Made by a program: the position numbers and the translations under genes
Part shown: one piece after another, positions 1-64,000 of the stretch
How positions within the stretch are numbered: the stretch's first letter is position 1
Layout of the letters: every line of letters begins with the position of its first letter
Notes under the pieces: generated by a model
What the model was told of the DNA's origin: nothing
The model's database searches: none
The model's input: only the letters and a program-made list of their open reading frames with translations
DNA from: Acidobacteriota bacterium
GTDB taxonomy: Bacteria > Acidobacteriota > Vicinamibacteria > Vicinamibacterales > UBA2999
Length of the DNA: 64,000 nucleotides
Assembly: GCA_030697165.1 (NCBI GenBank)
Contig: JAUYQQ010000008.1
Coordinates: 191,001-255,000 of the forward strand
Direction: 5' to 3'

Positions 1-648
1 CAGCCGGACCACGCTCAACTCGCGCGCCGCATCATGGAGCACTGCGTGTCGCTCGTGGAGAACCCGCGGCGCAACGCGATCCTGCGCGCCATTGGGGACC
101 ATGACGATGGGTGGCGCGAGCTGGACGAGGAGCCGACGGTCGACATGCGGACCGGCGACGTCGTGGATTTCATCCACGCGCCAGTCAGCGTGCGCCAGGG
201 CGTCTGGCCGCGGGCCGTCGCGGGGCTGGCCGACGACCCTTGGGCGGCGGCGCTCGTCGCCAGTCACGCCCTGTTTGCCTATGACCGCTTCCGCAGCGAT
301 GCGGCATGGGCCGGGTTCTTTGCCGGCCTCGAGAAGTCCCGGGCCGCGTTGCTGCGCGAGAGCGGCGGATCGCCCGAACAACTCGAGGCCGACTACGCGT
401 TCCTGCGGCTCGGCGATCTGATCTCGCTCGCGTTTTGCACCGGCGGCGTGTCGGCCCAGCCCTTCCGTGACTGGACCGTGCAGTTAGTCGGCCCCCGAGT
501 CGTCGTGACGCCAGGCATCTTTGGCGGCGCGCCGGTCACCTTCGAGGTGCGGGCCAGGGCGGTGCGCCCGCCGTTCGAGAGCGACGCGGAACTGCGTGAG
601 GAGTTGGGGCGATCGGTGACGGCGCTTCTTCAGGGTGAAGCAGCCTGA
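1..648 (+). CDS. DUF3891 family protein, 5' end outside window
   Basis: The reading frame is open from base 1, where it already encodes family-like sequence (QPDHAQLARRIMEH), so the true start lies left of the window and the ATG at 34 is internal. The protein matches the DUF3891 pattern: an N-terminal QxDHAxLA element, then a DDGW motif (IGDHDDGW), then a helical region with HALFAYDRF. The DUF3891 fold is alpha-helical with conserved His/Asp residues that look like a metal site, but no biochemical role is established. The gene converges on the HbpS-like gene, with a long repeat hairpin between them. Assignment is by recalled family motifs only. Confidence 0.8.
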   Translation, partial: QPDHAQLARRIMEHCVSLVENPRRNAILRAIGDHDDGWRELDEEPTVDMRTGDVVDFIHAPVSVRQGVWPRAVAGLADDPWAAALVASHALFAYDRFRSDAAWAGFFAGLEKSRAALLRESGGSPEQLEADYAFLRLGDLISLAFCTGGVSAQPFRDWTVQLVGPRVVVTPGIFGGAPVTFEVRARAVRPPFESDAELREELGRSVTALLQGEAA

Positions 649-725
649 TGTGGCTTGCGGCCTATTGAGGCGTATGCCCCGTATTGCGATGGTGATACAG
701 CTCCATCTCGCCGAGGCGGTCTTTA

Positions 726-779
726 CAGGAGATCAAGAGATCAGGAGCAAGTAGAGTCTCCTGACCTCCTGATCTCCTG
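726..779. repeat. Gene-end repeat, two facing copies (class A)
   Basis: Two copies of the CAGGAGATCAAGAGATCAGG-type unit face each other and would form a 22-bp stem with two mismatches and a 10-nt loop, followed by TTTCTT. It lies between convergent genes and may act as a bidirectional terminator. Confidence 0.8.
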
Positions 780-783
780 TTTC

Positions 784-1302
784 TTATTTGATGACGCCGG
801 CGCCGGCCTTCGAGATGATCTCGTCCTGCGCGGCGGTCACGCCGCTCGTGCCCACTGCACCGAGGAACTCCTCACCGCGCATGATCGGCACGCCGCCGGC
901 GAAGGTGATGCCATTGGGCACTTCGGTGACGGCCTTCTCCTTCATCTTCGCGCCGTACTCCGCCGTGGTCATCTTCGCGGCCACCACCGTGGCGGCCTTG
1001 CGCATGGCGATGTCGTACGAGCGCGCGCTGGCGCCGGTGATCCGGCGCAGCACCACCGGGGTGCCCACGGCGTCGGTGACGACAATGGTCACGTTCCAGT
1101 TGTTCTTGCGGGCTTCGGCTTCGGCGGCATCGATCACCTGCACGGCCATTTCATAGGTCAGCGCCTGCGGTGCGGGCGGGGCCGGCTTCTGCGTCGCCGC
1201 GGCAGGGGCCGCCGGGGCCTGGGCCTGGGGGGACGCGGTAAAGCCAATCACGCCCATCAGCAGCAGGGCAGGCATCAGTCGTACGGAGGTCGCGCGGGTC
1301 AT
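784..1302 (-). CDS. Secreted GlcG/HbpS-like heme-binding family protein
   Basis: A 172-residue protein with an N-terminal signal peptide (MTRATSVRLMPALLLMGVIG), an Ala/Pro-rich linker, and one GlcG/HbpS domain. Family hallmarks are VIDAAEAEARKN, VVTDAVGTPV and the glycine-rich FAGGVPIMRGEEFLGAVGTSG near the C terminus. HbpS from Streptomyces binds heme outside the cell and signals redox state; GlcG is an accessory protein of glycolate metabolism. The exported form suggests a periplasmic small-molecule or heme-binding role, which is inference. The start at 1302 is preferred over 1329 because GAGGAG lies 5 nt upstream and the signal peptide begins there. Confidence 0.85.
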   Translation of the reverse strand: MTRATSVRLMPALLLMGVIGFTASPQAQAPAAPAAATQKPAPPAPQALTYEMAVQVIDAAEAEARKNNWNVTIVVTDAVGTPVVLRRITGASARSYDIAMRKAATVVAAKMTTAEYGAKMKEKAVTEVPNGITFAGGVPIMRGEEFLGAVGTSGVTAAQDEIISKAGAGVIK

Positions 1303-1414
1303 TGAAGCTCCTCGAAAAAATGTGAACAAGTCTAGGGTGAAAGTATGCCGCAGTTTCGGCCGGCTACGGCTGGGCCAGCCAATTTCTCGGTCCTCAGGCT
1401 AATATCGAGCCGCC

Positions 1415-1647
1415 ATGGCGAGGACCGACAATATGAGGACCACACTGACCTTGGACAAGGACGTGGCCGCGCGGCTCGAGCAGGCGGTCCAGAAGTCGCG
1501 CCTTCCGTTCAAGACCATCGTGAACGACGCCCTCCGCGCCGGCTTGTCCGTGATCGACAAGCCTGCTTCGATCTCGGCCCGAGCCTGGTCGGCAGCCTGG
1601 ACGATGTGCACGGCGTGCTCGGGCGGTTGGAATCTCCTGGCTCATGA
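1415..1647 (+). pseudogene. VapB-type antitoxin relic, frameshifted
   Basis: The first half (from ATG 1415, or more typically ATG 1433) encodes MRTTLTLDKDVAARLEQAVQ and FKTIVNDALRAGL, a ribbon-helix-helix DNA-binding segment typical of VapB antitoxins. Family members continue with F-x-LGxxPGLxLDN and a short toxin-binding helix. That sequence appears here only in the other forward frame (FDLGPSLVGSLDDVHGVLGRL, stop at 1645-1647), so the gene has suffered an indel near 1550-1570. No VapC PIN-domain toxin gene follows; the next gene starts at 1688. I read it as an orphaned, decayed antitoxin. A sequencing indel would be the alternative. Confidence 0.65.
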
Positions 1648-1664
1648 TCTCTTGATCTCCTGTT
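1641..1664 (-). repeat. Gene-end repeat, single copy (class A)
   Basis: A single class A unit, reading AACAGGAGATCAAGAGATCA on the minus strand, overlaps the end of the VapB relic. It is in the opposite orientation to the surrounding genes, the only such case in the window. Confidence 0.7.
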
Positions 1665-1687
1665 GACGTCCGGGCCACACTCCCCGC

Positions 1688-2164
1688 ATGGCGAACATCA
1701 CCCTGCAGGTGAACGGCAAGGCGCACACGGTTGACGTCGAGCCTTCCACTCCTCTGCTGTATGTCCTCAGAAACGACCTCGACCTGTCGGGCCCCAAGTT
1801 CGGCTGCGGCCTCGGCCAGTGCGGCGCGTGCACCGTTCTGATCAAGGGCGAGGCGGTGCGCAGTTGCATCCGCCCGGTGTCGCAGGTGGCGGGCCAGGAG
1901 ATCACGACCCTCGAGGGCCTGGCGCAGGACGGCAAGCTCCATCCGCTGCAACAGGCGTGGATTGACGAGCAGGTGCCGCAGTGCGGGTTCTGCCAGAACG
2001 GGCAAATCCTCACCGCCAAGGCGCTGCTCGACAAGACGCCAAACCCCACCGACGCGCAGATCCGCGAGGGCATGAACGCCACCCTCTGCCGCTGCATGAC
2101 GTATTACCGGATCAACAAGGCCATCAAGCTGGCGGCGACGAACATGTCGAAGGGGGCGCTGTGA
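1688..2164 (+). CDS. (2Fe-2S)-binding subunit of IorAB/xanthine dehydrogenase-type hydroxylase
   Basis: At 158 residues this is the usual length for the small electron-transfer subunit of molybdenum hydroxylases. The N-terminal plant-type ferredoxin domain has CGCGLGQCGACTV followed by a fourth Cys (SC). The C-terminal four-helix 2Fe-2S domain carries CGFCQNGQIL and CRCMTYYRI. It passes electrons from the molybdenum subunit encoded by the next gene, which starts at a GTG overlapping this gene's TGA (GTGA), showing translational coupling. There is no medium FAD subunit, as in isoquinoline 1-oxidoreductase (IorAB) types, which use another acceptor. The substrate cannot be inferred. Confidence 0.92.
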   Translation: MANITLQVNGKAHTVDVEPSTPLLYVLRNDLDLSGPKFGCGLGQCGACTVLIKGEAVRSCIRPVSQVAGQEITTLEGLAQDGKLHPLQQAWIDEQVPQCGFCQNGQILTAKALLDKTPNPTDAQIREGMNATLCRCMTYYRINKAIKLAATNMSKGAL

Positions 2165-4494
2165 ACTCCCGCCGCGACTTCATCAAGAACACCGGCATGC
2201 TCGTCGTCGGAATTGCCGCCTCAGGAGAAGTGCTTTTCGGTGGAGGCAACCCCTTCTTGGGGTTGCCTGGACAAGCGGCCGGCCCGTACCCCGACCCCGA
2301 CTTCCTGCAACTCGACTCGTGGATCGTCATCCGCGCCGACAACACGGCCACCTTCTTCGTCGGCAAGACCGACCTGGGCCAGGGCACCGGCACGGCGTTC
2401 CGGCAGATCATGGCCGACGAGCTCGACATCGCATACGAGAACACCAGTTGCGTGATGGGCAGCACGCACAACACTGTCGACCAGGGTGGCTCGGGTGGAT
2501 CCGATGCGCTGCAGACCGACGGCTATCCCATGCGCCGCGTCGCAGCCGAAGCGCGGCGCGTGTTGCTGGAGATGGCATCGAAGCAGCTTGGCGTGCCGGT
2601 CTCGCGACTGGGCGTCACCGACGGCGTGATCTCGGTGACAGAGGACAACACCACTGGTGTTGGCTCCCTCACCTATGGCGACCTGGTGGGCGGCAAGCGG
2701 TTCAACGTCACGCTGACCGGCAAGAACACCGACACCACCACCGGCATTGCGAAGTTGAAGCCGGTGCAGGAGATGAAGAACGTCGGCAAGTCGCATCCGC
2801 GCTACGACGTGCCGCCGAAAGTAGACGGCTCGCTCAAGTGGGCGGTGGACATGAAGGCGCCGGGCATGGTGCACGCGCGCAACGTGCGGCCGCCGTTCGT
2901 GGGCGCGACGCTCGTCAGCATCGACGAATCGTCCGTGAAGGGTATTCCCGGCTTCGTCAAGGTGGTGAGCAAGGGCAACTACGTCGCGGTGGTGTGCGAG
3001 CGGGAGGAGAACGCCATTCGCGCGGCGCGGCAGTTGAAGGTGGAGTGGAAGAAGCCGGCGACCGCGCCCTTCCCCACCTCCGACAAGCTGTTCGAGTACA
3101 TGCGAGCGGCCACGCCGTCATCCACCGGCAAGCCCACTGAGATCGGCAACGTCGACACTGCCCTCGCCGGCGCCGCCACCATCGTCGAGGCCGACTACGA
3201 CGTGCCATTCCAGGGTCACACTTCGATTGGTCCCGCGCATGCCATGGCGGATCCGTCGAACGGGCAGATGACCATCTACACCAACGACATGAAGTCGTAT
3301 GGCATGAGGAACGGCGTGGCGCAGTTCCTGAAGATGCCGCGCGACCGCGTGCGGGTGATCTGGATGGAGGGCCCGCAGGGCTACGGCCGCACCGCGGCGG
3401 ACGATGCGGGGTTTGAGGCGGCGTATATTGCGAACGAGATTGGGCGGCCGGTGAGGGTGCAGTGGAGCCGGCAGGAAGAGACGGCGTGGGACACCAAGGG
3501 TCCGGCGTATTCCTTCAAGATGCGCGGCGGCCTCGACGCGGCCGGTAACGTCGTGGCGCTGCATTACGACGCGTGCGCGGCGGACCACAATCACGTCGGC
3601 TACAACGAGCACGAAACGGTGCTCATCTCGCAGCTGATGGGCACACGCAAGTCGCCGCCCTCTCCGGGCCGCGCGTCGCTGCCGTCGGACATGTACGTCA
3701 TCCCCAACCGCAAGAACACCACGCGCGTGGTGCCGTTGCCCCAGCCGTTCGAGACGCCGCTTCGCCTGGGCAACCTGCGCGACCCCGACGGCCCCCAAGT
3801 CCAGTTCGCGCTGGAGTCGTTCATCGACGAGCTCGCCGCGAAGGCAAAGGCCGATCCCGTGGAGTTCCGTCTGCGGATGCTGCAGGCCAGCACGCAGGAC
3901 GACAGCGGCTTCAAGCGCGCCCGCTCCATCGCGTGTATCAAAGCCGCCGCCGAAAAGTTCGGCTGGGATACCAGGCCATCACCAGTCGTTCGGAGAGCCG
4001 GGGCTTCAGCCCCGGCTGACATCCTCACCGGCCGCGGCATCGCCTACGCCTACCGCAGCCAAACCGTCGTCGCCACCATCTGCGAGGTGGAGGTCAACAA
4101 GAAGACCGGCCGCATCTGGGCCAAGCGCATCGTCGTGGCCCACGACTGCGGCCTGGTGATCAACCCCGAGGGCCTGATTCGCGTGCTCGAAGCCGGCACC
4201 CTCTACGGCCTGAGCCGCGCGCTGCATGAAGAGGTGACGTTCGACGTCGAGAAGGTGACCAGCGTGGACTGGAACACCAGCCCAACGCTGCGCCACGAGG
4301 ACACGCCGGAGCGGATTGACGTGGTGATCGTGAACGGCGACCCAAACCCGAATCGCCCCGACCTGCAGCATTACGGCGCGGGCGAGACGGTGGTGAAGCC
4401 GATGCTGGCGGCAGTGGCGAATGCGGTGTTTGATGCGACGGGTGTCAGGATGCGGCGGGCACCATTCGCGACCCGCGCATCGAGCCTGGCCTAA
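2161..4494 (+). CDS. Molybdopterin-binding subunit, IorB/xanthine dehydrogenase family, Tat-type export
   Basis: A 777-residue large subunit of a molybdenum hydroxylase partnered with the upstream 2Fe-2S protein. The GTG start at 2161 overlaps the preceding stop and gives an RRDFIK twin-arginine-like N terminus, expected for periplasmic IorB-type enzymes. Recognisable elements are GQGTGTAFRQIMADELD, the GPQGYGR substrate/cofactor loop, and the late VAHDCGLVINPEG and YGAGETVVKP motifs, where the last Glu corresponds to the base catalyst of the family. Two perfect palindromes interrupt the coding sequence without breaking frame: one at 2244-2268 after the Tat helix and one at 3996-4017, encoding a short insert (RRAGASAPAD). 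These look like protein-invading repeats. Confidence 0.9.
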   Translation: MNSRRDFIKNTGMLVVGIAASGEVLFGGGNPFLGLPGQAAGPYPDPDFLQLDSWIVIRADNTATFFVGKTDLGQGTGTAFRQIMADELDIAYENTSCVMGSTHNTVDQGGSGGSDALQTDGYPMRRVAAEARRVLLEMASKQLGVPVSRLGVTDGVISVTEDNTTGVGSLTYGDLVGGKRFNVTLTGKNTDTTTGIAKLKPVQEMKNVGKSHPRYDVPPKVDGSLKWAVDMKAPGMVHARNVRPPFVGATLVSIDESSVKGIPGFVKVVSKGNYVAVVCEREENAIRAARQLKVEWKKPATAPFPTSDKLFEYMRAATPSSTGKPTEIGNVDTALAGAATIVEADYDVPFQGHTSIGPAHAMADPSNGQMTIYTNDMKSYGMRNGVAQFLKMPRDRVRVIWMEGPQGYGRTAADDAGFEAAYIANEIGRPVRVQWSRQEETAWDTKGPAYSFKMRGGLDAAGNVVALHYDACAADHNHVGYNEHETVLISQLMGTRKSPPSPGRASLPSDMYVIPNRKNTTRVVPLPQPFETPLRLGNLRDPDGPQVQFALESFIDELAAKAKADPVEFRLRMLQASTQDDSGFKRARSIACIKAAAEKFGWDTRPSPVVRRAGASAPADILTGRGIAYAYRSQTVVATICEVEVNKKTGRIWAKRIVVAHDCGLVINPEGLIRVLEAGTLYGLSRALHEEVTFDVEKVTSVDWNTSPTLRHEDTPERIDVVIVNGDPNPNRPDLQHYGAGETVVKPMLAAVANAVFDATGVRMRRAPFATRASSLA
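2244..2268. repeat. Intragenic palindrome (class C)
   Basis: AGGCAACCCC and GGGGTTGCCT arms (10 bp, perfect) enclose TTCTT. The reverse complement is nearly identical to an intergenic copy at 37164-37194, including the flank CCACCGA. Here it is read in frame as GGNPFLGLP within the signal region of the molybdenum hydroxylase. Confidence 0.8.
3996..4023 (-). repeat. REP-like hairpin inside a coding region
   Basis: Perfect arms AGCCGGGGCT and AGCCCCGGCT with a 2-nt centre are followed on the plus strand by GACATC. On the minus strand the order is GATGTC then hairpin, resembling the GATGTRG-hairpin elements at 42550, 49520-49588 and 56525. It keeps the host reading frame open. Confidence 0.65.
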
Positions 4495-4497
4495 TTC

Positions 4498-5271
4498 ATG
4501 CCGGCAAAACGGCCGGGAAGGCGCCTCGCATCGGTGCGGGATTACATCGCGTCGAAGCCGAAAGAATCTCGAGCCAGCCTGGAAGCGGTGCGCCGGGCGA
4601 TTCTCAAGGGGCTTCCGAATGCGGAAGAAGGGCTGGCCTATCAAATGCCGGCCTATACGCTGAACGGCGTCGGCGTGCTGTATTTCGCCGGGTGGCAGTC
4701 GCACTACTCGCTCTATCCCGCGAGCGATGCGATGGTCGAGGCGTTCGGCAAAGACCTGGCGCCATACGAACGCAGCAGCAAGGGGACGCTCAAGTTCCCG
4801 TTGTCTGAGCCCGTGCCGGTCCGCCTGATCGAGCGAATCGCGAAGTTCCGAGCCCGGCAAGTCACCACGCGCGACGGGGGCACGGGCCGGCGCAAAGGCG
4901 GACGGGAAGGACAGGTCGATCGGATCCGCCGCCTCTGCGCCACGCTTCCCAGCGCGTTCGAGAAGATGTCGCACGGCACGCCCTGCTTCTTCGTCGAGCA
5001 GGGCAAGGACTGCTTCGCGATGTTTGCCGAACACCACCGGGACGATGGCCGGCTGGCGGTGTGGGTGCCGGTGGCCGACGGCCTGGCGTCGCTGATGATC
5101 GAAGAATCGCCCGGCGTCTATTTCAACCCGCCGTACGTCGGCACCGCGGGGTGGGTGGGCATCCTGCTCGATCAGATCGCGGATGACGCGCTCGAGAGCC
5201 ACCTGCGCGAGGCTCGGCGGATCATCACGTCCAAGCGGAAGCCCGCGCGCAAACGGCGCGGCGGCATGTAG
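4498..5271 (+). CDS. DUF1801 - YjbR/MmcQ fusion protein
   Basis: A 257-residue cytoplasmic protein with two small domains usually found as separate proteins. Residues about 10-118 match DUF1801 (YdhG-like), with VRDYIASKPKESRASLEAVR, PAYTLNGVGVLYFAGWQSHY and TLKFPLSEPVP. Residues about 140-245 match the MmcQ/YjbR family (double-wing, CyaY-like fold), with CATLPSAFEKMSHGTPCFFV, CFAMFAEHHRDDGRLAVWVP and YVGTAGWVGILLD. A basic linker joins them. Neither family has a firm biochemical role; DUF1801 relatives have been proposed as iron chaperones and YjbR-like proteins as DNA-binding. The gene starts 3 nt after the hydroxylase stop and may be co-transcribed with it. Confidence 0.8.
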   Translation: MPAKRPGRRLASVRDYIASKPKESRASLEAVRRAILKGLPNAEEGLAYQMPAYTLNGVGVLYFAGWQSHYSLYPASDAMVEAFGKDLAPYERSSKGTLKFPLSEPVPVRLIERIAKFRARQVTTRDGGTGRRKGGREGQVDRIRRLCATLPSAFEKMSHGTPCFFVEQGKDCFAMFAEHHRDDGRLAVWVPVADGLASLMIEESPGVYFNPPYVGTAGWVGILLDQIADDALESHLREARRIITSKRKPARKRRGGM

Positions 5272-5309
5272 GTCCGCCTCAGCCCAACCTGCCCACGTCG
5301 CGTCCTCTT

Positions 5310-6563
5310 CTATTGACGACCGACGGTAATCGTTAACTGGGTGCGCGATCCCGGTGCGACGTGCAACACGTCATCAGTAACGTCCTTTCCATCCGCACGG
5401 ATGCTGACGACGCGCCACCCTTTGGCCAAACCGACTTTGAATATGCGCTCCCCGAAGATATTGCCAAAGTAAAAAGAGCCGTCGGCGGAAACGTCGACAC
5501 GGACTGCGCCGACCACATCGTCATCGAGCAACCACCACGCCGAGATGCCGCTACCATCCAACAGCGGAACGCCAACCTCCTCCGCAATGATGCGTCCATT
5601 GATCAGGCCAGCCGCTTCGAGCTGGATGAATACCTCGACAGGGCCCTCAGAGACGTCGACCTGCTTGAATCCCGCGTATTGCTTGCCGTCAGCGCTGCCG
5701 AGCGCGTGGAGGAGATACCGCCCTTCTCGAAGGTTGTCGACTCTCACGACCGGGCCATCCAGCGCTTGCATCGACTGGTCTGACTGCGACAATTCAAATC
5801 GATCGAGGCGATACCCTTCCGGCCCAACGACCCGAGCGCTAATCGATCCCATCACGGCTCTTGGTAGCCGGAAGTCGATATTGACCGGTTGCCCGGCGAT
5901 TACGGCAATTGGCTGTGTCTCGTCGATCTCCCAAACGCCCGGGTAGTAAGCACGCTCGGCACCACCGGTACCGGCGGGGAAGTCTGCTGACAGGGCGACC
6001 TCGCCTGGTGGAATCCCCCCTATTTCGAATCGACCGTCGGCATCCGACTTCGTGTGTTCCAGACATTGCTCCGGACCCAGACACATGGTGCTCACAGAGG
6101 CATCGGGCATTGGGCGACCGTCGTGACCGATGATGCGGCCCCTGATGATCGCGGCGGGACGAGCGAAGATGACCACGTCACAGATTTGATTATCGTCAAC
6201 GGGGATTCCCTCACATCGTTCAGGCTCCTCACGGGAGCCACCGAAGCAAATCGGCTGGTGGGTCTTGCCGGTCACCCGTACTCGATATGAGCCCGCGCCG
6301 ATCTGGCTGACTGAGAATCTTCCGGCAGCGTCGGTGCGTGTGACAGCACTTCGCGGACGCGGTCCCGGACCGCGAACGCCTCCCGCGTCGACTTCGAAGA
6401 GAAGGACTTCGAGATCGGCAATGGGATTCGCCGACAGCGCGTCGAGGACGCCGCCATGGATCCCCGCTGTACCCTCCCGCAGGGGCAACGTATCGCACCC
6501 CAAATACGAGGATTGCGCCCCGGAACAAAGCAGCTGCGCGATGGAGACGATGACGCCAATCAT
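5310..6563 (-). CDS. Exported protein with carboxypeptidase regulatory-like repeats
   Basis: A 417-residue protein with a short hydrophobic N terminus (MIGVIVSIAQLLCSGAQS) and at least two beta-sandwich units of the carboxypeptidase regulatory-like type. These show as GIHGGVLDALSANPIADLEV, DAAGRFSVSQIGAGSYRVRV, IIRGRIIGHDGRPMPDASVS and DADGRFEIGGIPPGEVALSA. Such units are common in acidobacterial surface and TonB-associated proteins and usually mediate folding or binding, not catalysis. No catalytic domain is visible. The protein is monocistronic and divergent from the DUF2207 gene. A function cannot be assigned beyond extracytoplasmic Ig-like repeats. Confidence 0.75.
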   Translation of the reverse strand: MIGVIVSIAQLLCSGAQSSYLGCDTLPLREGTAGIHGGVLDALSANPIADLEVLLFEVDAGGVRGPGPRPRSAVTRTDAAGRFSVSQIGAGSYRVRVTGKTHQPICFGGSREEPERCEGIPVDDNQICDVVIFARPAAIIRGRIIGHDGRPMPDASVSTMCLGPEQCLEHTKSDADGRFEIGGIPPGEVALSADFPAGTGGAERAYYPGVWEIDETQPIAVIAGQPVNIDFRLPRAVMGSISARVVGPEGYRLDRFELSQSDQSMQALDGPVVRVDNLREGRYLLHALGSADGKQYAGFKQVDVSEGPVEVFIQLEAAGLINGRIIAEEVGVPLLDGSGISAWWLLDDDVVGAVRVDVSADGSFYFGNIFGERIFKVGLAKGWRVVSIRADGKDVTDDVLHVAPGSRTQLTITVGRQ

Positions 6564-6691
6564 CGGATGCGACCTGCCTCAATGATATGACTTACCAGGG
6601 TCGGAGAACCGAGTCGAAGAATCGGGTGTGCAACTCGCGAGAGGTGCCGACATGACCCGGACGACAGCGGCGAAGGGGTAGGCTAGTGCCG

Positions 6692-8599
6692 ATGACCCCT
6701 CGACTCGTCACCGCGTGCGCGGTTGCACTCTGCGTTCTTGCCCTGCCTGCCGGCGCGCTGGCGCAGCGCGCGCTGCACTGGGACCTCGTCGAGGTTGCCG
6801 CCCACCTCGACGCCGAGGGCCGGCTGAACGTCACCGAAACCCAGACCATGGTGTTCTACGGCGACTGGAACGGCGGCGAACGGCGCTTCAACATTCGCCC
6901 GCGCCAGCAGTTGCGGCTGGTGAGCCTCGAGCGGGCCGACGGCGACCGCTCGATCCCGATGGTGCGCGACAGCAGCCTGGATGATGTGGACGACTACGCG
7001 TTCACCGATGACACGACCCTCCGCTGGCGCAGCCGGCTGCCGGACGATGCGCCGTTTGAGAGTGCCAGCAGGACCTACGTCCTTCGCTATCAGCTATCGA
7101 ATATCGTCCTTAAGAATGGCGACGACTACACACTCGATCACGACTTTCTGTTTCCGGATCGCCAGGGGGTGATCACCCGCGCGAGCGTGGCGCTGACGTT
7201 TGATTCCGCGTGGCAGCCGCAAGCCGAGGTGCAGAGCCGCTACACCGCCGAGCAGGTGCCGCCGGGCCGTGGGCTGGTGGTGACGATTCCGCTCCGCTAC
7301 ACCGGCGCCGGCGTGCCCGTGGCACTCGCCACGGACCTGCCACTCGGGATTGTCCGCGCCCTGTGGTCGCTGCTACTCATTCCGATCGTCGTGGTCGGCT
7401 GGGTCTTCGCCCGCGAGCGCTGGTACGGACGGTTCGCGCCGCTCCATGCGCAGGTAGACGAGGCGTGGATCCGCGAGCACATCGTGAAGCACCCGGCTGA
7501 AGTGGTGGCGGCGGCGTGGGATACCAAGGTCGAGGGCGCGGAGGTGGTGGCGTTGATTGCGCGGCTGGTCGCGGAGGGCAAGCTCACAAGCGGCGCCAAG
7601 AAGAAGTCGATGACGCTGCACCTGGCGGTCGACCGCGACACGCTCGACGGCTACGAGCGGGCGCTCGTGGACGGCTTGTTCTTCCAGAAACGCACCGACA
7701 CCTCCACGGCACTGGTCCAGCGTCACTACAAGAAGACCGGCTTTGACCCGGTGGACCTGATTCGCCCCGGCCTCGAGGAGCGCGCCGCGGCGATACTGCC
7801 GGCCGGCCGGACGCCGTGGCGCGTGCCGATGGTCGCAACCGTCCTGTATGGCGCCGGAGCGGTCCTGGTCGGTCTTGAATGGATGAACGACTACATCAGC
7901 ACCACCGTGGCGGCCCTGTTGACCTTCGGCGCGCTGACCTTGGTCCTCGTCGCACGGGCGCAGGGACTGCGCTTTCGCGCCAACATCCAGTGGGGTCCGA
8001 ACAAGGCGTTCGCGAGCCTGATCCCAGTGGCCCTGGGCGTGGGTGCAGCGGCGCTCTATCTGTGGCGATGGGCCGACAGCGGCGTTGAGCCGGCCACTGA
8101 CAGCCTGGTCGTTGGGGTCGTGCTGCTCGCGTTGTCAGTTCTGTTTGCAGGAGTGGGCGCGCTCAAGTCCACGCAGCATCGCGCCGCGCTGGCCTTCCGA
8201 AAGACGCTGGCCTCGGGCCGCGAGTTCTTCATCGCTGAACTCGCGAAGGACCGCCCGGCACTGCGCGACGAGTGGTTCCCGTGGATCCTGGCGTTCGGGC
8301 TCGGCAAGCACATGGACGAATGGTCGGCACAGCGCGACAGCGGATCTACGAAGCGTTCTGGCGGCGGCACATCGTCAGGCTCGTTCGGCTCCGGCGAGGG
8401 CTCCGGATCGGGCACGTGGACCGGTTTTGCCGGCGGCCGCTCCGGTGGCGGCGGTGGCGGCGCGTCGTGGAGCACGATGGCGGCCGGCCTGGCCGCACCG
8501 ATCAGCGCAGAGAGTTCGAGCAGTTCGGGAGGATCGAGCAGCTCGAGCAGTAGCAGCGGCGGCGGATCTTCAGGGGGCGGCGGTGGGGGCGGGTGGTAG
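6692..8599 (+). CDS. DUF2207 membrane protein with Gly/Ser-rich tail
   Basis: A 635-residue membrane protein. It has a cleavable-looking signal peptide (residues 1-24, ending ALAQ), a DUF2207 beta-rich extracellular domain (about 28-210, including LNVTETQTMVFYGDWNGGER), a transmembrane helix near 225-245, a cytoplasmic helical region, two or more further hydrophobic segments (about 375-495) and a low-complexity C terminus dominated by Gly and Ser. The Gly-rich tail is common in this family and was long mistaken for disorder-only sequence. DUF2207 has no established function. I prefer ATG 6692 over the GTG at 6686 because the signal peptide starts cleanly there. Confidence 0.85.
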   Translation: MTPRLVTACAVALCVLALPAGALAQRALHWDLVEVAAHLDAEGRLNVTETQTMVFYGDWNGGERRFNIRPRQQLRLVSLERADGDRSIPMVRDSSLDDVDDYAFTDDTTLRWRSRLPDDAPFESASRTYVLRYQLSNIVLKNGDDYTLDHDFLFPDRQGVITRASVALTFDSAWQPQAEVQSRYTAEQVPPGRGLVVTIPLRYTGAGVPVALATDLPLGIVRALWSLLLIPIVVVGWVFARERWYGRFAPLHAQVDEAWIREHIVKHPAEVVAAAWDTKVEGAEVVALIARLVAEGKLTSGAKKKSMTLHLAVDRDTLDGYERALVDGLFFQKRTDTSTALVQRHYKKTGFDPVDLIRPGLEERAAAILPAGRTPWRVPMVATVLYGAGAVLVGLEWMNDYISTTVAALLTFGALTLVLVARAQGLRFRANIQWGPNKAFASLIPVALGVGAAALYLWRWADSGVEPATDSLVVGVVLLALSVLFAGVGALKSTQHRAALAFRKTLASGREFFIAELAKDRPALRDEWFPWILAFGLGKHMDEWSAQRDSGSTKRSGGGTSSGSFGSGEGSGSGTWTGFAGGRSGGGGGGASWSTMAAGLAAPISAESSSSSGGSSSSSSSSGGGSSGGGGGGGW

Positions 8600-8615
8600 C
8601 CGCAGTGCGGTGGGT

Positions 8616-8918
8616 TCAGGGATCGCTTCGCAGGATTGACTCGATATCCATCCGACCGCCAATGACCCGCAGAATCACCGCGTCGTCCCCCTCGACGCGG
8701 TACAAGATGACGTACTCACCGACGGGGAATCCGCGCAGGCCGGGTCGGAGATCATCACGCCGACGGCCGGCCCGTGGATGCGACCCAAGCAGGCTGAATC
8801 TTGTGGTAAGTGACTCGATCATGCGGTCTGCAGTCGCAATGCTACCGCTCTCGACAAACAGGTAGTACGCGAGGTTATCGACGTCGGCCTGGGCTTGCGG
8901 CGACAGCCGATGGGCCAT
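8616..8918 (-). CDS. parE: ParE/RelE-superfamily toxin
   Basis: A 100-residue protein matching the ParE branch of the RelE/ParE toxin superfamily: MAHRLSPQAQADVDNLAYYL at the N terminus, a central FSLLGSHPRAGRRRDDLRPG, then LRGFPVGEYVILYRV and a C-terminal VIGGRMD segment. ParE toxins typically poison DNA gyrase; some relatives cleave mRNA, so the target is inferred. Its ATG shares one base with the TGA stop of the upstream antitoxin (TGATG), giving translational coupling. It ends 17 nt from the convergent DUF2207 gene. Confidence 0.9.
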   Translation of the reverse strand: MAHRLSPQAQADVDNLAYYLFVESGSIATADRMIESLTTRFSLLGSHPRAGRRRDDLRPGLRGFPVGEYVILYRVEGDDAVILRVIGGRMDIESILRSDP

Positions 8919-9202
8919 CAGCTCGCCGTGGGGGAACCTTCGGCAGCAATGCGGCGGCGAAGGCGGAGCTTCGCGTCTTCGGCAAGAGCCTTCATGGAGG
9001 CCTCGGTCACGGGAAGTCCTTCCCCGCGCGCCAGAGAGGCCTCGGCCTCATCCAGAGCGGACAGGATCTCGTGCCGCCGCCGCTCACGCTCTTCCCACAG
9101 AGCGAGCGCCTCCTCGACCGCGTCTTCTTCGCGCGCGAAGCGGCCACTGTCGATGGCCCGCTGAGCAAACGCCCGCTGGTCCGGCGTCAGATCGACTCTC
9201 AT
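8918..9202 (-). CDS. parD: ParD-type antitoxin
   Basis: A 94-residue partner of the ParE toxin. The N-terminal half (MRVDLTPDQRAFAQRAIDSG, then FAREEDAVEEALALWEERER) is the ribbon-helix-helix DNA-binding and dimerisation segment; the C-terminal half is a charged, helical toxin-binding tail. The start at ATG 9202 is chosen because the family homology begins there and because a -35/-10 pair places the transcription start at or within a base or two of this codon, so the mRNA is probably leaderless. ParD proteins usually repress their own promoter, and the gene order antitoxin then toxin is the classical one. Confidence 0.88.
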   Translation of the reverse strand: MRVDLTPDQRAFAQRAIDSGRFAREEDAVEEALALWEERERRRHEILSALDEAEASLARGEGLPVTEASMKALAEDAKLRLRRRIAAEGSPTAS

Positions 9203-9208
9203 AGAGTC

Positions 9209-9237
9209 AAGGTAAGGTGTGCCACTGACCCTGTCAA
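9209..9237 (-). promoter_or_regulatory. parDE promoter, probably leaderless
   Basis: On the minus strand TTGACA (9237-9232) is separated by 17 nt from TACCTT (9214-9209). The predicted start falls at about 9202, the A of the parD ATG. The CTTGAC words flanking the region could be part of an operator. Confidence 0.5.
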
Positions 9238-9484
9238 GGCTGGAACTGTGGGCACGTCGCACGGACAGAGGCGTAGGGAGGGGAAGGACAGGAAGTCCAC
9301 GATCAGGTGAAACCAGTAACGCAGCGACGACACTGCAGCGGCACTTGCGCACCACCGCACCACCTACCAGCGACGACTGACCATCAACCACGGATCCTTT
9401 GCAGGGACCAATCGTCTCTTGGGCTTTTCGTGGGCTGACAGACCCACTAGACCGCGCGCCCATCCTGCCTTCCCCACAAGCTCG

Positions 9485-9781
9485 CTACGACAACTCTCCC
9501 AACACCGCATCGTCCTGCTGATACGCCTCGATTGGCGTCTTGGCGTTCGTGGTCTTGAGAGCCTGCTCGAGCAGCCGAATCTCCCGCGCGACTCGCGTGA
9601 CCATACGGTCGAGGATTCTCACGTCGTAGATCGGCTCCTTGATAATCTCCTTGTCGGCGGACGCGCCGTAGAAGCGCCGTTCCCGGTGCGCGTTGTCATT
9701 GCGCAGCGCCACCAGCTCCTCGTGGCGCTTCTTGAGCGTCTTGAGCCAGGCCAAGCCTTCGTTGATGGTGATCTCTGCCAT
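9485..9781 (-). CDS. Small helical protein of unknown function
   Basis: A 98-residue, highly charged and probably coiled-coil protein, starting at MAEITINEGLAWLKTLKKRH and containing ELVALRNDNAHRERRFYGAS and VRILDRMVTRVAREIRLLEQ. I do not recognise the family with confidence; its architecture recalls small helical proteins often found near septation or phage genes, but nothing here tests that. The start at 9781 is preferred to the upstream 9838 ATG because the preceding 19 residues are low-complexity. There is no obvious operon partner. About 280 bp upstream of parD and downstream of this gene hold no other coding signal. Confidence 0.6.
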   Translation of the reverse strand: MAEITINEGLAWLKTLKKRHEELVALRNDNAHRERRFYGASADKEIIKEPIYDVRILDRMVTRVAREIRLLEQALKTTNAKTPIEAYQQDDAVLGELS

Positions 9782-9943
9782 ACCGCCTTCAGTCCGACGC
9801 CCAGTAGCGTCGACGACGACGATGCCATCGTCGTCCAAAGAATGTCAACGGTCTGGGATCCCAACAGGCCGGCGTACCATGGCGGCGCGCTCAGGCGGTC
9901 CTCCCCCATAAGGTCGTGGACGCTGACCTCGGGACCATGGCTC

Positions 9944-9949
9944 TATAAT
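9944..9949 (+). promoter_or_regulatory. Consensus -10 box upstream of the outer-membrane protein gene
   Basis: A perfect TATAAT lies 12 bases before the ATG at 9961, giving a predicted leader of only about 5 nt. No strong -35 is visible (a GCTGAC-like hexamer lies at the right distance). Confidence 0.5.
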
Positions 9950-9960
9950 TGTGCCGCAGC

Positions 9961-10542
9961 ATGGTTATCCAACGCGCACTGCGGCTTAGCATCTTCGCCG
10001 TCCTCATCATCATCGGCACTGCGGCGCCGGCGCGGACCCAGGGCTTCATCAGCCCGTTTCTCGGCGTTAACTTCGGCGGCGTGTCGGGATGTCCCCAGTT
10101 GAGTGACTGCGAGAACCAGCAGCGCAACCTCAGCCTCAGCCTGGGAAAGTTTGGCTCGTTCTTCGGCGCCGAAACCGAGGTGGCCTACTCGCCCAAGTTC
10201 TTCGGCGAGGCCCCGGGACTGTCGTCAAACGTCCTGACGATGATGGGGAACGTCATGCTGGCACCCAAGGTCGGACCCGTCCGCCCCTACCTTTTGGCCG
10301 GCACGGGCATCATGAAGACGCGGTTCGAATTGAGGACGACGGACCTGCTCTCGACGAACGACACCTCGTTTGGATATGTCGTGGGTGGCGGCGTGTTCGC
10401 GTTGCTCGGCGACCACTTCGGCGTGCGAGGCGACGTGCGCTACTACCATTCGTTTCCGGCCGTCACGATCCTGGGGATCACACTGCGCAGCGACAAGCTC
10501 AACTTCTCCCGCGCTGGGGCCGGCGTCGTCTTCCAGTTCTGA
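9961..10542 (+). CDS. Outer-membrane beta-barrel protein
   Basis: A 193-residue protein with a signal peptide (MVIQRALRLSIFAVLIIIGT, cleavage near ARTQ) followed by alternating hydrophobic/polar strands with many aromatic residues, ending in the outer-membrane signature GAGVVFQF (C-terminal Phe). Segments such as FFGAETEVAYSPKFF, YLLAGTGIM, and GVRGDVRYYHSF are typical of eight-stranded OmpA-like or OmpW-like small barrels (outer membrane protein beta-barrel domain). It is expected in the outer membrane; no enzymatic role is implied. It is a single gene with its own promoter. Confidence 0.85.
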   Translation: MVIQRALRLSIFAVLIIIGTAAPARTQGFISPFLGVNFGGVSGCPQLSDCENQQRNLSLSLGKFGSFFGAETEVAYSPKFFGEAPGLSSNVLTMMGNVMLAPKVGPVRPYLLAGTGIMKTRFELRTTDLLSTNDTSFGYVVGGGVFALLGDHFGVRGDVRYYHSFPAVTILGITLRSDKLNFSRAGAGVVFQF

Positions 10543-10657
10543 CGAGCTCCGCCTCGGGGTCTGTTGGGATTGGGCGAGCTCGGGAATTGGTCTATTGGAG
10601 CCACCAGCTCGGCTGTCGAATTGCCTCGGCGACTCTCGATCGTTAACATACCAGCCG

Positions 10658-11599
10658 ATGTCTACACATCATCACGCCGGCGAACACGTCGTGCACTTCT
10701 ATCGCGACGACCTTGATTTGTGCGCGGCTGTCACTCGCTTCATCCTTCAGGGGGTGGACCGGGGGGAACGATCGATCGTCCTGGCCACTGAAACGCACTG
10801 GCGCGCGATCTGTGAGTCACTGAAACAGTCAGGCCATGAGCCTGCGACGCGCGAGGTGACGTTTGTCGATGCCGACGCCATGCTTCGCGACATCGTCGTT
10901 GACGGCGTACCCAATACCCGGCGGTTTGCCGAAGCCGTCCAGCAATTCATCGCCGGCGCGCACCCACAACGCGTGCGGATTTTCGCTGAGCTGGTGACGC
11001 TATTGGCAGAACGCGGCTTACTCGATGCTGCCCTTGAGCTCGAGCTGGTTGGCCACCAGCTGACGGCTTCGACGGGCTGCGACATCCTGTGCGCGTATGA
11101 CCTTTGCCATCTCAATACGGCTGGAGATGACGTGCAGCGGGTCGCCGGCGCTCACCACCGTGCCGTTCCCGACGTGCCGAGAGGCCAGCTCGGTGCAAAG
11201 ACAATTTTGCTCGCCGATGATTATGAAGATACCCGCGACCTTTACCGGGAGTACTTAATCGCCAGTGGCTACCGTGTCATTACCGCCGAGAGCGGGCGTG
11301 ATGCGATTCGCGCGGCGACGATGTGGACGCCGGACCTGGTCTTGATGGACATTCGCATGCCCGACCTGAGTGGAGTCGATGCCATGCTCGAGCTAAGGCA
11401 GGAGCCACGTTTCAGGAACGTTCCGATCATCGCGTTTACAGCCCATGCGAGTGAGAATACGCGGGTCGAGTGCCTCGCAGCGGGCTTCACTGCAGTGATT
11501 GTGAAGCCCTGCCTGCCTGATGAGCTGCTCGAACTGATCCGCCAGTTTTCCTCATGGATACCTGACGTCGACGCGCCGGCACCGGCCCAGAACGTTTAG
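10658..11599 (+). CDS. MEDS-domain sensor fused to a response-regulator receiver
   Basis: A 313-residue protein. Residues 1-155 form a MEDS (DcmR-type sensory) domain: [34 protein letters not shown] and the conserved ILCAYDL. Residues about 185-305 form a CheY-like receiver with the acidic pocket (DDYEDTRD), phospho-acceptor Asp in [10 protein letters not shown], the Thr of AFTAHA and the Lys of VIVKP. There is no DNA-binding output domain, so it probably signals by protein contacts. MEDS domains are proposed to sense hydrocarbon derivatives. It converges on the adjacent kinase gene and their stop codons overlap (TAG 11597-11599, TAA of the other strand 11596-11598). Confidence 0.85.
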
Positions 11600-13211
11600 C
11601 CGTTGAAGCGCGAGAGCGCCGTCTGTCCACTCACCGGAAGCGTCGTGACGATCGTCGTCCCCGATCCGACGCCAGCGCTGACCGCGTGAATGGTTCCGCC
11701 GTGCTGTTCGACGAGATGTCGGGTGATGGCCATTCCCAATCCAAGACCGCCGTGGCGTTGCGTCGCGGTGATGTCGGCCTGCCGAAACCGGTCGAAGATG
11801 TGCGGTAGGAATTCCGCGTCGATTCCGACCCGGTATCTCTGACGCGGATGCTGACCACGCCAGCGTGGACGTCGGCGGCGATCTCGACCTTGCCACCCTC
11901 GGACGTAAACTTCAGCGCATTAGACAGCACGTTGCCAAACAACTGATGCAAGCGCCGCGGGTCGCCGACGATCTCCGGCAGATCGGAGGGTATCGCCGAC
12001 ACGATTTCAATCTGCTTGGCCGCGGCCGCCGGTGCCACGCTGTTCACCAGAGTGTCAAGAACCTGTTGCAACGATACCGGCTTGCGTTCGATCTCAAGTT
12101 TGCCGGTGATGATCCGGGACACATCGAGGATGTCCTCGATCAACTGCCCCTGCAATTTCGCGTTTCGCGCGATCACGTCGATCGCGTGCTGGGTACGGTC
12201 GGGCGATAACCCGCCCATCTCGAGCATCCGCACCCAGCCCAGGATTGCGTTCAGCGGGGTCCGCAGCTCATGCGACAGCGTCGCAAGGAACTCGTCTTTC
12301 AGCCGGCTCGCCTCTTCCGCCGCGGCCAGTCGGGCAAGCTCCGCCTCTTTTCGGCGGGTGACCATCATGCACACCCCGGTCATGCGCACCGGCCGCCCGT
12401 CGTCGTATTCGACGAGGCCTTGTCCGTCGACCCACCGTACGGTGCCATCGGGTGCCACGATGCGATACTCGACGTCGTGCGGCATGCCTTCGGCAATCGC
12501 CCGCTGTACCGACGCCAAGACCCGTTCTCGGTCGTCCGGGTGAATCTCGCGCTCGTAACTTGCGAAAGTTCCGTCGAAGGTGCCCTCCGGCAGGCCGTGC
12601 ATGCGGGCAAGATTGTCTGACCACTTGACCGTATTCAGCGCCAGGTCCCAGTCCCACGTCCCCATCGACGCCGCGTCTAACGCAAAACGAAGCCGCTCCT
12701 CGCTGCGGCGCGCAGACTCCTCGGTGCGGGTGCGCTCGACGGCAAACGCCACCTGCGCGGCGATAATGCCAGCCAGTTGCAATTCCTCGGGGGTGAGCTC
12801 ACGGCGTACCTCTGAGTACAACATGAACTTGCCAATCACGCGGTTCTGGCTCACCAGCGGGACGAACGCCATCGCCGCGATGCCTTCCGCACGAATCGTC
12901 GGCAAGTACGCGCTCAGAGAGGGTTCGGTGCTCACATCAGCGACGACGATAGATTGGGGATCGACAGACTCGGGTGACCACGGCGTGTGTCCCTCCACCG
13001 CGCCGCGATATGCGCCAGACAGCCCGCGGTAGGCCTTGAAACGCATCACGCCATCGGCGTCGAACAGCAGAATCGACGCGCGCTCGACTCCGAGGCCTCG
13101 AGCGAGAGCCTCAAGAGCGGCCTCATAGACCTGCGCGACGGTCCGCGTCGAACTGAGCGCCTGCGTCAGATGCAAACAGGCCGTCAGCGGGGTATCAAAC
13201 AAAGTCTGCAT
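11596..13211 (-). CDS. GAF-PAS sensor histidine kinase, frameshifted near its 3' end
   Basis: The protein has a GAF domain (residues about 20-165), a PAS/PAC fold (about 180-300), a HisKA dimerisation domain with phospho-acceptor His ([20 protein letters not shown]) and the start of an ATPase domain with the N box ([14 protein letters not shown]). At 11829-11831 (CCC on the plus strand) one base of what should be GGGG is missing, so the annotated frame runs from DTG into unrelated sequence and stops at 11631. The other frame restores family sequence ([35 protein letters not shown]) and ends at a TAA, 11598-11596. The truncated product lacks the F and G2 boxes and should be inactive. A sequencing error in a homopolymer is possible. 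Confidence 0.8.
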
Positions 13212-13621
13212 GAGGCAGCACCGCTCCCGAGTCGCGCTTCTGATACTGATCTACAGAAGAGAACACTGCCGAGCTAAGGGATCGCCCAGATCCACGCCGT
13301 CATCGTAAAGGCATTGGGGCCCGTAACGTGAAACAAAGCTCTCCGGAACTGCCGAGCTTGGCGGGCGCCTTGCGCGGATACGCGCGAACTCGCACGTAAA
13401 GGCATGGCTTCGGCATGCCGGGGTCTCTGGTAGTGATGAGCTGTCGACGCACGACCGTGATCGCGTCCGGGTTGCGTGCTCAATTTGTATGGGGTTGTCA
13501 TCCAACACGCGTATCATCATTTCGGAATAGCCCGTTGGTTGACCACTCTTGCCTCGACCATGCGGAATTTGCTGCGCGTCGCGACGAAGGCATTGGGGTT
13601 TACGGGCCAAGGTGAACATTG
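13212..13621. other. Gene-free interval upstream of the MEDS gene
   Basis: About 410 bp between the divergent kinase and MEDS genes show no convincing coding sequence. The 12-mer AAGGCATTGGGG occurs twice (near 13304 and 13587), and a TTGACC hexamer near 13534 could be a -35 element for the MEDS gene. The minus-strand open frame across it has no family-like content. Confidence 0.5.
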
Positions 13622-14260
13622 ATGACGACGTCCGCTCGGCAGGTGCGATTAGCGGGAACGACGCTCGGCGCTACGCGCCACGTCTGCGCCTTCTTCCACT
13701 CCAAGGCCGACGAGTACCGGGTGCTGCTCCCTTTCATCACTGAGGGCTTCGACCAGGGCGACCGGGCCTTCCACATCGTCAAAGACGACCACCGTCCTGA
13801 ACACCGCCGGCAGCTGGAAGCCGCCGGCATCGCCGTCGCGGATACCGAACGCACCGGGCAATTGGAAATTCGTCGCTGGGAAGATGCCTATCTGATCGAC
13901 GGACATTTCGATCAGTTCCGAATGCTGGCGTTAATCGAGGACGTGTTGCGCGATGGGAAGACCCGTGGCTATCCCTTGACTCGATTGGTCGCGAACATGG
14001 AATGGGCGCTCGAGGATCGACCCGGCGTCGGCGACATCCTCGAATACGAGACACGCCTGAACTACGTGCTGCCTCAGTATGACGATGCCGTGTGTTGAAC
14101 GTACGATCTGCACCAGTTTGGTGCTGAAGTCGTGATGGACATCATGCGGACGCACCCGGCGGTCATCATCGGCGGCATCCTCCAGGAAAATCCGTATTTC
14201 GTGCCGCCCGATGAGATGCTGCGCGAAATCCAGCAGCGCGCTCGGCAAAGCGCCCGTTAA
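13622..14260 (+). CDS. MEDS-domain sensor with in-frame TGA at a conserved Cys position
   Basis: Standard reading from ATG 13622 stops at TGA 14096-14098 after 158 residues (ending YDDAVC). The same frame then continues directly with family sequence, TYDLHQFGAEVVMDIM, HPAVIIGGILQENPYF and VPPDEMLREI, to a TAA at 14258-14260, giving 212 codons in all. In the sister MEDS domain at 10658-11599 the equivalent motif is LCAYDL, so the TGA sits exactly at the conserved Cys. The product is thus either truncated by a nonsense mutation or contains selenocysteine; a 6-bp hairpin begins 11 nt after the TGA. The stop lies 3 nt before the hybrid kinase gene, so the two form an operon. Confidence 0.7.
14110..14124 (+). 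other. Hairpin 11 nt downstream of the in-frame TGA, SECIS-like spacing
   Basis: GCACCA and TGGTGC form a perfect 6-bp stem around GTT. The loop begins 17 nt after the TGA and has G first, which fits the general spacing of bacterial selenocysteine insertion elements. A chance hairpin within coding sequence is possible. Confidence 0.35.
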
Positions 14261-14263
14261 GCG

Positions 14264-17125
14264 ATGGCGCCGGCTGCGACCAACGGCAGTTCCGACGACG
14301 CGGTCTCGTTGCGTCGCTGCGTACGCGAGCTTGCCGCGCTGTCGACGCTGTCGGCGGTCTGGAGCAAGAACGATCTTCCGCAAATTGCCGACGGCCTGGC
14401 CGGCGTTCTGCTCCGCGCGCTGCCCATCGATATCGTCGGCGTTCGATTGCGAGGGGCCGACGGTAACATCGCGGTCGAGACGGCACGCACTCCGCGGGGC
14501 CCGATTTCGGACGACCACCTGGGGGCATTCAGCCGCGGGTTTGATGACTGCGGTGACCTCGCCGGCGGCGCCACGACGATCAACAATCCACTCGGTGGTG
14601 GCTTGCTGCGAGTGGTCACCGTGCCGCTCGGTTACGGAAGCGATTGTGGCACGCTCGTCGCCGGCGCGGAGCAAGCGGATTTCCCGACGCAAACGGATCG
14701 ACTGATGCTTGGTGTGGCGTGTAACCAGGCCGCCATCGTGCTGCAGCAACGACGCTCGCAACAGCAGCTGCGGCGCAGCGAGCAGGAGCTGGCGGACTTT
14801 TTCGAGAATGCGACGATCGGCCTGCATTGGGTCGCAGCCGACGGCACGATACTGCGCGCCAACCGCGCCGAACTGGATCTGCTCGGATATGCCGTCGATG
14901 AGTACGTCGGACATCACATCGCCGAGTTTCACGTCGACCGCGAGGTGAGTGACGACATCCTGCGTCGCTTGCGGGCGGGCGAGCGCGTGCGCGATCGCGA
15001 AGCGCGCATGCGTTGCAAGGATGGCTCGTTCAGACACGTGACGATCGATTCCAGCGTGCTGTGGGAGGATGGCCGTTTCATTCACACCCGTTGCTTCACG
15101 CGCGACGTCACCGAGCAGAAACGGGTCGAGGAGATTCGGCGGCGGTTGGCGGCGATTGTCGAGTCGTCGGGAGACGCCATCATCAGCGAGGATCTCAACG
15201 GCATCGTCACGAGCTGGAATCACGGCGCCGAGGCGATCTACGGGTATACCGCCAGCGAGATTGTCGGCCGCCCGTTCGCCACGCTCGTTCCGCCGGAGCG
15301 GATTGATGAGTTGCCGACGATCCTGGGTCGGCTGTCGCGGGGCACGTCGATCGCGCACTACGAGAGCGTCCGCGTCGCGAAGGACGGACGCCGAATCGAC
15401 GTGTCGTTGATGGTCTCACCGATTCTCGACGATTCGGGGCGCATCCAGGGCATTTCCAAAATCGCCAGGGATATCACGCCGCGCAAGCGCGCCGAGGGCG
15501 CTCTGAGGCGTCAGAGCGAACGGCTGGCACTGCTGTGGGAGGCCGCGTCGGTATTGCTCGTGGCCAGCGACCCCGACGCGATGCTGCGCGGACTGCTGGA
15601 CAAATTTGGCGCCCACCTCGGCATCGACGCGTATTTCCATTACCTGGCCGCCGATAGCGGTGATCGGCTGAGCCTGTCGTCGTATCAGGGCATTAGCGCG
15701 GATGCCGCACGGGAGCTCGAGTGCGTGAAGTTTGAAGACGCCCTCTGCGACACCGTCGCGGTGCAGCGCACGCCGCTGGTGATCAGCGCCATTCAGCAGT
15801 CAAGTGAACCGGTGACGCGGGCGCTCAGACCGCTGGGCATCCGATCTTACGCATGTAACCCGCTGCTCGCGGGCGATCGGCTGCTCGGCGCATTGTCGTT
15901 CGCCAGCCGGACCAAGGATCGATTCGATGCCGACGAAGTGGCCTGTATCGAGACGATTTGTCACTACGTCGCGGTGGCGTTGGAGCGCTTGCGACTTCTG
16001 CACGCGTTGCAGGAGAGCGACCGGCGCAAAGACGAGTTCCTGGCGACGCTGGCGCACGAACTGCGCAACCCCCTGGCGCCCATTCGCAATTCCGTCCAGG
16101 TTCTTCACCTGCAGGGGTCGCAAGCGCCCGAGGCCCGTTGGAGCCGCGCCGTAATCGAGCGGCAGGTCGACCACCTGACGCGGTTGATCGACGACCTGCT
16201 GGAGGTCAGCCGGATCACGCGCAACCAGTTCGAACTGCGCAAGCAGCGCGTGGCCCTGGCCGACGTGGTCGCGGGCGCGATCGAGGCGAGCCGGCCCCTG
16301 ATCGAATCGTCCGGCCACACACTCACCGTATCGCTCCCGTCCGAGCCGGTTTATCTCGACGGTGACGTGGTCAGGCTTTCTCAGGTCATTCTGAATCTGC
16401 TCAACAACGCCGCGAAGTACACCGAGCCATCTGGCCGCATCGATCTGACCGCGGAACAGAACGGGAGCACCGCCACGATCCGCGTGAAGGACACCGGCGT
16501 GGGCATCCCCGCCGACAAGCTGCCGCTCGTGTTCGAAATGTTTTTCCAGGCCGATCGATCGCGCGAGCGAGCCAAAGGCGGGCTCGGTATTGGTCTTGCG
16601 CTGGCGCGGCAACTCGCGGAGGCCCACGGCGGCTGTGTCGAGGCACGCAGTGACGGCATCGGCACGGGCAGTGAATTCATCGTCCGGCTGCCGGTGCTGA
16701 GCGACGAAACAGAGCCGCCGTCAGCGCCCAGTCAACCCGCGGCACGATCGGCAGCTCAAACCGCGACAATCCTCGTCGTTGACGACAACCGTGACTCAGC
16801 GGACAGCCTGTCCGCGTTCTTGCGGTTGAAGGGCAATGAGGTGTTCAACGCCTATGATGGGATCGACGCGGTCGACGCCGCGGAGCGTCACCGGCCGGAG
16901 GTCGTGCTGCTCGACATTGGCATGCCCCGCTTGAACGGCGAAGATGCGTGCCGGCGCATCCGCTCACAGCCGTGGGGTGTCGGCATGACGCTAATCGCGC
17001 TCACGGGATGGGGCCAGGAAGAAGATCGCCGCCGAACGTTGGATGCGGGATTCGACGCCCACTTCACCAAGCCGGTTGATCCCGTTGACCTGCTGACACT
17101 GATCGAGTCCCGGCGGCGGCGGTAG
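14264..17125 (+). CDS. Hybrid sensor histidine kinase/response regulator (GAF-PAS-PAS-GAF-HK-REC)
   Basis: A 953-residue cytoplasmic kinase. In order it has a GAF-like region (about 15-165), a PAS/PAC (about 170-285, ending FTRDVTEQKRVEEI), a second PAS/PAC (about 290-410, ending IARDITPRKRAEG), a GAF (about 420-580), HisKA with the His in DEFLATLAHELRNPLAPIRN, and a complete HATPase (NLLNNAAKYTEPSG, KDTGVGIPADKLPLVFEMFF, GGLGIGLALARQLAEAHGG). A C-terminal receiver follows (LVVDDNRDSADS, Asp in LLDIGMPRL, Lys in HFTKPVDP). There is no transmembrane segment. It is downstream of and probably coupled with the MEDS gene, which would supply an extra sensory input. Confidence 0.92.
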   Translation: MAPAATNGSSDDAVSLRRCVRELAALSTLSAVWSKNDLPQIADGLAGVLLRALPIDIVGVRLRGADGNIAVETARTPRGPISDDHLGAFSRGFDDCGDLAGGATTINNPLGGGLLRVVTVPLGYGSDCGTLVAGAEQADFPTQTDRLMLGVACNQAAIVLQQRRSQQQLRRSEQELADFFENATIGLHWVAADGTILRANRAELDLLGYAVDEYVGHHIAEFHVDREVSDDILRRLRAGERVRDREARMRCKDGSFRHVTIDSSVLWEDGRFIHTRCFTRDVTEQKRVEEIRRRLAAIVESSGDAIISEDLNGIVTSWNHGAEAIYGYTASEIVGRPFATLVPPERIDELPTILGRLSRGTSIAHYESVRVAKDGRRIDVSLMVSPILDDSGRIQGISKIARDITPRKRAEGALRRQSERLALLWEAASVLLVASDPDAMLRGLLDKFGAHLGIDAYFHYLAADSGDRLSLSSYQGISADAARELECVKFEDALCDTVAVQRTPLVISAIQQSSEPVTRALRPLGIRSYACNPLLAGDRLLGALSFASRTKDRFDADEVACIETICHYVAVALERLRLLHALQESDRRKDEFLATLAHELRNPLAPIRNSVQVLHLQGSQAPEARWSRAVIERQVDHLTRLIDDLLEVSRITRNQFELRKQRVALADVVAGAIEASRPLIESSGHTLTVSLPSEPVYLDGDVVRLSQVILNLLNNAAKYTEPSGRIDLTAEQNGSTATIRVKDTGVGIPADKLPLVFEMFFQADRSRERAKGGLGIGLALARQLAEAHGGCVEARSDGIGTGSEFIVRLPVLSDETEPPSAPSQPAARSAAQTATILVVDDNRDSADSLSAFLRLKGNEVFNAYDGIDAVDAAERHRPEVVLLDIGMPRLNGEDACRRIRSQPWGVGMTLIALTGWGQEEDRRRTLDAGFDAHFTKPVDPVDLLTLIESRRRR

Positions 17126-17129
17126 ACGG

Positions 17130-17345
17130 CGCTCACAATCTTGTGGTCTCGAGATCTTGTGAATTGGTGATTTGGGTTGCGTAATTTTGGGATCTCGCGA
17201 TCTGAAGATTGTCGGCCGGTCGCGGCCTCGAAACAGCGCGACGAGCGAATCACCAAATTGCAAGTCTCCAAATCCCTACATCATTAGATCCCGATACAAA
17301 ATCACCAATCCGCCAAATCACCAGATCACTAAATCATCCAACGTA
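17130..17345. repeat. Degenerate AT-rich word repeats between genes
   Basis: This spacer is much more AT-rich than its surroundings. Its first part has GATCTTGTGAATTGGTGATTT-like words and its last part has the inverse (AATCACCAATCC, AAATCACCAGATCAC, TAAATCATCC). It could fold back on itself as an imperfect hairpin. No gene is visible. Confidence 0.6.
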
Positions 17346-17356
17346 AGATAGACCGC

Positions 17357-18115
17357 ATGACTCGACGGTTCGGGATGGCGGCCTTGCTGGTAGTGGCCCT
17401 GATGGTGGCGACGCCGCCGGCATCGGCGCAGACCAGGGTGACGGTGGACTGGCTGAAAACGCTGGTGTGGACCAACGACAGCCCTGCCGGGGACGCCTTT
17501 ACCGGCACCCGCGAACATCTGACGACCGTCGTCAACGCCATCACCGCCGACACCTCGCTCGTCAGCCCCATGCTGTTGTTCTTCGCGGCGCAGACCGCGT
17601 TCTCGCTGAACCGGCTCGAAGACGCGGCATTCCTGTTCTATGCGGCACAGTTGCGCGCGTCGTTCGACTTCTCGCGCTACGACGTTCCGGGCACGCCCGA
17701 AACCGGCGACACCGCGCGCTACCTCAGCTTCCTGCGCAAGACGATTGGCCACAACGTGAACTCGGCGATCATGCTGCAGCCGAAGCAGTTCGCGACGGTG
17801 ATGGACCGGCTCGAGCGCTGGACGGTGGTGCCGTCGCCGCAGGCGTTCTATCCGGAGTTCGCCAACGCTAAGGGCTTCAAGACGCCGGCGGCAAAGTGGC
17901 CGTCGATGGCGGCCACGCTGAAGGGCCGCTTCATGCTCGAGTTTGGCCGCAAGCAGGCACGCCTGCTGCAGGACGCGCAGTACTTCGAGGCCTTCAAGAT
18001 CGTGCAGGCCATGAACCTGGGCCGCATGACCGACACGCCGGCCAACCGCACGCGGTTCCAGAAGGCGAACGAAGAGATGGCCGCGGCCGAGAAGCGCCTA
18101 TTCCCGACGAAGTAG
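17357..18115 (+). CDS. Exported protein of unknown function
   Basis: A 252-residue protein with a clear signal peptide (MTRRFGMAALLVVALMVATP, cleavage near SASAQ) and an otherwise helical, soluble body. Segments such as LLFFAAQTAFSLNRLEDAAF and FYAAQLRASFDFSRYDVPGT resemble tetratricopeptide-like helical pairs, but the repeats are too few to assign. I do not recognise a family. It stands alone on the plus strand and converges on the three-hydrolase operon, with only 38 nt between stops and no typical gene-end repeat. It is expected in the periplasm. Confidence 0.75.
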   Translation: MTRRFGMAALLVVALMVATPPASAQTRVTVDWLKTLVWTNDSPAGDAFTGTREHLTTVVNAITADTSLVSPMLLFFAAQTAFSLNRLEDAAFLFYAAQLRASFDFSRYDVPGTPETGDTARYLSFLRKTIGHNVNSAIMLQPKQFATVMDRLERWTVVPSPQAFYPEFANAKGFKTPAAKWPSMAATLKGRFMLEFGRKQARLLQDAQYFEAFKIVQAMNLGRMTDTPANRTRFQKANEEMAAAEKRLFPTK

Positions 18116-18153
18116 TTAAAGAACCCGCCGTTCACGATCCGTCGCGTCATTCC

Positions 18154-19302
18154 TCAGGGCGGCACTGTCGTCCAGCCCAAAGTGCTCCTGATGTGGGTCA
18201 GTACGAGACCAATCGGGACTGCACGGTTCACATATATTTTCTTGGCCGTGTCGAACCCAAGGTGATGCAGACCAATTACCGCGCCCGAGCCGTCGTCCAT
18301 CACCGGTGACCCAGAGCTGCCGACCAGGGTGTCGCACCGGTGGCCGAAGTCGGTTGGCGCGGCGGTCGCCCCCGCGATCTTCTCGTCGCTAATCTCGCAC
18401 GATTCGAGCGACACCTGCTTGAAGCCACCCAGTGGATGCTCGATCAGGATCAGACGCTGATTCACGGCGATGTTCGATGCCGGGTCGAGCGTTACGCGGC
18501 CCCATTCCGCCGGCGCGGCGCGCTCGAGCCGCAGCAGCGCATAGTCCAGCGCCGCATCGTCCGACAGCAGCGCCTCGACCCGCAGCATCACGGGCTTCTT
18601 CCCGGTTTCGTAACCCAGGTCAACGAGCGTCGCGCGGGCTTCGGTGTCGGTGGTGACGCAGTGTTCGTTGGTCAGGACCAGGCGATCGTTGAGGAGGAAC
18701 CCCGTGCAGCTCGATTCACCCAGGTTGGGCACCATCGTTCTCAGGCGGACTACGGGCCTGGCCAGCTCCTGGACCCGCGGCCCGGCTTCGGTAATGTTCA
18801 ACCGCGCATCAATGCCGTGAATGGCCTGCTGCTGCGCTGACATGACGGAGTAGCCATAGGTGGAAATGGCAACGGTCAAACCGCTGACATCCCCCTTGGT
18901 GTTCAGGCTGACCTCGGCAACGCTTCCGTGAACGTCGCTCGACCAGAATCCGCCGGCTGCGTCGAGCGGTGTCTGCGGCGTGACCGTGTCGGCGACCAGC
19001 CCGGTGGCTTCGGAGCGAATGACCAGGGTCCAGCCAGTGCCGCCACCGGTAATCGTGACGTAGACACGAAGGGCGGCCACGGGATCGGAGTGCGCCACAC
19101 GGTCCGACCACACGAGACCCCGCGCCGCCGGCGGAAACCGCGGTGAGCGCACCTCGCTGCTGCTGAACGCCTTCGTGACGGCACTGACCACCGTTCGGGC
19201 GAACGACGGCGGCGATTGGGCGCCGGCCGCGTGCGCACCCATCACCATCGCAACGGCCGCGGCGGCGACGGTCGAGCGGCGATTAGCGGACGGGGCCCGC
19301 AT
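18154..19302 (-). CDS. Exported trypsin-like (V8-type) serine protease
   Basis: A 382-residue protein with a signal peptide (about 1-29, ending AAGAQS), a beta-rich N-terminal region of about 160 residues, and a chymotrypsin-fold domain from about residue 195. The triad is visible: His214 in LTNEHC, Asp253 in ALDYALLRL and Ser330 in VGSSGSPVMDD. Family members of the V8/glutamyl endopeptidase group share NEHC and GSSGSP-like motifs. Its ATG lies 20 nt inside the end of the subtilase gene, so it is the third gene of a coupled operon of exported serine hydrolases. Substrate unknown. Confidence 0.85.
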   Translation of the reverse strand: MRAPSANRRSTVAAAAVAMVMGAHAAGAQSPPSFARTVVSAVTKAFSSSEVRSPRFPPAARGLVWSDRVAHSDPVAALRVYVTITGGGTGWTLVIRSEATGLVADTVTPQTPLDAAGGFWSSDVHGSVAEVSLNTKGDVSGLTVAISTYGYSVMSAQQQAIHGIDARLNITEAGPRVQELARPVVRLRTMVPNLGESSCTGFLLNDRLVLTNEHCVTTDTEARATLVDLGYETGKKPVMLRVEALLSDDAALDYALLRLERAAPAEWGRVTLDPASNIAVNQRLILIEHPLGGFKQVSLESCEISDEKIAGATAAPTDFGHRCDTLVGSSGSPVMDDGSGAVIGLHHLGFDTAKKIYVNRAVPIGLVLTHIRSTLGWTTVPP

Positions 19303-22120
19303 AATCCCTGAAGTCCGTCAACCTGCCGTCACTTTTCCGCACGCCGTTCGGAAGCACGTACTGCACTGGCCAGTTACCCGCGTCCACGATCGTGCTTATC
19401 AGCCGGAGCGGCGTCTGATCCTGGGCCTGGTCGAGCGCCGCCGGGGGCTCGATCGGACTGTAGAGAAGCCAGTACTTGTTGCCAGGCTGTCTGATCAATC
19501 GGCGAATTTGCCGGAGGTTGAGCACGAACTGCGTGGTGGCCGTGGCGAACCGCACTTCCGTTCCTGGCCGCACCAGTTCGATCAGCAACTCATCACCTTG
19601 ATTGTTGACGCCAAGTGCGTGCGTGACCGTCGATGTCGCGCGAGCCGCGTTCAGCCGTCCCGAGTTCAACACGCGGCCCTTGAGACCGTCGACCTGGTCG
19701 GCGGTCTCTATGATGTGTTGCTTGAGGTCCCACGGACTGGTGACGCCCTGCCGGTACAGCAACGCGGCAGTTGCGGTGACGAGCGGCGTCGAGAAGGACG
19801 AGCCCGACACCTTGACGTAACCGCTGCTCTTCCCTGCCGCGTAGAAACCATCGCCAGGGGCTGCGACGTGGACGATCCCGGGATGCCAATTGGCGCCAGG
19901 CTTGCCGGGCTTGGGCGGGAGAATGGCCTGGCCGTCCAGGGTGGTCGCCGTCACGACCAGCACGTTCGGGTAGCCACCCAGGCAGGCGGGGTAGATCTTG
20001 AACGTGTCGCTGCAGACGCTGATATTGATGTTTTCGGCAATGTGGTTCCCGGCGGCGACGACGAACAGCGCACCGGGTGTTTGCTTGATCCGGTCCAATA
20101 GCGAGGTTGGTTCTTGACCCGGCCGAAACGCCTGGCTGATGTTGAAGATGCGAACGTCGTGGTTGAAGTACGCATTCCTGATGCCTTCACTAATCACCGC
20201 GTCGTCCGTGCCAAACGGCAGCAGTTGTGTGCCTGCGGCTAGGGCTCCGCTCGCATACTGCGAGGTCACGGCTACGATCTGCGACGCCACGGCGGTGCCG
20301 TGATCGTCATCCTCGAAATCACGAACCGTCAGCTGCAGGGGCGACGGTGGGTCCTCGGCGGCGGGTGCCGACTCATCTTCGCGGCTCCTCGGCTCGCCGA
20401 TGAAGCCAACCAACAGCGGATGATTCTCATCGACGGACTGTTCGACCAAACCGAGATACATCAGTCCGTTGCGCGCCGGTGGCGTGAATCCGGGCTTGAT
20501 GCCGATGCCGGTTCGCTTCTGACCATCAAGCAGCCGGATCTCCTCGGCGGTCGGTATCTGCGGCTCGGGCTGGGCGGCGATCGAGGCCGATTGCGACGGA
20601 GACCGCCGGAGCGCTGTAAAGCGGAGCGTTGGGAACTGCTTGATCAGGACTGGGATCTGATCGTCAGGAAGGCCAACGACAAAACGCACCAGCTCGATGG
20701 GCATCGAGGCCAGGCCCTTGCTGAGATCTCGATACGGCTCCGACGTTTTGGTCGCGCTGTTGTACTGCGCGAGCCGCGATTCGCCCGCGAACACCGACAA
20801 CTGCGGCGTCGGCACGGCGGCGTCGGCCAACTGCCCAAGCGTGTTTTTGCCGTCCAGGATCACGGGGCCGATATCCACGAAACTCTCGCCGTAGACATCC
20901 GGAACGGTGAGGCTGCGAGCCCTGCCATCCGCCACAAAGTCGTTTTGGCCAGCATTGCATGCATCGGGTGTCAGCGCGCACGCGATCTGAGTCATGGCTC
21001 GTTGCATCGACACGGTCGCAAAGCCGGCAGCACGCACCGCATCAGGGCCACTGGCACTGGGCGGCAACAACCTCACGGGAAGCAGTCGTTCGCGGTGCAA
21101 GCGGTCAAACAGTCTCGCCAGGGCCGCGTACTGTTCCTGCGAACACGGCGGCGCCGTGGAGGGCTTGACCTCGGAGATCGAGCAGCCAATCCGGGTCGGG
21201 GTGAACCGCGGCCAGCGCTCGATCACGCCGCGAGCCCCGTCCAACACGAACAGGTTCTGGTCCGTGGCCACCAGGCCCGCGGCCACTTGCACCGGCTTCG
21301 CGCCGTAGCGCAGGCGCGTCGGCCGCGGCCACAGCGTGGATGACGCGAAGACATTGTCTGAATTGCCATCGGCCACGTAGAACACGCTGCCGTTCGACGT
21401 GATCACGGTCGGCCGGAGCGGATACTTCACCTCGCCGGCGGTCACGATGTCGTCGGACACCGGCAACTGCAGCGACGCCGATTGGCTGGACGGCTTCTGA
21501 ATCTCGGCCCACTTGGGCGCGGAAGGTGAGCGACCGAAATCCGAGGCCTGCCAGACCACACCTTCGTCTGGAGAGGTCATCAGCAGGGATTGCTCGCTGC
21601 TGGCGATGTAGTGCCGTGATGAGGCGGAGGCCCTCTCAAAGGGCGGTGTCACGTCCACCGCTTCGTTGTTGCCGATGAGATATAGCTTCGACGAGAACCG
21701 ATCGGCGACATACAGGTTGTCGGCAAACGCCAACTCCGACGGCGAGACACCTGGCCCCATCATCAGGTGTGTCCTGGCCTCGCCGGTCATGATTTCGATC
21801 GCCGAGATTTCTGACGAGCCGACATACGACACGTACAGCTCACGGTCCGTCGCGGCGAGCCCGGCGACAGGCCGCGCGGCGCCGGCCTTGAAGACCTCCC
21901 ACGGTCCCTCGGTCGCGAGGCTTTGTCGAACAATCGTCGCGCCATCATTGGCGACCGCGAAGAAAGTGGTCTTGTTGACGGCCAATGGTGACTTCGCATG
22001 CAGCGTCATTGGGCGCCAGGCCGCCTGCATCGCGGACAGGTCGTCCACAAGCAGGGTTCGATCACCGAGGAGAACTAGCGCCGAGTAGACCATGCCGACG
22101 AAGAAGCATCGAGTCATCAT
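19283..22120 (-). CDS. Exported S8-family (subtilisin-like) protease with variant catalytic Asp
   Basis: A 945-residue protein; start at ATG 22120, preceded by AAGGAGG at ideal spacing. Residues 1-25 form a signal peptide. Residues about 60-300 hold propeller-like units (LYVADRFSSKLYLIGN, VFYVADGNSDNVF, LFVLDGARGVIERW). The C-terminal half is an S8 domain with His near 608 (DDDHGTAVAS), oxyanion Asn near 691 (VVAAGNH) and Ser near 774 (GSSFSTPLVTATAALL). Where subtilases have the IDTGVD motif, this protein reads VEQSVDENHP, so the catalytic Asp appears replaced by Glu. It sits between an alpha/beta hydrolase and a trypsin-like protease in one operon. Confidence 0.85.
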   Translation of the reverse strand: MMTRCFFVGMVYSALVLLGDRTLLVDDLSAMQAAWRPMTLHAKSPLAVNKTTFFAVANDGATIVRQSLATEGPWEVFKAGAARPVAGLAATDRELYVSYVGSSEISAIEIMTGEARTHLMMGPGVSPSELAFADNLYVADRFSSKLYLIGNNEAVDVTPPFERASASSRHYIASSEQSLLMTSPDEGVVWQASDFGRSPSAPKWAEIQKPSSQSASLQLPVSDDIVTAGEVKYPLRPTVITSNGSVFYVADGNSDNVFASSTLWPRPTRLRYGAKPVQVAAGLVATDQNLFVLDGARGVIERWPRFTPTRIGCSISEVKPSTAPPCSQEQYAALARLFDRLHRERLLPVRLLPPSASGPDAVRAAGFATVSMQRAMTQIACALTPDACNAGQNDFVADGRARSLTVPDVYGESFVDIGPVILDGKNTLGQLADAAVPTPQLSVFAGESRLAQYNSATKTSEPYRDLSKGLASMPIELVRFVVGLPDDQIPVLIKQFPTLRFTALRRSPSQSASIAAQPEPQIPTAEEIRLLDGQKRTGIGIKPGFTPPARNGLMYLGLVEQSVDENHPLLVGFIGEPRSREDESAPAAEDPPSPLQLTVRDFEDDDHGTAVASQIVAVTSQYASGALAAGTQLLPFGTDDAVISEGIRNAYFNHDVRIFNISQAFRPGQEPTSLLDRIKQTPGALFVVAAGNHIAENINISVCSDTFKIYPACLGGYPNVLVVTATTLDGQAILPPKPGKPGANWHPGIVHVAAPGDGFYAAGKSSGYVKVSGSSFSTPLVTATAALLYRQGVTSPWDLKQHIIETADQVDGLKGRVLNSGRLNAARATSTVTHALGVNNQGDELLIELVRPGTEVRFATATTQFVLNLRQIRRLIRQPGNKYWLLYSPIEPPAALDQAQDQTPLRLISTIVDAGNWPVQYVLPNGVRKSDGRLTDFRDYAGPVR

Positions 22121-22131
22121 GGTGTTCCTCC

Positions 22132-24600
22132 TTACCTGGGCGCGACGCTGGCGGCCTGAACGGCCGCCCAAATGGTGTCAAAGACCTGGTCGTGAATGAG
22201 GTCGGAGTGGTTCATCACGACGTTGCTGCCATCGACGTTGACCAGCCTGGTGGCGCGATCGCTGAAGGCAGCTGCCGCCGCGGCTTCGGTCAGACCGTCG
22301 AGACGCAACAGTCTGGCCGGCGGTCCCTGGAAACCGGAGGCGCCGATGCTGCCGTATCGCAACACCTTGAGACCCTCGCGGTCGCTGCCCTTGATCCTGG
22401 AGGCCACTGGATACAGCACCTGGTTGGGCAGGTCGCCGGCCGAGAACATGGCCGCCATCCAGCCCCTGACCGCTGGCGTCGCCGTGGACAGACTCGCGAC
22501 CACCGGTTCAAAGGCGCCGTTCTTGTCGCCAGGGAACCCAAAGCGCTTGATCTGGTCGGCAGTGGAGAACGCGAAATGCGAGAAGGCGCCCTCCAGCATG
22601 ATCAGTGAATCTACCTGGTTGAGGGACGCCGGGCCGCGACCACCCACTGCGGCCGCGACCAGCCGGCCTCCGAAGCTGTGACCGATCAGGTGAATCCGCA
22701 CACTGTCGCCACCGCGCTCGCGAATCGCCTTCACCAGGTCGTACACGCCTCTCGAGCCAACCACACCGGCTCGGGTCTTCATGGTCCAGAAGGTGAAGGC
22801 ATTGCCAAAGTCCAGGATCTTGGCGAGCGAGAACTTCTCGGCCGGACCCCGGTTGGTGGCACCCAGCCACTCGTCGGTGATGGACACGGGATCGGAGAGG
22901 AACATCTCCTCCGCGGCGCCGTCGCTCGCCGTGGCGTCGGCATTCGGAGTGGCGCGGCGCCAGCGATCAAGAATGGTCATCAGCTCGATGGTTTCCACCC
23001 GCGTCAGCCGCTCGCCAAGCCGCTCTTTATTAAACAGCTCAACCACGCGGAGGCGATCGGCTTCAAAGCTCGTCAGCCGCGAAGCCGCGGGGAACGCGGC
23101 TTCGGCCCACGCCGACAGGTCGTTGCGAAATGAGCCCTGCACCATGGCTTCGGCGCCGGTCGGCACGCGGACGACGGGTGCGCAGTCCCCGGACTGCGTG
23201 GGAAAGATCACGGACGGCCAGTAGATGCCGACGATCACGGGTTTGATGGTGGGCTGAAGGTCTTGCGGGATCCGGCTTCTTAGTCCGTCGGCCAACTGTC
23301 GATAACGGCAATCGGCGTCAGCAGCACTGTTCCACCAGCCGTGGCTCATGATGAAGACGTCGGTGACGCCGGACACCGCGCTGAGCAGCCGGTCTCTCGT
23401 GGCGGCACTTGATTTCTCGAGGTCGCCGGCTTCCGTGTAAGACAACCGATACCCCGCGCTCGAGAACGAGAACGCCGAAGCGGCAGACTCGCGATTCGTC
23501 TCAACATTGCCGACGCCGCTCACGACCGGCGTCGGCTTGGCCGTCGTGGCCGGCGCAGGTGTGGGTGGCGCCGCAGGCGCCGGAGTGGGCTCGTTCTCCT
23601 CTCCGCCAAAGGGGTTGCCATCGAGCCGCAGCGTGACAGAGACAGAGAGCACCGGACGCCAGACCTTGGTGTGCAGCTGATCCGGGGTCAGGGCCTCCGA
23701 AATAACCTGGTCCTTCGTGTACTGGCCGGCCAATCGCGTCTCTTTCAGCATGGAGCCGCCGAGCACGAGCCCGATGTTGCGATTGAACGCAATGCCCAGG
23801 CCCGCGAACACGGCCGGCGAAGCGTCGGTCACGCCCAGGCCGACGGTGGGCCCGATCGACCAGTTCTTGAGTTCGTTCTTGCGCGACTGCCAGGTGAAGA
23901 AGATTGACGGCACCAGCGTCGCGCTGTCGATCTCGCGTTCCTCCGCAATCGAAAACTGTCCGTTCTCGACGCTCTTGGCGTAATAACGCTCGTCGCCGTT
24001 CTTCGCAAAGGAGAAGCCGTAGGTCGTAACCCACTGGCCTCGAGCCGGCCCGGTGAGCACCAGAGTCCACTGCGCGGCGGGTTGGCTTTCGGCCGTGGCA
24101 TCGCGCCATAGGCGTATCTCAACTTCCTCGCCCTCCTTGATGGTCACCGTCATGCTGCGCGTCGTGCGAGCGAGGATCGCTCTTGCTCGAACGACGATCG
24201 CCTGATCGGCACACCCTTGATCCAGCGCCGTTTGGATGGCTGCGGACAGTGCGGCCACGTGGGTTTCGGCCGTGGCGGCCAGGAGGTCAGCGATGGCTTT
24301 GCTGACCGCCGGACAGGTCTCCATCATCGCCCGTTCAGTGGCCGACGCCAGGCCTCGCGGAATCACACTCGCGGGCAGTGGCTCCGGCGGTAACGAATGG
24401 TGCTGAATCGACAAGCTGTATGCGCGACCGGGTAACAGGTTGGAGAACGTGACCACATGCGTTCCCGGGTTCACCGACGCTCTTCCGGCGTCAGTGGCCG
24501 CGGATGCCAGGTCAATCTCGAACCCCTGGGCTTCGGCCAGGCGGTGATCGGCGAGCAGTAGCACGGCTAAGACAACGACGCGAAGGACCAGGGTGCCCAT
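22132..24600 (-). CDS. Exported alpha/beta serine hydrolase with internal beta-barrel-like region
   Basis: An 822-residue protein with a signal peptide (about 1-24, ending RLAEAQ). The N-terminal 200 residues are beta-rich and then helical. Residues about 240-335 contain short amphipathic strands (IGPTVGLGVTDASPAVFAGL, IGLVLGGSM, VLSVSVTLRL) that resemble outer-membrane barrel strands. From about residue 410 an alpha/beta hydrolase begins (VFIMSHGWWNSAADAD), with nucleophile Ser near 641 in LIGHSFGG and a late His (NHSDLIHD). It is the first gene of the operon; its stop lies within the ribosome-binding site of the subtilase gene (TAAGGAGG). The substrate may be ester or peptide; unknown. Confidence 0.75.
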   Translation of the reverse strand: MGTLVLRVVVLAVLLLADHRLAEAQGFEIDLASAATDAGRASVNPGTHVVTFSNLLPGRAYSLSIQHHSLPPEPLPASVIPRGLASATERAMMETCPAVSKAIADLLAATAETHVAALSAAIQTALDQGCADQAIVVRARAILARTTRSMTVTIKEGEEVEIRLWRDATAESQPAAQWTLVLTGPARGQWVTTYGFSFAKNGDERYYAKSVENGQFSIAEEREIDSATLVPSIFFTWQSRKNELKNWSIGPTVGLGVTDASPAVFAGLGIAFNRNIGLVLGGSMLKETRLAGQYTKDQVISEALTPDQLHTKVWRPVLSVSVTLRLDGNPFGGEENEPTPAPAAPPTPAPATTAKPTPVVSGVGNVETNRESAASAFSFSSAGYRLSYTEAGDLEKSSAATRDRLLSAVSGVTDVFIMSHGWWNSAADADCRYRQLADGLRSRIPQDLQPTIKPVIVGIYWPSVIFPTQSGDCAPVVRVPTGAEAMVQGSFRNDLSAWAEAAFPAASRLTSFEADRLRVVELFNKERLGERLTRVETIELMTILDRWRRATPNADATASDGAAEEMFLSDPVSITDEWLGATNRGPAEKFSLAKILDFGNAFTFWTMKTRAGVVGSRGVYDLVKAIRERGGDSVRIHLIGHSFGGRLVAAAVGGRGPASLNQVDSLIMLEGAFSHFAFSTADQIKRFGFPGDKNGAFEPVVASLSTATPAVRGWMAAMFSAGDLPNQVLYPVASRIKGSDREGLKVLRYGSIGASGFQGPPARLLRLDGLTEAAAAAAFSDRATRLVNVDGSNVVMNHSDLIHDQVFDTIWAAVQAASVAPR

Positions 24601-24792
24601 GACTCTGCCTTTCGTTTTGATCGGCCGACATAGTGTTAGACGGACATCGGACTGGACTTTCTCGGCAGTTGCACAGGGTGGCGCTGATGGCTGGAAATCC
24701 CAGTGATCCTGCGCTGTTTAGAACTTGGCCAAGCTGTCAAATTGGGCCAGAACGCGGACCGGGCCGTCGGGCGTCATAATCGTCCTTAGACT

Positions 24793-25329
24793 ATGCGCGA
24801 GGATTTCAGTTCGTTCCCGCCCCTGCGCGACCGCATCCAGCCCGGTGTCCAGGTCCTGTTTGTTGGCATTAACCCAGGCGTGCGTTCGGCACTGAGCGGC
24901 CATCACTTCGCCGGCCCCTCGAACCGGTTCTGGAAGTTGCTGTTCGAGTCGCGGCTGGTGCCCGAGCGCATCACCTTTGAAGACGATGACCGACTGCCGG
25001 AGTTTGGTTACGGCATCACCAACATCGTGCCGAGGGCGACGCCGAGTATCAGCACGCTCGGGCCGGCGGAGTATGTGGACGGACGGCTGCGGCTGCGGCG
25101 CAAGGTGCTGCGCTTCAAGCCGCCCGTCATTGCGATGGTCGGGGTGACGGTGTTCCGGGCGATGTTTCCGGAGCGCAAGGACAAGGTGACGCTCGGGCCA
25201 CAGCCGGAACGCATTGGCGACACCGAAGTGTTCGTGCTGCCCAACCCGAGCGGGCGCAACGCGAATTTCACGTACGCGGAGATGCTCGCGGCCTTCCGGG
25301 CACTACGCAAGAGGGTCAACAGGAGATAA
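24793..25329 (+). CDS. mug: G/U mismatch-specific DNA glycosylase Mug
   Basis: A 178-residue protein of the uracil-DNA glycosylase superfamily, Mug/TDG branch. Hallmarks are VLFVGINPGVRSALSGHHFA (family 2 motif GINPG, with Asn as the catalytic residue), FWKLLFESRL, YGITNIV and the C-terminal NPSGRNA loop that inserts into the base stack. The family removes uracil and ethenocytosine opposite guanine. The gene is single and the stop TAA belongs to a class A repeat copy (AACAGGAGATAA), so the last residues (VNRR) are repeat-encoded. The next gene starts 38 nt later. Confidence 0.93.
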   Translation: MREDFSSFPPLRDRIQPGVQVLFVGINPGVRSALSGHHFAGPSNRFWKLLFESRLVPERITFEDDDRLPEFGYGITNIVPRATPSISTLGPAEYVDGRLRLRRKVLRFKPPVIAMVGVTVFRAMFPERKDKVTLGPQPERIGDTEVFVLPNPSGRNANFTYAEMLAAFRALRKRVNRR

Positions 25330-25342
25330 GGAGGTCAAGAGA
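25318..25342 (+). repeat. Gene-end repeat, single copy (class A)
   Basis: One unit, AACAGGAGATAAGGAGGTCA, overlaps the last codons of mug and supplies its stop codon. It lies at a co-directional junction and has no facing copy. Confidence 0.7.
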
Positions 25343-25366
25343 CAAAGACTTCAATAGAATTTGGCG

Positions 25367-26458
25367 ATGTCAATGCGAGCGTTCTATCACCCGCGGCAGT
25401 CGGTTCACGATCCGCAGCAGTTCATGCGCTACGGCCGGATGGTGCCGGCGAAAGACTTGCCGGCCAGGGTGGACGCGCTACTCGGCGCGCTGCGCGCGAT
25501 GGGAGTGGAACCGGAGGCGCCGAAAGGCGATCACGTGGATGCGCGCCTGGCGGTGCACACCGCCGGCTTCCTGGCGTACCTGGAGACCGCCTGGGACCAT
25601 TGGCGCACGCTGCCGGAACACGGTCCAGAGGTGTGGCCCAACACGTTTCCCTATTGGAGCGGACGCCCGGAAGAGCGCGCGCGTCCAGACTGCCCGGCCG
25701 AAAGCATTGTCGCGCGCACCGGATGGTACTTGGGCGACCTGTCGGTGGCGCTCGGACCGAACAGCTGGGAGTCAATCCGCGAATCGTGCAACACCGCGGT
25801 GTCCGCAGCCGATGCCGTGGCCGCGTCGCAAGGCCTGGTCTACGCGCTGTGCCGGCCATCGGGACATCACGCGCGAGCCGATCGCGCGTCGGGGTTCTGT
25901 TTCCTGAATAACACCGCGGTGGCAGCGCAGCGGCTTCGCTCGGCATTCAACCGCGTCGCCATTCTCGACGTCGATGCCCATCACGGCGACGGCACGCAGC
26001 AGATCTTCTACTCCCGGGCCGACGTGCTGACGGTGTCGATCCACGCCGACCCAAAGAATTACTATCCGTTCTTCACCGGCTATACCGGCGAGACGGGTAT
26101 CGGCGAAGGCGAGGGCTTCAACCTTAACCTGCCACTCGCCCATGGCTCGACCGGCGGCACCATGATGACGGCGGTGGACACCGCCTGCGCACGTATCCAG
26201 CAGTTCGGCGCGGAGGCGCTGGTCGTGGCGCTTGGCTTCGATGCACACGCCCGTGATCCCATTGGCGTGCTGAAGCTCGAGGCCGGGGACTTCGGTGCCA
26301 TCGGCCGCCGTGTGCGCGAGCTGCAACTACCGACCCTGGTAGTCCAGGAAGGCGGCTACGCCATCGACGTGCTGGGCGATTGCCTGACGGCTTGGCTAAG
26401 GGGGAGCAAGCAAGTAACAGGAGATCAAGAGATAAGGAGAAACCGGGTTTACTTCTGA
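25367..26458 (+). CDS. Histone-deacetylase-family amidohydrolase (acetylpolyamine amidohydrolase-like)
   Basis: A 363-residue zinc-dependent deacetylase. The arginase/HDAC fold is shown by the tandem His pair in PSGHHARADRASGFCFLNNT, the Zn-binding DVDAHHGDGTQQIFYSR, the second Zn Asp in GFDAHARDP and the catalytic Tyr in QEGGYAID. Bacterial relatives deacetylate acetylpolyamines or other small amides, and the HDPxQ start here (SVHDPQQF) suits that branch. The ATG at 25373 is an alternative start. The C-terminal 15 residues (after WLRG) are encoded by a class A repeat, which has replaced the natural end. Confidence 0.88.
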   Translation: MSMRAFYHPRQSVHDPQQFMRYGRMVPAKDLPARVDALLGALRAMGVEPEAPKGDHVDARLAVHTAGFLAYLETAWDHWRTLPEHGPEVWPNTFPYWSGRPEERARPDCPAESIVARTGWYLGDLSVALGPNSWESIRESCNTAVSAADAVAASQGLVYALCRPSGHHARADRASGFCFLNNTAVAAQRLRSAFNRVAILDVDAHHGDGTQQIFYSRADVLTVSIHADPKNYYPFFTGYTGETGIGEGEGFNLNLPLAHGSTGGTMMTAVDTACARIQQFGAEALVVALGFDAHARDPIGVLKLEAGDFGAIGRRVRELQLPTLVVQEGGYAIDVLGDCLTAWLRGSKQVTGDQEIRRNRVYF

Positions 26459-26476
26459 TCTCCTGATCTCCTGTTT
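26416..26476. repeat. Gene-end repeat, two facing copies (class A)
   Basis: AACAGGAGATCAAGAGATAA on the plus strand faces TGATCTCCTGATCTCCTGTT. The pair spans the 3' ends of two convergent genes and encodes the tail of the deacetylase-like protein. Confidence 0.8.
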
Positions 26477-27002
26477 ATCCGTTCACGACGTCGTACTCGA
26501 CGAACAACGTGCCGCTCTGCTTATAGAGACGCTGCGACTTGAGCTTCAGGCTCAGTTGCGGTCCCGGCGTGGCCATCATCGGCAGGCCCTTGCCAAGCAC
26601 CACCGGGATGATCGCCACGTCGATGCCGTCGAGCAGTCCCGCCGCGGCCAGCTCGCGGCACAGGTCGCCACCACCCCACAGCCACAGCGGCTTGCCCGAT
26701 CCCGATGCCTTGAGCGCGCGGACGTGGCTGACGGCGTCATGCGCGAAGGTTACGCCGTTGCGCTCGCCCTCAGGCAACGTCCGCGAGTAGACATAGGTTG
26801 GCAGCGCCGGACCAGGCGAGCCGCCGGTGGCCTGGAACACTTCGTAGGAGCGACGGCCCATGACCAGTCCGCCGAAGCCGGCATAGAGCGCCTCGAAGTC
26901 GATCTCTGGGTCCACGACGATCCAGTCGAACTCGCCGCTGGGACCGGCAATGTAGCCGTCGAGGCTCGAGGCGACGGAGTATCTGAGCTGTAGCATAGGC
27001 AT
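26475..27002 (-). CDS. Dihydrofolate reductase-fold protein (RibD C-terminal family)
   Basis: A 175-residue protein of the RibD C-terminal/DHFR-like family: YSVASSLDGYIAGPSGEFDW at the start, GLVMGRRSYEVF (nucleotide-contacting loop), LWLWGGGDLCRELAAAGLLD and the C-terminal LYKQSGTLFVEYDV. Stand-alone members are predicted NADPH-dependent reductases, but the substrate is generally unknown. The gene is divergent from the XRE gene and the palindrome between them carries a TATAAT on this strand too (27046-27041), so both may share an operator. It converges on the deacetylase-like gene. Confidence 0.88.
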   Translation of the reverse strand: MPMLQLRYSVASSLDGYIAGPSGEFDWIVVDPEIDFEALYAGFGGLVMGRRSYEVFQATGGSPGPALPTYVYSRTLPEGERNGVTFAHDAVSHVRALKASGSGKPLWLWGGGDLCRELAAAGLLDGIDVAIIPVVLGKGLPMMATPGPQLSLKLKSQRLYKQSGTLFVEYDVVNG

Positions 27003-27039
27003 AAGCTACTGCATTCAAACAGTTTATGCGACACACTCT

Positions 27040-27064
27040 CATTATAACATCCAATGTTATAATG
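27040..27064. promoter_or_regulatory. Perfect 25-bp palindromic operator with back-to-back -10 boxes
   Basis: Two perfect 11-bp arms (CATTATAACAT and its complement) surround CCA. Each arm contains TATAAT, one per strand. The plus-strand box (27058-27063) places the start at about the ATG of the XRE gene (27069), implying a leaderless mRNA; the other points at the reductase gene. Confidence 0.65.
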
Positions 27065-27068
27065 CCTC

Positions 27069-27740
27069 ATGACCGGCCTGCAGCTAAAGGCATCCCGCGA
27101 GCAGCGCCAATGGAACCAGCAACAACTGGCCGAGCAGTTGGGCGTCTCGCAGGCCTATGTGTCGCTTCTGGAGCGCGGTCGACGGCCACTGCCTCCGGAC
27201 CTCGTGGACCGGTTGGCATGTTGTCTCGACCTGCCGGCCACGGCGCTGCCGCTTCGCGCCGGCAAACCACTTGATAGCGCCAGTGCCACGCAAGCGGTTG
27301 GAACGCTGGGCTACGACGGGTTCGCTTATTTGCGCGATCGCCAGCCGGCCAATCCCGCCGAGGTTCTGTTGCGAGCACTCGGGGCCGACCATCTCGATGC
27401 GCGAGTGGTGGAGTCGCTGCCGTGGCTGGTGCGCACGTACGCCAACCTCGATTGGGATTGGGTGGTGTCTCGCGCGAAGCAGGCGGACCTGCAGAACCGG
27501 CTCGGCTTCGTGGTTTCGGTGGCTCGGGGCCTCGCGGAAGCCGCGCGCGAGGTCCAGACGACGGCAGTGCTGCGGACGCTTGAAGCGCGTCTCGAAAACT
27601 CCCGCCTTCAGAAACAGGATGCGTTTGGCCGGTCCTCAATGACCAACGCCGAAGAGCGCTGGCTGCAACAGCACAGCTCTCCGGAAGCCAAGCATTGGAA
27701 CATGCTCAGCACGCTGACCGCTCGCACGCCACAGCCATGA
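27069..27740 (+). CDS. XRE-family regulator, antitoxin-like
   Basis: A 223-residue protein with an N-terminal Cro/C1-type helix-turn-helix (residues about 5-60: LKASREQRQWNQQQLAEQLG, then VSQAYVSLLERGRRPLP) and a longer helical C-terminal region with WLVRTYANLDWDWVVSRAKQ and LGFVVSVARGLAEAAREVQT. It is followed with ATGA overlap by a nucleotidyltransferase-fold gene. The pair resembles type IV-like toxin-antitoxin arrangements in which a DNA-binding protein accompanies an AbiEii/MNT-type nucleotidyltransferase. It probably represses its own promoter through the 25-bp palindrome ending 5 nt before the start codon. Confidence 0.8.
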   Translation: MTGLQLKASREQRQWNQQQLAEQLGVSQAYVSLLERGRRPLPPDLVDRLACCLDLPATALPLRAGKPLDSASATQAVGTLGYDGFAYLRDRQPANPAEVLLRALGADHLDARVVESLPWLVRTYANLDWDWVVSRAKQADLQNRLGFVVSVARGLAEAAREVQTTAVLRTLEARLENSRLQKQDAFGRSSMTNAEERWLQQHSSPEAKHWNMLSTLTARTPQP

Positions 27741-28294
27741 CCACCGGCGGCTTGCGCGAACCCTGGCGATCATTCCTGCTCGAGGTTGATCAGCGGCTCG
27801 GAGGTCCGACCGAGCTGCACTGCCTCGGCGGCTTCGTCCTTGCGGAACGCCATGGACTGCTCCGCCCCACCGCCGACGTCGACATCATCGAGGCCCGAGG
27901 CACCACCGATCTTCGCACCCTGCAAGACATCGGCGGCAAGGGAAGTGAGCTGGCTCGCCGCCACCAGGTCTTCCTCGACATCGTTACCGTGGCGACCGTG
28001 CCAGAAGACTATGAGCAGCGACTGGTGGACATCCCATTCGGCGAGTTGAAACACCTCCGCCTCAGGGCGTTCGAGCGGCACGATCTGGTCCTGGCCAAGC
28101 TGGCACGTAATGCCGATCACGACCGCGACGACGTGAAACATCTCGCGCTGGGACCCGGATTGGACTGTAACCTTCTGCGAGAGCGGTACCAGACGGAGCT
28201 TCGCTTCCAGTTCGGCAATGTCGTCGCTGCCGACCTGACGCTTGAACTATGGCTCGCGATGATCACCGAAGTTCAAGGCCTGCGGCCGCGTTGA
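27737..28294 (+). CDS. DUF6036-type nucleotidyltransferase, toxin-like partner
   Basis: A 185-residue protein starting at ATG 27737 inside the stop of the XRE gene. The nucleotidyltransferase signature is CLGGFVLAERHGLLRPTADV followed by DI, in which the GG and the paired acidic residues (DVDI) match the polymerase-beta-like active site. Further on, AFERHDLVLAKLARNADHDR with DD is typical of the DUF6036/AbiEii-like families. Relatives act as toxins by transferring nucleotides to tRNA or proteins. Assignment as a toxin rests on the gene pair and fold, not on a demonstrated activity. Confidence 0.8.
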   Translation: MTTGGLREPWRSFLLEVDQRLGGPTELHCLGGFVLAERHGLLRPTADVDIIEARGTTDLRTLQDIGGKGSELARRHQVFLDIVTVATVPEDYEQRLVDIPFGELKHLRLRAFERHDLVLAKLARNADHDRDDVKHLALGPGLDCNLLRERYQTELRFQFGNVVAADLTLELWLAMITEVQGLRPR

Positions 28295-28295
28295 T

Positions 28296-28667
28296 CTACG
28301 GAGCGACCAGCTTCACGATCAACTGCTCGTTCTCGTAGTACAGCCCGTTATCCACAGGTACGAGGAACCGCGTTGGCCACCGCCCGGTCGGGTCGTACTG
28401 GTGGGGACGGCCCGTCGCATGGCTCCACAGCACCTGCTTACTGGCCAAATCGATCGCGTGCACCATGGACGAATTCGCGGGCTGGCCTACGTTCTGCACG
28501 AACATGACGCCCCCGGCCGCCATCAGGACGATGTTGCCGACGTCCGACGGGGCGGGCAGGGCCATCTGGAATACGGGCTTGCCGGATCCGCGATCGAAGC
28601 CGAGAGATCCGCCGCGGAGGCGGTGTAGTGACGCTGCCGGTGACGGTGCGGCCGTGGCCTCAGCCAC
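28296..28667 (-). pseudogene. 3' remnant of a PQQ-like beta-propeller gene
   Basis: The 123-codon frame encodes only the end of a propeller protein. SLGFDRGSGKPVFQMALPAP, MVHAIDLASKQVLWSHATGR and the terminal YYENEQLIVKLVAP are typical of PQQ-binding-like repeats (ID-LASKQVLW blades), while the first 15 codons are not family-like. No upstream continuation in any frame is convincing, so this is probably a 5'-truncated relic. It converges head to head with the nucleotidyltransferase gene (1 nt between stops). Alternative: a small stand-alone protein. Confidence 0.45.
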
Positions 28668-28839
28668 GAGTTCGCCATTCTTTCGACCCGTTCGCTGACC
28701 GAGAATCGGTCGTTGACTCCGAAGGAGGGATGGCGAATACTGCGCGCCGTCCTCCGGTTGGCCCAGTGTGCCGCTCTGGTGACGGCGCGCGCACCAACCA
28801 GCGTTTCTGTCAGCTCTAAACTCTTGGTTGGGGGTAGCG

Positions 28840-29898
28840 ATGACGCATCGTCACTTTCGCACGCTCAGCGTTGTCTTCGTGATCACCTTGCTGCTGGCCA
28901 ATGCAACGGCCTGCAGCGGGCCCGAATCGCGTTCACACGCACCGACCGCGCCATCGAGCACGGCGCCCGCGGCGGCCAGTGCAAGCGGCGCTGCCGGGAG
29001 CAGCGCCCCAGCCGGAGTGATCCCCGAGCCCGGCGGGTCGCGCCTGCCTTCAGAGGTTTCGGGACCGACCGCCGTGAGCTTTCCGCCGCGGACGGAGGCC
29101 CTGTTCTTTAGAACGGCACTCGAGGCTAAGTATCGCGACGGACTGCGACGTTCATCGGTCCTGACGTATGTCGATCAGGAAGGCACGGTGGTGTGGGTGC
29201 AAGAGTACCTCCGCTACCGCGTCAACTTGTGTTCGCATGTCGACGCCATCACGCGGGTCTTCCAGCAGATCGAAGGGTTTGGGGTTCAGCCGGTGTGTGG
29301 GAGTACTAACACCGCCACGTTCCCCAGCCGCCAGCAGCCGCTAGATTTCATGGTCCAGTTGGAGGCCAAGTACCGAGACGGGCTCCGGCGACCCTCCGCG
29401 CCGACGTTTGTGGACGTGGAAGGCAACGTCATCTGGGTGCAGGAATATTTCCGCTACCGCGTATCCGGATGTGACCATTCCACTTCGCAACAGAAGGTGT
29501 TCGATCAGATTGACGGACGTGGCGTTGCGGCGAATTGCACGCCGGTTGCCCCGCCGCCTGCGCCCACGCCTGCGCCATCACCGGGAGGAGGAGTCTTCAC
29601 GCTGTCAGTCTCGATCTCGCAATGTTCGTGTGTGGTCGGCGCGATCCAGGTGCGCGCGAATGGGGCCGTCCTTGGACAGATGGCCTGCCCACAGACCCAA
29701 TCTTTCTCCGTGTCGAGCGGTGCGTCCGTCACGATTTGTGATAACACGGGCTGCTGGGGTTCGGCATTCACGATGACGGGAAACCGATCCGTGAATCTGA
29801 ACTGCGGCTCCGCTGCGACCAGTTCCCAAGGTGACGGTCCGTTCGTCTGGCTTGGAGGCGAAGGCGACGGACAACGAATACTGGTCAAATCACGATAA
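28840..29898 (+). CDS. Lipoprotein with duplicated LEAKYRDGLRR domain
   Basis: A 352-residue protein starting at ATG 28840 with a lipoprotein signal (TLLLANATAC, Cys about 24), then an Ala/Pro/Ser-rich linker. Two copies of a domain of about 64 residues follow (about 90-153 and 170-233), each reading LEAKYRDGLRR, VxxEGxVxWVQEYxRYRV, then two Cys. A Pro-rich hinge and a C-terminal beta-rich domain with several Cys (SVSISQCSCVVGAIQV, NTGCWGSAFTM) complete it. I do not recognise the repeated unit as a named family. The beta-lactamase-type gene starts 2 nt after its stop, so the two are in one operon. Confidence 0.75.
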   Translation: MTHRHFRTLSVVFVITLLLANATACSGPESRSHAPTAPSSTAPAAASASGAAGSSAPAGVIPEPGGSRLPSEVSGPTAVSFPPRTEALFFRTALEAKYRDGLRRSSVLTYVDQEGTVVWVQEYLRYRVNLCSHVDAITRVFQQIEGFGVQPVCGSTNTATFPSRQQPLDFMVQLEAKYRDGLRRPSAPTFVDVEGNVIWVQEYFRYRVSGCDHSTSQQKVFDQIDGRGVAANCTPVAPPPAPTPAPSPGGGVFTLSVSISQCSCVVGAIQVRANGAVLGQMACPQTQSFSVSSGASVTICDNTGCWGSAFTMTGNRSVNLNCGSAATSSQGDGPFVWLGGEGDGQRILVKSR

Positions 29899-29900
29899 GC

Positions 29901-31499
29901 ATGAGCGCACGCATTCGTCGGTCTCTAGCCCTTACTGCCCTGGTCGTGGTCGCGTCGCAGGGTGCGGGCCGCCTGTCGGCCCAGGTTGCCACCGCGACGG
30001 CGGTGGCCAATCCGCCGGCGGTGTTTGCCGATCCCAGCCGTCGGGCGAAGCTCGCGACGGCCTTCCCCGAGATCGACAAGGTCGTCGCGGAGTTCATGGC
30101 GCGCGCGCACGTGCCCGGCGCCGCCTGGGGCATCGTCATCGACGGCGAACTGGCGCACATTGGCGTGGCGGGCTACCGGGATCTGACGACCAAGTCGCCG
30201 GTGACCCGCGACTCGGTGTTCCGCATTGCTTCAATGTCGAAGAGCTTTGCCGCCATGGCGATTCTCGCGCTCCGAGACGAGGGCAAGCTGTCGCTCGATG
30301 ACCTGGCCGAGAAGCACGTCCCCGAGCTCAAGAACCTGCACTACCCCACCTCCGACTCGCCGCGCATCCGCGTGCGCGACCTGATGTCACACGCCGCCGG
30401 CTTTCCTGAAGACAACCCGTGGGGCGATCAACAACTGGACGCCACCGAGGAAGCGTTCACGCGGATGATGCAGCAGGGCATCCCGTTCTCGAACCCGCCG
30501 GGCGTGGCCTACGAGTACGCCAACTACGGCTTCGCCATTCTCGGCCGCATTGTCACCAACGTCTCGGGCCAGCCGTATCGGCAGTACCTGAGCGACAAGA
30601 TCCTGAAGCCGATGGGCATGACTTCGACAACCCTCGAGCCCAGGGCGGTGGCGGCCGATCGTATGGCGCTCGGCTATCGCTGGGAAGACGAGCAGTGGAA
30701 GCTCGAACCGGCGCTCGCCGACGGCGCCTTCGGCGTGATGGGCGGCATGCTGACGTCGATCTCGGACTTGACCAAGTACGTCGGTGCGCTGCTGGCCGCG
30801 TATCCGCCGCGCGACGGCGCCGAGACCGGACCCATCAGCCGGGCGTCGCTGCGCGAGATGCAGCAGATCTGGCGCTCGCGCCCATCGATCGTGACGCGCA
30901 CCGCCGCTGGGGCGCCCAACCTGAACTCGGGCGGCTACGGCTACGGCCTCGGCATCACCCAGTCGTGCGAGTTCGACCAGATCGTCGCGCACAGCGGCGG
31001 CCTGCCCGGCTACGGATCGATGATGCGCTGGCTGCCGAGCTACGGCGTGGGCGTGATCGCATTCGGCAATGTCACCTACACGGGCTGGGGCGGCGTGGTG
31101 ACGCAGGCCTTCGAATTGATGAACAAGACCGGCGCCCTGCAGCCGCGCATGCCGCAGCCGTCTCCCACGCTGGTGCAGTCGCGCGACGCGGTCTCGCGGC
31201 TGATCATGGACTGGGACGACAAGCTGGCCGACGACATGGCCGCCATGAACCTGTACCGGGATAGCGCGAAAGAGCGGCGACAGAAGCAGATTGCCGACCT
31301 GCGCGCCAAGGTCGGCACGTGCACCGCGCCCACCTCGTTCGACACGGTCGAGAACTGGCTGCGCGGGCAGTGGACCATGAAGTGCGAGCGTGGCGACCTG
31401 AATGTGTCGATCACGCTGGCGCCGACCATGCCGCCCAAGGTTCAATACCTGGATGTCAGGATGGCAGAGCCTCGACCATCGGCCACGGCCTGTCGATAG
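29901..31499 (+). CDS. Exported beta-lactamase-family serine hydrolase (class C type)
   Basis: A 532-residue protein with a signal peptide (MSARIRRSLALTALVVVASQ, cleavage near LSAQ) and a beta-lactamase/D-Ala-D-Ala-peptidase domain of about 370 residues. The catalytic motifs are SxxK (FRIASMSKSF), YxN (YEYANYGF) and HSGG (AHSGGLPGYG), the class C/esterase EstB form. A C-terminal extension of about 150 residues has no recognised motif. Enzymes of this shape include peptidases and esterases, and resistance cannot be inferred. It follows the lipoprotein gene with 2 nt spacing. The last residues run into a low-complexity GTGCCAAG repeat. Confidence 0.88.
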   Translation: MSARIRRSLALTALVVVASQGAGRLSAQVATATAVANPPAVFADPSRRAKLATAFPEIDKVVAEFMARAHVPGAAWGIVIDGELAHIGVAGYRDLTTKSPVTRDSVFRIASMSKSFAAMAILALRDEGKLSLDDLAEKHVPELKNLHYPTSDSPRIRVRDLMSHAAGFPEDNPWGDQQLDATEEAFTRMMQQGIPFSNPPGVAYEYANYGFAILGRIVTNVSGQPYRQYLSDKILKPMGMTSTTLEPRAVAADRMALGYRWEDEQWKLEPALADGAFGVMGGMLTSISDLTKYVGALLAAYPPRDGAETGPISRASLREMQQIWRSRPSIVTRTAAGAPNLNSGGYGYGLGITQSCEFDQIVAHSGGLPGYGSMMRWLPSYGVGVIAFGNVTYTGWGGVVTQAFELMNKTGALQPRMPQPSPTLVQSRDAVSRLIMDWDDKLADDMAAMNLYRDSAKERRQKQIADLRAKVGTCTAPTSFDTVENWLRGQWTMKCERGDLNVSITLAPTMPPKVQYLDVRMAEPRPSATACR

Positions 31500-31540
31500 G
31501 CAAGGTGCCAGGGTGCCAAGGTGCCAAGGTGCTGAGATAG
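31500..31540 (+). repeat. Short tandem GGTGCCAA repeat
   Basis: Three to four copies of an 8- to 10-base word (AAGGTGCC, with variants) lie between the beta-lactamase-type and amidase genes, just after the first gene's stop. Confidence 0.6.
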
Positions 31541-31548
31541 GATTGCGC

Positions 31549-33108
31549 ATGCGATTCAGACGTTTCATCCTCGTCTCTGCGCTTGTTGTCGTCTCGCTCG
31601 CCACGCCTCGTGCGCAGACGCGGTCGTTTGAATTGACGACGGCGAGCATTGCCGATATTCAGGCGGCAGTGGATGCGGGCAAGCTGACCTACGAGGGCCT
31701 CGTCGGCCTGTATCTCAAGCGCATCGAGGCGTACGACAAGCAGGGCCCGCGGCTGAACGCCATCATCACCATCAACCCGCGAGCCGTGGAGATTGCCCGG
31801 GAGCTCGATGCCGAGCGCAAGGCCAAGGGCCGCCGCGGACCCTTGCACGGCATCCCCATCGTCGCCAAGGACAACATCGACACCGCCGACATGGCAACCA
31901 CCGGCGGCAATGAAGTGTTCGCCGGCAGCCGTCCCGCCCTCGACGCGACGGTGATCGAAAAGCTGCGGACGGCCGGCGCCATCATCATCGCGAAAACCAA
32001 CATGGACGAGATGGCGCAGTCGGTGCGCGGCTTCAGCACCGTCGGCGGGCAGATCCTGAATCCCTACAACCTGGCGAAGAACCCCGGCGGATCGAGCGGC
32101 GGCACCGGTGTCGCCGTCGCCGCGTCGTTCGCCACCGTCGGCCTGGGCACCGAAACTGGCGTGTCGGTGCGCAGCCCGGCGGCCAATAGCGCTCTGGTCG
32201 GCGTGGTGCCGTCACGCGGCCTGGTCAGCCGTGCCGGCGTGCTCCCCATCTCGTTTACGCAGGACCGCGTCGGTGTGCACGCCAAGACGACCGCCGATGC
32301 GGCGGTGGTGCTGAGCGTGATTCGCGGCTTCGACGCCGACGACCTGGCCACCAGCGAGAGCCTTGAACACCAGGTGGCCGATCTCACTTCGCTGCCGGCC
32401 AACAGCCTGCGCGGCGTGCGCGTGGGCGTCTTGCGCGACCTGTTCCGCAAGGATCCCGAGGTCGAGGCCGGCAACGCGATCATCAACAAGCAGCTCGCCG
32501 TGCTGACCGCCGCCGGCGCCATCGTCATCGACGGTCTGTCAACCGGCACCGACCTGATCGGCCTGATGCCGTCGCTGCGCGTGAACAGCTTCGAGCTGCG
32601 CGCATCGTTCGACAGCTACTTGAAGCGCCGCGGACCAAGCCCCGTCAAGTCGTTTGCCGAACTCTTTAGCACCGGCAGGTGGCTGAAGGGGGGCGTGCTC
32701 GAGGCGCGCTTCAACGACACCATGAAGGCCGGCGACCTCAACACCAACGCCGACTACCAAGCGCGGCTGCTCAACCAAAAGATGATGCGGCAGGAGCTAA
32801 TCGGCTTGATGGATCGCTACGGCGTCGCCGCGCTGGTCTATCCCATGAAGCCACTCGGCGCGCCCGCGGTGGGTGTGTCAGACGATGGGCTGAGGGATAA
32901 CAACCTGGTGTCAACGGCGGGCATGCCGGCGATCGTGGTGCCGGCGGGATGGGATGCCGAGGGCCTGCCGCTGGCGCTCGAGATCATGGGCCGGCCGTTC
33001 AGCGATGCGACGCTGCTGAAGATCGCGCACGGCTACGAACAGGCGAGCAAGAACCGGCTCTCGCCAAAGACAGTGCCCGCGCTCGCGGGCGAGACCATTC
33101 AGTACTAA
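31549..33108 (+). CDS. Exported amidase (amidase signature family)
   Basis: A 519-residue protein with a signal peptide (MRFRRFILVSALVVVSLATP, ending RAQ) and one amidase-signature domain. The Lys of the catalytic triad is in GIPIVAKDNIDT, and the Gly/Ser-rich signature NPGGSSGGTGVAVA holds the cis-Ser and nucleophilic Ser. A late RAGVLPISFTQDRVGVH segment is also typical. The export signal suggests hydrolysis of an external amide or peptide derivative; the substrate is not evident. ATG 31549 is chosen for the signal peptide. The stop TAA overlaps the first bases of a class A repeat. Confidence 0.9.
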   Translation: MRFRRFILVSALVVVSLATPRAQTRSFELTTASIADIQAAVDAGKLTYEGLVGLYLKRIEAYDKQGPRLNAIITINPRAVEIARELDAERKAKGRRGPLHGIPIVAKDNIDTADMATTGGNEVFAGSRPALDATVIEKLRTAGAIIIAKTNMDEMAQSVRGFSTVGGQILNPYNLAKNPGGSSGGTGVAVAASFATVGLGTETGVSVRSPAANSALVGVVPSRGLVSRAGVLPISFTQDRVGVHAKTTADAAVVLSVIRGFDADDLATSESLEHQVADLTSLPANSLRGVRVGVLRDLFRKDPEVEAGNAIINKQLAVLTAAGAIVIDGLSTGTDLIGLMPSLRVNSFELRASFDSYLKRRGPSPVKSFAELFSTGRWLKGGVLEARFNDTMKAGDLNTNADYQARLLNQKMMRQELIGLMDRYGVAALVYPMKPLGAPAVGVSDDGLRDNNLVSTAGMPAIVVPAGWDAEGLPLALEIMGRPFSDATLLKIAHGYEQASKNRLSPKTVPALAGETIQY

Positions 33109-33158
33109 CAGGAGGTCAAGAGATAAGGAGTTAACTCTTTAACTTCTTATCTCCTGTT
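33107..33158. repeat. Gene-end repeat, two facing copies (class A)
   Basis: AACAGGAGGTCAAGAGATAA faces TTATCTCCTGTT, filling the entire 50-bp gap between two convergent stop codons (TAA at 33106-33108 and the minus-strand stop at 33159-33161). Confidence 0.8.
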
Positions 33159-33701
33159 CTATTGGGGCACGTGTGTCTTCATGCGGCTGATGTCGCAGCC
33201 GGCCGGTAGCCGGTCTTTATCGGGCAGCACATTGCCCAGGTAACAGCCGGGGATGAAGTAGAGCGTCCTGCTGCCGGTCGGCACCACCACGGGCGCGGCG
33301 GGTACTTCGACTCGCACGTAGATGATCTCTGGAACCGGCGGCGGTGGTGGCGGTGGTGCCGGCGGCGGCACTGGCGGCGGTTCGGCACCCGGTGCGACGG
33401 CAGGCGCCATGACGTAGGGCACGCCGTACGCGTAGCCAATTCCATACGTCGGGTACACGGGTCGTCCCGGACGCCGTCGCTCGCGAGGGTTGTGAATGGG
33501 CTGCGCGGGACGCGGGCCGCGCTCCCACGCCGGCGGATCCTGCCTCTCCCACGCGGGCGCCGGCACGGTCCACTCCCAGGGTTTTTGATACGGCACGGTC
33601 ATCGGCAGCCCGATCGCGGGCAGTGGCAAGCCGATGCTCCCCTGGGCGCTGGCCGACAGCGGAAGTCCGAGAACGATCAGTAGAACGCACACGTAACGCA
33701 T
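33159..33701 (-). CDS. Exported proline-rich protein
   Basis: A 180-residue protein with a signal peptide (MRYVCVLLIVLGLPLSASAQ). The middle has tryptophan- and proline-rich repeats (WEWTVPAPAWERQDPPAWER), then a Pro tract (PPPAPPPPPPPVPE) and a C-terminal segment with two Cys (FIPGCYLGNVLPDKDRLPAG, then CD). The end of the protein, with YFIPGCYLGN, resembles a small domain seen in other acidobacterial exported proteins, but I cannot name it. Probably periplasmic or surface-associated. Convergent with the amidase gene. Confidence 0.7.
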   Translation of the reverse strand: MRYVCVLLIVLGLPLSASAQGSIGLPLPAIGLPMTVPYQKPWEWTVPAPAWERQDPPAWERGPRPAQPIHNPRERRRPGRPVYPTYGIGYAYGVPYVMAPAVAPGAEPPPVPPPAPPPPPPPVPEIIYVRVEVPAAPVVVPTGSRTLYFIPGCYLGNVLPDKDRLPAGCDISRMKTHVPQ

Positions 33702-33776
33702 GTCAGAACCCCGCCGCCAGGTGGCATCGCAGACTGACGGGACACACCCATTGTAAGCACAGTCTAGAATTGCTGC

Positions 33777-34589
33777 GTGCCCGAGCTGCCTGAAGTCGAA
33801 ACCGTCCGCCGAATGCTCGAGCCGGCCCTGCATCGCGCGAAGTTCAGGCGCGTGATTCTCAATCGACCCAACCTTCGCATCCCATTTCCCGACCGGTTTG
33901 CCGAGCGGTTGCGCGGCACCACCGTCGAAGCCGTGCTGCGGCGCGGCAAGTACCTGGTCGTGGCGCTGTCGTCCGGCGAGAGCCTGATCATGCACCTGGG
34001 CATGTCGGGATGGTTCCACGTCGCGCCAATCGGCGACCGCACGCGTGAGGCCGATGCGCACGACCACGTGGTGTTCGTGATGTCGTCGGGCCAGAGCGTG
34101 GTGTTCAACGACCCGCGGCGGTTTGGCTTCATGGATCTCGCGCCGGTCGCGGACGACTACCCCTCGCTGAAGGCGATGGGTCCCGAGCCCTTGTCACCCA
34201 CCTTTACCGCCGCCTCGCTGGCGCGCGCGTGCCGCGGCAAGAGAATTCCCATCAAGGTCACGCTACTGGATCAGCGCATCGTTGGCGGCCTTGGGAACAT
34301 CTATGCGAGCGAAGCGCTGCACCACGCGCGGCTGTCCCCGCTGCGCAAGGCCTCGAGCATCGCGACCATCACCGGCAAGCCGCGCAAGCAAGCGGAGCAA
34401 CTGGCCGCCTCGATCAAGGCCGTGCTGACGAACGCGATTCGCCGCTCGGAATCACCGTACCGAGCGGGACGGTTCCGCGTCTACGAACGGGCCGGCGAGC
34501 CGTGCCTGCGCAAGGGATGTGGCGGAACGATCCGGCAGCTCACCCAGGCGGCGCGATCGACCTACTACTGCCCGGTCTGCCAGCGCTGA
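33777..34589 (+). CDS. mutM: Formamidopyrimidine-DNA glycosylase (Fpg/MutM)
   Basis: A 270-residue base-excision repair enzyme with all family landmarks: N-terminal PELPEVETVRRML (Pro2 is the nucleophile, exposed after Met removal; the start codon is GTG at 33777), the catalytic Glu3, the beta-hairpin Lys in RRGKYLVV, the H2TH region with LGNIYASEALHHARLSPLR, and a C-terminal Cys4 zinc finger (CLRKGCGGT ... YYCPVCQR). It removes 8-oxoguanine and formamidopyrimidines. With Mug this makes two base-excision glycosylases in one window, but they are not in an operon. Confidence 0.96.
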   Translation: MPELPEVETVRRMLEPALHRAKFRRVILNRPNLRIPFPDRFAERLRGTTVEAVLRRGKYLVVALSSGESLIMHLGMSGWFHVAPIGDRTREADAHDHVVFVMSSGQSVVFNDPRRFGFMDLAPVADDYPSLKAMGPEPLSPTFTAASLARACRGKRIPIKVTLLDQRIVGGLGNIYASEALHHARLSPLRKASSIATITGKPRKQAEQLAASIKAVLTNAIRRSESPYRAGRFRVYERAGEPCLRKGCGGTIRQLTQAARSTYYCPVCQR

Positions 34590-34592
34590 CGC

Positions 34593-35414
34593 TCACGACA
34601 CGCGCGGCAGCACCGGCGCCTCGTCCAACTCGACTTCTTTCACGGCTTCAGGCGACGACCTCGGCGGCGACACCTCGGCCGCCAGGCTTTCATCCATCGG
34701 CCGCTGCTCGCGGCTTTCCGTCAGCTGCACCTCGTCCGTGAGGTCGAGCCGCAGCGGCGTCATCGAGACCCACCGTTGCTCGATCGCCCACCGGTCGGTG
34801 CCTTCGTCGGCGCCTTCGAGCGGCTTCACGCTGAACCAGAACAACTCGCGGCCCAGCGGATCCTTCGTCGGCACGATCAGCCCGTCGTATTGCCGCACCG
34901 ACACGCGGGTCCAGATGATGCCGCGCGGATCCTTCGGCAGGTTGACGTTGACGAGGGACAGCTCGTGCGCCGGCGCTAACACCTCGAGCACGCGGCGCAT
35001 CCACGGTTTCAGCGTCGTGAAGTCATCGATGCCCGACGGGGCGCTGAACGCGATGCCGCGCAGGCCAAGCAGGGCCGCCTGTTTCGCGGCGGCCAGGGTC
35101 CCTGAATGCCAGATCGAGTTGCCGATGTTAAGGCCGAGATTGCAACCCGACACCACCAGGTCAACCTTTTCCCATTGATGGGCGCCGAGCGCAACACAGT
35201 CGGCCGGCGTGCCGTTGACGCGAAACGCGGGGAACCCGTGAATGGGCGTTTGTCGGTACGACAGCGGACGGCTGGCGGTAATGGCGTGGCCCATCCCGGA
35301 TTGCTCGACGTTGGGCGCCACAATGCGAACCGAGCCAAACTCGGCTGCGACTTCCGCCAGCGCGGCAATGCCCGGGCTGTAGATACCATCGTCATTGCAC
35401 ACGAGGATTCTCAT
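34593..35414 (-). CDS. surE: Survival protein SurE, 5'/3'-nucleotidase
   Basis: A 273-residue SurE-type phosphatase. The metal site is complete: MRILVCNDDG (Asp-Asp), APNVEQSGMGHAIT (Ser), and SGCNLGLNIGNSIWHSGT (Asn). VNGTPADCVALG is also diagnostic. The family hydrolyses nucleoside monophosphates and short polyphosphate in a divalent-metal-dependent way. Compared with typical SurE (about 250 residues) there is a Glu/Pro/Ser-rich C-terminal extension of about 40 residues with no motif. It ends 3 nt from the convergent mutM stop and is divergent from the lipid kinase gene. Confidence 0.95.
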   Translation of the reverse strand: MRILVCNDDGIYSPGIAALAEVAAEFGSVRIVAPNVEQSGMGHAITASRPLSYRQTPIHGFPAFRVNGTPADCVALGAHQWEKVDLVVSGCNLGLNIGNSIWHSGTLAAAKQAALLGLRGIAFSAPSGIDDFTTLKPWMRRVLEVLAPAHELSLVNVNLPKDPRGIIWTRVSVRQYDGLIVPTKDPLGRELFWFSVKPLEGADEGTDRWAIEQRWVSMTPLRLDLTDEVQLTESREQRPMDESLAAEVSPPRSSPEAVKEVELDEAPVLPRVS

Positions 35415-35474
35415 TGCACGGGTAAATGCAAGAGACCGGCCAGCGGCACGGGATGTGCTAGAAAGCTGGCGCGC

Positions 35475-36341
35475 ATGAACGTCTGTCTCTTCTGGAACCC
35501 ACACGCCGGCGAGGGCCTCTCCATGGACGAGGTGACCGCCATGATCGGTGACGCGGGTCATTCAGTCGCTCGCGTGATCAGGCACCCGTCGGAACTGCAA
35601 CTCACGTCGCATGCAAGCGTGGATGCAGTCGTGGCGGCCGGCGGCGATGGCACGGTGGCGATCGCGGCGAGGGCCCTTGCGGGTGGCCAGGTGCCGCTGT
35701 GCGTGCTTGCGCTCGGCACCGCGAACAATATTGCCGACAGTCTCAACCTTCGCGGACAGCCACGGCAGGTGATCGCGGCGTGGGCCGGACAGCAAGTGGT
35801 CCGCATCGACGCCGGCATCATCCAGGACGCCGCTGGCGAAACTCCGTTCTTCGAGAGCGTCGGCGCCGGTCTCGTCGCAACCGCGATCGGACGTGCGAAC
35901 ACGGCCGTCGACCCCAACGCTGACGTCGCCACCCAGCTTCAGCAAGCGCGCGACATGTACGTGGAGCTGATCGATGACCTCGAGCCGCGCCGGCATGAGA
36001 TCAACATCGATGGCACGTTGATCGCCGGCGACTACTTGTTGGTGGAAGTGCTGAACATGCCCTCGGTCGGGCCCAACATCCGCCTGACGCCCGAGGTCAA
36101 CCCCGCCGACGGCCTGCTGTCGCTCGTGGTCGCCACCGAGGCCGATCGCCCAGGCCTGCGGGCCTATCTGCAGTCGCGGGCCACCGGCGAACCGTGCGAT
36201 GCCGGGCTCAAGTCCTGGCGCGGCACCAGGATCACGATCGCCGGGCTCGCGCGGTATCACGTCGACGACGAGCTGAGAACAGCCAACGACCGTGCGGTCA
36301 CCATTGGGGTCAAACGAGACTACCTGCCGGTAGTGGCCTAA
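35475..36341 (+). CDS. Diacylglycerol-kinase-family lipid kinase
   Basis: A 288-residue protein of the DAGK catalytic family (YegS/DgkB-like). The nucleotide-binding motifs are VAAGGDGTVAIAARAL and LALGTANNIADSL, and the C-terminal beta domain carries GPNIRLTPEVNPADGLLSLV. Relatives phosphorylate diacylglycerol, ceramide or other lipids. It is cytoplasmic and acts at the membrane. It is the only gene on this strand between surE and a minus-strand gene; the substrate is not predictable. Confidence 0.88.
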   Translation: MNVCLFWNPHAGEGLSMDEVTAMIGDAGHSVARVIRHPSELQLTSHASVDAVVAAGGDGTVAIAARALAGGQVPLCVLALGTANNIADSLNLRGQPRQVIAAWAGQQVVRIDAGIIQDAAGETPFFESVGAGLVATAIGRANTAVDPNADVATQLQQARDMYVELIDDLEPRRHEINIDGTLIAGDYLLVEVLNMPSVGPNIRLTPEVNPADGLLSLVVATEADRPGLRAYLQSRATGEPCDAGLKSWRGTRITIAGLARYHVDDELRTANDRAVTIGVKRDYLPVVA

Positions 36342-36389
36342 GCCACCGCTTAGCCGCGGGCTGTTCGCTGGAGTGCAATTCGGGTCTGA

Positions 36390-37061
36390 CTAGCGGTGGT
36401 GGCGGCGCGCGAGCGCCAGGCCGTTCAGGCCGTAGTCGTCGCGGCGGCCGAGGCCAAGCTCCACGCGAACTTCGTTTTCGCGTTGGATGGCGCATGCCTC
36501 GGTGGCGCGCTGGCCCGGCGCAGGGTCGGCGCACCGGCCCGACATGTGGCCCTTTAGCAGATACGGCAGCGCGTGCCCGTACACCTCGTGCGCGAGAATG
36601 CGGTCGAGGTCGGCGTCGAGGTCGAACATCCGTCCATTTCGCGCGTGCAGCACTTCGAGCAACTCCACGTTGACGACCACGACGACGAGGTCAACGGTGT
36701 CGTTCTCGCCGGGAATAGGCTGGACCTCGGCGAGCACCCGGTCGTCGAACGGCTTGGCCGGCCCACCGGCGGAGTCGGCGACGCGCACCTGGTCGGGCGT
36801 GACGAGCAGCGCACGGCGGCCGGTCGCGGCCAGGTCGTCGATGGCCTGTCGCCACGCGGCGCTGCCGGCATGCAGCCGGAGCACACTGGCCACCAACGCC
36901 GGATGGCTGGCGTGAATGATCCTGGCGTCAGCAGCGGGCTTCGTTTTCGGGAGCTGCGACTTGGCGAGCTGGGTCTGGGCGAAGGCGCTAGTCGAGTAAC
37001 CGGCAATCAGAATTGCCGCGACCGCACACGAGGCGAACCACCGCGACTGGCTCACGTCCAT
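36390..37061 (-). CDS. Exported protein with HEVYGH motif, possible metallopeptidase
   Basis: A 223-residue protein with a signal peptide (about 1-28, ending SAFAQ). A C-terminal region contains the sequence ILAHEVYGHALPYLL, in which a helix carries His-Glu and a second His five residues on (HExxxH, not the classical HExxH), followed by a Glu (ENEVR). This resembles the helix of some zincin-like proteins, but the spacing argues for caution. The N-terminal half is mixed alpha/beta with two predicted strands (LVVVVVNVELLEV). It is expected outside the cytoplasm. Function unknown. Confidence 0.65.
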   Translation of the reverse strand: MDVSQSRWFASCAVAAILIAGYSTSAFAQTQLAKSQLPKTKPAADARIIHASHPALVASVLRLHAGSAAWRQAIDDLAATGRRALLVTPDQVRVADSAGGPAKPFDDRVLAEVQPIPGENDTVDLVVVVVNVELLEVLHARNGRMFDLDADLDRILAHEVYGHALPYLLKGHMSGRCADPAPGQRATEACAIQRENEVRVELGLGRRDDYGLNGLALARRHHR

Positions 37062-37163
37062 ACAACAGTGAAGTAACAGTAAAGTTAATTGTGTGTTACA
37101 TCAAGTAAACTTCGCCGCCCCGAATGGTCGAGTTTGCCGTGTGACGAAGTTGTAACGGGAAGC

Positions 37164-37194
37164 AGGCAACCCCAGAGAAGGGGTTGCCTCCACC
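37164..37194. repeat. Intergenic palindrome (class C)
   Basis: AGGCAACCCC and GGGGTTGCCT (10 bp, perfect) enclose AGAGAA and are followed by CCACC. It is the partner of the intragenic copy at 2244-2268 and lies just after the FGE-fold gene. Confidence 0.8.
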
Positions 37195-37199
37195 GAGCC

Positions 37200-38027
37200 C
37201 TAGCGGACCAGGGCGACGCGAAAGCCGATAAAGGCGCGTCGAGCGCCGGGATCGGCGGCGCCGCGGGTGGTCGTGCGAACCTGGCGTGCCGCGTCTGCGA
37301 AGTGGCCGCCGCGCATCACCCACAACGCATCCGCGTCGAGGTTCGCGCGATCGTCGGACGGATCGTACGGATACGGCTGATAGGGACTGCTCGTCCACTC
37401 CCACACGTTGCCGCTCATGTCGGCCAGGCCGTACGGGCACTCTGGACACGCGAACTGCCCCACTGGCGTGACGCCCGTGCCCTCGAAGTTGCCGCGATCC
37501 TTTCGCGGCTGCTCACCCCACGGATACGCACGACGATCGCCGCCGCGCGCCGCCTTTTCCCACTGCGCCTCGGTCGGCAGGCGCACGCGCCAGCCGGCGC
37601 GAACCAGGTCGCCCGCCGGACCCGGCGCCTTCGCCAGCACGCCCTCGAGCCACCGGCAGTACGCGATCGCGTTGGGCCAGCTGACAAACGTCACCGGATG
37701 CGTGGGGTGGCCGGCCAGGGTGGTGGCATCGACCGGCGCCTTGGTCGCGTTCACGAACGCGGCGTACTGCGCCACGGTGGTCTCGTGCCGCGCGAGATAG
37801 AACGCGGGCACATCAACGATGCCTTCACCCTGCGACGGCGACCACTTCTCGTTGTCGAACGCACGCGGGTCGACCGCGGGATCCGCGCCCATCGTGAACG
37901 GTCCCGCGGGGATCTCGACAAATTCGGGAACACCCGTTGTCGACAGCGATTGCCCGTCCGTGGGCGTGGAGGCGATCACCGCCACGACGAAGGCGGCCAG
38001 GCAGAAGGAACCGAACCTCAACTTCAT
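37200..38027 (-). CDS. Exported FGE/sulfatase-modifying-factor fold protein without catalytic Cys
   Basis: A 275-residue protein: signal peptide (MKLRFGSFCLAAFVVAVIAS) then one formylglycine-generating enzyme (SUMF1) domain. Typical elements are FVEIPAGPFTMGADP, PAFYLARHETTVAQYAAFVN, HPVTFVSWPNAIAYCRWLEG, RLPTEAQWEKAARGG, YPWGE and LADMSGNVWEWTSSP. Genuine FGEs have two closely spaced Cys before the final GFR motif; here the region (TTTRGAADPGARRAFIGFRV) has none, so formylglycine synthesis is unlikely and a binding or other role is inferred. Start overlaps the stop of the upstream membrane gene (ATGA), showing coupling. Confidence 0.85.
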   Translation of the reverse strand: MKLRFGSFCLAAFVVAVIASTPTDGQSLSTTGVPEFVEIPAGPFTMGADPAVDPRAFDNEKWSPSQGEGIVDVPAFYLARHETTVAQYAAFVNATKAPVDATTLAGHPTHPVTFVSWPNAIAYCRWLEGVLAKAPGPAGDLVRAGWRVRLPTEAQWEKAARGGDRRAYPWGEQPRKDRGNFEGTGVTPVGQFACPECPYGLADMSGNVWEWTSSPYQPYPYDPSDDRANLDADALWVMRGGHFADAARQVRTTTRGAADPGARRAFIGFRVALVR

Positions 38028-39637
38028 CGCGTCGCCGTCTGCGTGCCGCACGCGAAGTCCCACCCGTGCTTGCACGCGCGCGTGTAGAGATCGGGCTCGG
38101 GCATCTCCATCAGGTTCGGTCCGCCCTCGCGCAACAGCAACCGCAGATCAAACGCCCGTGGGTTGGCTTGCGCCGGTGAAGATGAGTCGAGCAGGTTGAC
38201 GCAGCCGGCCTGGAAGCGTCCCTCGCACGCGCGCGAGAAGTACGCAAACGCGCGTTCGGGGTCGGCAGGCACCAACCGGCCTTCGGTGTAGTGCCGGCCC
38301 AGTTCGTTGCAGGCCCACCCGGCGTTGTCGCCGCAGTACGACGCTTCGATTCGCAACAGCCGCTCGCAGGCCTGCGGCTTGCCGGCCGCGCACGCCTGCT
38401 GCCAGAACGGCAGCGAATCGCCCTTGTGCATCCCGTCTGCCCCGCCGGTCATGGTCATCACGCCGAAGACGAGGACCCACACGCCCATGTGGGCCAGGTT
38501 GGCGCGGCCAAGCGGCGGGTCGAGGCCAAGCACGTGGATCCACGGCCGTTCGCCCAGGTTACGCACCGCGCGATCGATTGCCGGCACGGCCAGGTTCAGC
38601 AGCGGCACGCACAGCAACTTGTCGTAGAACGTCGGCATGCCCATGGCGCCGAGCAGCGCATACAGGCCGAAGACGCCCAGCCCGTACAACACGCCGAAGA
38701 TCGCGCGCCCGAGTGGCGTTCGTGGCGACGTGGAGGGATCGGTCACGAGCAGGTGCAGTCCGAGGAACACCGCCGACGGGATGTCTGAATCCACGAAGTA
38801 CGGCACGCCCGTGATGGCGGTGTAGATCAGGCTGCCGCCAAACAGCGTGAGCGCCGCCATGGCGGTGACCGGCGTGATCGAGAAGAAGTACATGACCACG
38901 AGCCCCACACCGAACAGCACCTTGTAGATGTTCGGGCCGAGGCTGAACGTGGTGGCAATTTCCTGGCCCCACGTCAGGTGCGTGGTGCCGGTGGCGAGCA
39001 GCACCACCGAGAAGATGGCCAGCGAGAACGCCGACGGATTGAAGATGTGGACCTTCTTTCCATCGCGCTCCCACCGCACGAACGCCTTGCCGGCGAAGCC
39101 GACCGCGACCAGGAGGAACTGGAACGCAAACCAGTCGTCCACGAACCACAGGAACAGGTTGGTGCTGAAGATGATCGGGAACGGCCCGAAGCCCAGGCCA
39201 TAGCGTTCGCGGCGCGACCACGCCAGCAACATGTCGAACGCGTAGGCGAACAGGAGCTGGCCGGCCAGCAGCGGGGCAAAGTCGTAGACCGGGCGCCAGT
39301 AGTAGCCCCAATAGGCGTAAACGGTCAGATGGCAGCAGGCCTGGATGTAGTGCTGCTGGCGGGGAGGAGCGAGGTAAATGCCGGGCGAGCCCCCCTCGCG
39401 ATCCCGTAGGAAGATGACGCCGAGCCACGCCAGCAAGATCGCGCCAGAGCCCCAAAACGACCACAACAGAGCCTGGCTTGCTTGGATCCGGGGCAGAAGC
39501 GTCAGGGCCAGCAGCCCGGCGGTGAATACCAGCGGCAGCAGCAGGACGCCGGTCGAGCGTGCTCCCGGGGCATCGAACGATTGTTCAGGACGGGGGGGTG
39601 TTCCCTCGCGCCGGTCCCGGCGCTTCGCGGACGACAT
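38024..39637 (-). CDS. RnfD/NqrB-like membrane protein fused to Sel1-type repeats
   Basis: A 537-residue protein with about nine or ten transmembrane helices (residues about 25-425) and a soluble C-terminal part. HLLVTDPSTSPRTPLGRAIF corresponds to the conserved motif of RnfD/NqrB subunits where FMN is covalently attached to a Thr. The C-terminal 130 residues hold Sel1-like units (CNELGRHYTEGRLV, DPERAFAYFSRACEGRFQAG). No other Rnf or Nqr subunits are nearby, so it is probably a free-standing relative of the complex. It is coupled by ATGA overlap to an FGE-fold gene, and divergent from a quinoprotein gene. Confidence 0.8.
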   Translation of the reverse strand: MSSAKRRDRREGTPPRPEQSFDAPGARSTGVLLLPLVFTAGLLALTLLPRIQASQALLWSFWGSGAILLAWLGVIFLRDREGGSPGIYLAPPRQQHYIQACCHLTVYAYWGYYWRPVYDFAPLLAGQLLFAYAFDMLLAWSRRERYGLGFGPFPIIFSTNLFLWFVDDWFAFQFLLVAVGFAGKAFVRWERDGKKVHIFNPSAFSLAIFSVVLLATGTTHLTWGQEIATTFSLGPNIYKVLFGVGLVVMYFFSITPVTAMAALTLFGGSLIYTAITGVPYFVDSDIPSAVFLGLHLLVTDPSTSPRTPLGRAIFGVLYGLGVFGLYALLGAMGMPTFYDKLLCVPLLNLAVPAIDRAVRNLGERPWIHVLGLDPPLGRANLAHMGVWVLVFGVMTMTGGADGMHKGDSLPFWQQACAAGKPQACERLLRIEASYCGDNAGWACNELGRHYTEGRLVPADPERAFAYFSRACEGRFQAGCVNLLDSSSPAQANPRAFDLRLLLREGGPNLMEMPEPDLYTRACKHGWDFACGTQTATR

Positions 39638-39806
39638 GGTTGTTCTGGGTGACCGAAAGGTGAGCTTTAAGCTTGTACACCACGCTCCCCCCCTGCGCAA
39701 ATGGTTGACAGAAACCGTCTGGACAGGCACTCTTGGCCGGCTGTACTTATAGTTCGGCGCGACCACCTCTTCGGGGCAGGCGCGCGAGCACATAGCAGAG
39801 GTGCCG

Positions 39807-41888
39807 ATGACAAGGGGAATATCGGGTAAGTGGACCCGCCACGCATTTGTGGGCGGGTTGGTGGTCGCGGTCGCGGTGGTCCTTTCGGGGCTGGCCGGTG
39901 TCGCGCAGAACAAGGCCGACTGGACGACGATCACGGGAGGTAATGACTCCACGAGATACTCGCCGCTCGATCAGATCAACGCGTCGAACTTCAACTCGCT
40001 GGCCGTGGCCTGGGAGTGGGGCGCCGCGTCGGCCCCGGGCGTCGACATTGGCGATGTCAATGGCCGCTCGCTGCCGATTTATGTCGACGGCATGCTGCTG
40101 ACCACGTCGGGCCCGCGCCGCACGGTGGTGTCGCTGGATCCGGCGACCGGCAAGACGCTGTGGACGTTCCAGGAACCCGAGACGCCGCGTCACGCGTACT
40201 CGATGCGTTCGAACCACGGCAAGGGCGTGGCCTACGGCCGCATCGACGGCCGCGGCGTGGTGTTTGTCACCACCCCGGGCTTCTTCCTGCACGCGCTCGA
40301 CGCCAAGACCGGCCAGCCGCTCGAGAAGTGGGGCGGGGCGGTTCCGGTGCGCGGCTTCCCCACCACCGGCTCGGTCGACATGCTCAAGGACCTGATTGCC
40401 GACTGGGATCCGTGGCTGAACGCGAAGCTGCCGTATGACCCGGCGCAGGGCCTGCCCTTGACGCTCGGCTACATCACCACCTCCTCGCCGCCCATCGTCG
40501 TCAACGACACGCTGGTCGTCGGCAACTCGGCCGAGCAGGGTTACAACCAGACGCGCGTCGAGAACGTGCCCGGCGACATCCTTGGCTACGACGTCAAGAC
40601 TGGCAAGTACCTCTGGAAGTTCCACGTCATTCCGCGGCCGGGCGAATTCGGTCACGAGACGTGGGAGAACGATGCGTGGAAGTGGACCGGCGACATCTCG
40701 TCGTGGGCGCCGATGTCGGCCGACCCGGCGCGCGGCCTGGTCTACATCCCGACCAACGGCGCGACCATCGATTACTTCGGCGGCTTCCGTCCCGGCGACA
40801 ACCTGTTTGGCACGAGCGTGATTGCCCTCGACGTGAAGACCGGCAAGCGCGTGTGGCACCACCAGCTGGTACGCCACGACATCTGGAACTACGACACGCC
40901 GACCGCGCCCGTGCTGATGGACGTGACGGTTGACGGCAAGCGGATCCCGGGCCTGTTCCAGGTGACAAAGCAGTCGTGGGTCTACTCGTATGACCGCACC
41001 AACGGCCGGCCGATCTGGCCGTTCGTCGACAAACCAGCGCCGCAGTCGCTGGTGCCGACCGAGAAGCTGGCGGCGACGCAGCCGCACGTGACCAAGCCCC
41101 TGCCGTTCGACAAGCAGGGCCGGACCGAAGACGACGTGATCGACTACACGCCCGAGATCAAGCGCCTGGCGCTCGCGCGCGCCAAGGAACGTGATCTGCT
41201 GGCGCCGCTGTTCGCCCCGCCGACGCACCGCGGCAACAAGGAGGGCAAGGGCCCCGCGAACATCTGCCCCGGCGGCGCGGGTGGTGCGAACATCACCGGC
41301 CCACCGGCGGCCGACCCGACGACGGGCTACCTGTTCATCACGACGTTCAACGGCTGCTCGCCGACGATCCTCGCTCCGGCCAAGGAGAAGGACAACGACA
41401 AGATGACCGGCACGACGCTGGCCATGTGGGCCACGGCGCGTGGCGAAGGCGCACCGCCGGCCAAGCCGGATCCCAACGATCCGCTGTTCGGCATTCCCGA
41501 CATCTTCAAGGGACCGATCGGCCGCATCGTCGCGATCAACATGAACACCGGTGATCACGTGTGGATGATCCCGCACGGCGAGATGGCACAGGCCCAGCAG
41601 GATCAGTTCAAGAACAATCCGCTGATGAAGGGCCTGACGTTCGACACCAACTGGGGCCGCCGCGGCCACGCCGCGATGGCGGCGACCTCGACGCTTCTGT
41701 TCGCGACCGGCCAGACCGCCGACAACCGCCCGCACCTGTTTGCCATCGACAAGGCAACCGGCAAGCGCGTGGGCCAGGTGGCGACCCGCGCCATGGGCCA
41801 GTACGGCCTGATGACCTACATGCATGGCGGCAAGCAGTATCTCGTGATGCCGCGCAACGGTGGCTACACGACGCTCGCACTGCCGTAA
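39807..41888 (+). CDS. Exported PQQ-dependent quinoprotein dehydrogenase
   Basis: A 693-residue eight-bladed propeller protein with an N-terminal hydrophobic signal (about 12-33, ending GVAQ). Blade motifs recur ([64 protein letters not shown]), and the front matches quinoprotein dehydrogenases ([20 protein letters not shown]). PQQ enzymes of this type oxidise alcohols or sugars in the periplasm and pass electrons to quinones or cytochromes. No fused cytochrome c domain is present. A strong terminator follows. Confidence 0.9.
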
Positions 41889-41908
41889 CGCAGTCAGAGA
41901 CTAACGAC

Positions 41909-41942
41909 AAGGGCCGGCCACAGCAATGTGTCCGGCCTTTTT
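41909..41942. terminator. Rho-independent terminator, usable from both sides
   Basis: GGCCGGCCAC and GTGTCCGGCC pair with one mismatch around AGCAAT, followed by TTTTT; the 5' side has AA then G. It lies between convergent quinoprotein and gltD genes. Confidence 0.8.
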
Positions 41943-41952
41943 CTTGTACGGA

Positions 41953-43389
41953 CTAGTTGGTGGTTGCGAGGAACTGATCGATCGCGGCGGCGGCGCGCCG
42001 GCCATCATCGATCGCCCAGACGATCAGCGACTGGCCGCGTTGCATGTCGCCGGCAGCGAAGACGCCGGGGACGTTCGTCATCCACTGCTCGTCGCGCGCG
42101 ACGGTGCCGCGGTCGTTCATGCGGACGTCGAGGTCGGTGAGCAGGCGGCTCTTCTCCGGTCCGACAAAGCCCATCGCCAGCAGCACCAGGTCGGCCCTCA
42201 TCTCGAACGTGCTATCGGGCAGCGGTTCGAACGACGCGCGGCCGTTGGTCACGACGCGGCTCACCTTGTGGCCATGCAGCGTGCGGACGCGACCGTCGCT
42301 GTCGCCCGTCAGCTCGGTGGTCGCGACGGCGTAGACGCGCTCGCCGCCCTCTTCGTGGGCGGATGAGGTGCGGAAAATCTTGGGCCACAGCGGCCACGGG
42401 TTGTCGTCGGCGCGCGCGGGTGGCGGCGTCGGCATCAGTTCGAGCTGGGTTACTGACAGGGCGCCCTGGCGGTGCACGGTGCCGAGGCAGTCGGCGCCGG
42501 TGTCGCCGCCGCCGATGATCACGACATGCTTGCCGGCAGCGGTGATCTCGGGCGCACTAAAGTGCGCCCCTACATCGTCTCCTTGGCACTTGCGGTTCTG
42601 CTGCGTCAGGAACTCCATGGCGAAATGCACGCCTGTGAGTTCCCGCCCTGGGACCGTGAGGTCGCGGGGACTACCGGCGCCGCCGGCCAGCAGAATCGCG
42701 TCGAAGTCGCGCTGCAGGTCCTGCGCCGTGACGTCATCGCCGACGTTCATGCCGGTGCGAAACACAACCCCCTCGGCCCGCATCAGCTCGAGGCGGCGGT
42801 CGAGCACCCGCTTTTCCATCTTGAACTCGGGGATGCCGTAGCGCAGCAACCCGCCCACGCGGTCGGACTTCTCGAACACGGTCACGCTGTGGCCGGCGCG
42901 ATTGAGCTGCGCGGCGGCCGCCAGGCCGGCGGGACCGGAGCCAATTACGGCCACCTTCTTCCAGGTGCGGGTGACCGGCGGTTCGGGGACGATCCATCCT
43001 TCGTCGAAGGCGCGATCGACAATCGACAACTCGATCGACTTGATCGTGACCGGATCCTTGTTGATGCCGAGCACGCACGACCCCTCGCACGGCGCCGGGC
43101 ACAGCAGGCCGGTGAACTCGGGGAAGTTGTTGGTCTGGTGCAGCCGCTCGATGGCCGCCCGCCAGTTGTTCTTGTAGACGAGGTCGTTCCAGTCGGGGAT
43201 GAGGTTGCCAAGCGGACAGCCCTGGTGACAGAACGGGATGCCGCAGTCCATGCAACGCGCCGCCTGGCGCGTCAGGTCCTCGACGGGATAGGCCGTGTAG
43301 ACGTGGCGGTAGTCGCCAATGCGTTCCGCCACCGGCCGCGACGGCGGCTTGCTGCGCGAGAACTCGATGAATCCGGTTGGCTTACCCAT
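41953..43389 (-). CDS. gltD: Glutamate synthase small subunit (NADPH)
   Basis: A 478-residue GltD, the NADPH-oxidising partner of GltB. N-terminal Cys clusters for two 4Fe-4S centres are visible (CMDCGIPFCHQGCPLGNLIP and LCPAPCEGSCVLGIN), then FAD motif VAVIGSGPAGLAAAAQLNRA and NADPH motif HVVIIGGGDTGADCLGT. A REP-like palindrome (42550-42576) is translated in frame as DDVGAHFSAPEI, just before the second Rossmann motif, where most GltD proteins have a short loop. The start at 43389 gives MGKPTGFIEFSR, the usual family N terminus. It is downstream of gltB, separated by about 120 bp that contain an inverted repeat. Confidence 0.95.
   Translation of the reverse strand: MGKPTGFIEFSRSKPPSRPVAERIGDYRHVYTAYPVEDLTRQAARCMDCGIPFCHQGCPLGNLIPDWNDLVYKNNWRAAIERLHQTNNFPEFTGLLCPAPCEGSCVLGINKDPVTIKSIELSIVDRAFDEGWIVPEPPVTRTWKKVAVIGSGPAGLAAAAQLNRAGHSVTVFEKSDRVGGLLRYGIPEFKMEKRVLDRRLELMRAEGVVFRTGMNVGDDVTAQDLQRDFDAILLAGGAGSPRDLTVPGRELTGVHFAMEFLTQQNRKCQGDDVGAHFSAPEITAAGKHVVIIGGGDTGADCLGTVHRQGALSVTQLELMPTPPPARADDNPWPLWPKIFRTSSAHEEGGERVYAVATTELTGDSDGRVRTLHGHKVSRVVTNGRASFEPLPDSTFEMRADLVLLAMGFVGPEKSRLLTDLDVRMNDRGTVARDEQWMTNVPGVFAAGDMQRGQSLIVWAIDDGRRAAAAIDQFLATTN
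42550..42576 (-). repeat. REP-like hairpin inside gltD
   Basis: On the minus strand GATGTAG precedes a perfect hairpin (arms GGGCGCACT and AGTGCGCCC with a TT centre). It matches the gene-end elements at 49520-49588 and keeps the gltD frame open. Confidence 0.8.
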
Positions 43390-43403
43390 GAATGCGGCCC
43401 ACA

Positions 43404-43503
43404 GAATCACGGAACCACGGGATCACTGAAAACCCGATTTCAGAACACACCCTTTGACCTTCCCAAGATTGCTTCAGTGCTTCCGTGTTTCCGTGCTTCA
43501 GTG
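43404..43503. repeat. Imperfect inverted repeat between gltB and gltD
   Basis: GAATCACGGAACCACGGGAT and CACTGAAAA on one side are mirrored by TTCAGTGCTTCCGTGTTTCC and GTGCTTCAGTG on the other. It could form a long imperfect hairpin within the operon and affect the level of gltD relative to gltB. Confidence 0.65.
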
Positions 43504-43509
43504 AAAGCA

Positions 43510-48051
<4,542 letters not shown>

Positions 48052-48328
48052 TTCCCTGGTCGGTATTAGAGAGGAAGGCCAAGCATAACCAAAGCGCAAT
48101 CTATTTATCTTTAGCATGCGATATGGGCATGGACCCCGTTACTCGATGGCCGGCACTGGCGTGACCGCGTCCTGGTCTTCACCGTGATCGGTGACGTCCA
48201 CGCCGACGCCCTCGTCGCGCACTCGAGGTCGGCGTTGTTCATGACGATAGTGAATAGGTAGAGGCCGTCTCATATCCAATATAAGAAAGTAGTGGTTTCC
48301 AACTTGAGGAAAGGGGACGATATTGCTG

Positions 48329-49516
48329 ATGGCTACCACCAAGACCCGTTTCGACTGGAGCGACCCGTTCCTCCTCGATCAGCAGCTGACCAGCGAAGAG
48401 CGCATGGTGCGCGACAGCGCCCACGCCTATTGCCAGGACAAGCTGGCGCCGCGCGTGCTCGAGATGTTCCGCAAGGAACAGAACGACCCGTCGATCTTCC
48501 GCGAGCTGGGCGCCCTCGACATGCTCGGCATTGTCATCCCGGAGGCCTACGGCGGCGCTGGGCTTGGCTATGTCGCCTACGGGCTGGTGGCGCGCGAGAT
48601 CGAACGCGTGGACTCCGGCTTCCGCTCGATGATGAGCGTGCAGGGCTCGCTCGTGATGGTGCCCATCAACGAATTCGGCACCGAGGCTCAAAAGAAGAAG
48701 TTTCTGCCCAAGCTTGCCACCGGCGAGTGGATTGGCTGCTTCGGGCTGACCGAGCCGAACGCGGGGTCCGATCCCGGCAGCCTGACGACCCGCGCCGAGA
48801 AGGTGGATGGTGGCTACCAGCTCACCGGCACCAAGTCGTGGATCAGCAACAGCCCGATCGCCGACGTCTTCATCATCTGGGCAAAAGACGATGCGGGCGA
48901 GATTCGGGGATTCGTGTTGGAGAAGGGCATGAAGGGCCTGACGGCCCCGCCGATCCACGGCAAGGTCGGCCTGCGCACGAGCATCACCGGTGAAGTGGTG
49001 ATGGACAACGTGTTCTGCCCCGAAGAGAACGCGTTCCCCGACATCAAGGGCCTGAAGGGGCCGTTCACCTGCCTCAACAGCGCCCGCTACGGCATTTCGT
49101 GGGGCGCGCTCGGCGCTGCCGAAGACTGCTGGCTGCGGTCACGTGAGTACGTGCTCGAGCGCAAGCAGTTCGGCCGGCCGCTCGCGGCCAACCAGTTGAT
49201 CCAGAAAAAGCTCGCCGACATGCAGACCGAGATCGCGCTCGGCCTGCAGGGTTGCCTGCGCCTGGGCCGCATGAAGGACGAAGGCACGGCGGCGGTGGAG
49301 CTCACGTCGCTGCTGAAGCGCAACTCGGCCGGCAAGGCGCTGGAGATTGCCCGCATGGCGCGCGACATGATGGGCGGCAACGGCATCACCGACGAGTTCG
49401 CGGTGATCCGCCACCTGGTGAACCTCGAGGTCGTGAATACGTACGAAGGCACGCACGATATTCACGCGCTGATCCTGGGGCGCGCACAAACCGGTATTGC
49501 CGCGTTCGCGAACTAG
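48329..49516 (+). CDS. gcdH: Glutaryl-CoA dehydrogenase (acyl-CoA dehydrogenase family)
   Basis: A 395-residue acyl-CoA dehydrogenase. The FAD-contacting [21 protein letters not shown]-like region, and the C-terminal [20 protein letters not shown] (Glu of YEGT as catalytic base) match glutaryl-CoA dehydrogenases, which oxidatively decarboxylate glutaryl-CoA to crotonyl-CoA in lysine and tryptophan degradation. The kynurenine genes nearby are consistent with tryptophan use, although in bacteria the two are not always connected. An alternative is another short-chain acyl-CoA dehydrogenase. The upstream 200 bp hold a TATAAG box but no clear promoter. Confidence 0.88.
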
Positions 49517-49519
49517 ATA

Positions 49520-49588
49520 GTCCGGCTAAAGCCGGACGCCACATCAGGCCGGACGCCACATCGATGTAGAGTCCGGCTTTAGCCGGAC
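49520..49588. repeat. REP-like elements at a convergent junction
   Basis: GTCCGGCTAAAGCCGGAC followed by GCCACATC, a partial second copy, then the inverted copy GATGTAGAGTCCGGCTTTAG with its second arm. Each faces the 3' end of one convergent gene; the second palindrome encodes the stop of the following hydrolase gene. Confidence 0.8.
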
Positions 49589-50406
49589 TGCTTGACGAAT
49601 TTCAGCACGTCAGCAATCAGCCGATCCTTGTGCGAGGCCAGCAGCCCGTGGGGCGCGCCCTCGTATTCGATCAGCGTGCAGCCCGGAATGCCTGCTGCCG
49701 CCGCGCGGGCCGACGCATCGATCGGCACCGTCTTGTCCTCGGTGCCGTGGATGATCAACGTGGGCACGGTGAAGGCCGCGAGATCGGGACGCAGATCCGT
49801 GGTGCCAAAGGCCTTCGCGCACTCGAGCGTCGCCTTGAGGCTCGCGTACATCGAGACATCGCGCGACCACTCCAGGACCTCGTCGCTCACAGACTGCGAC
49901 GCCGTGCTCACGCCGTAGAAGCCCTTGAAGAAACTCGACCAGAACTTCGCCCGGTCTTCCTTGATAGCCGCGCCGATCTTGTCGAACATGGCCTGCGGGG
50001 TACCATTCGGATTGTCTGTCGTCTTCAACATGTAGGGAACGATTGACGCAATCAGGATGGCCTGCTGCACCTTCGACGTGCCATGGCGGGACAGGTACCG
50101 CGCCACCTCGCCCCCGCCCATCGAGAAGCCCAGCAACGTGGCATCGCTCACCTTTGTGTGCTCCAGCACGGCCGCAAGATCGTCGGCCAGCGTGTCGTAG
50201 TCGTAGCCCTCCCACGGCTGGTGCGATCGGCCGAAGCCGCGACGGTCGTAAGAAATGGCTCGAAAACCGTTATCTGCCAGTGCCATCGACAGATCGTCGA
50301 AGGTCGCCGACGATAGCGGCCACCCGTGCATCATCACCACCGGTCGGCCGGTGCCCCAGTCCTTGTAGTACAGCTTCGTTCCATCGGATGTCTTGATGTA
50401 GCTCAT
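49579..50406 (-). CDS. Alpha/beta hydrolase, non-heme chloroperoxidase/esterase-like
   Basis: A 275-residue alpha/beta hydrolase similar to bacterial cofactor-free haloperoxidases and aryl esterases: [40 protein letters not shown], nucleophile Ser in [15 protein letters not shown], Asp in [15 protein letters not shown] and His in [14 protein letters not shown]. The oxyanion loop HGWP is present. The start at 50406 fits the family N terminus [18 protein letters not shown]. The last codons (QSG) and the stop come from a REP-like palindrome. It converges with the glutaryl-CoA dehydrogenase gene. Confidence 0.9.
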
Positions 50407-50471
50407 GCGGAGGCCCCTCTTTTCGTCGACGTGACGGATTCCAGCGTGCACGATGAGTGCCATGATGTGGA

Positions 50472-51452
50472 ATGGTTCCACTCTCGGTTCTCGACCTGTG
50501 TCCCATCATCGAGGGCGGTACCGCGGCCGACGCATTCCGTAACACGGTCGACCTGGCGCAGCACGCGGAGCGCTGGGGCTATCGGCGGTTCTGGCTCGCC
50601 GAGCACCACAACATGCCCGGCATTGCCAGCGCGGCGACGGCGGTCTTGATTGGCCAGGTCGGCGCCGCCACGACGACCATTCGCATTGGTGCCGGCGGCA
50701 TCATGCTGCCCAACCACGCGCCGCTGCAGGTGGCCGAACAGTTCGGCACGCTGGAGTCGCTCTTCCCCGGCCGCGTGGACCTGGGCCTCGGCCGCGCGCC
50801 GGGGACCGACCACGCCGCGGCCTATGCCCTGCGCCGCACGCTCAATGCCAATCCCGATCAGTTTCCACAGGACGTGATCGAGCTGATGGACTTCTTCCAC
50901 GCGCCACAGCCCGGCCAGGCGGTGCGCGCAGTCCCGGGCGGCGGGCTGGCCGTGCCGATCTGGATCCTTGGGTCGAGCACGTTCGGCGCACAAGTGGCCG
51001 CGGCCCTGGGACTGCCCTTCGCGTTTGCCTCGCACTTTGCGCCGGCGCTGCTCGGCGAGGCCTCGGCGATCTATCGCGAGCGGTTCAAGCCCTCGCAACA
51101 ACTGCCGCAGCCGTACCTGATGCTCGGCGTCAACGTCGTGGCCGCGGACACCGATGCCGAGGGCCGGTTCCTGGCCTCGTCTGGGAGGCAGTCATTCGCC
51201 GCCTTGCGCGCCGGGCGTCCTGTGACGCTGCCGCCGCCGTCGAAAGAGTGGGAGCGCGAACCGTCAGATACGGCGACTGTCGATCAGGGAACGCGCGTGT
51301 CGTTTGTCGGATCGCCCGAGACTGTCCAATCGCAGATGGCGGAGTTCGTCGAGCGCACCAGGGCCGACGAGCTGATCATCGTGTCGCACATCTACGATCA
51401 CGCGGCGAGGCTTCGGTCGTACGAGATCGCAATAAACAACAGGAGGCCATGA
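50472..51452 (+). CDS. LLM-class flavin-dependent oxidoreductase
   Basis: A 326-residue member of the luciferase-like monooxygenase family (the YhbW/LuxAB-like group without a partner): [60 protein letters not shown], and [12 protein letters not shown], all typical of group 1 MsnO8-like enzymes. These use FMNH2 to oxidise unknown organic substrates. The stop and preceding residues (NNRRP) are encoded by a class A repeat. It is divergent from the alpha/beta hydrolase gene (66 bp between starts) and convergent with kynU. Confidence 0.9.
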
Positions 51453-51487
51453 GATCAAGAGTTTCTTTTGGTCTCTTGATCTCCTGT
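51438..51487. repeat. Gene-end repeat, two facing copies (class A)
   Basis: AACAGGAGGCCATGAGATCA on the plus strand faces GGTCTCTTGATCTCCTGT. It sits between the stops of the LLM oxidoreductase and kynU genes and provides the former's stop. Confidence 0.75.
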
Positions 51488-51493
51488 AAGCAT

Positions 51494-52774
51494 TTAGGTC
51501 ACGGCGGCGCGGACGTTGAATCGTGGCTCGCGCCATTCTCCCGACGTCATCACCTGTTCCAGATGGGCCATGGCATCCCACACATCGACAAATCTTGTGT
51601 AGAGAGGCGTGAAGCCGAAGCGCAGGATGTCGGGCGCGCGAAAGTCGCCGATCACGCCGCGCGCGATCAGCGCCTGCACTATCGGGTAGCCGCCGGTGGC
51701 GTGCGCGAAGCTGGCTTGACTGCCGCGGTCGGCCGGCGCGCGCGGCGTGACCAGCGTCAGTCCGTGACCCGCGCAGCGTGACTCGACGAGCGCGATGAAC
51801 AGGTCGGTTAGCGCGATCGACTTCTCGCGAACTGCCGCCATGCCGCCGAATGGCTCCGCCGCCAACACCGTGTCAACCCCGCACTCGAGCGCCGCCAGCG
51901 ACAACATGGGCGGCGTGCCGCACATGAATCGCGACATCCCCGGCCCGGGCCGATAGTCGGGCGTGAACGCGAACGGGGCCGCGTGACCCAGCCATCCCGA
52001 TAGCGGCTGGCGCCACTGCTCGCGGTCCATCCACGCCACGTGACGGGGATGCGCCCACGCCAACGCCGGAGCACCGGGGCCGCCGTTCAGGTACTTGTAG
52101 CCGCATCCCACCGCGAAGTCAGCATCGGCGCCGGTGAGATCCACGGGCACGGCGCCCGCCGAATGGGCCAGGTCCCACACCACCAACGCACCGGCAGCGT
52201 GCGCGGCCTTCGTGACCTCGGCCATGCGGTGCATGCGGCCGGTGCGGTAGTTGACGTGCGTCAGCATCAGGATGGCGGTGCGACGATCGAGCAGCGCGGG
52301 GATGGTGTCCGCATCGGCGAGGACGAGCTCGAAGCCATGCGCGCGCGCGAGCGTGTCGGCAATGTAAAGGTCGGTCGGAAAGTTGGTCCGTTCCGACACG
52401 ATTACCGTGCGCGGCGGCGCGCTCGCCTTCGCAATCGCGATGGCGGCGCTCAAGACCTTGTAGAGATTTACCGAGGTGGAGTCGGCGACGACGACCTCGC
52501 TGGGACCGGCGCCGACGAGCGTCGCGATCTTGGCGGCGATGCGCTGGCCCAGGTCGATCCAACCGGCGTGGTTCCAACTGCGGATCAGGCCGACGCCCCA
52601 CTCGTCCTGCACCACCGCAGCGACGCGGGCGGCGGTGGCGGCGGGGAGGACGCCAAGCGAGTTGCCGTCGAGGTAGATGACGCCTTCGGCGTCGGCGCCG
52701 GCCAGGTCGAACTGCGCGCGCAGGGGCGCAAGGGGATCGGCCGCATCACGGGCGAGGCATTCGTCGCGGGTCAT
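51494..52774 (-). CDS. kynU: Kynureninase
   Basis: A 426-residue PLP-dependent kynureninase, fold type [52 protein letters not shown] (Asp contacting PLP nitrogen), the Schiff-base Lys in [16 protein letters not shown], and [20 protein letters not shown]. It cleaves kynurenine to anthranilate and alanine. The ATG at 52774 overlaps the stop of kynB by four bases, indicating coupling. Tryptophan 2,3-dioxygenase (kynA) is not in the window. Confidence 0.95.
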
Positions 52775-53424
52775 GGCAGCGACCGCAGGACGGCGCGCAC
52801 CGGCGAGGCATCGGCAGTCGCGAGCTTCAGCGGCAGGGCGATCAGCTCGTAATCACCCTCGTCCACATCGTCGAGCACCAGGTTCTCGAGCACGCGCATG
52901 TCGTGCGCCAGCAGCTGTTGGTGGCTGTCGAGCGTCTTGCTGTCGGCCGGATCGACGGACTGCGAATCGATACCGACCAGCCGGACCCCGCGCTTGGCCA
53001 GCCAGGCGATGGTCTGCGGTGCGAAGGCGCTGAAGGTGGGTGACCACTCCGTCGGTGCGCGCCGGCAGGTCCGCACCAGGATCCGTGGAGGCAACCCTTC
53101 CTTGTCCGCCGAAGCGCGACGCGCGAAGGTGGAAGGATCGCCCAGATGCTCCGGCGTGATCAACGCGCCCTTGTCGATGGCGTGAATGACGCGGCAGGGC
53201 CCGAGAAACGGCGACAGGTCCACGCTGCCGATCGCGGCGGCATCGGCGCCGTAGTGCAGCGGCGCGTCGGCATGCGCTCCAAGGTGCGGCGAGAGGGTGA
53301 TGGCGCTGACGTTGACCGGGCAGCCCGGTCCAATCTGCGCGTTCCACCGCTGCGCGTACGCCGTGTCGCCGGGGAAGCACGGCGTCGCAACCGAGATCGT
53401 CGGCGAAATATCCCAAAGTCGCAT
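52771..53424 (-). CDS. kynB: Kynurenine formamidase (cyclase family)
   Basis: A 217-residue cyclase-family enzyme with the metal-binding signature [15 protein letters not shown] (HxGAHxDxPxH), a start at [10 protein letters not shown] typical of KynB, and a long C-terminal segment with [20 protein letters not shown] (His as probable active-site residue). It hydrolyses N-formylkynurenine. It is the first gene of a kynBU operon and is divergent from an APC-family permease, with 28 bp between the starts. Confidence 0.93.
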
Positions 53425-53452
53425 TGCTGTGAACACGATAACATCCCGGTCC

Positions 53453-54763
53453 ATGTCTTCATCCACGGCCGGGAACGAGTCGCTCGTCCGCGTGATCGGC
53501 ACGTTCGGCCTCGCCGCGGCCATCATCAACATCACCATTGGCGGTGGCATTTTCAGGCTGCCGGCGAATGTCGCGGGGTCACTCGGCGCGGCCGCGCCCA
53601 TCGCCTACCTGGTCTGCGCCGTCGCGATGGGCCTGATCGTGCTGTGCATTGCCGACGCGGGCAGCCGCGTTTCGCTCACCGGCGGGCCATACGCCTATGT
53701 CGGCACGGCATTCGGCCCCTACGCGGGCTTCCTCTCTGGCGTGCTGCTCTGGATGCTCGGCACTTTTGCCACGGCGGCGGTCTCCACGGTGTTCGCCTCG
53801 GGCCTCGGCTTGCTGGTGCCGGTCCTGGCCGGCCGTGGCATGGAGATCGGCATCCTCGTCGCGGCCTTTGGCTTCTGGACCATCGTCAACCTGAGGGGCG
53901 TCACGCTGGGAGTGCGGCTGAATTCGATCGCCACCGTCGCCAAGTTGTTGCCGCTGCTGCTGATTGCGATTGGCGGGTTCTTCTTCATCGACGTCGACAA
54001 CCTGCGGGTCGCCGCGATGCCCGCCGCCGGGGATGTCGCGCGCACGTCGTTACTGCTGATCTTCGCGTTCGCCGGCATCGAGTGTGCGCTCGTGCCGAGC
54101 GGCGAGGTGCGCGACTCCGCGCGGACCGTGCCGCGTGCGATCGCCCTCGCCATGGTGGGCATCACCGTCCTGTATCTCGCGCTGCAGACCGTGGCGCAGG
54201 GCATTCTCGGCGACGGCCTGGCGCAGGCCACGGTCTCGCCACTCGCCGATGCCGCCGGTGCTTCGATGGGCGGATGGGCCCGCGCGCTGCTGCTGGGCGG
54301 CGCCACGTTGTCGATGTTTGGTTACCTGGGCGGCATGACGCTCTCGATTCCGCGCATGGTGTTTGCGCTGGCCCAGGACGGGTTCCTTCCCCGTGCCCTC
54401 GCGACCGTGCACGCGACCCACCGAACGCCGCAAGCGGCGATCATCGCGCAGTCGCTGCTGGGCCTGACACTTGCCATCTCCGGCACGTTCGAGAAGCTCG
54501 CGATTCTCGCCAATGTGTCGGCGCTGGCGCTATACCTGGGCTGCGCGCTCGCCTCATGGCGGTTGCGGCAGCTGGGCGTGCAGGGTGATCGCTCGGCCAC
54601 CGCGTTCACGGTGCCGGCCGCCGGCGCCGTGCCCTGGCTGGCGTGCGCGGTGATCCTGTGGCTGCTTACCGGCCTGACATTCGATGAATGGCTCGGCTTC
54701 GGGGTGTGCGTCGTGGCCGCGACTGTCGTCTACGCCGCCACGCAGCGTCGAAACAGGAGCTAA
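53453..54763 (+). CDS. APC-family amino acid permease
   Basis: A 436-residue integral membrane protein with about twelve hydrophobic helices. The first helix has the unwound GGGIFRLP motif ([20 protein letters not shown]), and further family elements are [52 protein letters not shown] and [20 protein letters not shown] with DGFLP. It probably imports an amino acid. Being divergent from kynBU at 28 bp, tryptophan or kynurenine is an obvious candidate, but that is inference. The stop codon TAA belongs to a class A repeat, which also encodes the final NRS. Confidence 0.88.
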
Positions 54764-54775
54764 AGAGATCAGGAG
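54752..54775 (+). repeat. Gene-end repeat, single copy (class A)
   Basis: AACAGGAGCTAAAGAGATCA with GGAG, supplying the TAA stop of the permease. It is at a co-directional junction with no facing copy. Confidence 0.75.
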
Positions 54776-54832
54776 AAAGTCTATTTGGATGGTGGGTTAG
54801 GACAAGGTCCCGAGTTCACCGATAATGGCGCG

Positions 54833-56524
54833 ATGAAAGCGTGGACTGCGTCGATTGGGATCGTCGTTCTGGCCGTCCTCACCGCAGGGCTCGCCGCCCA
54901 GCCCGCGGCGCGTTACGACCTGCTGATCCGCAACGGCCGCGTGCTCGATGGCACCGGCAACCCATGGTTTCCGGCCGACATCGCCATCCAGGACGGGCGC
55001 ATCGTCGCCGTGGGATCGCTCGCCAACGCGCAGGCGGCGCGGGTCGTTGATGCCGCCGGCAAGTACGTCGCTCCTGGCTTCATTGACATCCACTCGCATG
55101 CGGACGATGGGTCGGGCCCGCGGGGCGGGTTCCGCGATCCGGATCCGGTACGGCGATCGGCACCGAACCTCGTCTCACAAGGCATCACCACCGTTGTCGT
55201 CAATCAGGACGGCCGTTCGCCCTGGCCGGTGGCCGACCAGCGCCGGCAGCTCGAGACCAACGGCATTGGACCGAACGCCATGCTGCTGGTCGGTCACGGC
55301 ACCGTTCGACGCCGGGTCATGGGCGATGATGTGCGACGGCCGGCGCGGACGGATGAGATCGAGAAGATGCGGGCGCTCGTGCGGCAGGCCCTGCAAGAAG
55401 GCGCGGTGGGCCTGTCGGCGGGCCTCGAGTACGACCCCGGGCGCTGGAGCACGACCGACGAAGTGGTGGAGCTGGCACGTGAGCTACCCGCGGTTGACGG
55501 CGTCTACATCTCGCACGAGCGCAGCGAGGGCAGCGACCCGCTGTGGTACGTGCCGAGCCAGGACGGCCCCATCGCCCCGACGTTGCTGGACGCAGTGCGC
55601 GAAACAATTGAGATTGGCGAGAAGTCGGGCGCCCGCGTGGTCGCGTCCCATCTCAAGGCCAAGGGCGAGCACTACTGGGGATCGAGCGCGACGGCGATCA
55701 CACTGATCCAACGCGCTCGCGATCGAGGCGTGGACGTGTGGGCGGATCAGTATCCGTACCCGACCAGCGGCACCGACGGCTCAACGGTGCTGATCCCCGC
55801 GTGGGCCACGCGGGCGCCCGGAGCCGCGGGCGGCCAGCCGCCGACCGATCGCGCGGCCATGCTGAAGCGCGTGCTCGGCGATCCGCCCACGGCCAAGCAG
55901 GTGCGCGGCGACATCGCCCACGAGATCCGCCGCCGCGGCGGCGCCGACAACATTACCGTCTACGAGTTCACCGACAAGTCGCTCTACGGCAAGTCGCTCG
56001 CGGAGATCGCGCGGCTGTGGAAGCTCGATCCCGTCGAAGCCGCGATCAGAATCCAGATGGAGGGCCTGACCACTCGCAACGGCGGCGCGCGCATGCGAGG
56101 GTTCTCGATGGCCGAGTTCGACATGGAACTGATCGCGAAGCAGCCGTGGGTCGCAACCTCCACCGATGGCGGCATCGCCCTGCCGGCGGATGGACCGGCC
56201 ACGCATGCGCGGTTCTACGGCAGTTTCACGCGGAAGATCCGGCACTACGCAATCGATCGCGGCGCCATCACGCTGGAGCACGCGATTCGAGCGGCCACGT
56301 CGCTGCCGGCGCGGATCATGCGGCTGGCCGACCGCGGTCAGGTGCGCGAAGGGTTCGCCGCCGACCTGGTGGTGTTCGACCTGGCCACCATTCGCGACAA
56401 GGCGACGTTCTTCGAACCGCACCAGCATTCCGAAGGCATCGACTACGTCTTCGTCAACGGCATCGCGGTCGTTGATGCCGGCAAGCTGACGCAGGCGCTT
56501 GCCGGCAAGATTCTGGCGCGATAG
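54833..56524 (+). CDS. Exported D-aminoacylase-type amidohydrolase
   Basis: A 563-residue amidohydrolase of the N-acyl-D-amino-acid deacylase family with a signal peptide (MKAWTASIGIVVLAVLTAGL, ending LAAQ). Metal-site residues are seen in GFIDIHSHADDG (HxH), VYISHERSEGS (His), VVASHLKAKGEHYWGSSATA and VATSTDGGIALPADGPATHA (Asp). The N- and C-terminal beta sandwich (LLIRNGRVLDGTGNPWFPAD; GFAADLVVFDLATIRDKATF) is typical. It probably removes acyl groups from D-amino acids or hydrolyses other amides in the periplasm. Confidence 0.9.
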   Translation: MKAWTASIGIVVLAVLTAGLAAQPAARYDLLIRNGRVLDGTGNPWFPADIAIQDGRIVAVGSLANAQAARVVDAAGKYVAPGFIDIHSHADDGSGPRGGFRDPDPVRRSAPNLVSQGITTVVVNQDGRSPWPVADQRRQLETNGIGPNAMLLVGHGTVRRRVMGDDVRRPARTDEIEKMRALVRQALQEGAVGLSAGLEYDPGRWSTTDEVVELARELPAVDGVYISHERSEGSDPLWYVPSQDGPIAPTLLDAVRETIEIGEKSGARVVASHLKAKGEHYWGSSATAITLIQRARDRGVDVWADQYPYPTSGTDGSTVLIPAWATRAPGAAGGQPPTDRAAMLKRVLGDPPTAKQVRGDIAHEIRRRGGADNITVYEFTDKSLYGKSLAEIARLWKLDPVEAAIRIQMEGLTTRNGGARMRGFSMAEFDMELIAKQPWVATSTDGGIALPADGPATHARFYGSFTRKIRHYAIDRGAITLEHAIRAATSLPARIMRLADRGQVREGFAADLVVFDLATIRDKATFFEPHQHSEGIDYVFVNGIAVVDAGKLTQALAGKILAR

Positions 56525-56550
56525 GTCCGGCTAACGCCGGACACCACATC
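56525..56550. repeat. REP-like element at a gene end
   Basis: GTCCGGCTAACGCCGGAC followed by ACCACATC immediately after the aminoacylase stop; on the minus strand this is GATGTGG then hairpin. Confidence 0.75.
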
Positions 56551-56555
56551 TTTAG

Positions 56556-56611
56556 ACAGGAGCTAAAGAGATCAGGAGGAAAGTTTTTCTCCTGATCTCC
56601 TGGTCTCTTGT
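56556..56611. repeat. Gene-end repeat, two facing copies (class A)
   Basis: ACAGGAGCTAAAGAGATCAG faces CTCCTGATCTCCTGGTCTCT with a GTTTTTCT centre, between two convergent genes, one base from the minus-strand stop. Confidence 0.8.
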
Positions 56612-57772
56612 TCATCTGGTGCTGCGCTCGACGGGCTCCATCCGCAGGATCGGCGTCGGCTTGCCGTCGCGGTCTTCAATGGCCAGGTAGATGAAACCGT
56701 CGAGCCCCTGCCGCACGTCGCGGATGCGGCCCATCTGCGGCACCAGGGTTTCTTCGTTGACGACGCTCGTGCCCTTCATGGTGAGACGCGCGAGCTGTTG
56801 CCCGGACATGCCCGCGGTGAAGTAGTTGCCCTTCCACTGCGCAAAGCGATCGCCGGTGTAGAACATCCCGCCCGAAATGCCGATCGACGGCACCCAGATG
56901 TGGCGCGGCTGCTCCATCCCCTCACGCATGGTGCCCTGGTGGATCGCGAGGCCGCTCGTGTAGTTCACGCCGAACCCGACCACCGGCCAGCCGTAGTTGA
57001 GGCCGGGCAGGATGCGGTTCAGTTCGTCGCCGCCCATGGGACCATGCTCGGTCGCGAACACATCGCCGGTCTCGGGTTGGACGGCAATGCCCTGGACGTT
57101 GCGATGGCCGTAGCTCCAGATCTCCGGGCGCGCACCGGCGCGGCTGACGAACGGGTTGTCCGCCGGCACCCGGCCATCGTCATGCAGGCGAACGATCGTG
57201 CCGTGATGGTTGGTCAGATCCTGCGCGGGATGCGCCTCGAGATTGCCCGTCGGTGGCACCTGGCGATCGCCGAGGGTCAGGAACAGGAAGCCCTTGCCGT
57301 CGAACGCGATCTTGCCGCCGAAGTGGCCGCGGCCCTTCGAGACCGACTCGAACAGTTGCTGCACGTTGGTCAGGCGATCGTTCTCGAACCGGCCTCGCAC
57401 GAGCGCCGTCGTCGCTTCCTTGCCGTCGGCCAGCGGCTTCGAGAATGTCAGGTACAGCATTCGGTTCGACGCGAAGTCCGGGTGCGGCGCGACCTCGAGT
57501 AGCCCGCCCTGGTTGGCGTACGAGACGGCGGGGACGCCTTCGACCGGCTGGGGCAACAGCGTGCCGTTGCGCACAATGCGCAGGCGGCCGGGCCGTTCGG
57601 TAATCAGCATGTCGCCGCCCGGCAGGAACGCCATGGACCACGGCTGCACCAGCGAATCCACGACGGTGACCACGCGGTAGTCGTGAAGCGCTGACCGAAG
57701 CGGCGTCTGCGCCAGCACGGTGGCCGACAACAGCGCGGCGCCGGCGATCAATCCCAACACTTTGCGAACCAT
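56612..57772 (-). CDS. Exported PQQ-dependent sugar dehydrogenase
   Basis: A 386-residue six-bladed soluble glucose/sorbosone dehydrogenase-type protein with a signal peptide (about 1-21, ending VLAQ). Key features are WSMAFLPGGDMLITERPGRL, GLLEVAPHPDFASNRMLYLT, catalytic His in GRGHFGGKIAFD, the Ca/PQQ region LNYGWPVVGFG, and an Arg in IWSYGHRNVQGIAV. Members oxidise aldoses with PQQ and donate electrons outside the cytoplasm. It is the second quinoprotein in the window; the two are not neighbours. Confidence 0.92.
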   Translation of the reverse strand: MVRKVLGLIAGAALLSATVLAQTPLRSALHDYRVVTVVDSLVQPWSMAFLPGGDMLITERPGRLRIVRNGTLLPQPVEGVPAVSYANQGGLLEVAPHPDFASNRMLYLTFSKPLADGKEATTALVRGRFENDRLTNVQQLFESVSKGRGHFGGKIAFDGKGFLFLTLGDRQVPPTGNLEAHPAQDLTNHHGTIVRLHDDGRVPADNPFVSRAGARPEIWSYGHRNVQGIAVQPETGDVFATEHGPMGGDELNRILPGLNYGWPVVGFGVNYTSGLAIHQGTMREGMEQPRHIWVPSIGISGGMFYTGDRFAQWKGNYFTAGMSGQQLARLTMKGTSVVNEETLVPQMGRIRDVRQGLDGFIYLAIEDRDGKPTPILRMEPVERSTR

Positions 57773-57837
57773 TCAGAGCCTCCTGGTTTGGACCTCCCAT
57801 CATACTCATCTCGGCCGCCCCAAGTTCTACCCCGTCG

Positions 57838-59997
57838 TTACTCGAAAAACTGCTTCTGGGCGGTCGGGGTAGCCGTTCCGTTCTTGACGTACGAGTCGAT
57901 CCACTTCAGCTCGTTCAGCATGCGGTGCACGTTGTTCCAATGACCGCTGATGCCGTGAGGCTGGCCGGCGTATTGGATCATCTTCGCCGGCACGCCCTGC
58001 CGCCGCACGGCGAAGTACATCTGCTCCCCTTCCTCGTAAGGCACGCGCTGGTCCTGCTCGCCCTGGATGAAGAGGGTCGGCGTTCGCACCTTGCCCGCCT
58101 GCATGAGCGGCGATTGGGCGATCATTGGCCCGATGGCGCGTTCATTCCACGGCGCGCCGTAAAACTCGGTTTCCTTGGTGCGATAGATGTCGGCCGTACC
58201 GTAGTCGCTGAACCAGTTCGAGATGCCGGCGCCGGAGGCGGCCGCGGCAAAGCGATCGGGGTACTGCGTGATCAGCCAATTGGTCATGAACCCGCCGTAC
58301 GAATGCCCCATGGTGGCGACCTTGCCGCGATCGACCGGGTAGTTCGCCAGCACGAAGTCGATGCCCGACACGACATCCTGCCCGTCCTTGGTGCCCCAGG
58401 CGCCCCACGTGCCCCACTTGAATGCGTCGCCGTAGCCGGTTGAGCTGCGGAAGTTGGTATCGAGCACGAAGTAGCCGTTCGCGGCGAAGTACTGCTGCTT
58501 GAAGTTGAAGCCGTAGCCGACGGCCGAGTGCGGGCCGCCGTGGTTGAACACCACCAGCGGATAGAAACCGTTTGCGCGGTCGTAGCCATGCGGGTAAGTA
58601 AGCCAGCCCTCGATCGTGGTGCCGTCGGTGCTGCGCCACGTCTGCCGCTCGGTGCGGGTGATGCCGATGGCGTCGCGGATCTCCGCGTGCACGTTCGTGA
58701 GACGGCGTTCAGATGAGCCGTCGAGGTTGGCGGTCCAGACTTCCGACGGGCTGTCGTAAGTCCCCACCGTGTACGCGATCCTGGTCATCGACTGGTCAAA
58801 GGTGATGCTGCCGAGGCGCCGTTCGCCTTGCGTCACCTGCTCGACGGTGGCTCCTGCTTGCGCGGCCACGCGGAACAGGTGGGTGGTGCCGCCCTTCTCG
58901 GCCACGAAGTAGACGTAGCGGCCATCGGGTGACCAGCGCGGCGCATTCGGCTCGAGGTCCCACGAGCCCGTGAGGTTGAGCGGCGCGACGCCGGGTGCCG
59001 CATCCGCGGGCCACACCAAGAGGTCGTTGGAACCGCCATGGTTCAGCCGCTGCTCGATGATCATGTCGGTGCCGAACGTGCGCTCTCCAAGCAGAAACCG
59101 GCCGTCGGGCGAGTACGCAAGTGAGCTCCAGACGTAGCCGTCGGCGGTCAGCCTCCTGACCTGTCCCGCGGTCGTGACGATGTAGATGTCGGGGTCTTCG
59201 TACGACTGTTCGTCGCGCCATGACTCGTCGGCGGTGAAGGCGATCTGCAATCCGTCCGGGTGCCACGCCAGACTTGCCGGACGCATGCCGAGCGTCGTCA
59301 GCGTCTTGCCTGGTCCGCCGGCAGCCGGCGTGACGGTGATCTCGGCCGCCGGTCGCAGGCGCGGGTCGGCAACCGGGTAGTCCTGGCCGTCCTGCTGGAA
59401 GCGCATCCAGTCGAAGGTGCGGCCCTGGAAGCGGTCGGCGTGGCGCTTCTCGAAGTCAGTGCCCGTGGCGGGCTCCGTGGCACGGCGTGGGCCGTCTTGC
59501 GCGTGCGCACGCCACTGCCCGTCGGCGCTCAGCACTCCCGGCATCGCCGGCGGCGACGCGACCGGCGTCGCGTTGGCCGCATTCACGGGGATCTGCCACC
59601 GTCCGTCCACCGTTCGCACGCTCGGCGCCGGGGCGGGCGCGCCGGGCCCGATGAAGACCGCGCTGGCCACGCGCGCGTTGAGGGAGTACGACAACTGGTT
59701 GCCGTCGGTCCACCGCGGGTTCGCGACGTTGGCGCCGTGGTGCGTGATGCGCCGCTCGCCCGAGCCATCGACGTTGACGATGTAGGTTTCGATGGCGTTC
59801 GTGTTGTCGTCTTCGATACGGGTAGACACGGCATAGGCCACGCGCGTGCCGTCGGGCGAGATCGAGACATCGCCGATCGTCTTGATGCGGTAGTAATCCT
59901 CGATCGCCAGGGCGCGGCCCCGCGGCGCCTGGCCCGAAATGGTGCCCACCAGGAGAAGTGACAGGACGGCAGTCGCGGTGGCGTGCTTCAGGAACAT
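57838..59997 (-). CDS. Exported S9-family peptidase (dipeptidyl-peptidase/acylaminoacyl type)
   Basis: A 719-residue protein with a signal peptide (about 1-22, ending SGQ). The N-terminal two-thirds is a WD40-like propeller with repeats such as SPDGTRVAYAVST, PDGRFLLGERTFGTDM and SPDGRYVYFVAEKGG. The C-terminal S9 catalytic domain has the nucleophile Ser in ATMGHSYGGFMTNWL, Asp in QGEQDQRVPYEEGEQ and His in AGQPHGISGHWN. It should cleave peptides in the periplasm or outside the cell. It is a single gene. Confidence 0.93.
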   Translation of the reverse strand: MFLKHATATAVLSLLLVGTISGQAPRGRALAIEDYYRIKTIGDVSISPDGTRVAYAVSTRIEDDNTNAIETYIVNVDGSGERRITHHGANVANPRWTDGNQLSYSLNARVASAVFIGPGAPAPAPSVRTVDGRWQIPVNAANATPVASPPAMPGVLSADGQWRAHAQDGPRRATEPATGTDFEKRHADRFQGRTFDWMRFQQDGQDYPVADPRLRPAAEITVTPAAGGPGKTLTTLGMRPASLAWHPDGLQIAFTADESWRDEQSYEDPDIYIVTTAGQVRRLTADGYVWSSLAYSPDGRFLLGERTFGTDMIIEQRLNHGGSNDLLVWPADAAPGVAPLNLTGSWDLEPNAPRWSPDGRYVYFVAEKGGTTHLFRVAAQAGATVEQVTQGERRLGSITFDQSMTRIAYTVGTYDSPSEVWTANLDGSSERRLTNVHAEIRDAIGITRTERQTWRSTDGTTIEGWLTYPHGYDRANGFYPLVVFNHGGPHSAVGYGFNFKQQYFAANGYFVLDTNFRSSTGYGDAFKWGTWGAWGTKDGQDVVSGIDFVLANYPVDRGKVATMGHSYGGFMTNWLITQYPDRFAAAASGAGISNWFSDYGTADIYRTKETEFYGAPWNERAIGPMIAQSPLMQAGKVRTPTLFIQGEQDQRVPYEEGEQMYFAVRRQGVPAKMIQYAGQPHGISGHWNNVHRMLNELKWIDSYVKNGTATPTAQKQFFE

Positions 59998-60151
59998 GCG
60001 CGCACTCTACGCCCGGAGCGACGGCTTTGCAAACGCCATGCGCAGGTATTCGCCCTGCCGGTCTATGGGCCGGGTGGGGTAATCTTGGCGCCGGTTTCTC
60101 GGTGCCGGTCTACGACCGTCTCGAAGACCTCACCCAGGAGTTGCAGCAGTC

Positions 60152-62596
60152 ATGAGTTTCATCATCGATCTCCGCGTCGCGCTTCGGTCCCTCGGCCGGG
60201 TCAAGGGAGTGGCCATCACGGTCATTCTCACCCTGGCTCTCGGCATCGGCGCAAACGCGGCCATCTTCAGCCTGGTCCGCGGCGTGCTGCTCAAGCCGCT
60301 GGTCAACGACGATGAGGAGCGGTTGATCTACATTCGCCAGAGCGCCAAAGGTCGCGGCTCCGAGAATGCCAATTTCTCGGTGCCCGAGATCCGGGATCTG
60401 CGCGCGCGGGTGAAGTCGATTGCGGCGTTCGGTGACTTCTCCACCATCGAGTTCACCATGGTCGGCCTCGGCGAACCTCGCGTCGTCCGGGCCGGCGTGG
60501 TGGGCGGCAACTACTTCAACGTGATGGGGCTCCGGCCGGTGGCTGGGCGCCTGCTCGACGCGACAGACGACGGTCCGGCGGCGGCGCCGACGGCGGTGCT
60601 GACGCACCGTTTCTGGAGCACGGGCTTGAACAGCGATCCGTCCGTTGTCGGCACGGTGATCAAGCTCGGCGACCGCGCCGTGACCATCGTCGGCGTGCTC
60701 GAGCCGTCCATTCCGTATCCCGCGCAGACCGAACTCATGGCGAACGTCGTCACCAGCTCGCACCACATGGACGCGACCATGGTGGACGGGCGGGTGCACC
60801 GCATGACAGAGCTCTTTGGCCGGCTCGCGCCCGGTGCGACCCTCGAGCAAGCCCGCGCCGAGCTGCAGACCGCCCATGGCGCGATGCTCACCGAGCACCG
60901 CCAGGACTACCCGGTGAACGACGACTTCCAGATCAACGCGGTGCAGCTGCGCGACCAGATCGTGTCGCCGGCGAGAACCGTGCTGCTGATCCTGCTGGCG
61001 GCCTCGGCGCTGATCTTCATCATCGCCTGCTCGAACGTCGCCAACCTGATCCTGGCCCGATCGGTGAGACGCGAGGGCGAGCTGGCGGTGCGCGCGGCCC
61101 TCGGCGCCAGCCGCGCGGCCCTGCGGCGGACGCTGCTGGCCGAAAGCCTGCTGATGTGCGGTGCCGGCGCCATCCTGGGCGTGCTGATCGCGCGGCCCAT
61201 GGTGGCGATCCTGGCCCGGTACGCGTCACGCTATTCGGTACGCGCCCTCGACCTGACCGTTGACGCCACGTTGCTGTGGGTCGGCGTCACCCTGGCCTTG
61301 ATCGCGGCCGTGCTGCTGGCGTTCGTGCCCAGGTTGCCCTCGGCCGAGGCTTCGAATGGACTCGGGTTGTCGAACGGCAGCGTCCGCATTACGAGCGGCA
61401 CCAATCGCCGGCTGCGCCTGTTCGCGGTGACGCAGATCGCCGCGTCGTTCGTGCTGGTGGCCGGCGCCGGCATGCTGGTCACGACGCTGATTGCGCTGCA
61501 GTCGACGGCCCCGGGCTTCAACACCCGCAATGTCCTGGTGCTCAACGTGCCGGTCAACTACGAGCGGCCGCCGGCGCTGATTCTGCCGTTTTACCGCGAG
61601 GTCATTCGCCGCATCGGCGAACTGCCCGGCGTGGAGACGGTGGCGATCGGCACCATGGTGCCGTGGCGCGACGCCGGCCAATGGTTTGCGGCGCAGTTTA
61701 CGGTCGAGGGCTACCGCAAGGCCGACGGCGAAGACGATCCGCGCGCCAAGTTCCGCACCGTGTCGCCCGGCTTCTTCCGCGCGCTCAACGTGCCGATCAT
61801 CGCCGGCCGCGACTTCAACGCCGACGATCGCACCGACGGCGAGAAGGTGGTAATCGTCAGCGAGAGCCTGGCCAAGCGAATGTTCCCGAACCAGGAAGCG
61901 TTGAACCGCAACCTCATGTGGACCGACCCGGTCACCAAGTTCATCGGCGTCAGCAACGGCCCGCGCCGCATCATCGGCGTGGTCGCAGACCTCGATGATG
62001 AGAACGTGGTGGCGGAGCCGGTAATCGCGGTCTATCACCCGATGGAGCAGGAGATGTTCCAGGGACGGCTGTTCGTGCACGCCGCCACCGATCCCTACGC
62101 GCTGGTGCCGCCGGTCACGAAGCTCATCCGCGACCTGTCGGCGGAGCAGCCGGTGGAGCAAGCGGCCACGCTCGAGGATGTCCGCACCGAAGTGCTGGCG
62201 CCGGACCGGTTGAACGCCATGGTGTTTGGCGGCTTCGCCGCCGTCGCGCTCACGATTGCCGTGGTCGGGGTGGCCGGCGTGCTGGCCTTCTCGGTGAGCG
62301 CGCGCACCCGCGAATTTGGCGTGCGGCTGGCCATTGGCTCGACGCCGTCGAGCCTGCTGGCGAAGATTCTCGCTGAAGGCGCCGTGATTGCCGGACTCGG
62401 CGTCGCCGCGGGCGTTGTTGGCGGGCTGGCGCTGGCGCGATTCGCCGGCGGGTTCATCGGCGAGCTGAGCATGCCCGGACCGGCGCCGCTGGCCGGCGCC
62501 GCGCTGCTCCTGATGGCCGCGGCAGTGCTCGCGTCGCTGATGCCGGCCGCGCGGGCGGCGCGCGTGGATGTGATGCAGGCGCTCAGATCGGAATAA
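60152..62596 (+). CDS. ADOP-type ABC transporter permease (FtsX/MacB-like)
   Basis: An 814-residue membrane protein with the architecture of the acidobacterial permease family: one N-terminal helix (VAITVILTLALGIGANAAIF), a large MacB-type periplasmic domain (about 45-270), three helices with the FtsX domain, a second periplasmic domain, and a C-terminal FtsX domain (ending DVMQALRSE). The NAAIFSLVRGVLLKPL start is diagnostic for the ADOP group. No ATPase gene lies next to it. Function of the group is unclear, although relatives export lipoproteins or peptides. The TAA stop overlaps a class A repeat. Confidence 0.9.
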   Translation: MSFIIDLRVALRSLGRVKGVAITVILTLALGIGANAAIFSLVRGVLLKPLVNDDEERLIYIRQSAKGRGSENANFSVPEIRDLRARVKSIAAFGDFSTIEFTMVGLGEPRVVRAGVVGGNYFNVMGLRPVAGRLLDATDDGPAAAPTAVLTHRFWSTGLNSDPSVVGTVIKLGDRAVTIVGVLEPSIPYPAQTELMANVVTSSHHMDATMVDGRVHRMTELFGRLAPGATLEQARAELQTAHGAMLTEHRQDYPVNDDFQINAVQLRDQIVSPARTVLLILLAASALIFIIACSNVANLILARSVRREGELAVRAALGASRAALRRTLLAESLLMCGAGAILGVLIARPMVAILARYASRYSVRALDLTVDATLLWVGVTLALIAAVLLAFVPRLPSAEASNGLGLSNGSVRITSGTNRRLRLFAVTQIAASFVLVAGAGMLVTTLIALQSTAPGFNTRNVLVLNVPVNYERPPALILPFYREVIRRIGELPGVETVAIGTMVPWRDAGQWFAAQFTVEGYRKADGEDDPRAKFRTVSPGFFRALNVPIIAGRDFNADDRTDGEKVVIVSESLAKRMFPNQEALNRNLMWTDPVTKFIGVSNGPRRIIGVVADLDDENVVAEPVIAVYHPMEQEMFQGRLFVHAATDPYALVPPVTKLIRDLSAEQPVEQAATLEDVRTEVLAPDRLNAMVFGGFAAVALTIAVVGVAGVLAFSVSARTREFGVRLAIGSTPSSLLAKILAEGAVIAGLGVAAGVVGGLALARFAGGFIGELSMPGPAPLAGAALLLMAAAVLASLMPAARAARVDVMQALRSE

Positions 62597-62658
62597 CAGG
62601 AGATCAAGAGTTAAAGAGTTTGGAAATCAAATGCCTCTTGAACTCCTATCCTCCTGTT
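62595..62658. repeat. Gene-end repeat, two facing copies (class A)
   Basis: AACAGGAGATCAAGAGTTAA faces CTCCTATCCTCCTGTT, between the convergent permease and PilT-type genes. The arms are more diverged than at other junctions. Confidence 0.75.
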
Positions 62659-62663
62659 AAGGC

Positions 62664-63830
62664 CTATCTCATGATCAGATCATCTTCATCCGGCACGTCG
62701 GCCAGCTGCACCCGCAGGTTGCCGGCGTTGGTCGCGTAGAGATACGCGGTCGACGGCGCGATCAGGCCCGCACGCACCAGCTTCTCGAGCTCGCCGTCGA
62801 AGTACTGCATGCCGTCCAGCACGCCGTCGCGCATGGCGTCGATCAGCGAGCGCCCTTCTTTCTCGCCGTTCTCGATGTACTCGCGCGTGCGCATGGTGGA
62901 CTTCAGCATCTCGATGATCGCCATGCGCCCGCCGCCCTTCTTCGGCAGCAGCCGCTGCGAGATGAAGTAGCGGAACGACGCCGCCAGGCGCGCGCGCACC
63001 GCCTGCTGGTCGGCCACGTCGAAGGTGCCGACGATGCGCTCGACGGTCTTCGAGGCATCAATGGTGTGCAGTGTCGAAAACACCAGGTGGCCCGTCTCGG
63101 CCGCCGTCAGCGCGATCTCAATCGTCTCGCGATCGCGCATTTCGCCGACCAGGATCACCTTCGGCGCCTGGCGCAACGCGGCCCGCAGCGCCAGCGCGAA
63201 GGTCGGCGTGTCGGTATGCAGCTCGCGCTGGTGGACCGTGCCCTTCTTGTGCTTGTGCAGGAACTCGATCGGATCCTCGATGGTGAGAATGTGCTCAGCG
63301 CGGCTCTCGTTGATGAGGTCGATAATCGCGGCCAGCGTGGACGACTTGCCCGATCCGGTGGGCCCGGTCACCAGCACGATGCCGTTCTTCAAGGTCGCCG
63401 TATCGGCAATCGCCGGCGGCAGGTTGAGCTCGGCAATACTCGGAATGCGCGACGCGATCATGCGCATGACGATGGCGTAGGTGTTGCGCTGGCGGAAGAC
63501 GTTGACGCGGAAGCGGCACCGTTCGGGCAGCACGTACGACAAGTCGCAGGCGCCCTGGTCCTTCAGCGTGCCGAGCAGGTATTGGTTATCGTTGATCAGG
63601 TCGCAGGCGACGCCGGCCGTGTCTTCGGCGCGCAAGATGGGCATTTCGGCAATCTCGACCGGCACCAGGTCGCCGTGGCGCTCCACTTGCGGCGGCCGGC
63701 CCGGCGACAGGACCAGGTCGCTGATGCCGTCGCCCGAATCGATCATCTGCTGGATGAGGGCCGGTGTGGCCAGGGCGCGGGCGGTGCTCGCGCCGAACAT
63801 GGTCTCGCTCAGAGGGGAAGCGGTGGTCAT
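62664..63830 (-). CDS. pilT: Type IV pilus retraction ATPase (PilT-like)
   Basis: A 388-residue secretion-superfamily ATPase. It has an N-terminal PAS-like region (ISDLVLSPGRPPQVERHGDL), Walker A (VTGPTGSGKSSTLAAIIDLI), the Asp box (HILTIEDPIEFLHKHK), Walker B (VILVGEMRDRETIEIALTAA) and the His box (HLVFSTLHTIDA). This order and length match the PilT/PilU group, which depolymerises pilin for twitching motility. It is about 40 residues longer than typical PilT, with an acidic C-terminal tail ending DEDDLIM. No other pil genes lie in this window. Confidence 0.9.
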   Translation of the reverse strand: MTTASPLSETMFGASTARALATPALIQQMIDSGDGISDLVLSPGRPPQVERHGDLVPVEIAEMPILRAEDTAGVACDLINDNQYLLGTLKDQGACDLSYVLPERCRFRVNVFRQRNTYAIVMRMIASRIPSIAELNLPPAIADTATLKNGIVLVTGPTGSGKSSTLAAIIDLINESRAEHILTIEDPIEFLHKHKKGTVHQRELHTDTPTFALALRAALRQAPKVILVGEMRDRETIEIALTAAETGHLVFSTLHTIDASKTVERIVGTFDVADQQAVRARLAASFRYFISQRLLPKKGGGRMAIIEMLKSTMRTREYIENGEKEGRSLIDAMRDGVLDGMQYFDGELEKLVRAGLIAPSTAYLYATNAGNLRVQLADVPDEDDLIMR

Positions 63831-63903
63831 AGTGGCGCCGCTAGCTTATCGCAACGCGTTAGCCCGAGACCTCTCACGCGGGCAGAAACTGGCCGGGATG
63901 AGC

Positions 63904-64000
63904 TTAAGGGCGCGGCACGGGCGAATCGTCCCGCTCGAGCGCCACGCTGACCCGCGTGACCTGGTTCGCGGGCACCGTCACCACGCGAGTGAAGCGCCGA
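63904..64000 (-). CDS. C-terminal end of a gene continuing beyond the right edge
   Basis: One minus-strand frame is open from the window edge and reads RRFTRVVTVPANQVTRVSVA then LERDDSPVPRP before a TAA at 63906-63904. The hydrophobic/beta pattern (VVTVPANQVTRVSVAL) suggests the end of a beta-sandwich domain such as PEGA, but that is a guess. The gene would be upstream of the PilT-like gene on the same strand. Confidence 0.5.
   Translation of the reverse strand, partial: RRFTRVVTVPANQVTRVSVALERDDSPVPRP

Follow-up and report, generated by a model that had tools for sequence, protein, structure and literature searches.

The window, that is the whole stretch of 64,000 nucleotides that was analysed, contains a gene for a MEDS protein whose frame runs from an ATG at 13622 to a TAA at 14258-14260 and holds a single in-frame TGA at 14096-14098. 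The features of this locus, all on the forward strand, are the following.

10370-11599, + strand: MEDS-REC protein, a separate gene with a paralogous domain and Cys at the matching position
13622-14260, + strand: Sec-MEDS gene, encoding a 212-residue MEDS protein with selenocysteine (Sec) predicted at residue 159 and a TAA stop
14096-14098, + strand: in-frame TGA, the predicted Sec159, which would form a Cys-Sec pair with the preceding TGT; in the alignment nine other genes have TGA here and 23 have TGC or TGT
14096-14141, + strand: extended fold predicted for the SECIS region, which includes a lower stem (-15.4 kcal/mol)
14110-14124, + strand: apical hairpin of a predicted bacterial SECIS, with a 6-bp stem and the loop GTT, G being first in the loop and 17 nt after the TGA
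14264-17125, + strand: hybrid histidine kinase (PAS, GAF, HisKA, HATPase, REC), the probable partner

When the TGA was read as Cys, the read-through product matched the Pfam domain MEDS (PF14417) at 5.3e-39 and 134.1 bits (gathering score 29.8). Residues 19-179 of the protein were aligned to positions 1-161 of the 161 in the model, a match that spans the TGA at residue 159, and MEDS was the sole domain reported by Pfam. An initial annotation, made from the letters of the window, had described family sequence running in one frame on both sides of the TGA to the TAA, and the passage of the PF14417 match across residue 159 bears this out, as the sequence does for the TGT said to precede the TGA. 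The same annotation had placed the TGA at a conserved MEDS Cys, in agreement with the TGC or TGT carried there by the 23 relatives compared, and had pointed to a Cys at the matching site of the sister MEDS-REC protein; the motif LCAYDL is indeed present in the product of 10370-11599, a gene whose TTG start at 10370 is probably placed too far upstream.

The only NCBIfam model matched by Sec-MEDS was NF041045, describing the RsbA-family anti-sigma regulators, to which residues 19-208 aligned with 55.1 bits. This is far under the 210-bit cut-off and covers only model positions 2-177 of 303, and membership of the RsbA family was rejected.

Relatives of the gene and of the adjoining kinase

A scan of one genome per species gave 19 loci, six with TGA exactly at residue 159 and 13 with Cys, and whole-genome searches revealed three more TGA genes, in the genomes G472, G154 (a second copy) and G160. 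Including the window there are 10 TGA genes in 9 genomes, all with the TGA at the same codon. The nine others are spread over eight draft genomes, and the draft titles of the named TGA genomes are Acidobacteria, Thermoanaerobaculum, Planctomycetota, Armatimonadetes and Betaproteobacteria. When site 159 was aligned, 10 genes showed TGA and 23 showed TGC or TGT, only Cys codons being found among the non-TGA genes. The initial annotation had proposed a search for homologues with TGA at this site and had named homologues with only Cys and no hairpin as evidence against a selenoprotein; nine further TGA genes were found, and all 10 TGA genes have a hairpin.

Left out of this comparison of 10 and 23 genes were L021 (the same stretch as L048), L022-L029 (22-52% identity; Cys in seven of them, the site missing from L024), L108-L116 and L141 (lower-scoring or incomplete matches with no internal stops) and the repeat fetches L102, L103 and L119-L137. 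The near-copies L043 and L045 were both counted among the 23, and L045 was omitted from the tree. In this tree (32 rows) the Sec label changes six times on the best topology, only one of the changes being forced by well-supported branches. G160 has the MEDS gene in two versions, one with Cys and one with TGA (L129 and L138), and in G154 there are two copies with TGA (L117 and L119). G033, a member of the same family as the window's genome, has the same MEDS stretch as L048, an Acidobacteria record, which places the window in the phylum Acidobacteriota, and the contig G397:C25 carries a Cys-type MEDS gene followed by a second partial MEDS stretch and then a kinase match (L107, L116).

The family looks rare, although the counts are lower bounds, the searches at 1e-30, 1e-40 and 1e-60 having scored the first 7-8 candidates of each genome. 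Of the 149 genomes related to the window's, 11 gave a match at 1e-3, with TGA only in the window's own, and among 396 genomes of its phylum at least 14 gave a match at 1e-30, with TGA in three of at least 15 matches (one of the three being the L031 genome again). The 369 genomes of the class of G154 include at least two with a match at 1e-40 and the 392 genomes of the phylum of G149 at least three at 1e-60. None of 33 candidate stretches in viral contigs was a relative and no copies of the MEDS gene were found in phage records, and 29 plasmid records contain MEDS relatives, all of them below 60% identity.

Downstream of the MEDS gene the kinase starts at 14264 in the window, 3 nt past the MEDS stop. 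In every one of the eight TGA loci whose downstream sequence exceeds 1 kb, a match to the first 175 residues of this kinase was present (the window itself served as query; the seven others matched at E 1.5e-7 or lower), and the same eight loci also match the whole kinase. The ninth TGA locus, which ends 286 bp after the TGA, gave a weak match to the start of the kinase (E 0.12), and the tenth ends at once. According to Pfam, HisKA and HATPase are present in six out of six kinase frames (window, L142, L143, L145, L149 and L150) and a receiver domain in four of these, L145 and L149 being without it. Kinase frames are also present in L039 and L034, the one in L034 seemingly disrupted by a change of frame, and one ORF each in L144 and L146, on the strand opposite the kinase, gave no Pfam match, the kinase frames of these loci being seen separately. 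For the 23 Cys loci the N-terminal part of the kinase was matched at E < 1e-5 in 17 and other parts of the kinase in L118, L151 and L152, and no kinase match was obtained in L042 (106 bp only), L043 and L045. The MEDS-kinase pair is thus common to the Sec and the Cys forms.

The hairpin downstream of the TGA

The hairpin consists of GCACCA (14110-14115) and TGGTGC (14119-14124) enclosing the loop GTT (14116-14118), with 11 nt between TGA and stem and 17 nt between TGA and loop, so that the perfect 6-bp stem and the loop G described in the initial annotation were recovered to the nucleotide. A lower stem like that of the extended fold is predicted for the consensus of all 10 TGA genes too, where some of its pairs are broken. 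In the available text of PMC13188914 a bacterial SECIS is defined by a loop of 3-9 nt, a stem of 4-16 bp and G in one of the first two loop positions, and further by a loop situated 16-37 nt after the UGA and an energy of at most -7.5 kcal/mol. The earlier statement that the spacing fits that of known bacterial SECIS elements agrees with this definition, its geometry being found in all 10 TGA genes. For the energy limit, the 48-nt fold of the window (-15.4 kcal/mol) lies within it while the isolated stem (-7.2 kcal/mol) just misses it.

Taken alone, the window's own hairpin is weak evidence for Sec coding. Its 48-nt fold is mildly unusual (z -1.85, 11 of 200 shuffles being equally stable), and 90 of 4000 synonymous recodings of the window gene were equally stable at the hairpin site. 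The hairpin is placed above chance by its recurrence at the same place in 10 out of 10 TGA genes and, at a limit of -3.5 kcal/mol, in none of the 23 Cys genes. This limit was chosen after the first hairpin table and lies narrowly beside the energy of the least stable TGA gene (-3.7); with no limit, one of the 23 Cys genes would be counted as well (L037, -0.2). The SECIS-like hairpins of the 10 TGA genes all combine a loop 16-17 nt past the codon with a stem of 4 bp or more without interruption (G-U pairs permitted), G in one of the first two loop positions and an energy between -3.7 and -10.7 kcal/mol, whereas 22 of the 23 Cys genes are without a hairpin at the same offset and L037 has one at -0.2 kcal/mol. 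Comparing the best hairpin energies of TGA and Cys genes gave a one-sided Mann-Whitney p of 1e-5, which is indicative only, the rows being related. Eight of the TGA genes have the core GCCA-AGTT-TGGC in common, and the window (CACCA-GTT-TGGTG) and L040 (GCCG-GTT-CGGC) show the same shape with other arm bases and a 3-nt loop.

When the TGA genes were recoded synonymously, the observed stability at the site was equalled in 9 to 155 of 4000 recodings for nine of them and in 979 of 4000 for L040, whose upper stem has -3.7 kcal/mol; with the loop allowed at any position from 16 to 37 the numbers were 36 to 227 of 4000 for eight genes, 699 for L034 and 1212 for L040. When the residues of the Cys genes themselves were recoded, a hairpin of -6 kcal/mol or better arose at the site in 316 of 11500 cases. 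RNAalifold gave no covariation bonus for the 10 TGA genes (+0.67), the 3-nt loop of the window gene and L040 being shifted one register, and the Rfam model SECIS_1 had no match at the window, the same model matching none of 14 controls. For Gly167, which contributes to the 3' arm of the stem, every one of the 10 TGA genes uses GGY, while a Gly codon of any kind occurs there in three of the 23 Cys genes, and the loop codon of Phe166 is TTT in nine of the 10 TGA genes while the surrounding codons of those genes have TTC 65 times and TTT 10 times. To judge from this codon use the hairpin seems to constrain the protein sequence.

Selenocysteine machinery and predicted fold

The window's genome (5.39 Mb, 23 contigs) was scanned for the genes selA, selB, selC and selD, which the initial annotation had suggested looking for, and all four were found. 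The match to selA reached 532.7 bits (cut-off 267.9) and that to selB 309.3 bits (cut-off 242.25), the latter in a frame of 643 residues in which the winged-helix and beta-barrel domains of SelB were recognised. The tRNA-Sec was identified with 61.9 bits (gathering 47) and given the anticodon UCA by ARAGORN, which identified a further match, at 50 bits likewise over the cut-off, as tRNA-Ser. The selD gene (354.7 bits; L050, G000:C8:380119-381045) carries an in-frame TGA of its own in the context SCAG-TGA-ASK, and the 60 nt from this TGA fold at -28.1 kcal/mol. Since selD has a TGA at which a strong fold starts, it is very probable that UGA is read as Sec at other places in this genome as well.

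The tests for selB and selD covered the window's genome only. Of the seven other TGA genomes tested (G472 was left out), selA was over the cut-off in six and a tRNA-Sec was reported by ARAGORN in five. In G152 (L038/L145), a draft bin titled Armatimonadetes, no selA was over the cut-off and the best match to the tRNA-Sec model was a tRNA-Ser; this genome nonetheless has a TGA-MEDS gene with hairpin, and the gap may reflect an incomplete bin, a misplaced contig or a recent transfer. In G149 selA is present, and the two tRNA matches examined were a tRNA-Leu and a tRNA-Ser with no tRNA-Sec among them. As both selA and tRNA-Sec were also found in seven of 12 genomes with only Cys-MEDS genes, the machinery supports Sec coding without sharply discriminating. 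In G154 a SelO gene (L148:625-2265) is located upstream of a TGA-MEDS gene on the same strand.

The AlphaFold model of Sec-MEDS (pLDDT 87.3) resembles KaiC (Z 15.1, rmsd 3.4 over 179 residues), with matches also to FlaH and other RecA-like proteins, whereas a search of the PDB by sequence gave two matches at E 0.3-0.4 that are not credible. Inspected by eye, residues 22-34, CAFFHSKADEYRV, are without the GK[ST] of a Walker A P-loop, and this distinguishes Sec-MEDS from the KaiC/FlaH RecA-like ATPases, which are alike in predicted fold. The predicted structure is a KaiC/RecA-like fold without P-loop. In the model residue 159 lies in the middle of the core strand 156-162 and Cys22 in the strand 20-25, two strands that are usually neighbours in RecA-like folds, and from this strand order a Cys22-Sec159 pair is possible. 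Cys22 is invariant in 14 out of 14 aligned members. The window's MEDS-REC protein, by eye, has no Cys at that place, so Cys22 is not general to MEDS.

Probable selenocysteine coding and a possible sensor

From the comparison of genes we are confident that the UGA at 14096-14098 codes for Sec, which would make this a selenoprotein gene. This possibility, raised in the initial annotation, has gained support from the machinery, from TGA at the same codon in 10 genes and from a hairpin confined, among the genes compared, to those with TGA. In the proposed mechanism SelB and tRNA-Sec would decode the UGA as Sec, directed by the downstream hairpin, and the outcome would be a full-length MEDS protein with Sec where its relatives have Cys. 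Sec159, as a reactive selenolate, would then meet an electrophilic small molecule or an oxidant, whereupon the MEDS fold would change, followed by the phosphorylation state of the partner kinase. The Sec coding, the SECIS-like hairpin, the gene pair and the predicted fold are supported by the sequence and model comparisons; that Sec-MEDS acts as a sensor for the adjoining kinase is something we infer. Its sensing mechanism, reaction of Sec with an electrophile or oxidant and control of the kinase, is put forward as the likeliest course of events, at somewhat less than even odds.

MEDS regulators are described, in the available text of PMC11507031 and PMC8784404, as sensing small hydrocarbon derivatives (dichloromethane for DcmR, epoxyethane for the ethene regulators) and as signalling to two-component systems or transcription factors. 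Both compounds are electrophiles and may react with the Cys or Sec of a MEDS domain. At neutral pH Sec is more reactive than Cys. A selenoprotein could also be an enzyme or a redox partner instead of a kinase sensor, and the authors of PMC13188914, in its available text, think of most uncharacterised selenoproteins as redox proteins. We consider this unlikely in the present case, with MEDS domains described as sensory (PMC11507031 and PMC8784404, available text), a kinase gene directly downstream and MEDS shown alone in the protein by Pfam.

A further reading, compatible with Sec coding, takes the TGA as a regulated stop, giving a functional short form and a Sec-containing long form, with selenium setting the ratio between them and the translation of the kinase, which, starting 3 nt past the TAA, could depend on read-through. 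The median pN/pS, determined in 36 pairs of nine TGA genes (L040 was left out, its contig ending), is 0.25 over the 47 codons after the TGA and 0.27 over the 60 codons before it, and such similar values on both sides are the pattern expected of a translated and needed tail. Constraint after the TGA that is about equal to that before it, a Pfam MEDS match reaching residue 179 and 23 Cys relatives without such a stop make a regulated stop improbable.

The initial annotation had also weighed a fresh nonsense change, citing a frameshift in a neighbouring kinase. This frameshift looks real: in the GAF-PAS histidine kinase at 11634-13211 (- strand) the HATPase match breaks off at position 63 of 111 and the domain, by eye, seems to be continued in another frame. 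Together with a window hairpin that is only mildly unusual by itself it would fit an ordinary Cys-MEDS gene that has suffered a nonsense mutation and is decaying, or one in which the TGA is a sequencing error and not real. A fresh change or a read error fails, however, to explain the same TGA and hairpin in ten genes of nine genomes. With nine of these genes in eight other genomes, the 23 Cys relatives without a stable hairpin and the pN/pS alike before and after the TGA, a mutation or error is very improbable. Least likely of all is that a reassigned or suppressor tRNA inserts Trp, Gly or Cys at the UGA, for although relatives have Cys at the site, the genome holds a complete Sec machinery and a TGA-bearing selD, the SECIS-like hairpin is restricted to TGA genes among those compared and the 23 non-TGA genes have only Cys codons there.

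If the UGA is read as Sec, the gene resembles the bacterial selenoproteins catalogued in Table 1 of PMC13188914 in having TGA at a Cys position, a SECIS-like hairpin, Sec machinery and Cys homologues. That paper (2026) covers, in its available text, 119 selenoprotein families or subfamilies; no MEDS or DcmR protein appears in the available part of its Table 1 and nowhere does the main text, as available, mention MEDS, DcmR, a sensor or a histidine kinase. MEDS is not among the nine families added in the available text of PMC12013277, and NCBIfam (June 2026) has no selenoprotein model for Sec-MEDS. The earlier remark that no described MEDS selenoprotein was known is in line with the literature searched, most subscription papers and all preprints lying outside its scope, and Sec-MEDS seems to be an undescribed selenoprotein family, which could exist unremarked in database records or other papers.

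With the MEDS regulators DcmR and EtnR2 (PF14417) it has the full-length MEDS domain in common, and the described link of EtnR1/EtnR2 to two-component signalling (PMC11507031 and PMC8784404, available text) is similar to the kinase pairing found here. Unlike DcmR and EtnR2, Sec-MEDS has a predicted Sec in place of Cys, is a MEDS-only protein and has its kinase as a separate gene; a hydrocarbon ligand would be putative in its case.

Among selenoproteins Sec-MEDS has the appearance of a sensor, not of a redox enzyme. Site 159 is a candidate for the reactive residue of the MEDS domain; in the available text of PMC11507031 and PMC8784404 the inducers of MEDS regulators are described and a reactive residue is not named. 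With Sec or Cys at one and the same site, and both forms in G160, the advantage of Sec over Cys could be tested in a signalling read-out. More tentatively still, Sec-MEDS may found a class of selenium-based signal-transduction sensors, in which Sec in the core of a P-loop-less KaiC fold would react with an electrophile or oxidant, perhaps by way of a Cys22-Sec159 selenenylsulfide, and switch the adjoining kinase. If true, selenium chemistry would directly enter two-component signalling.
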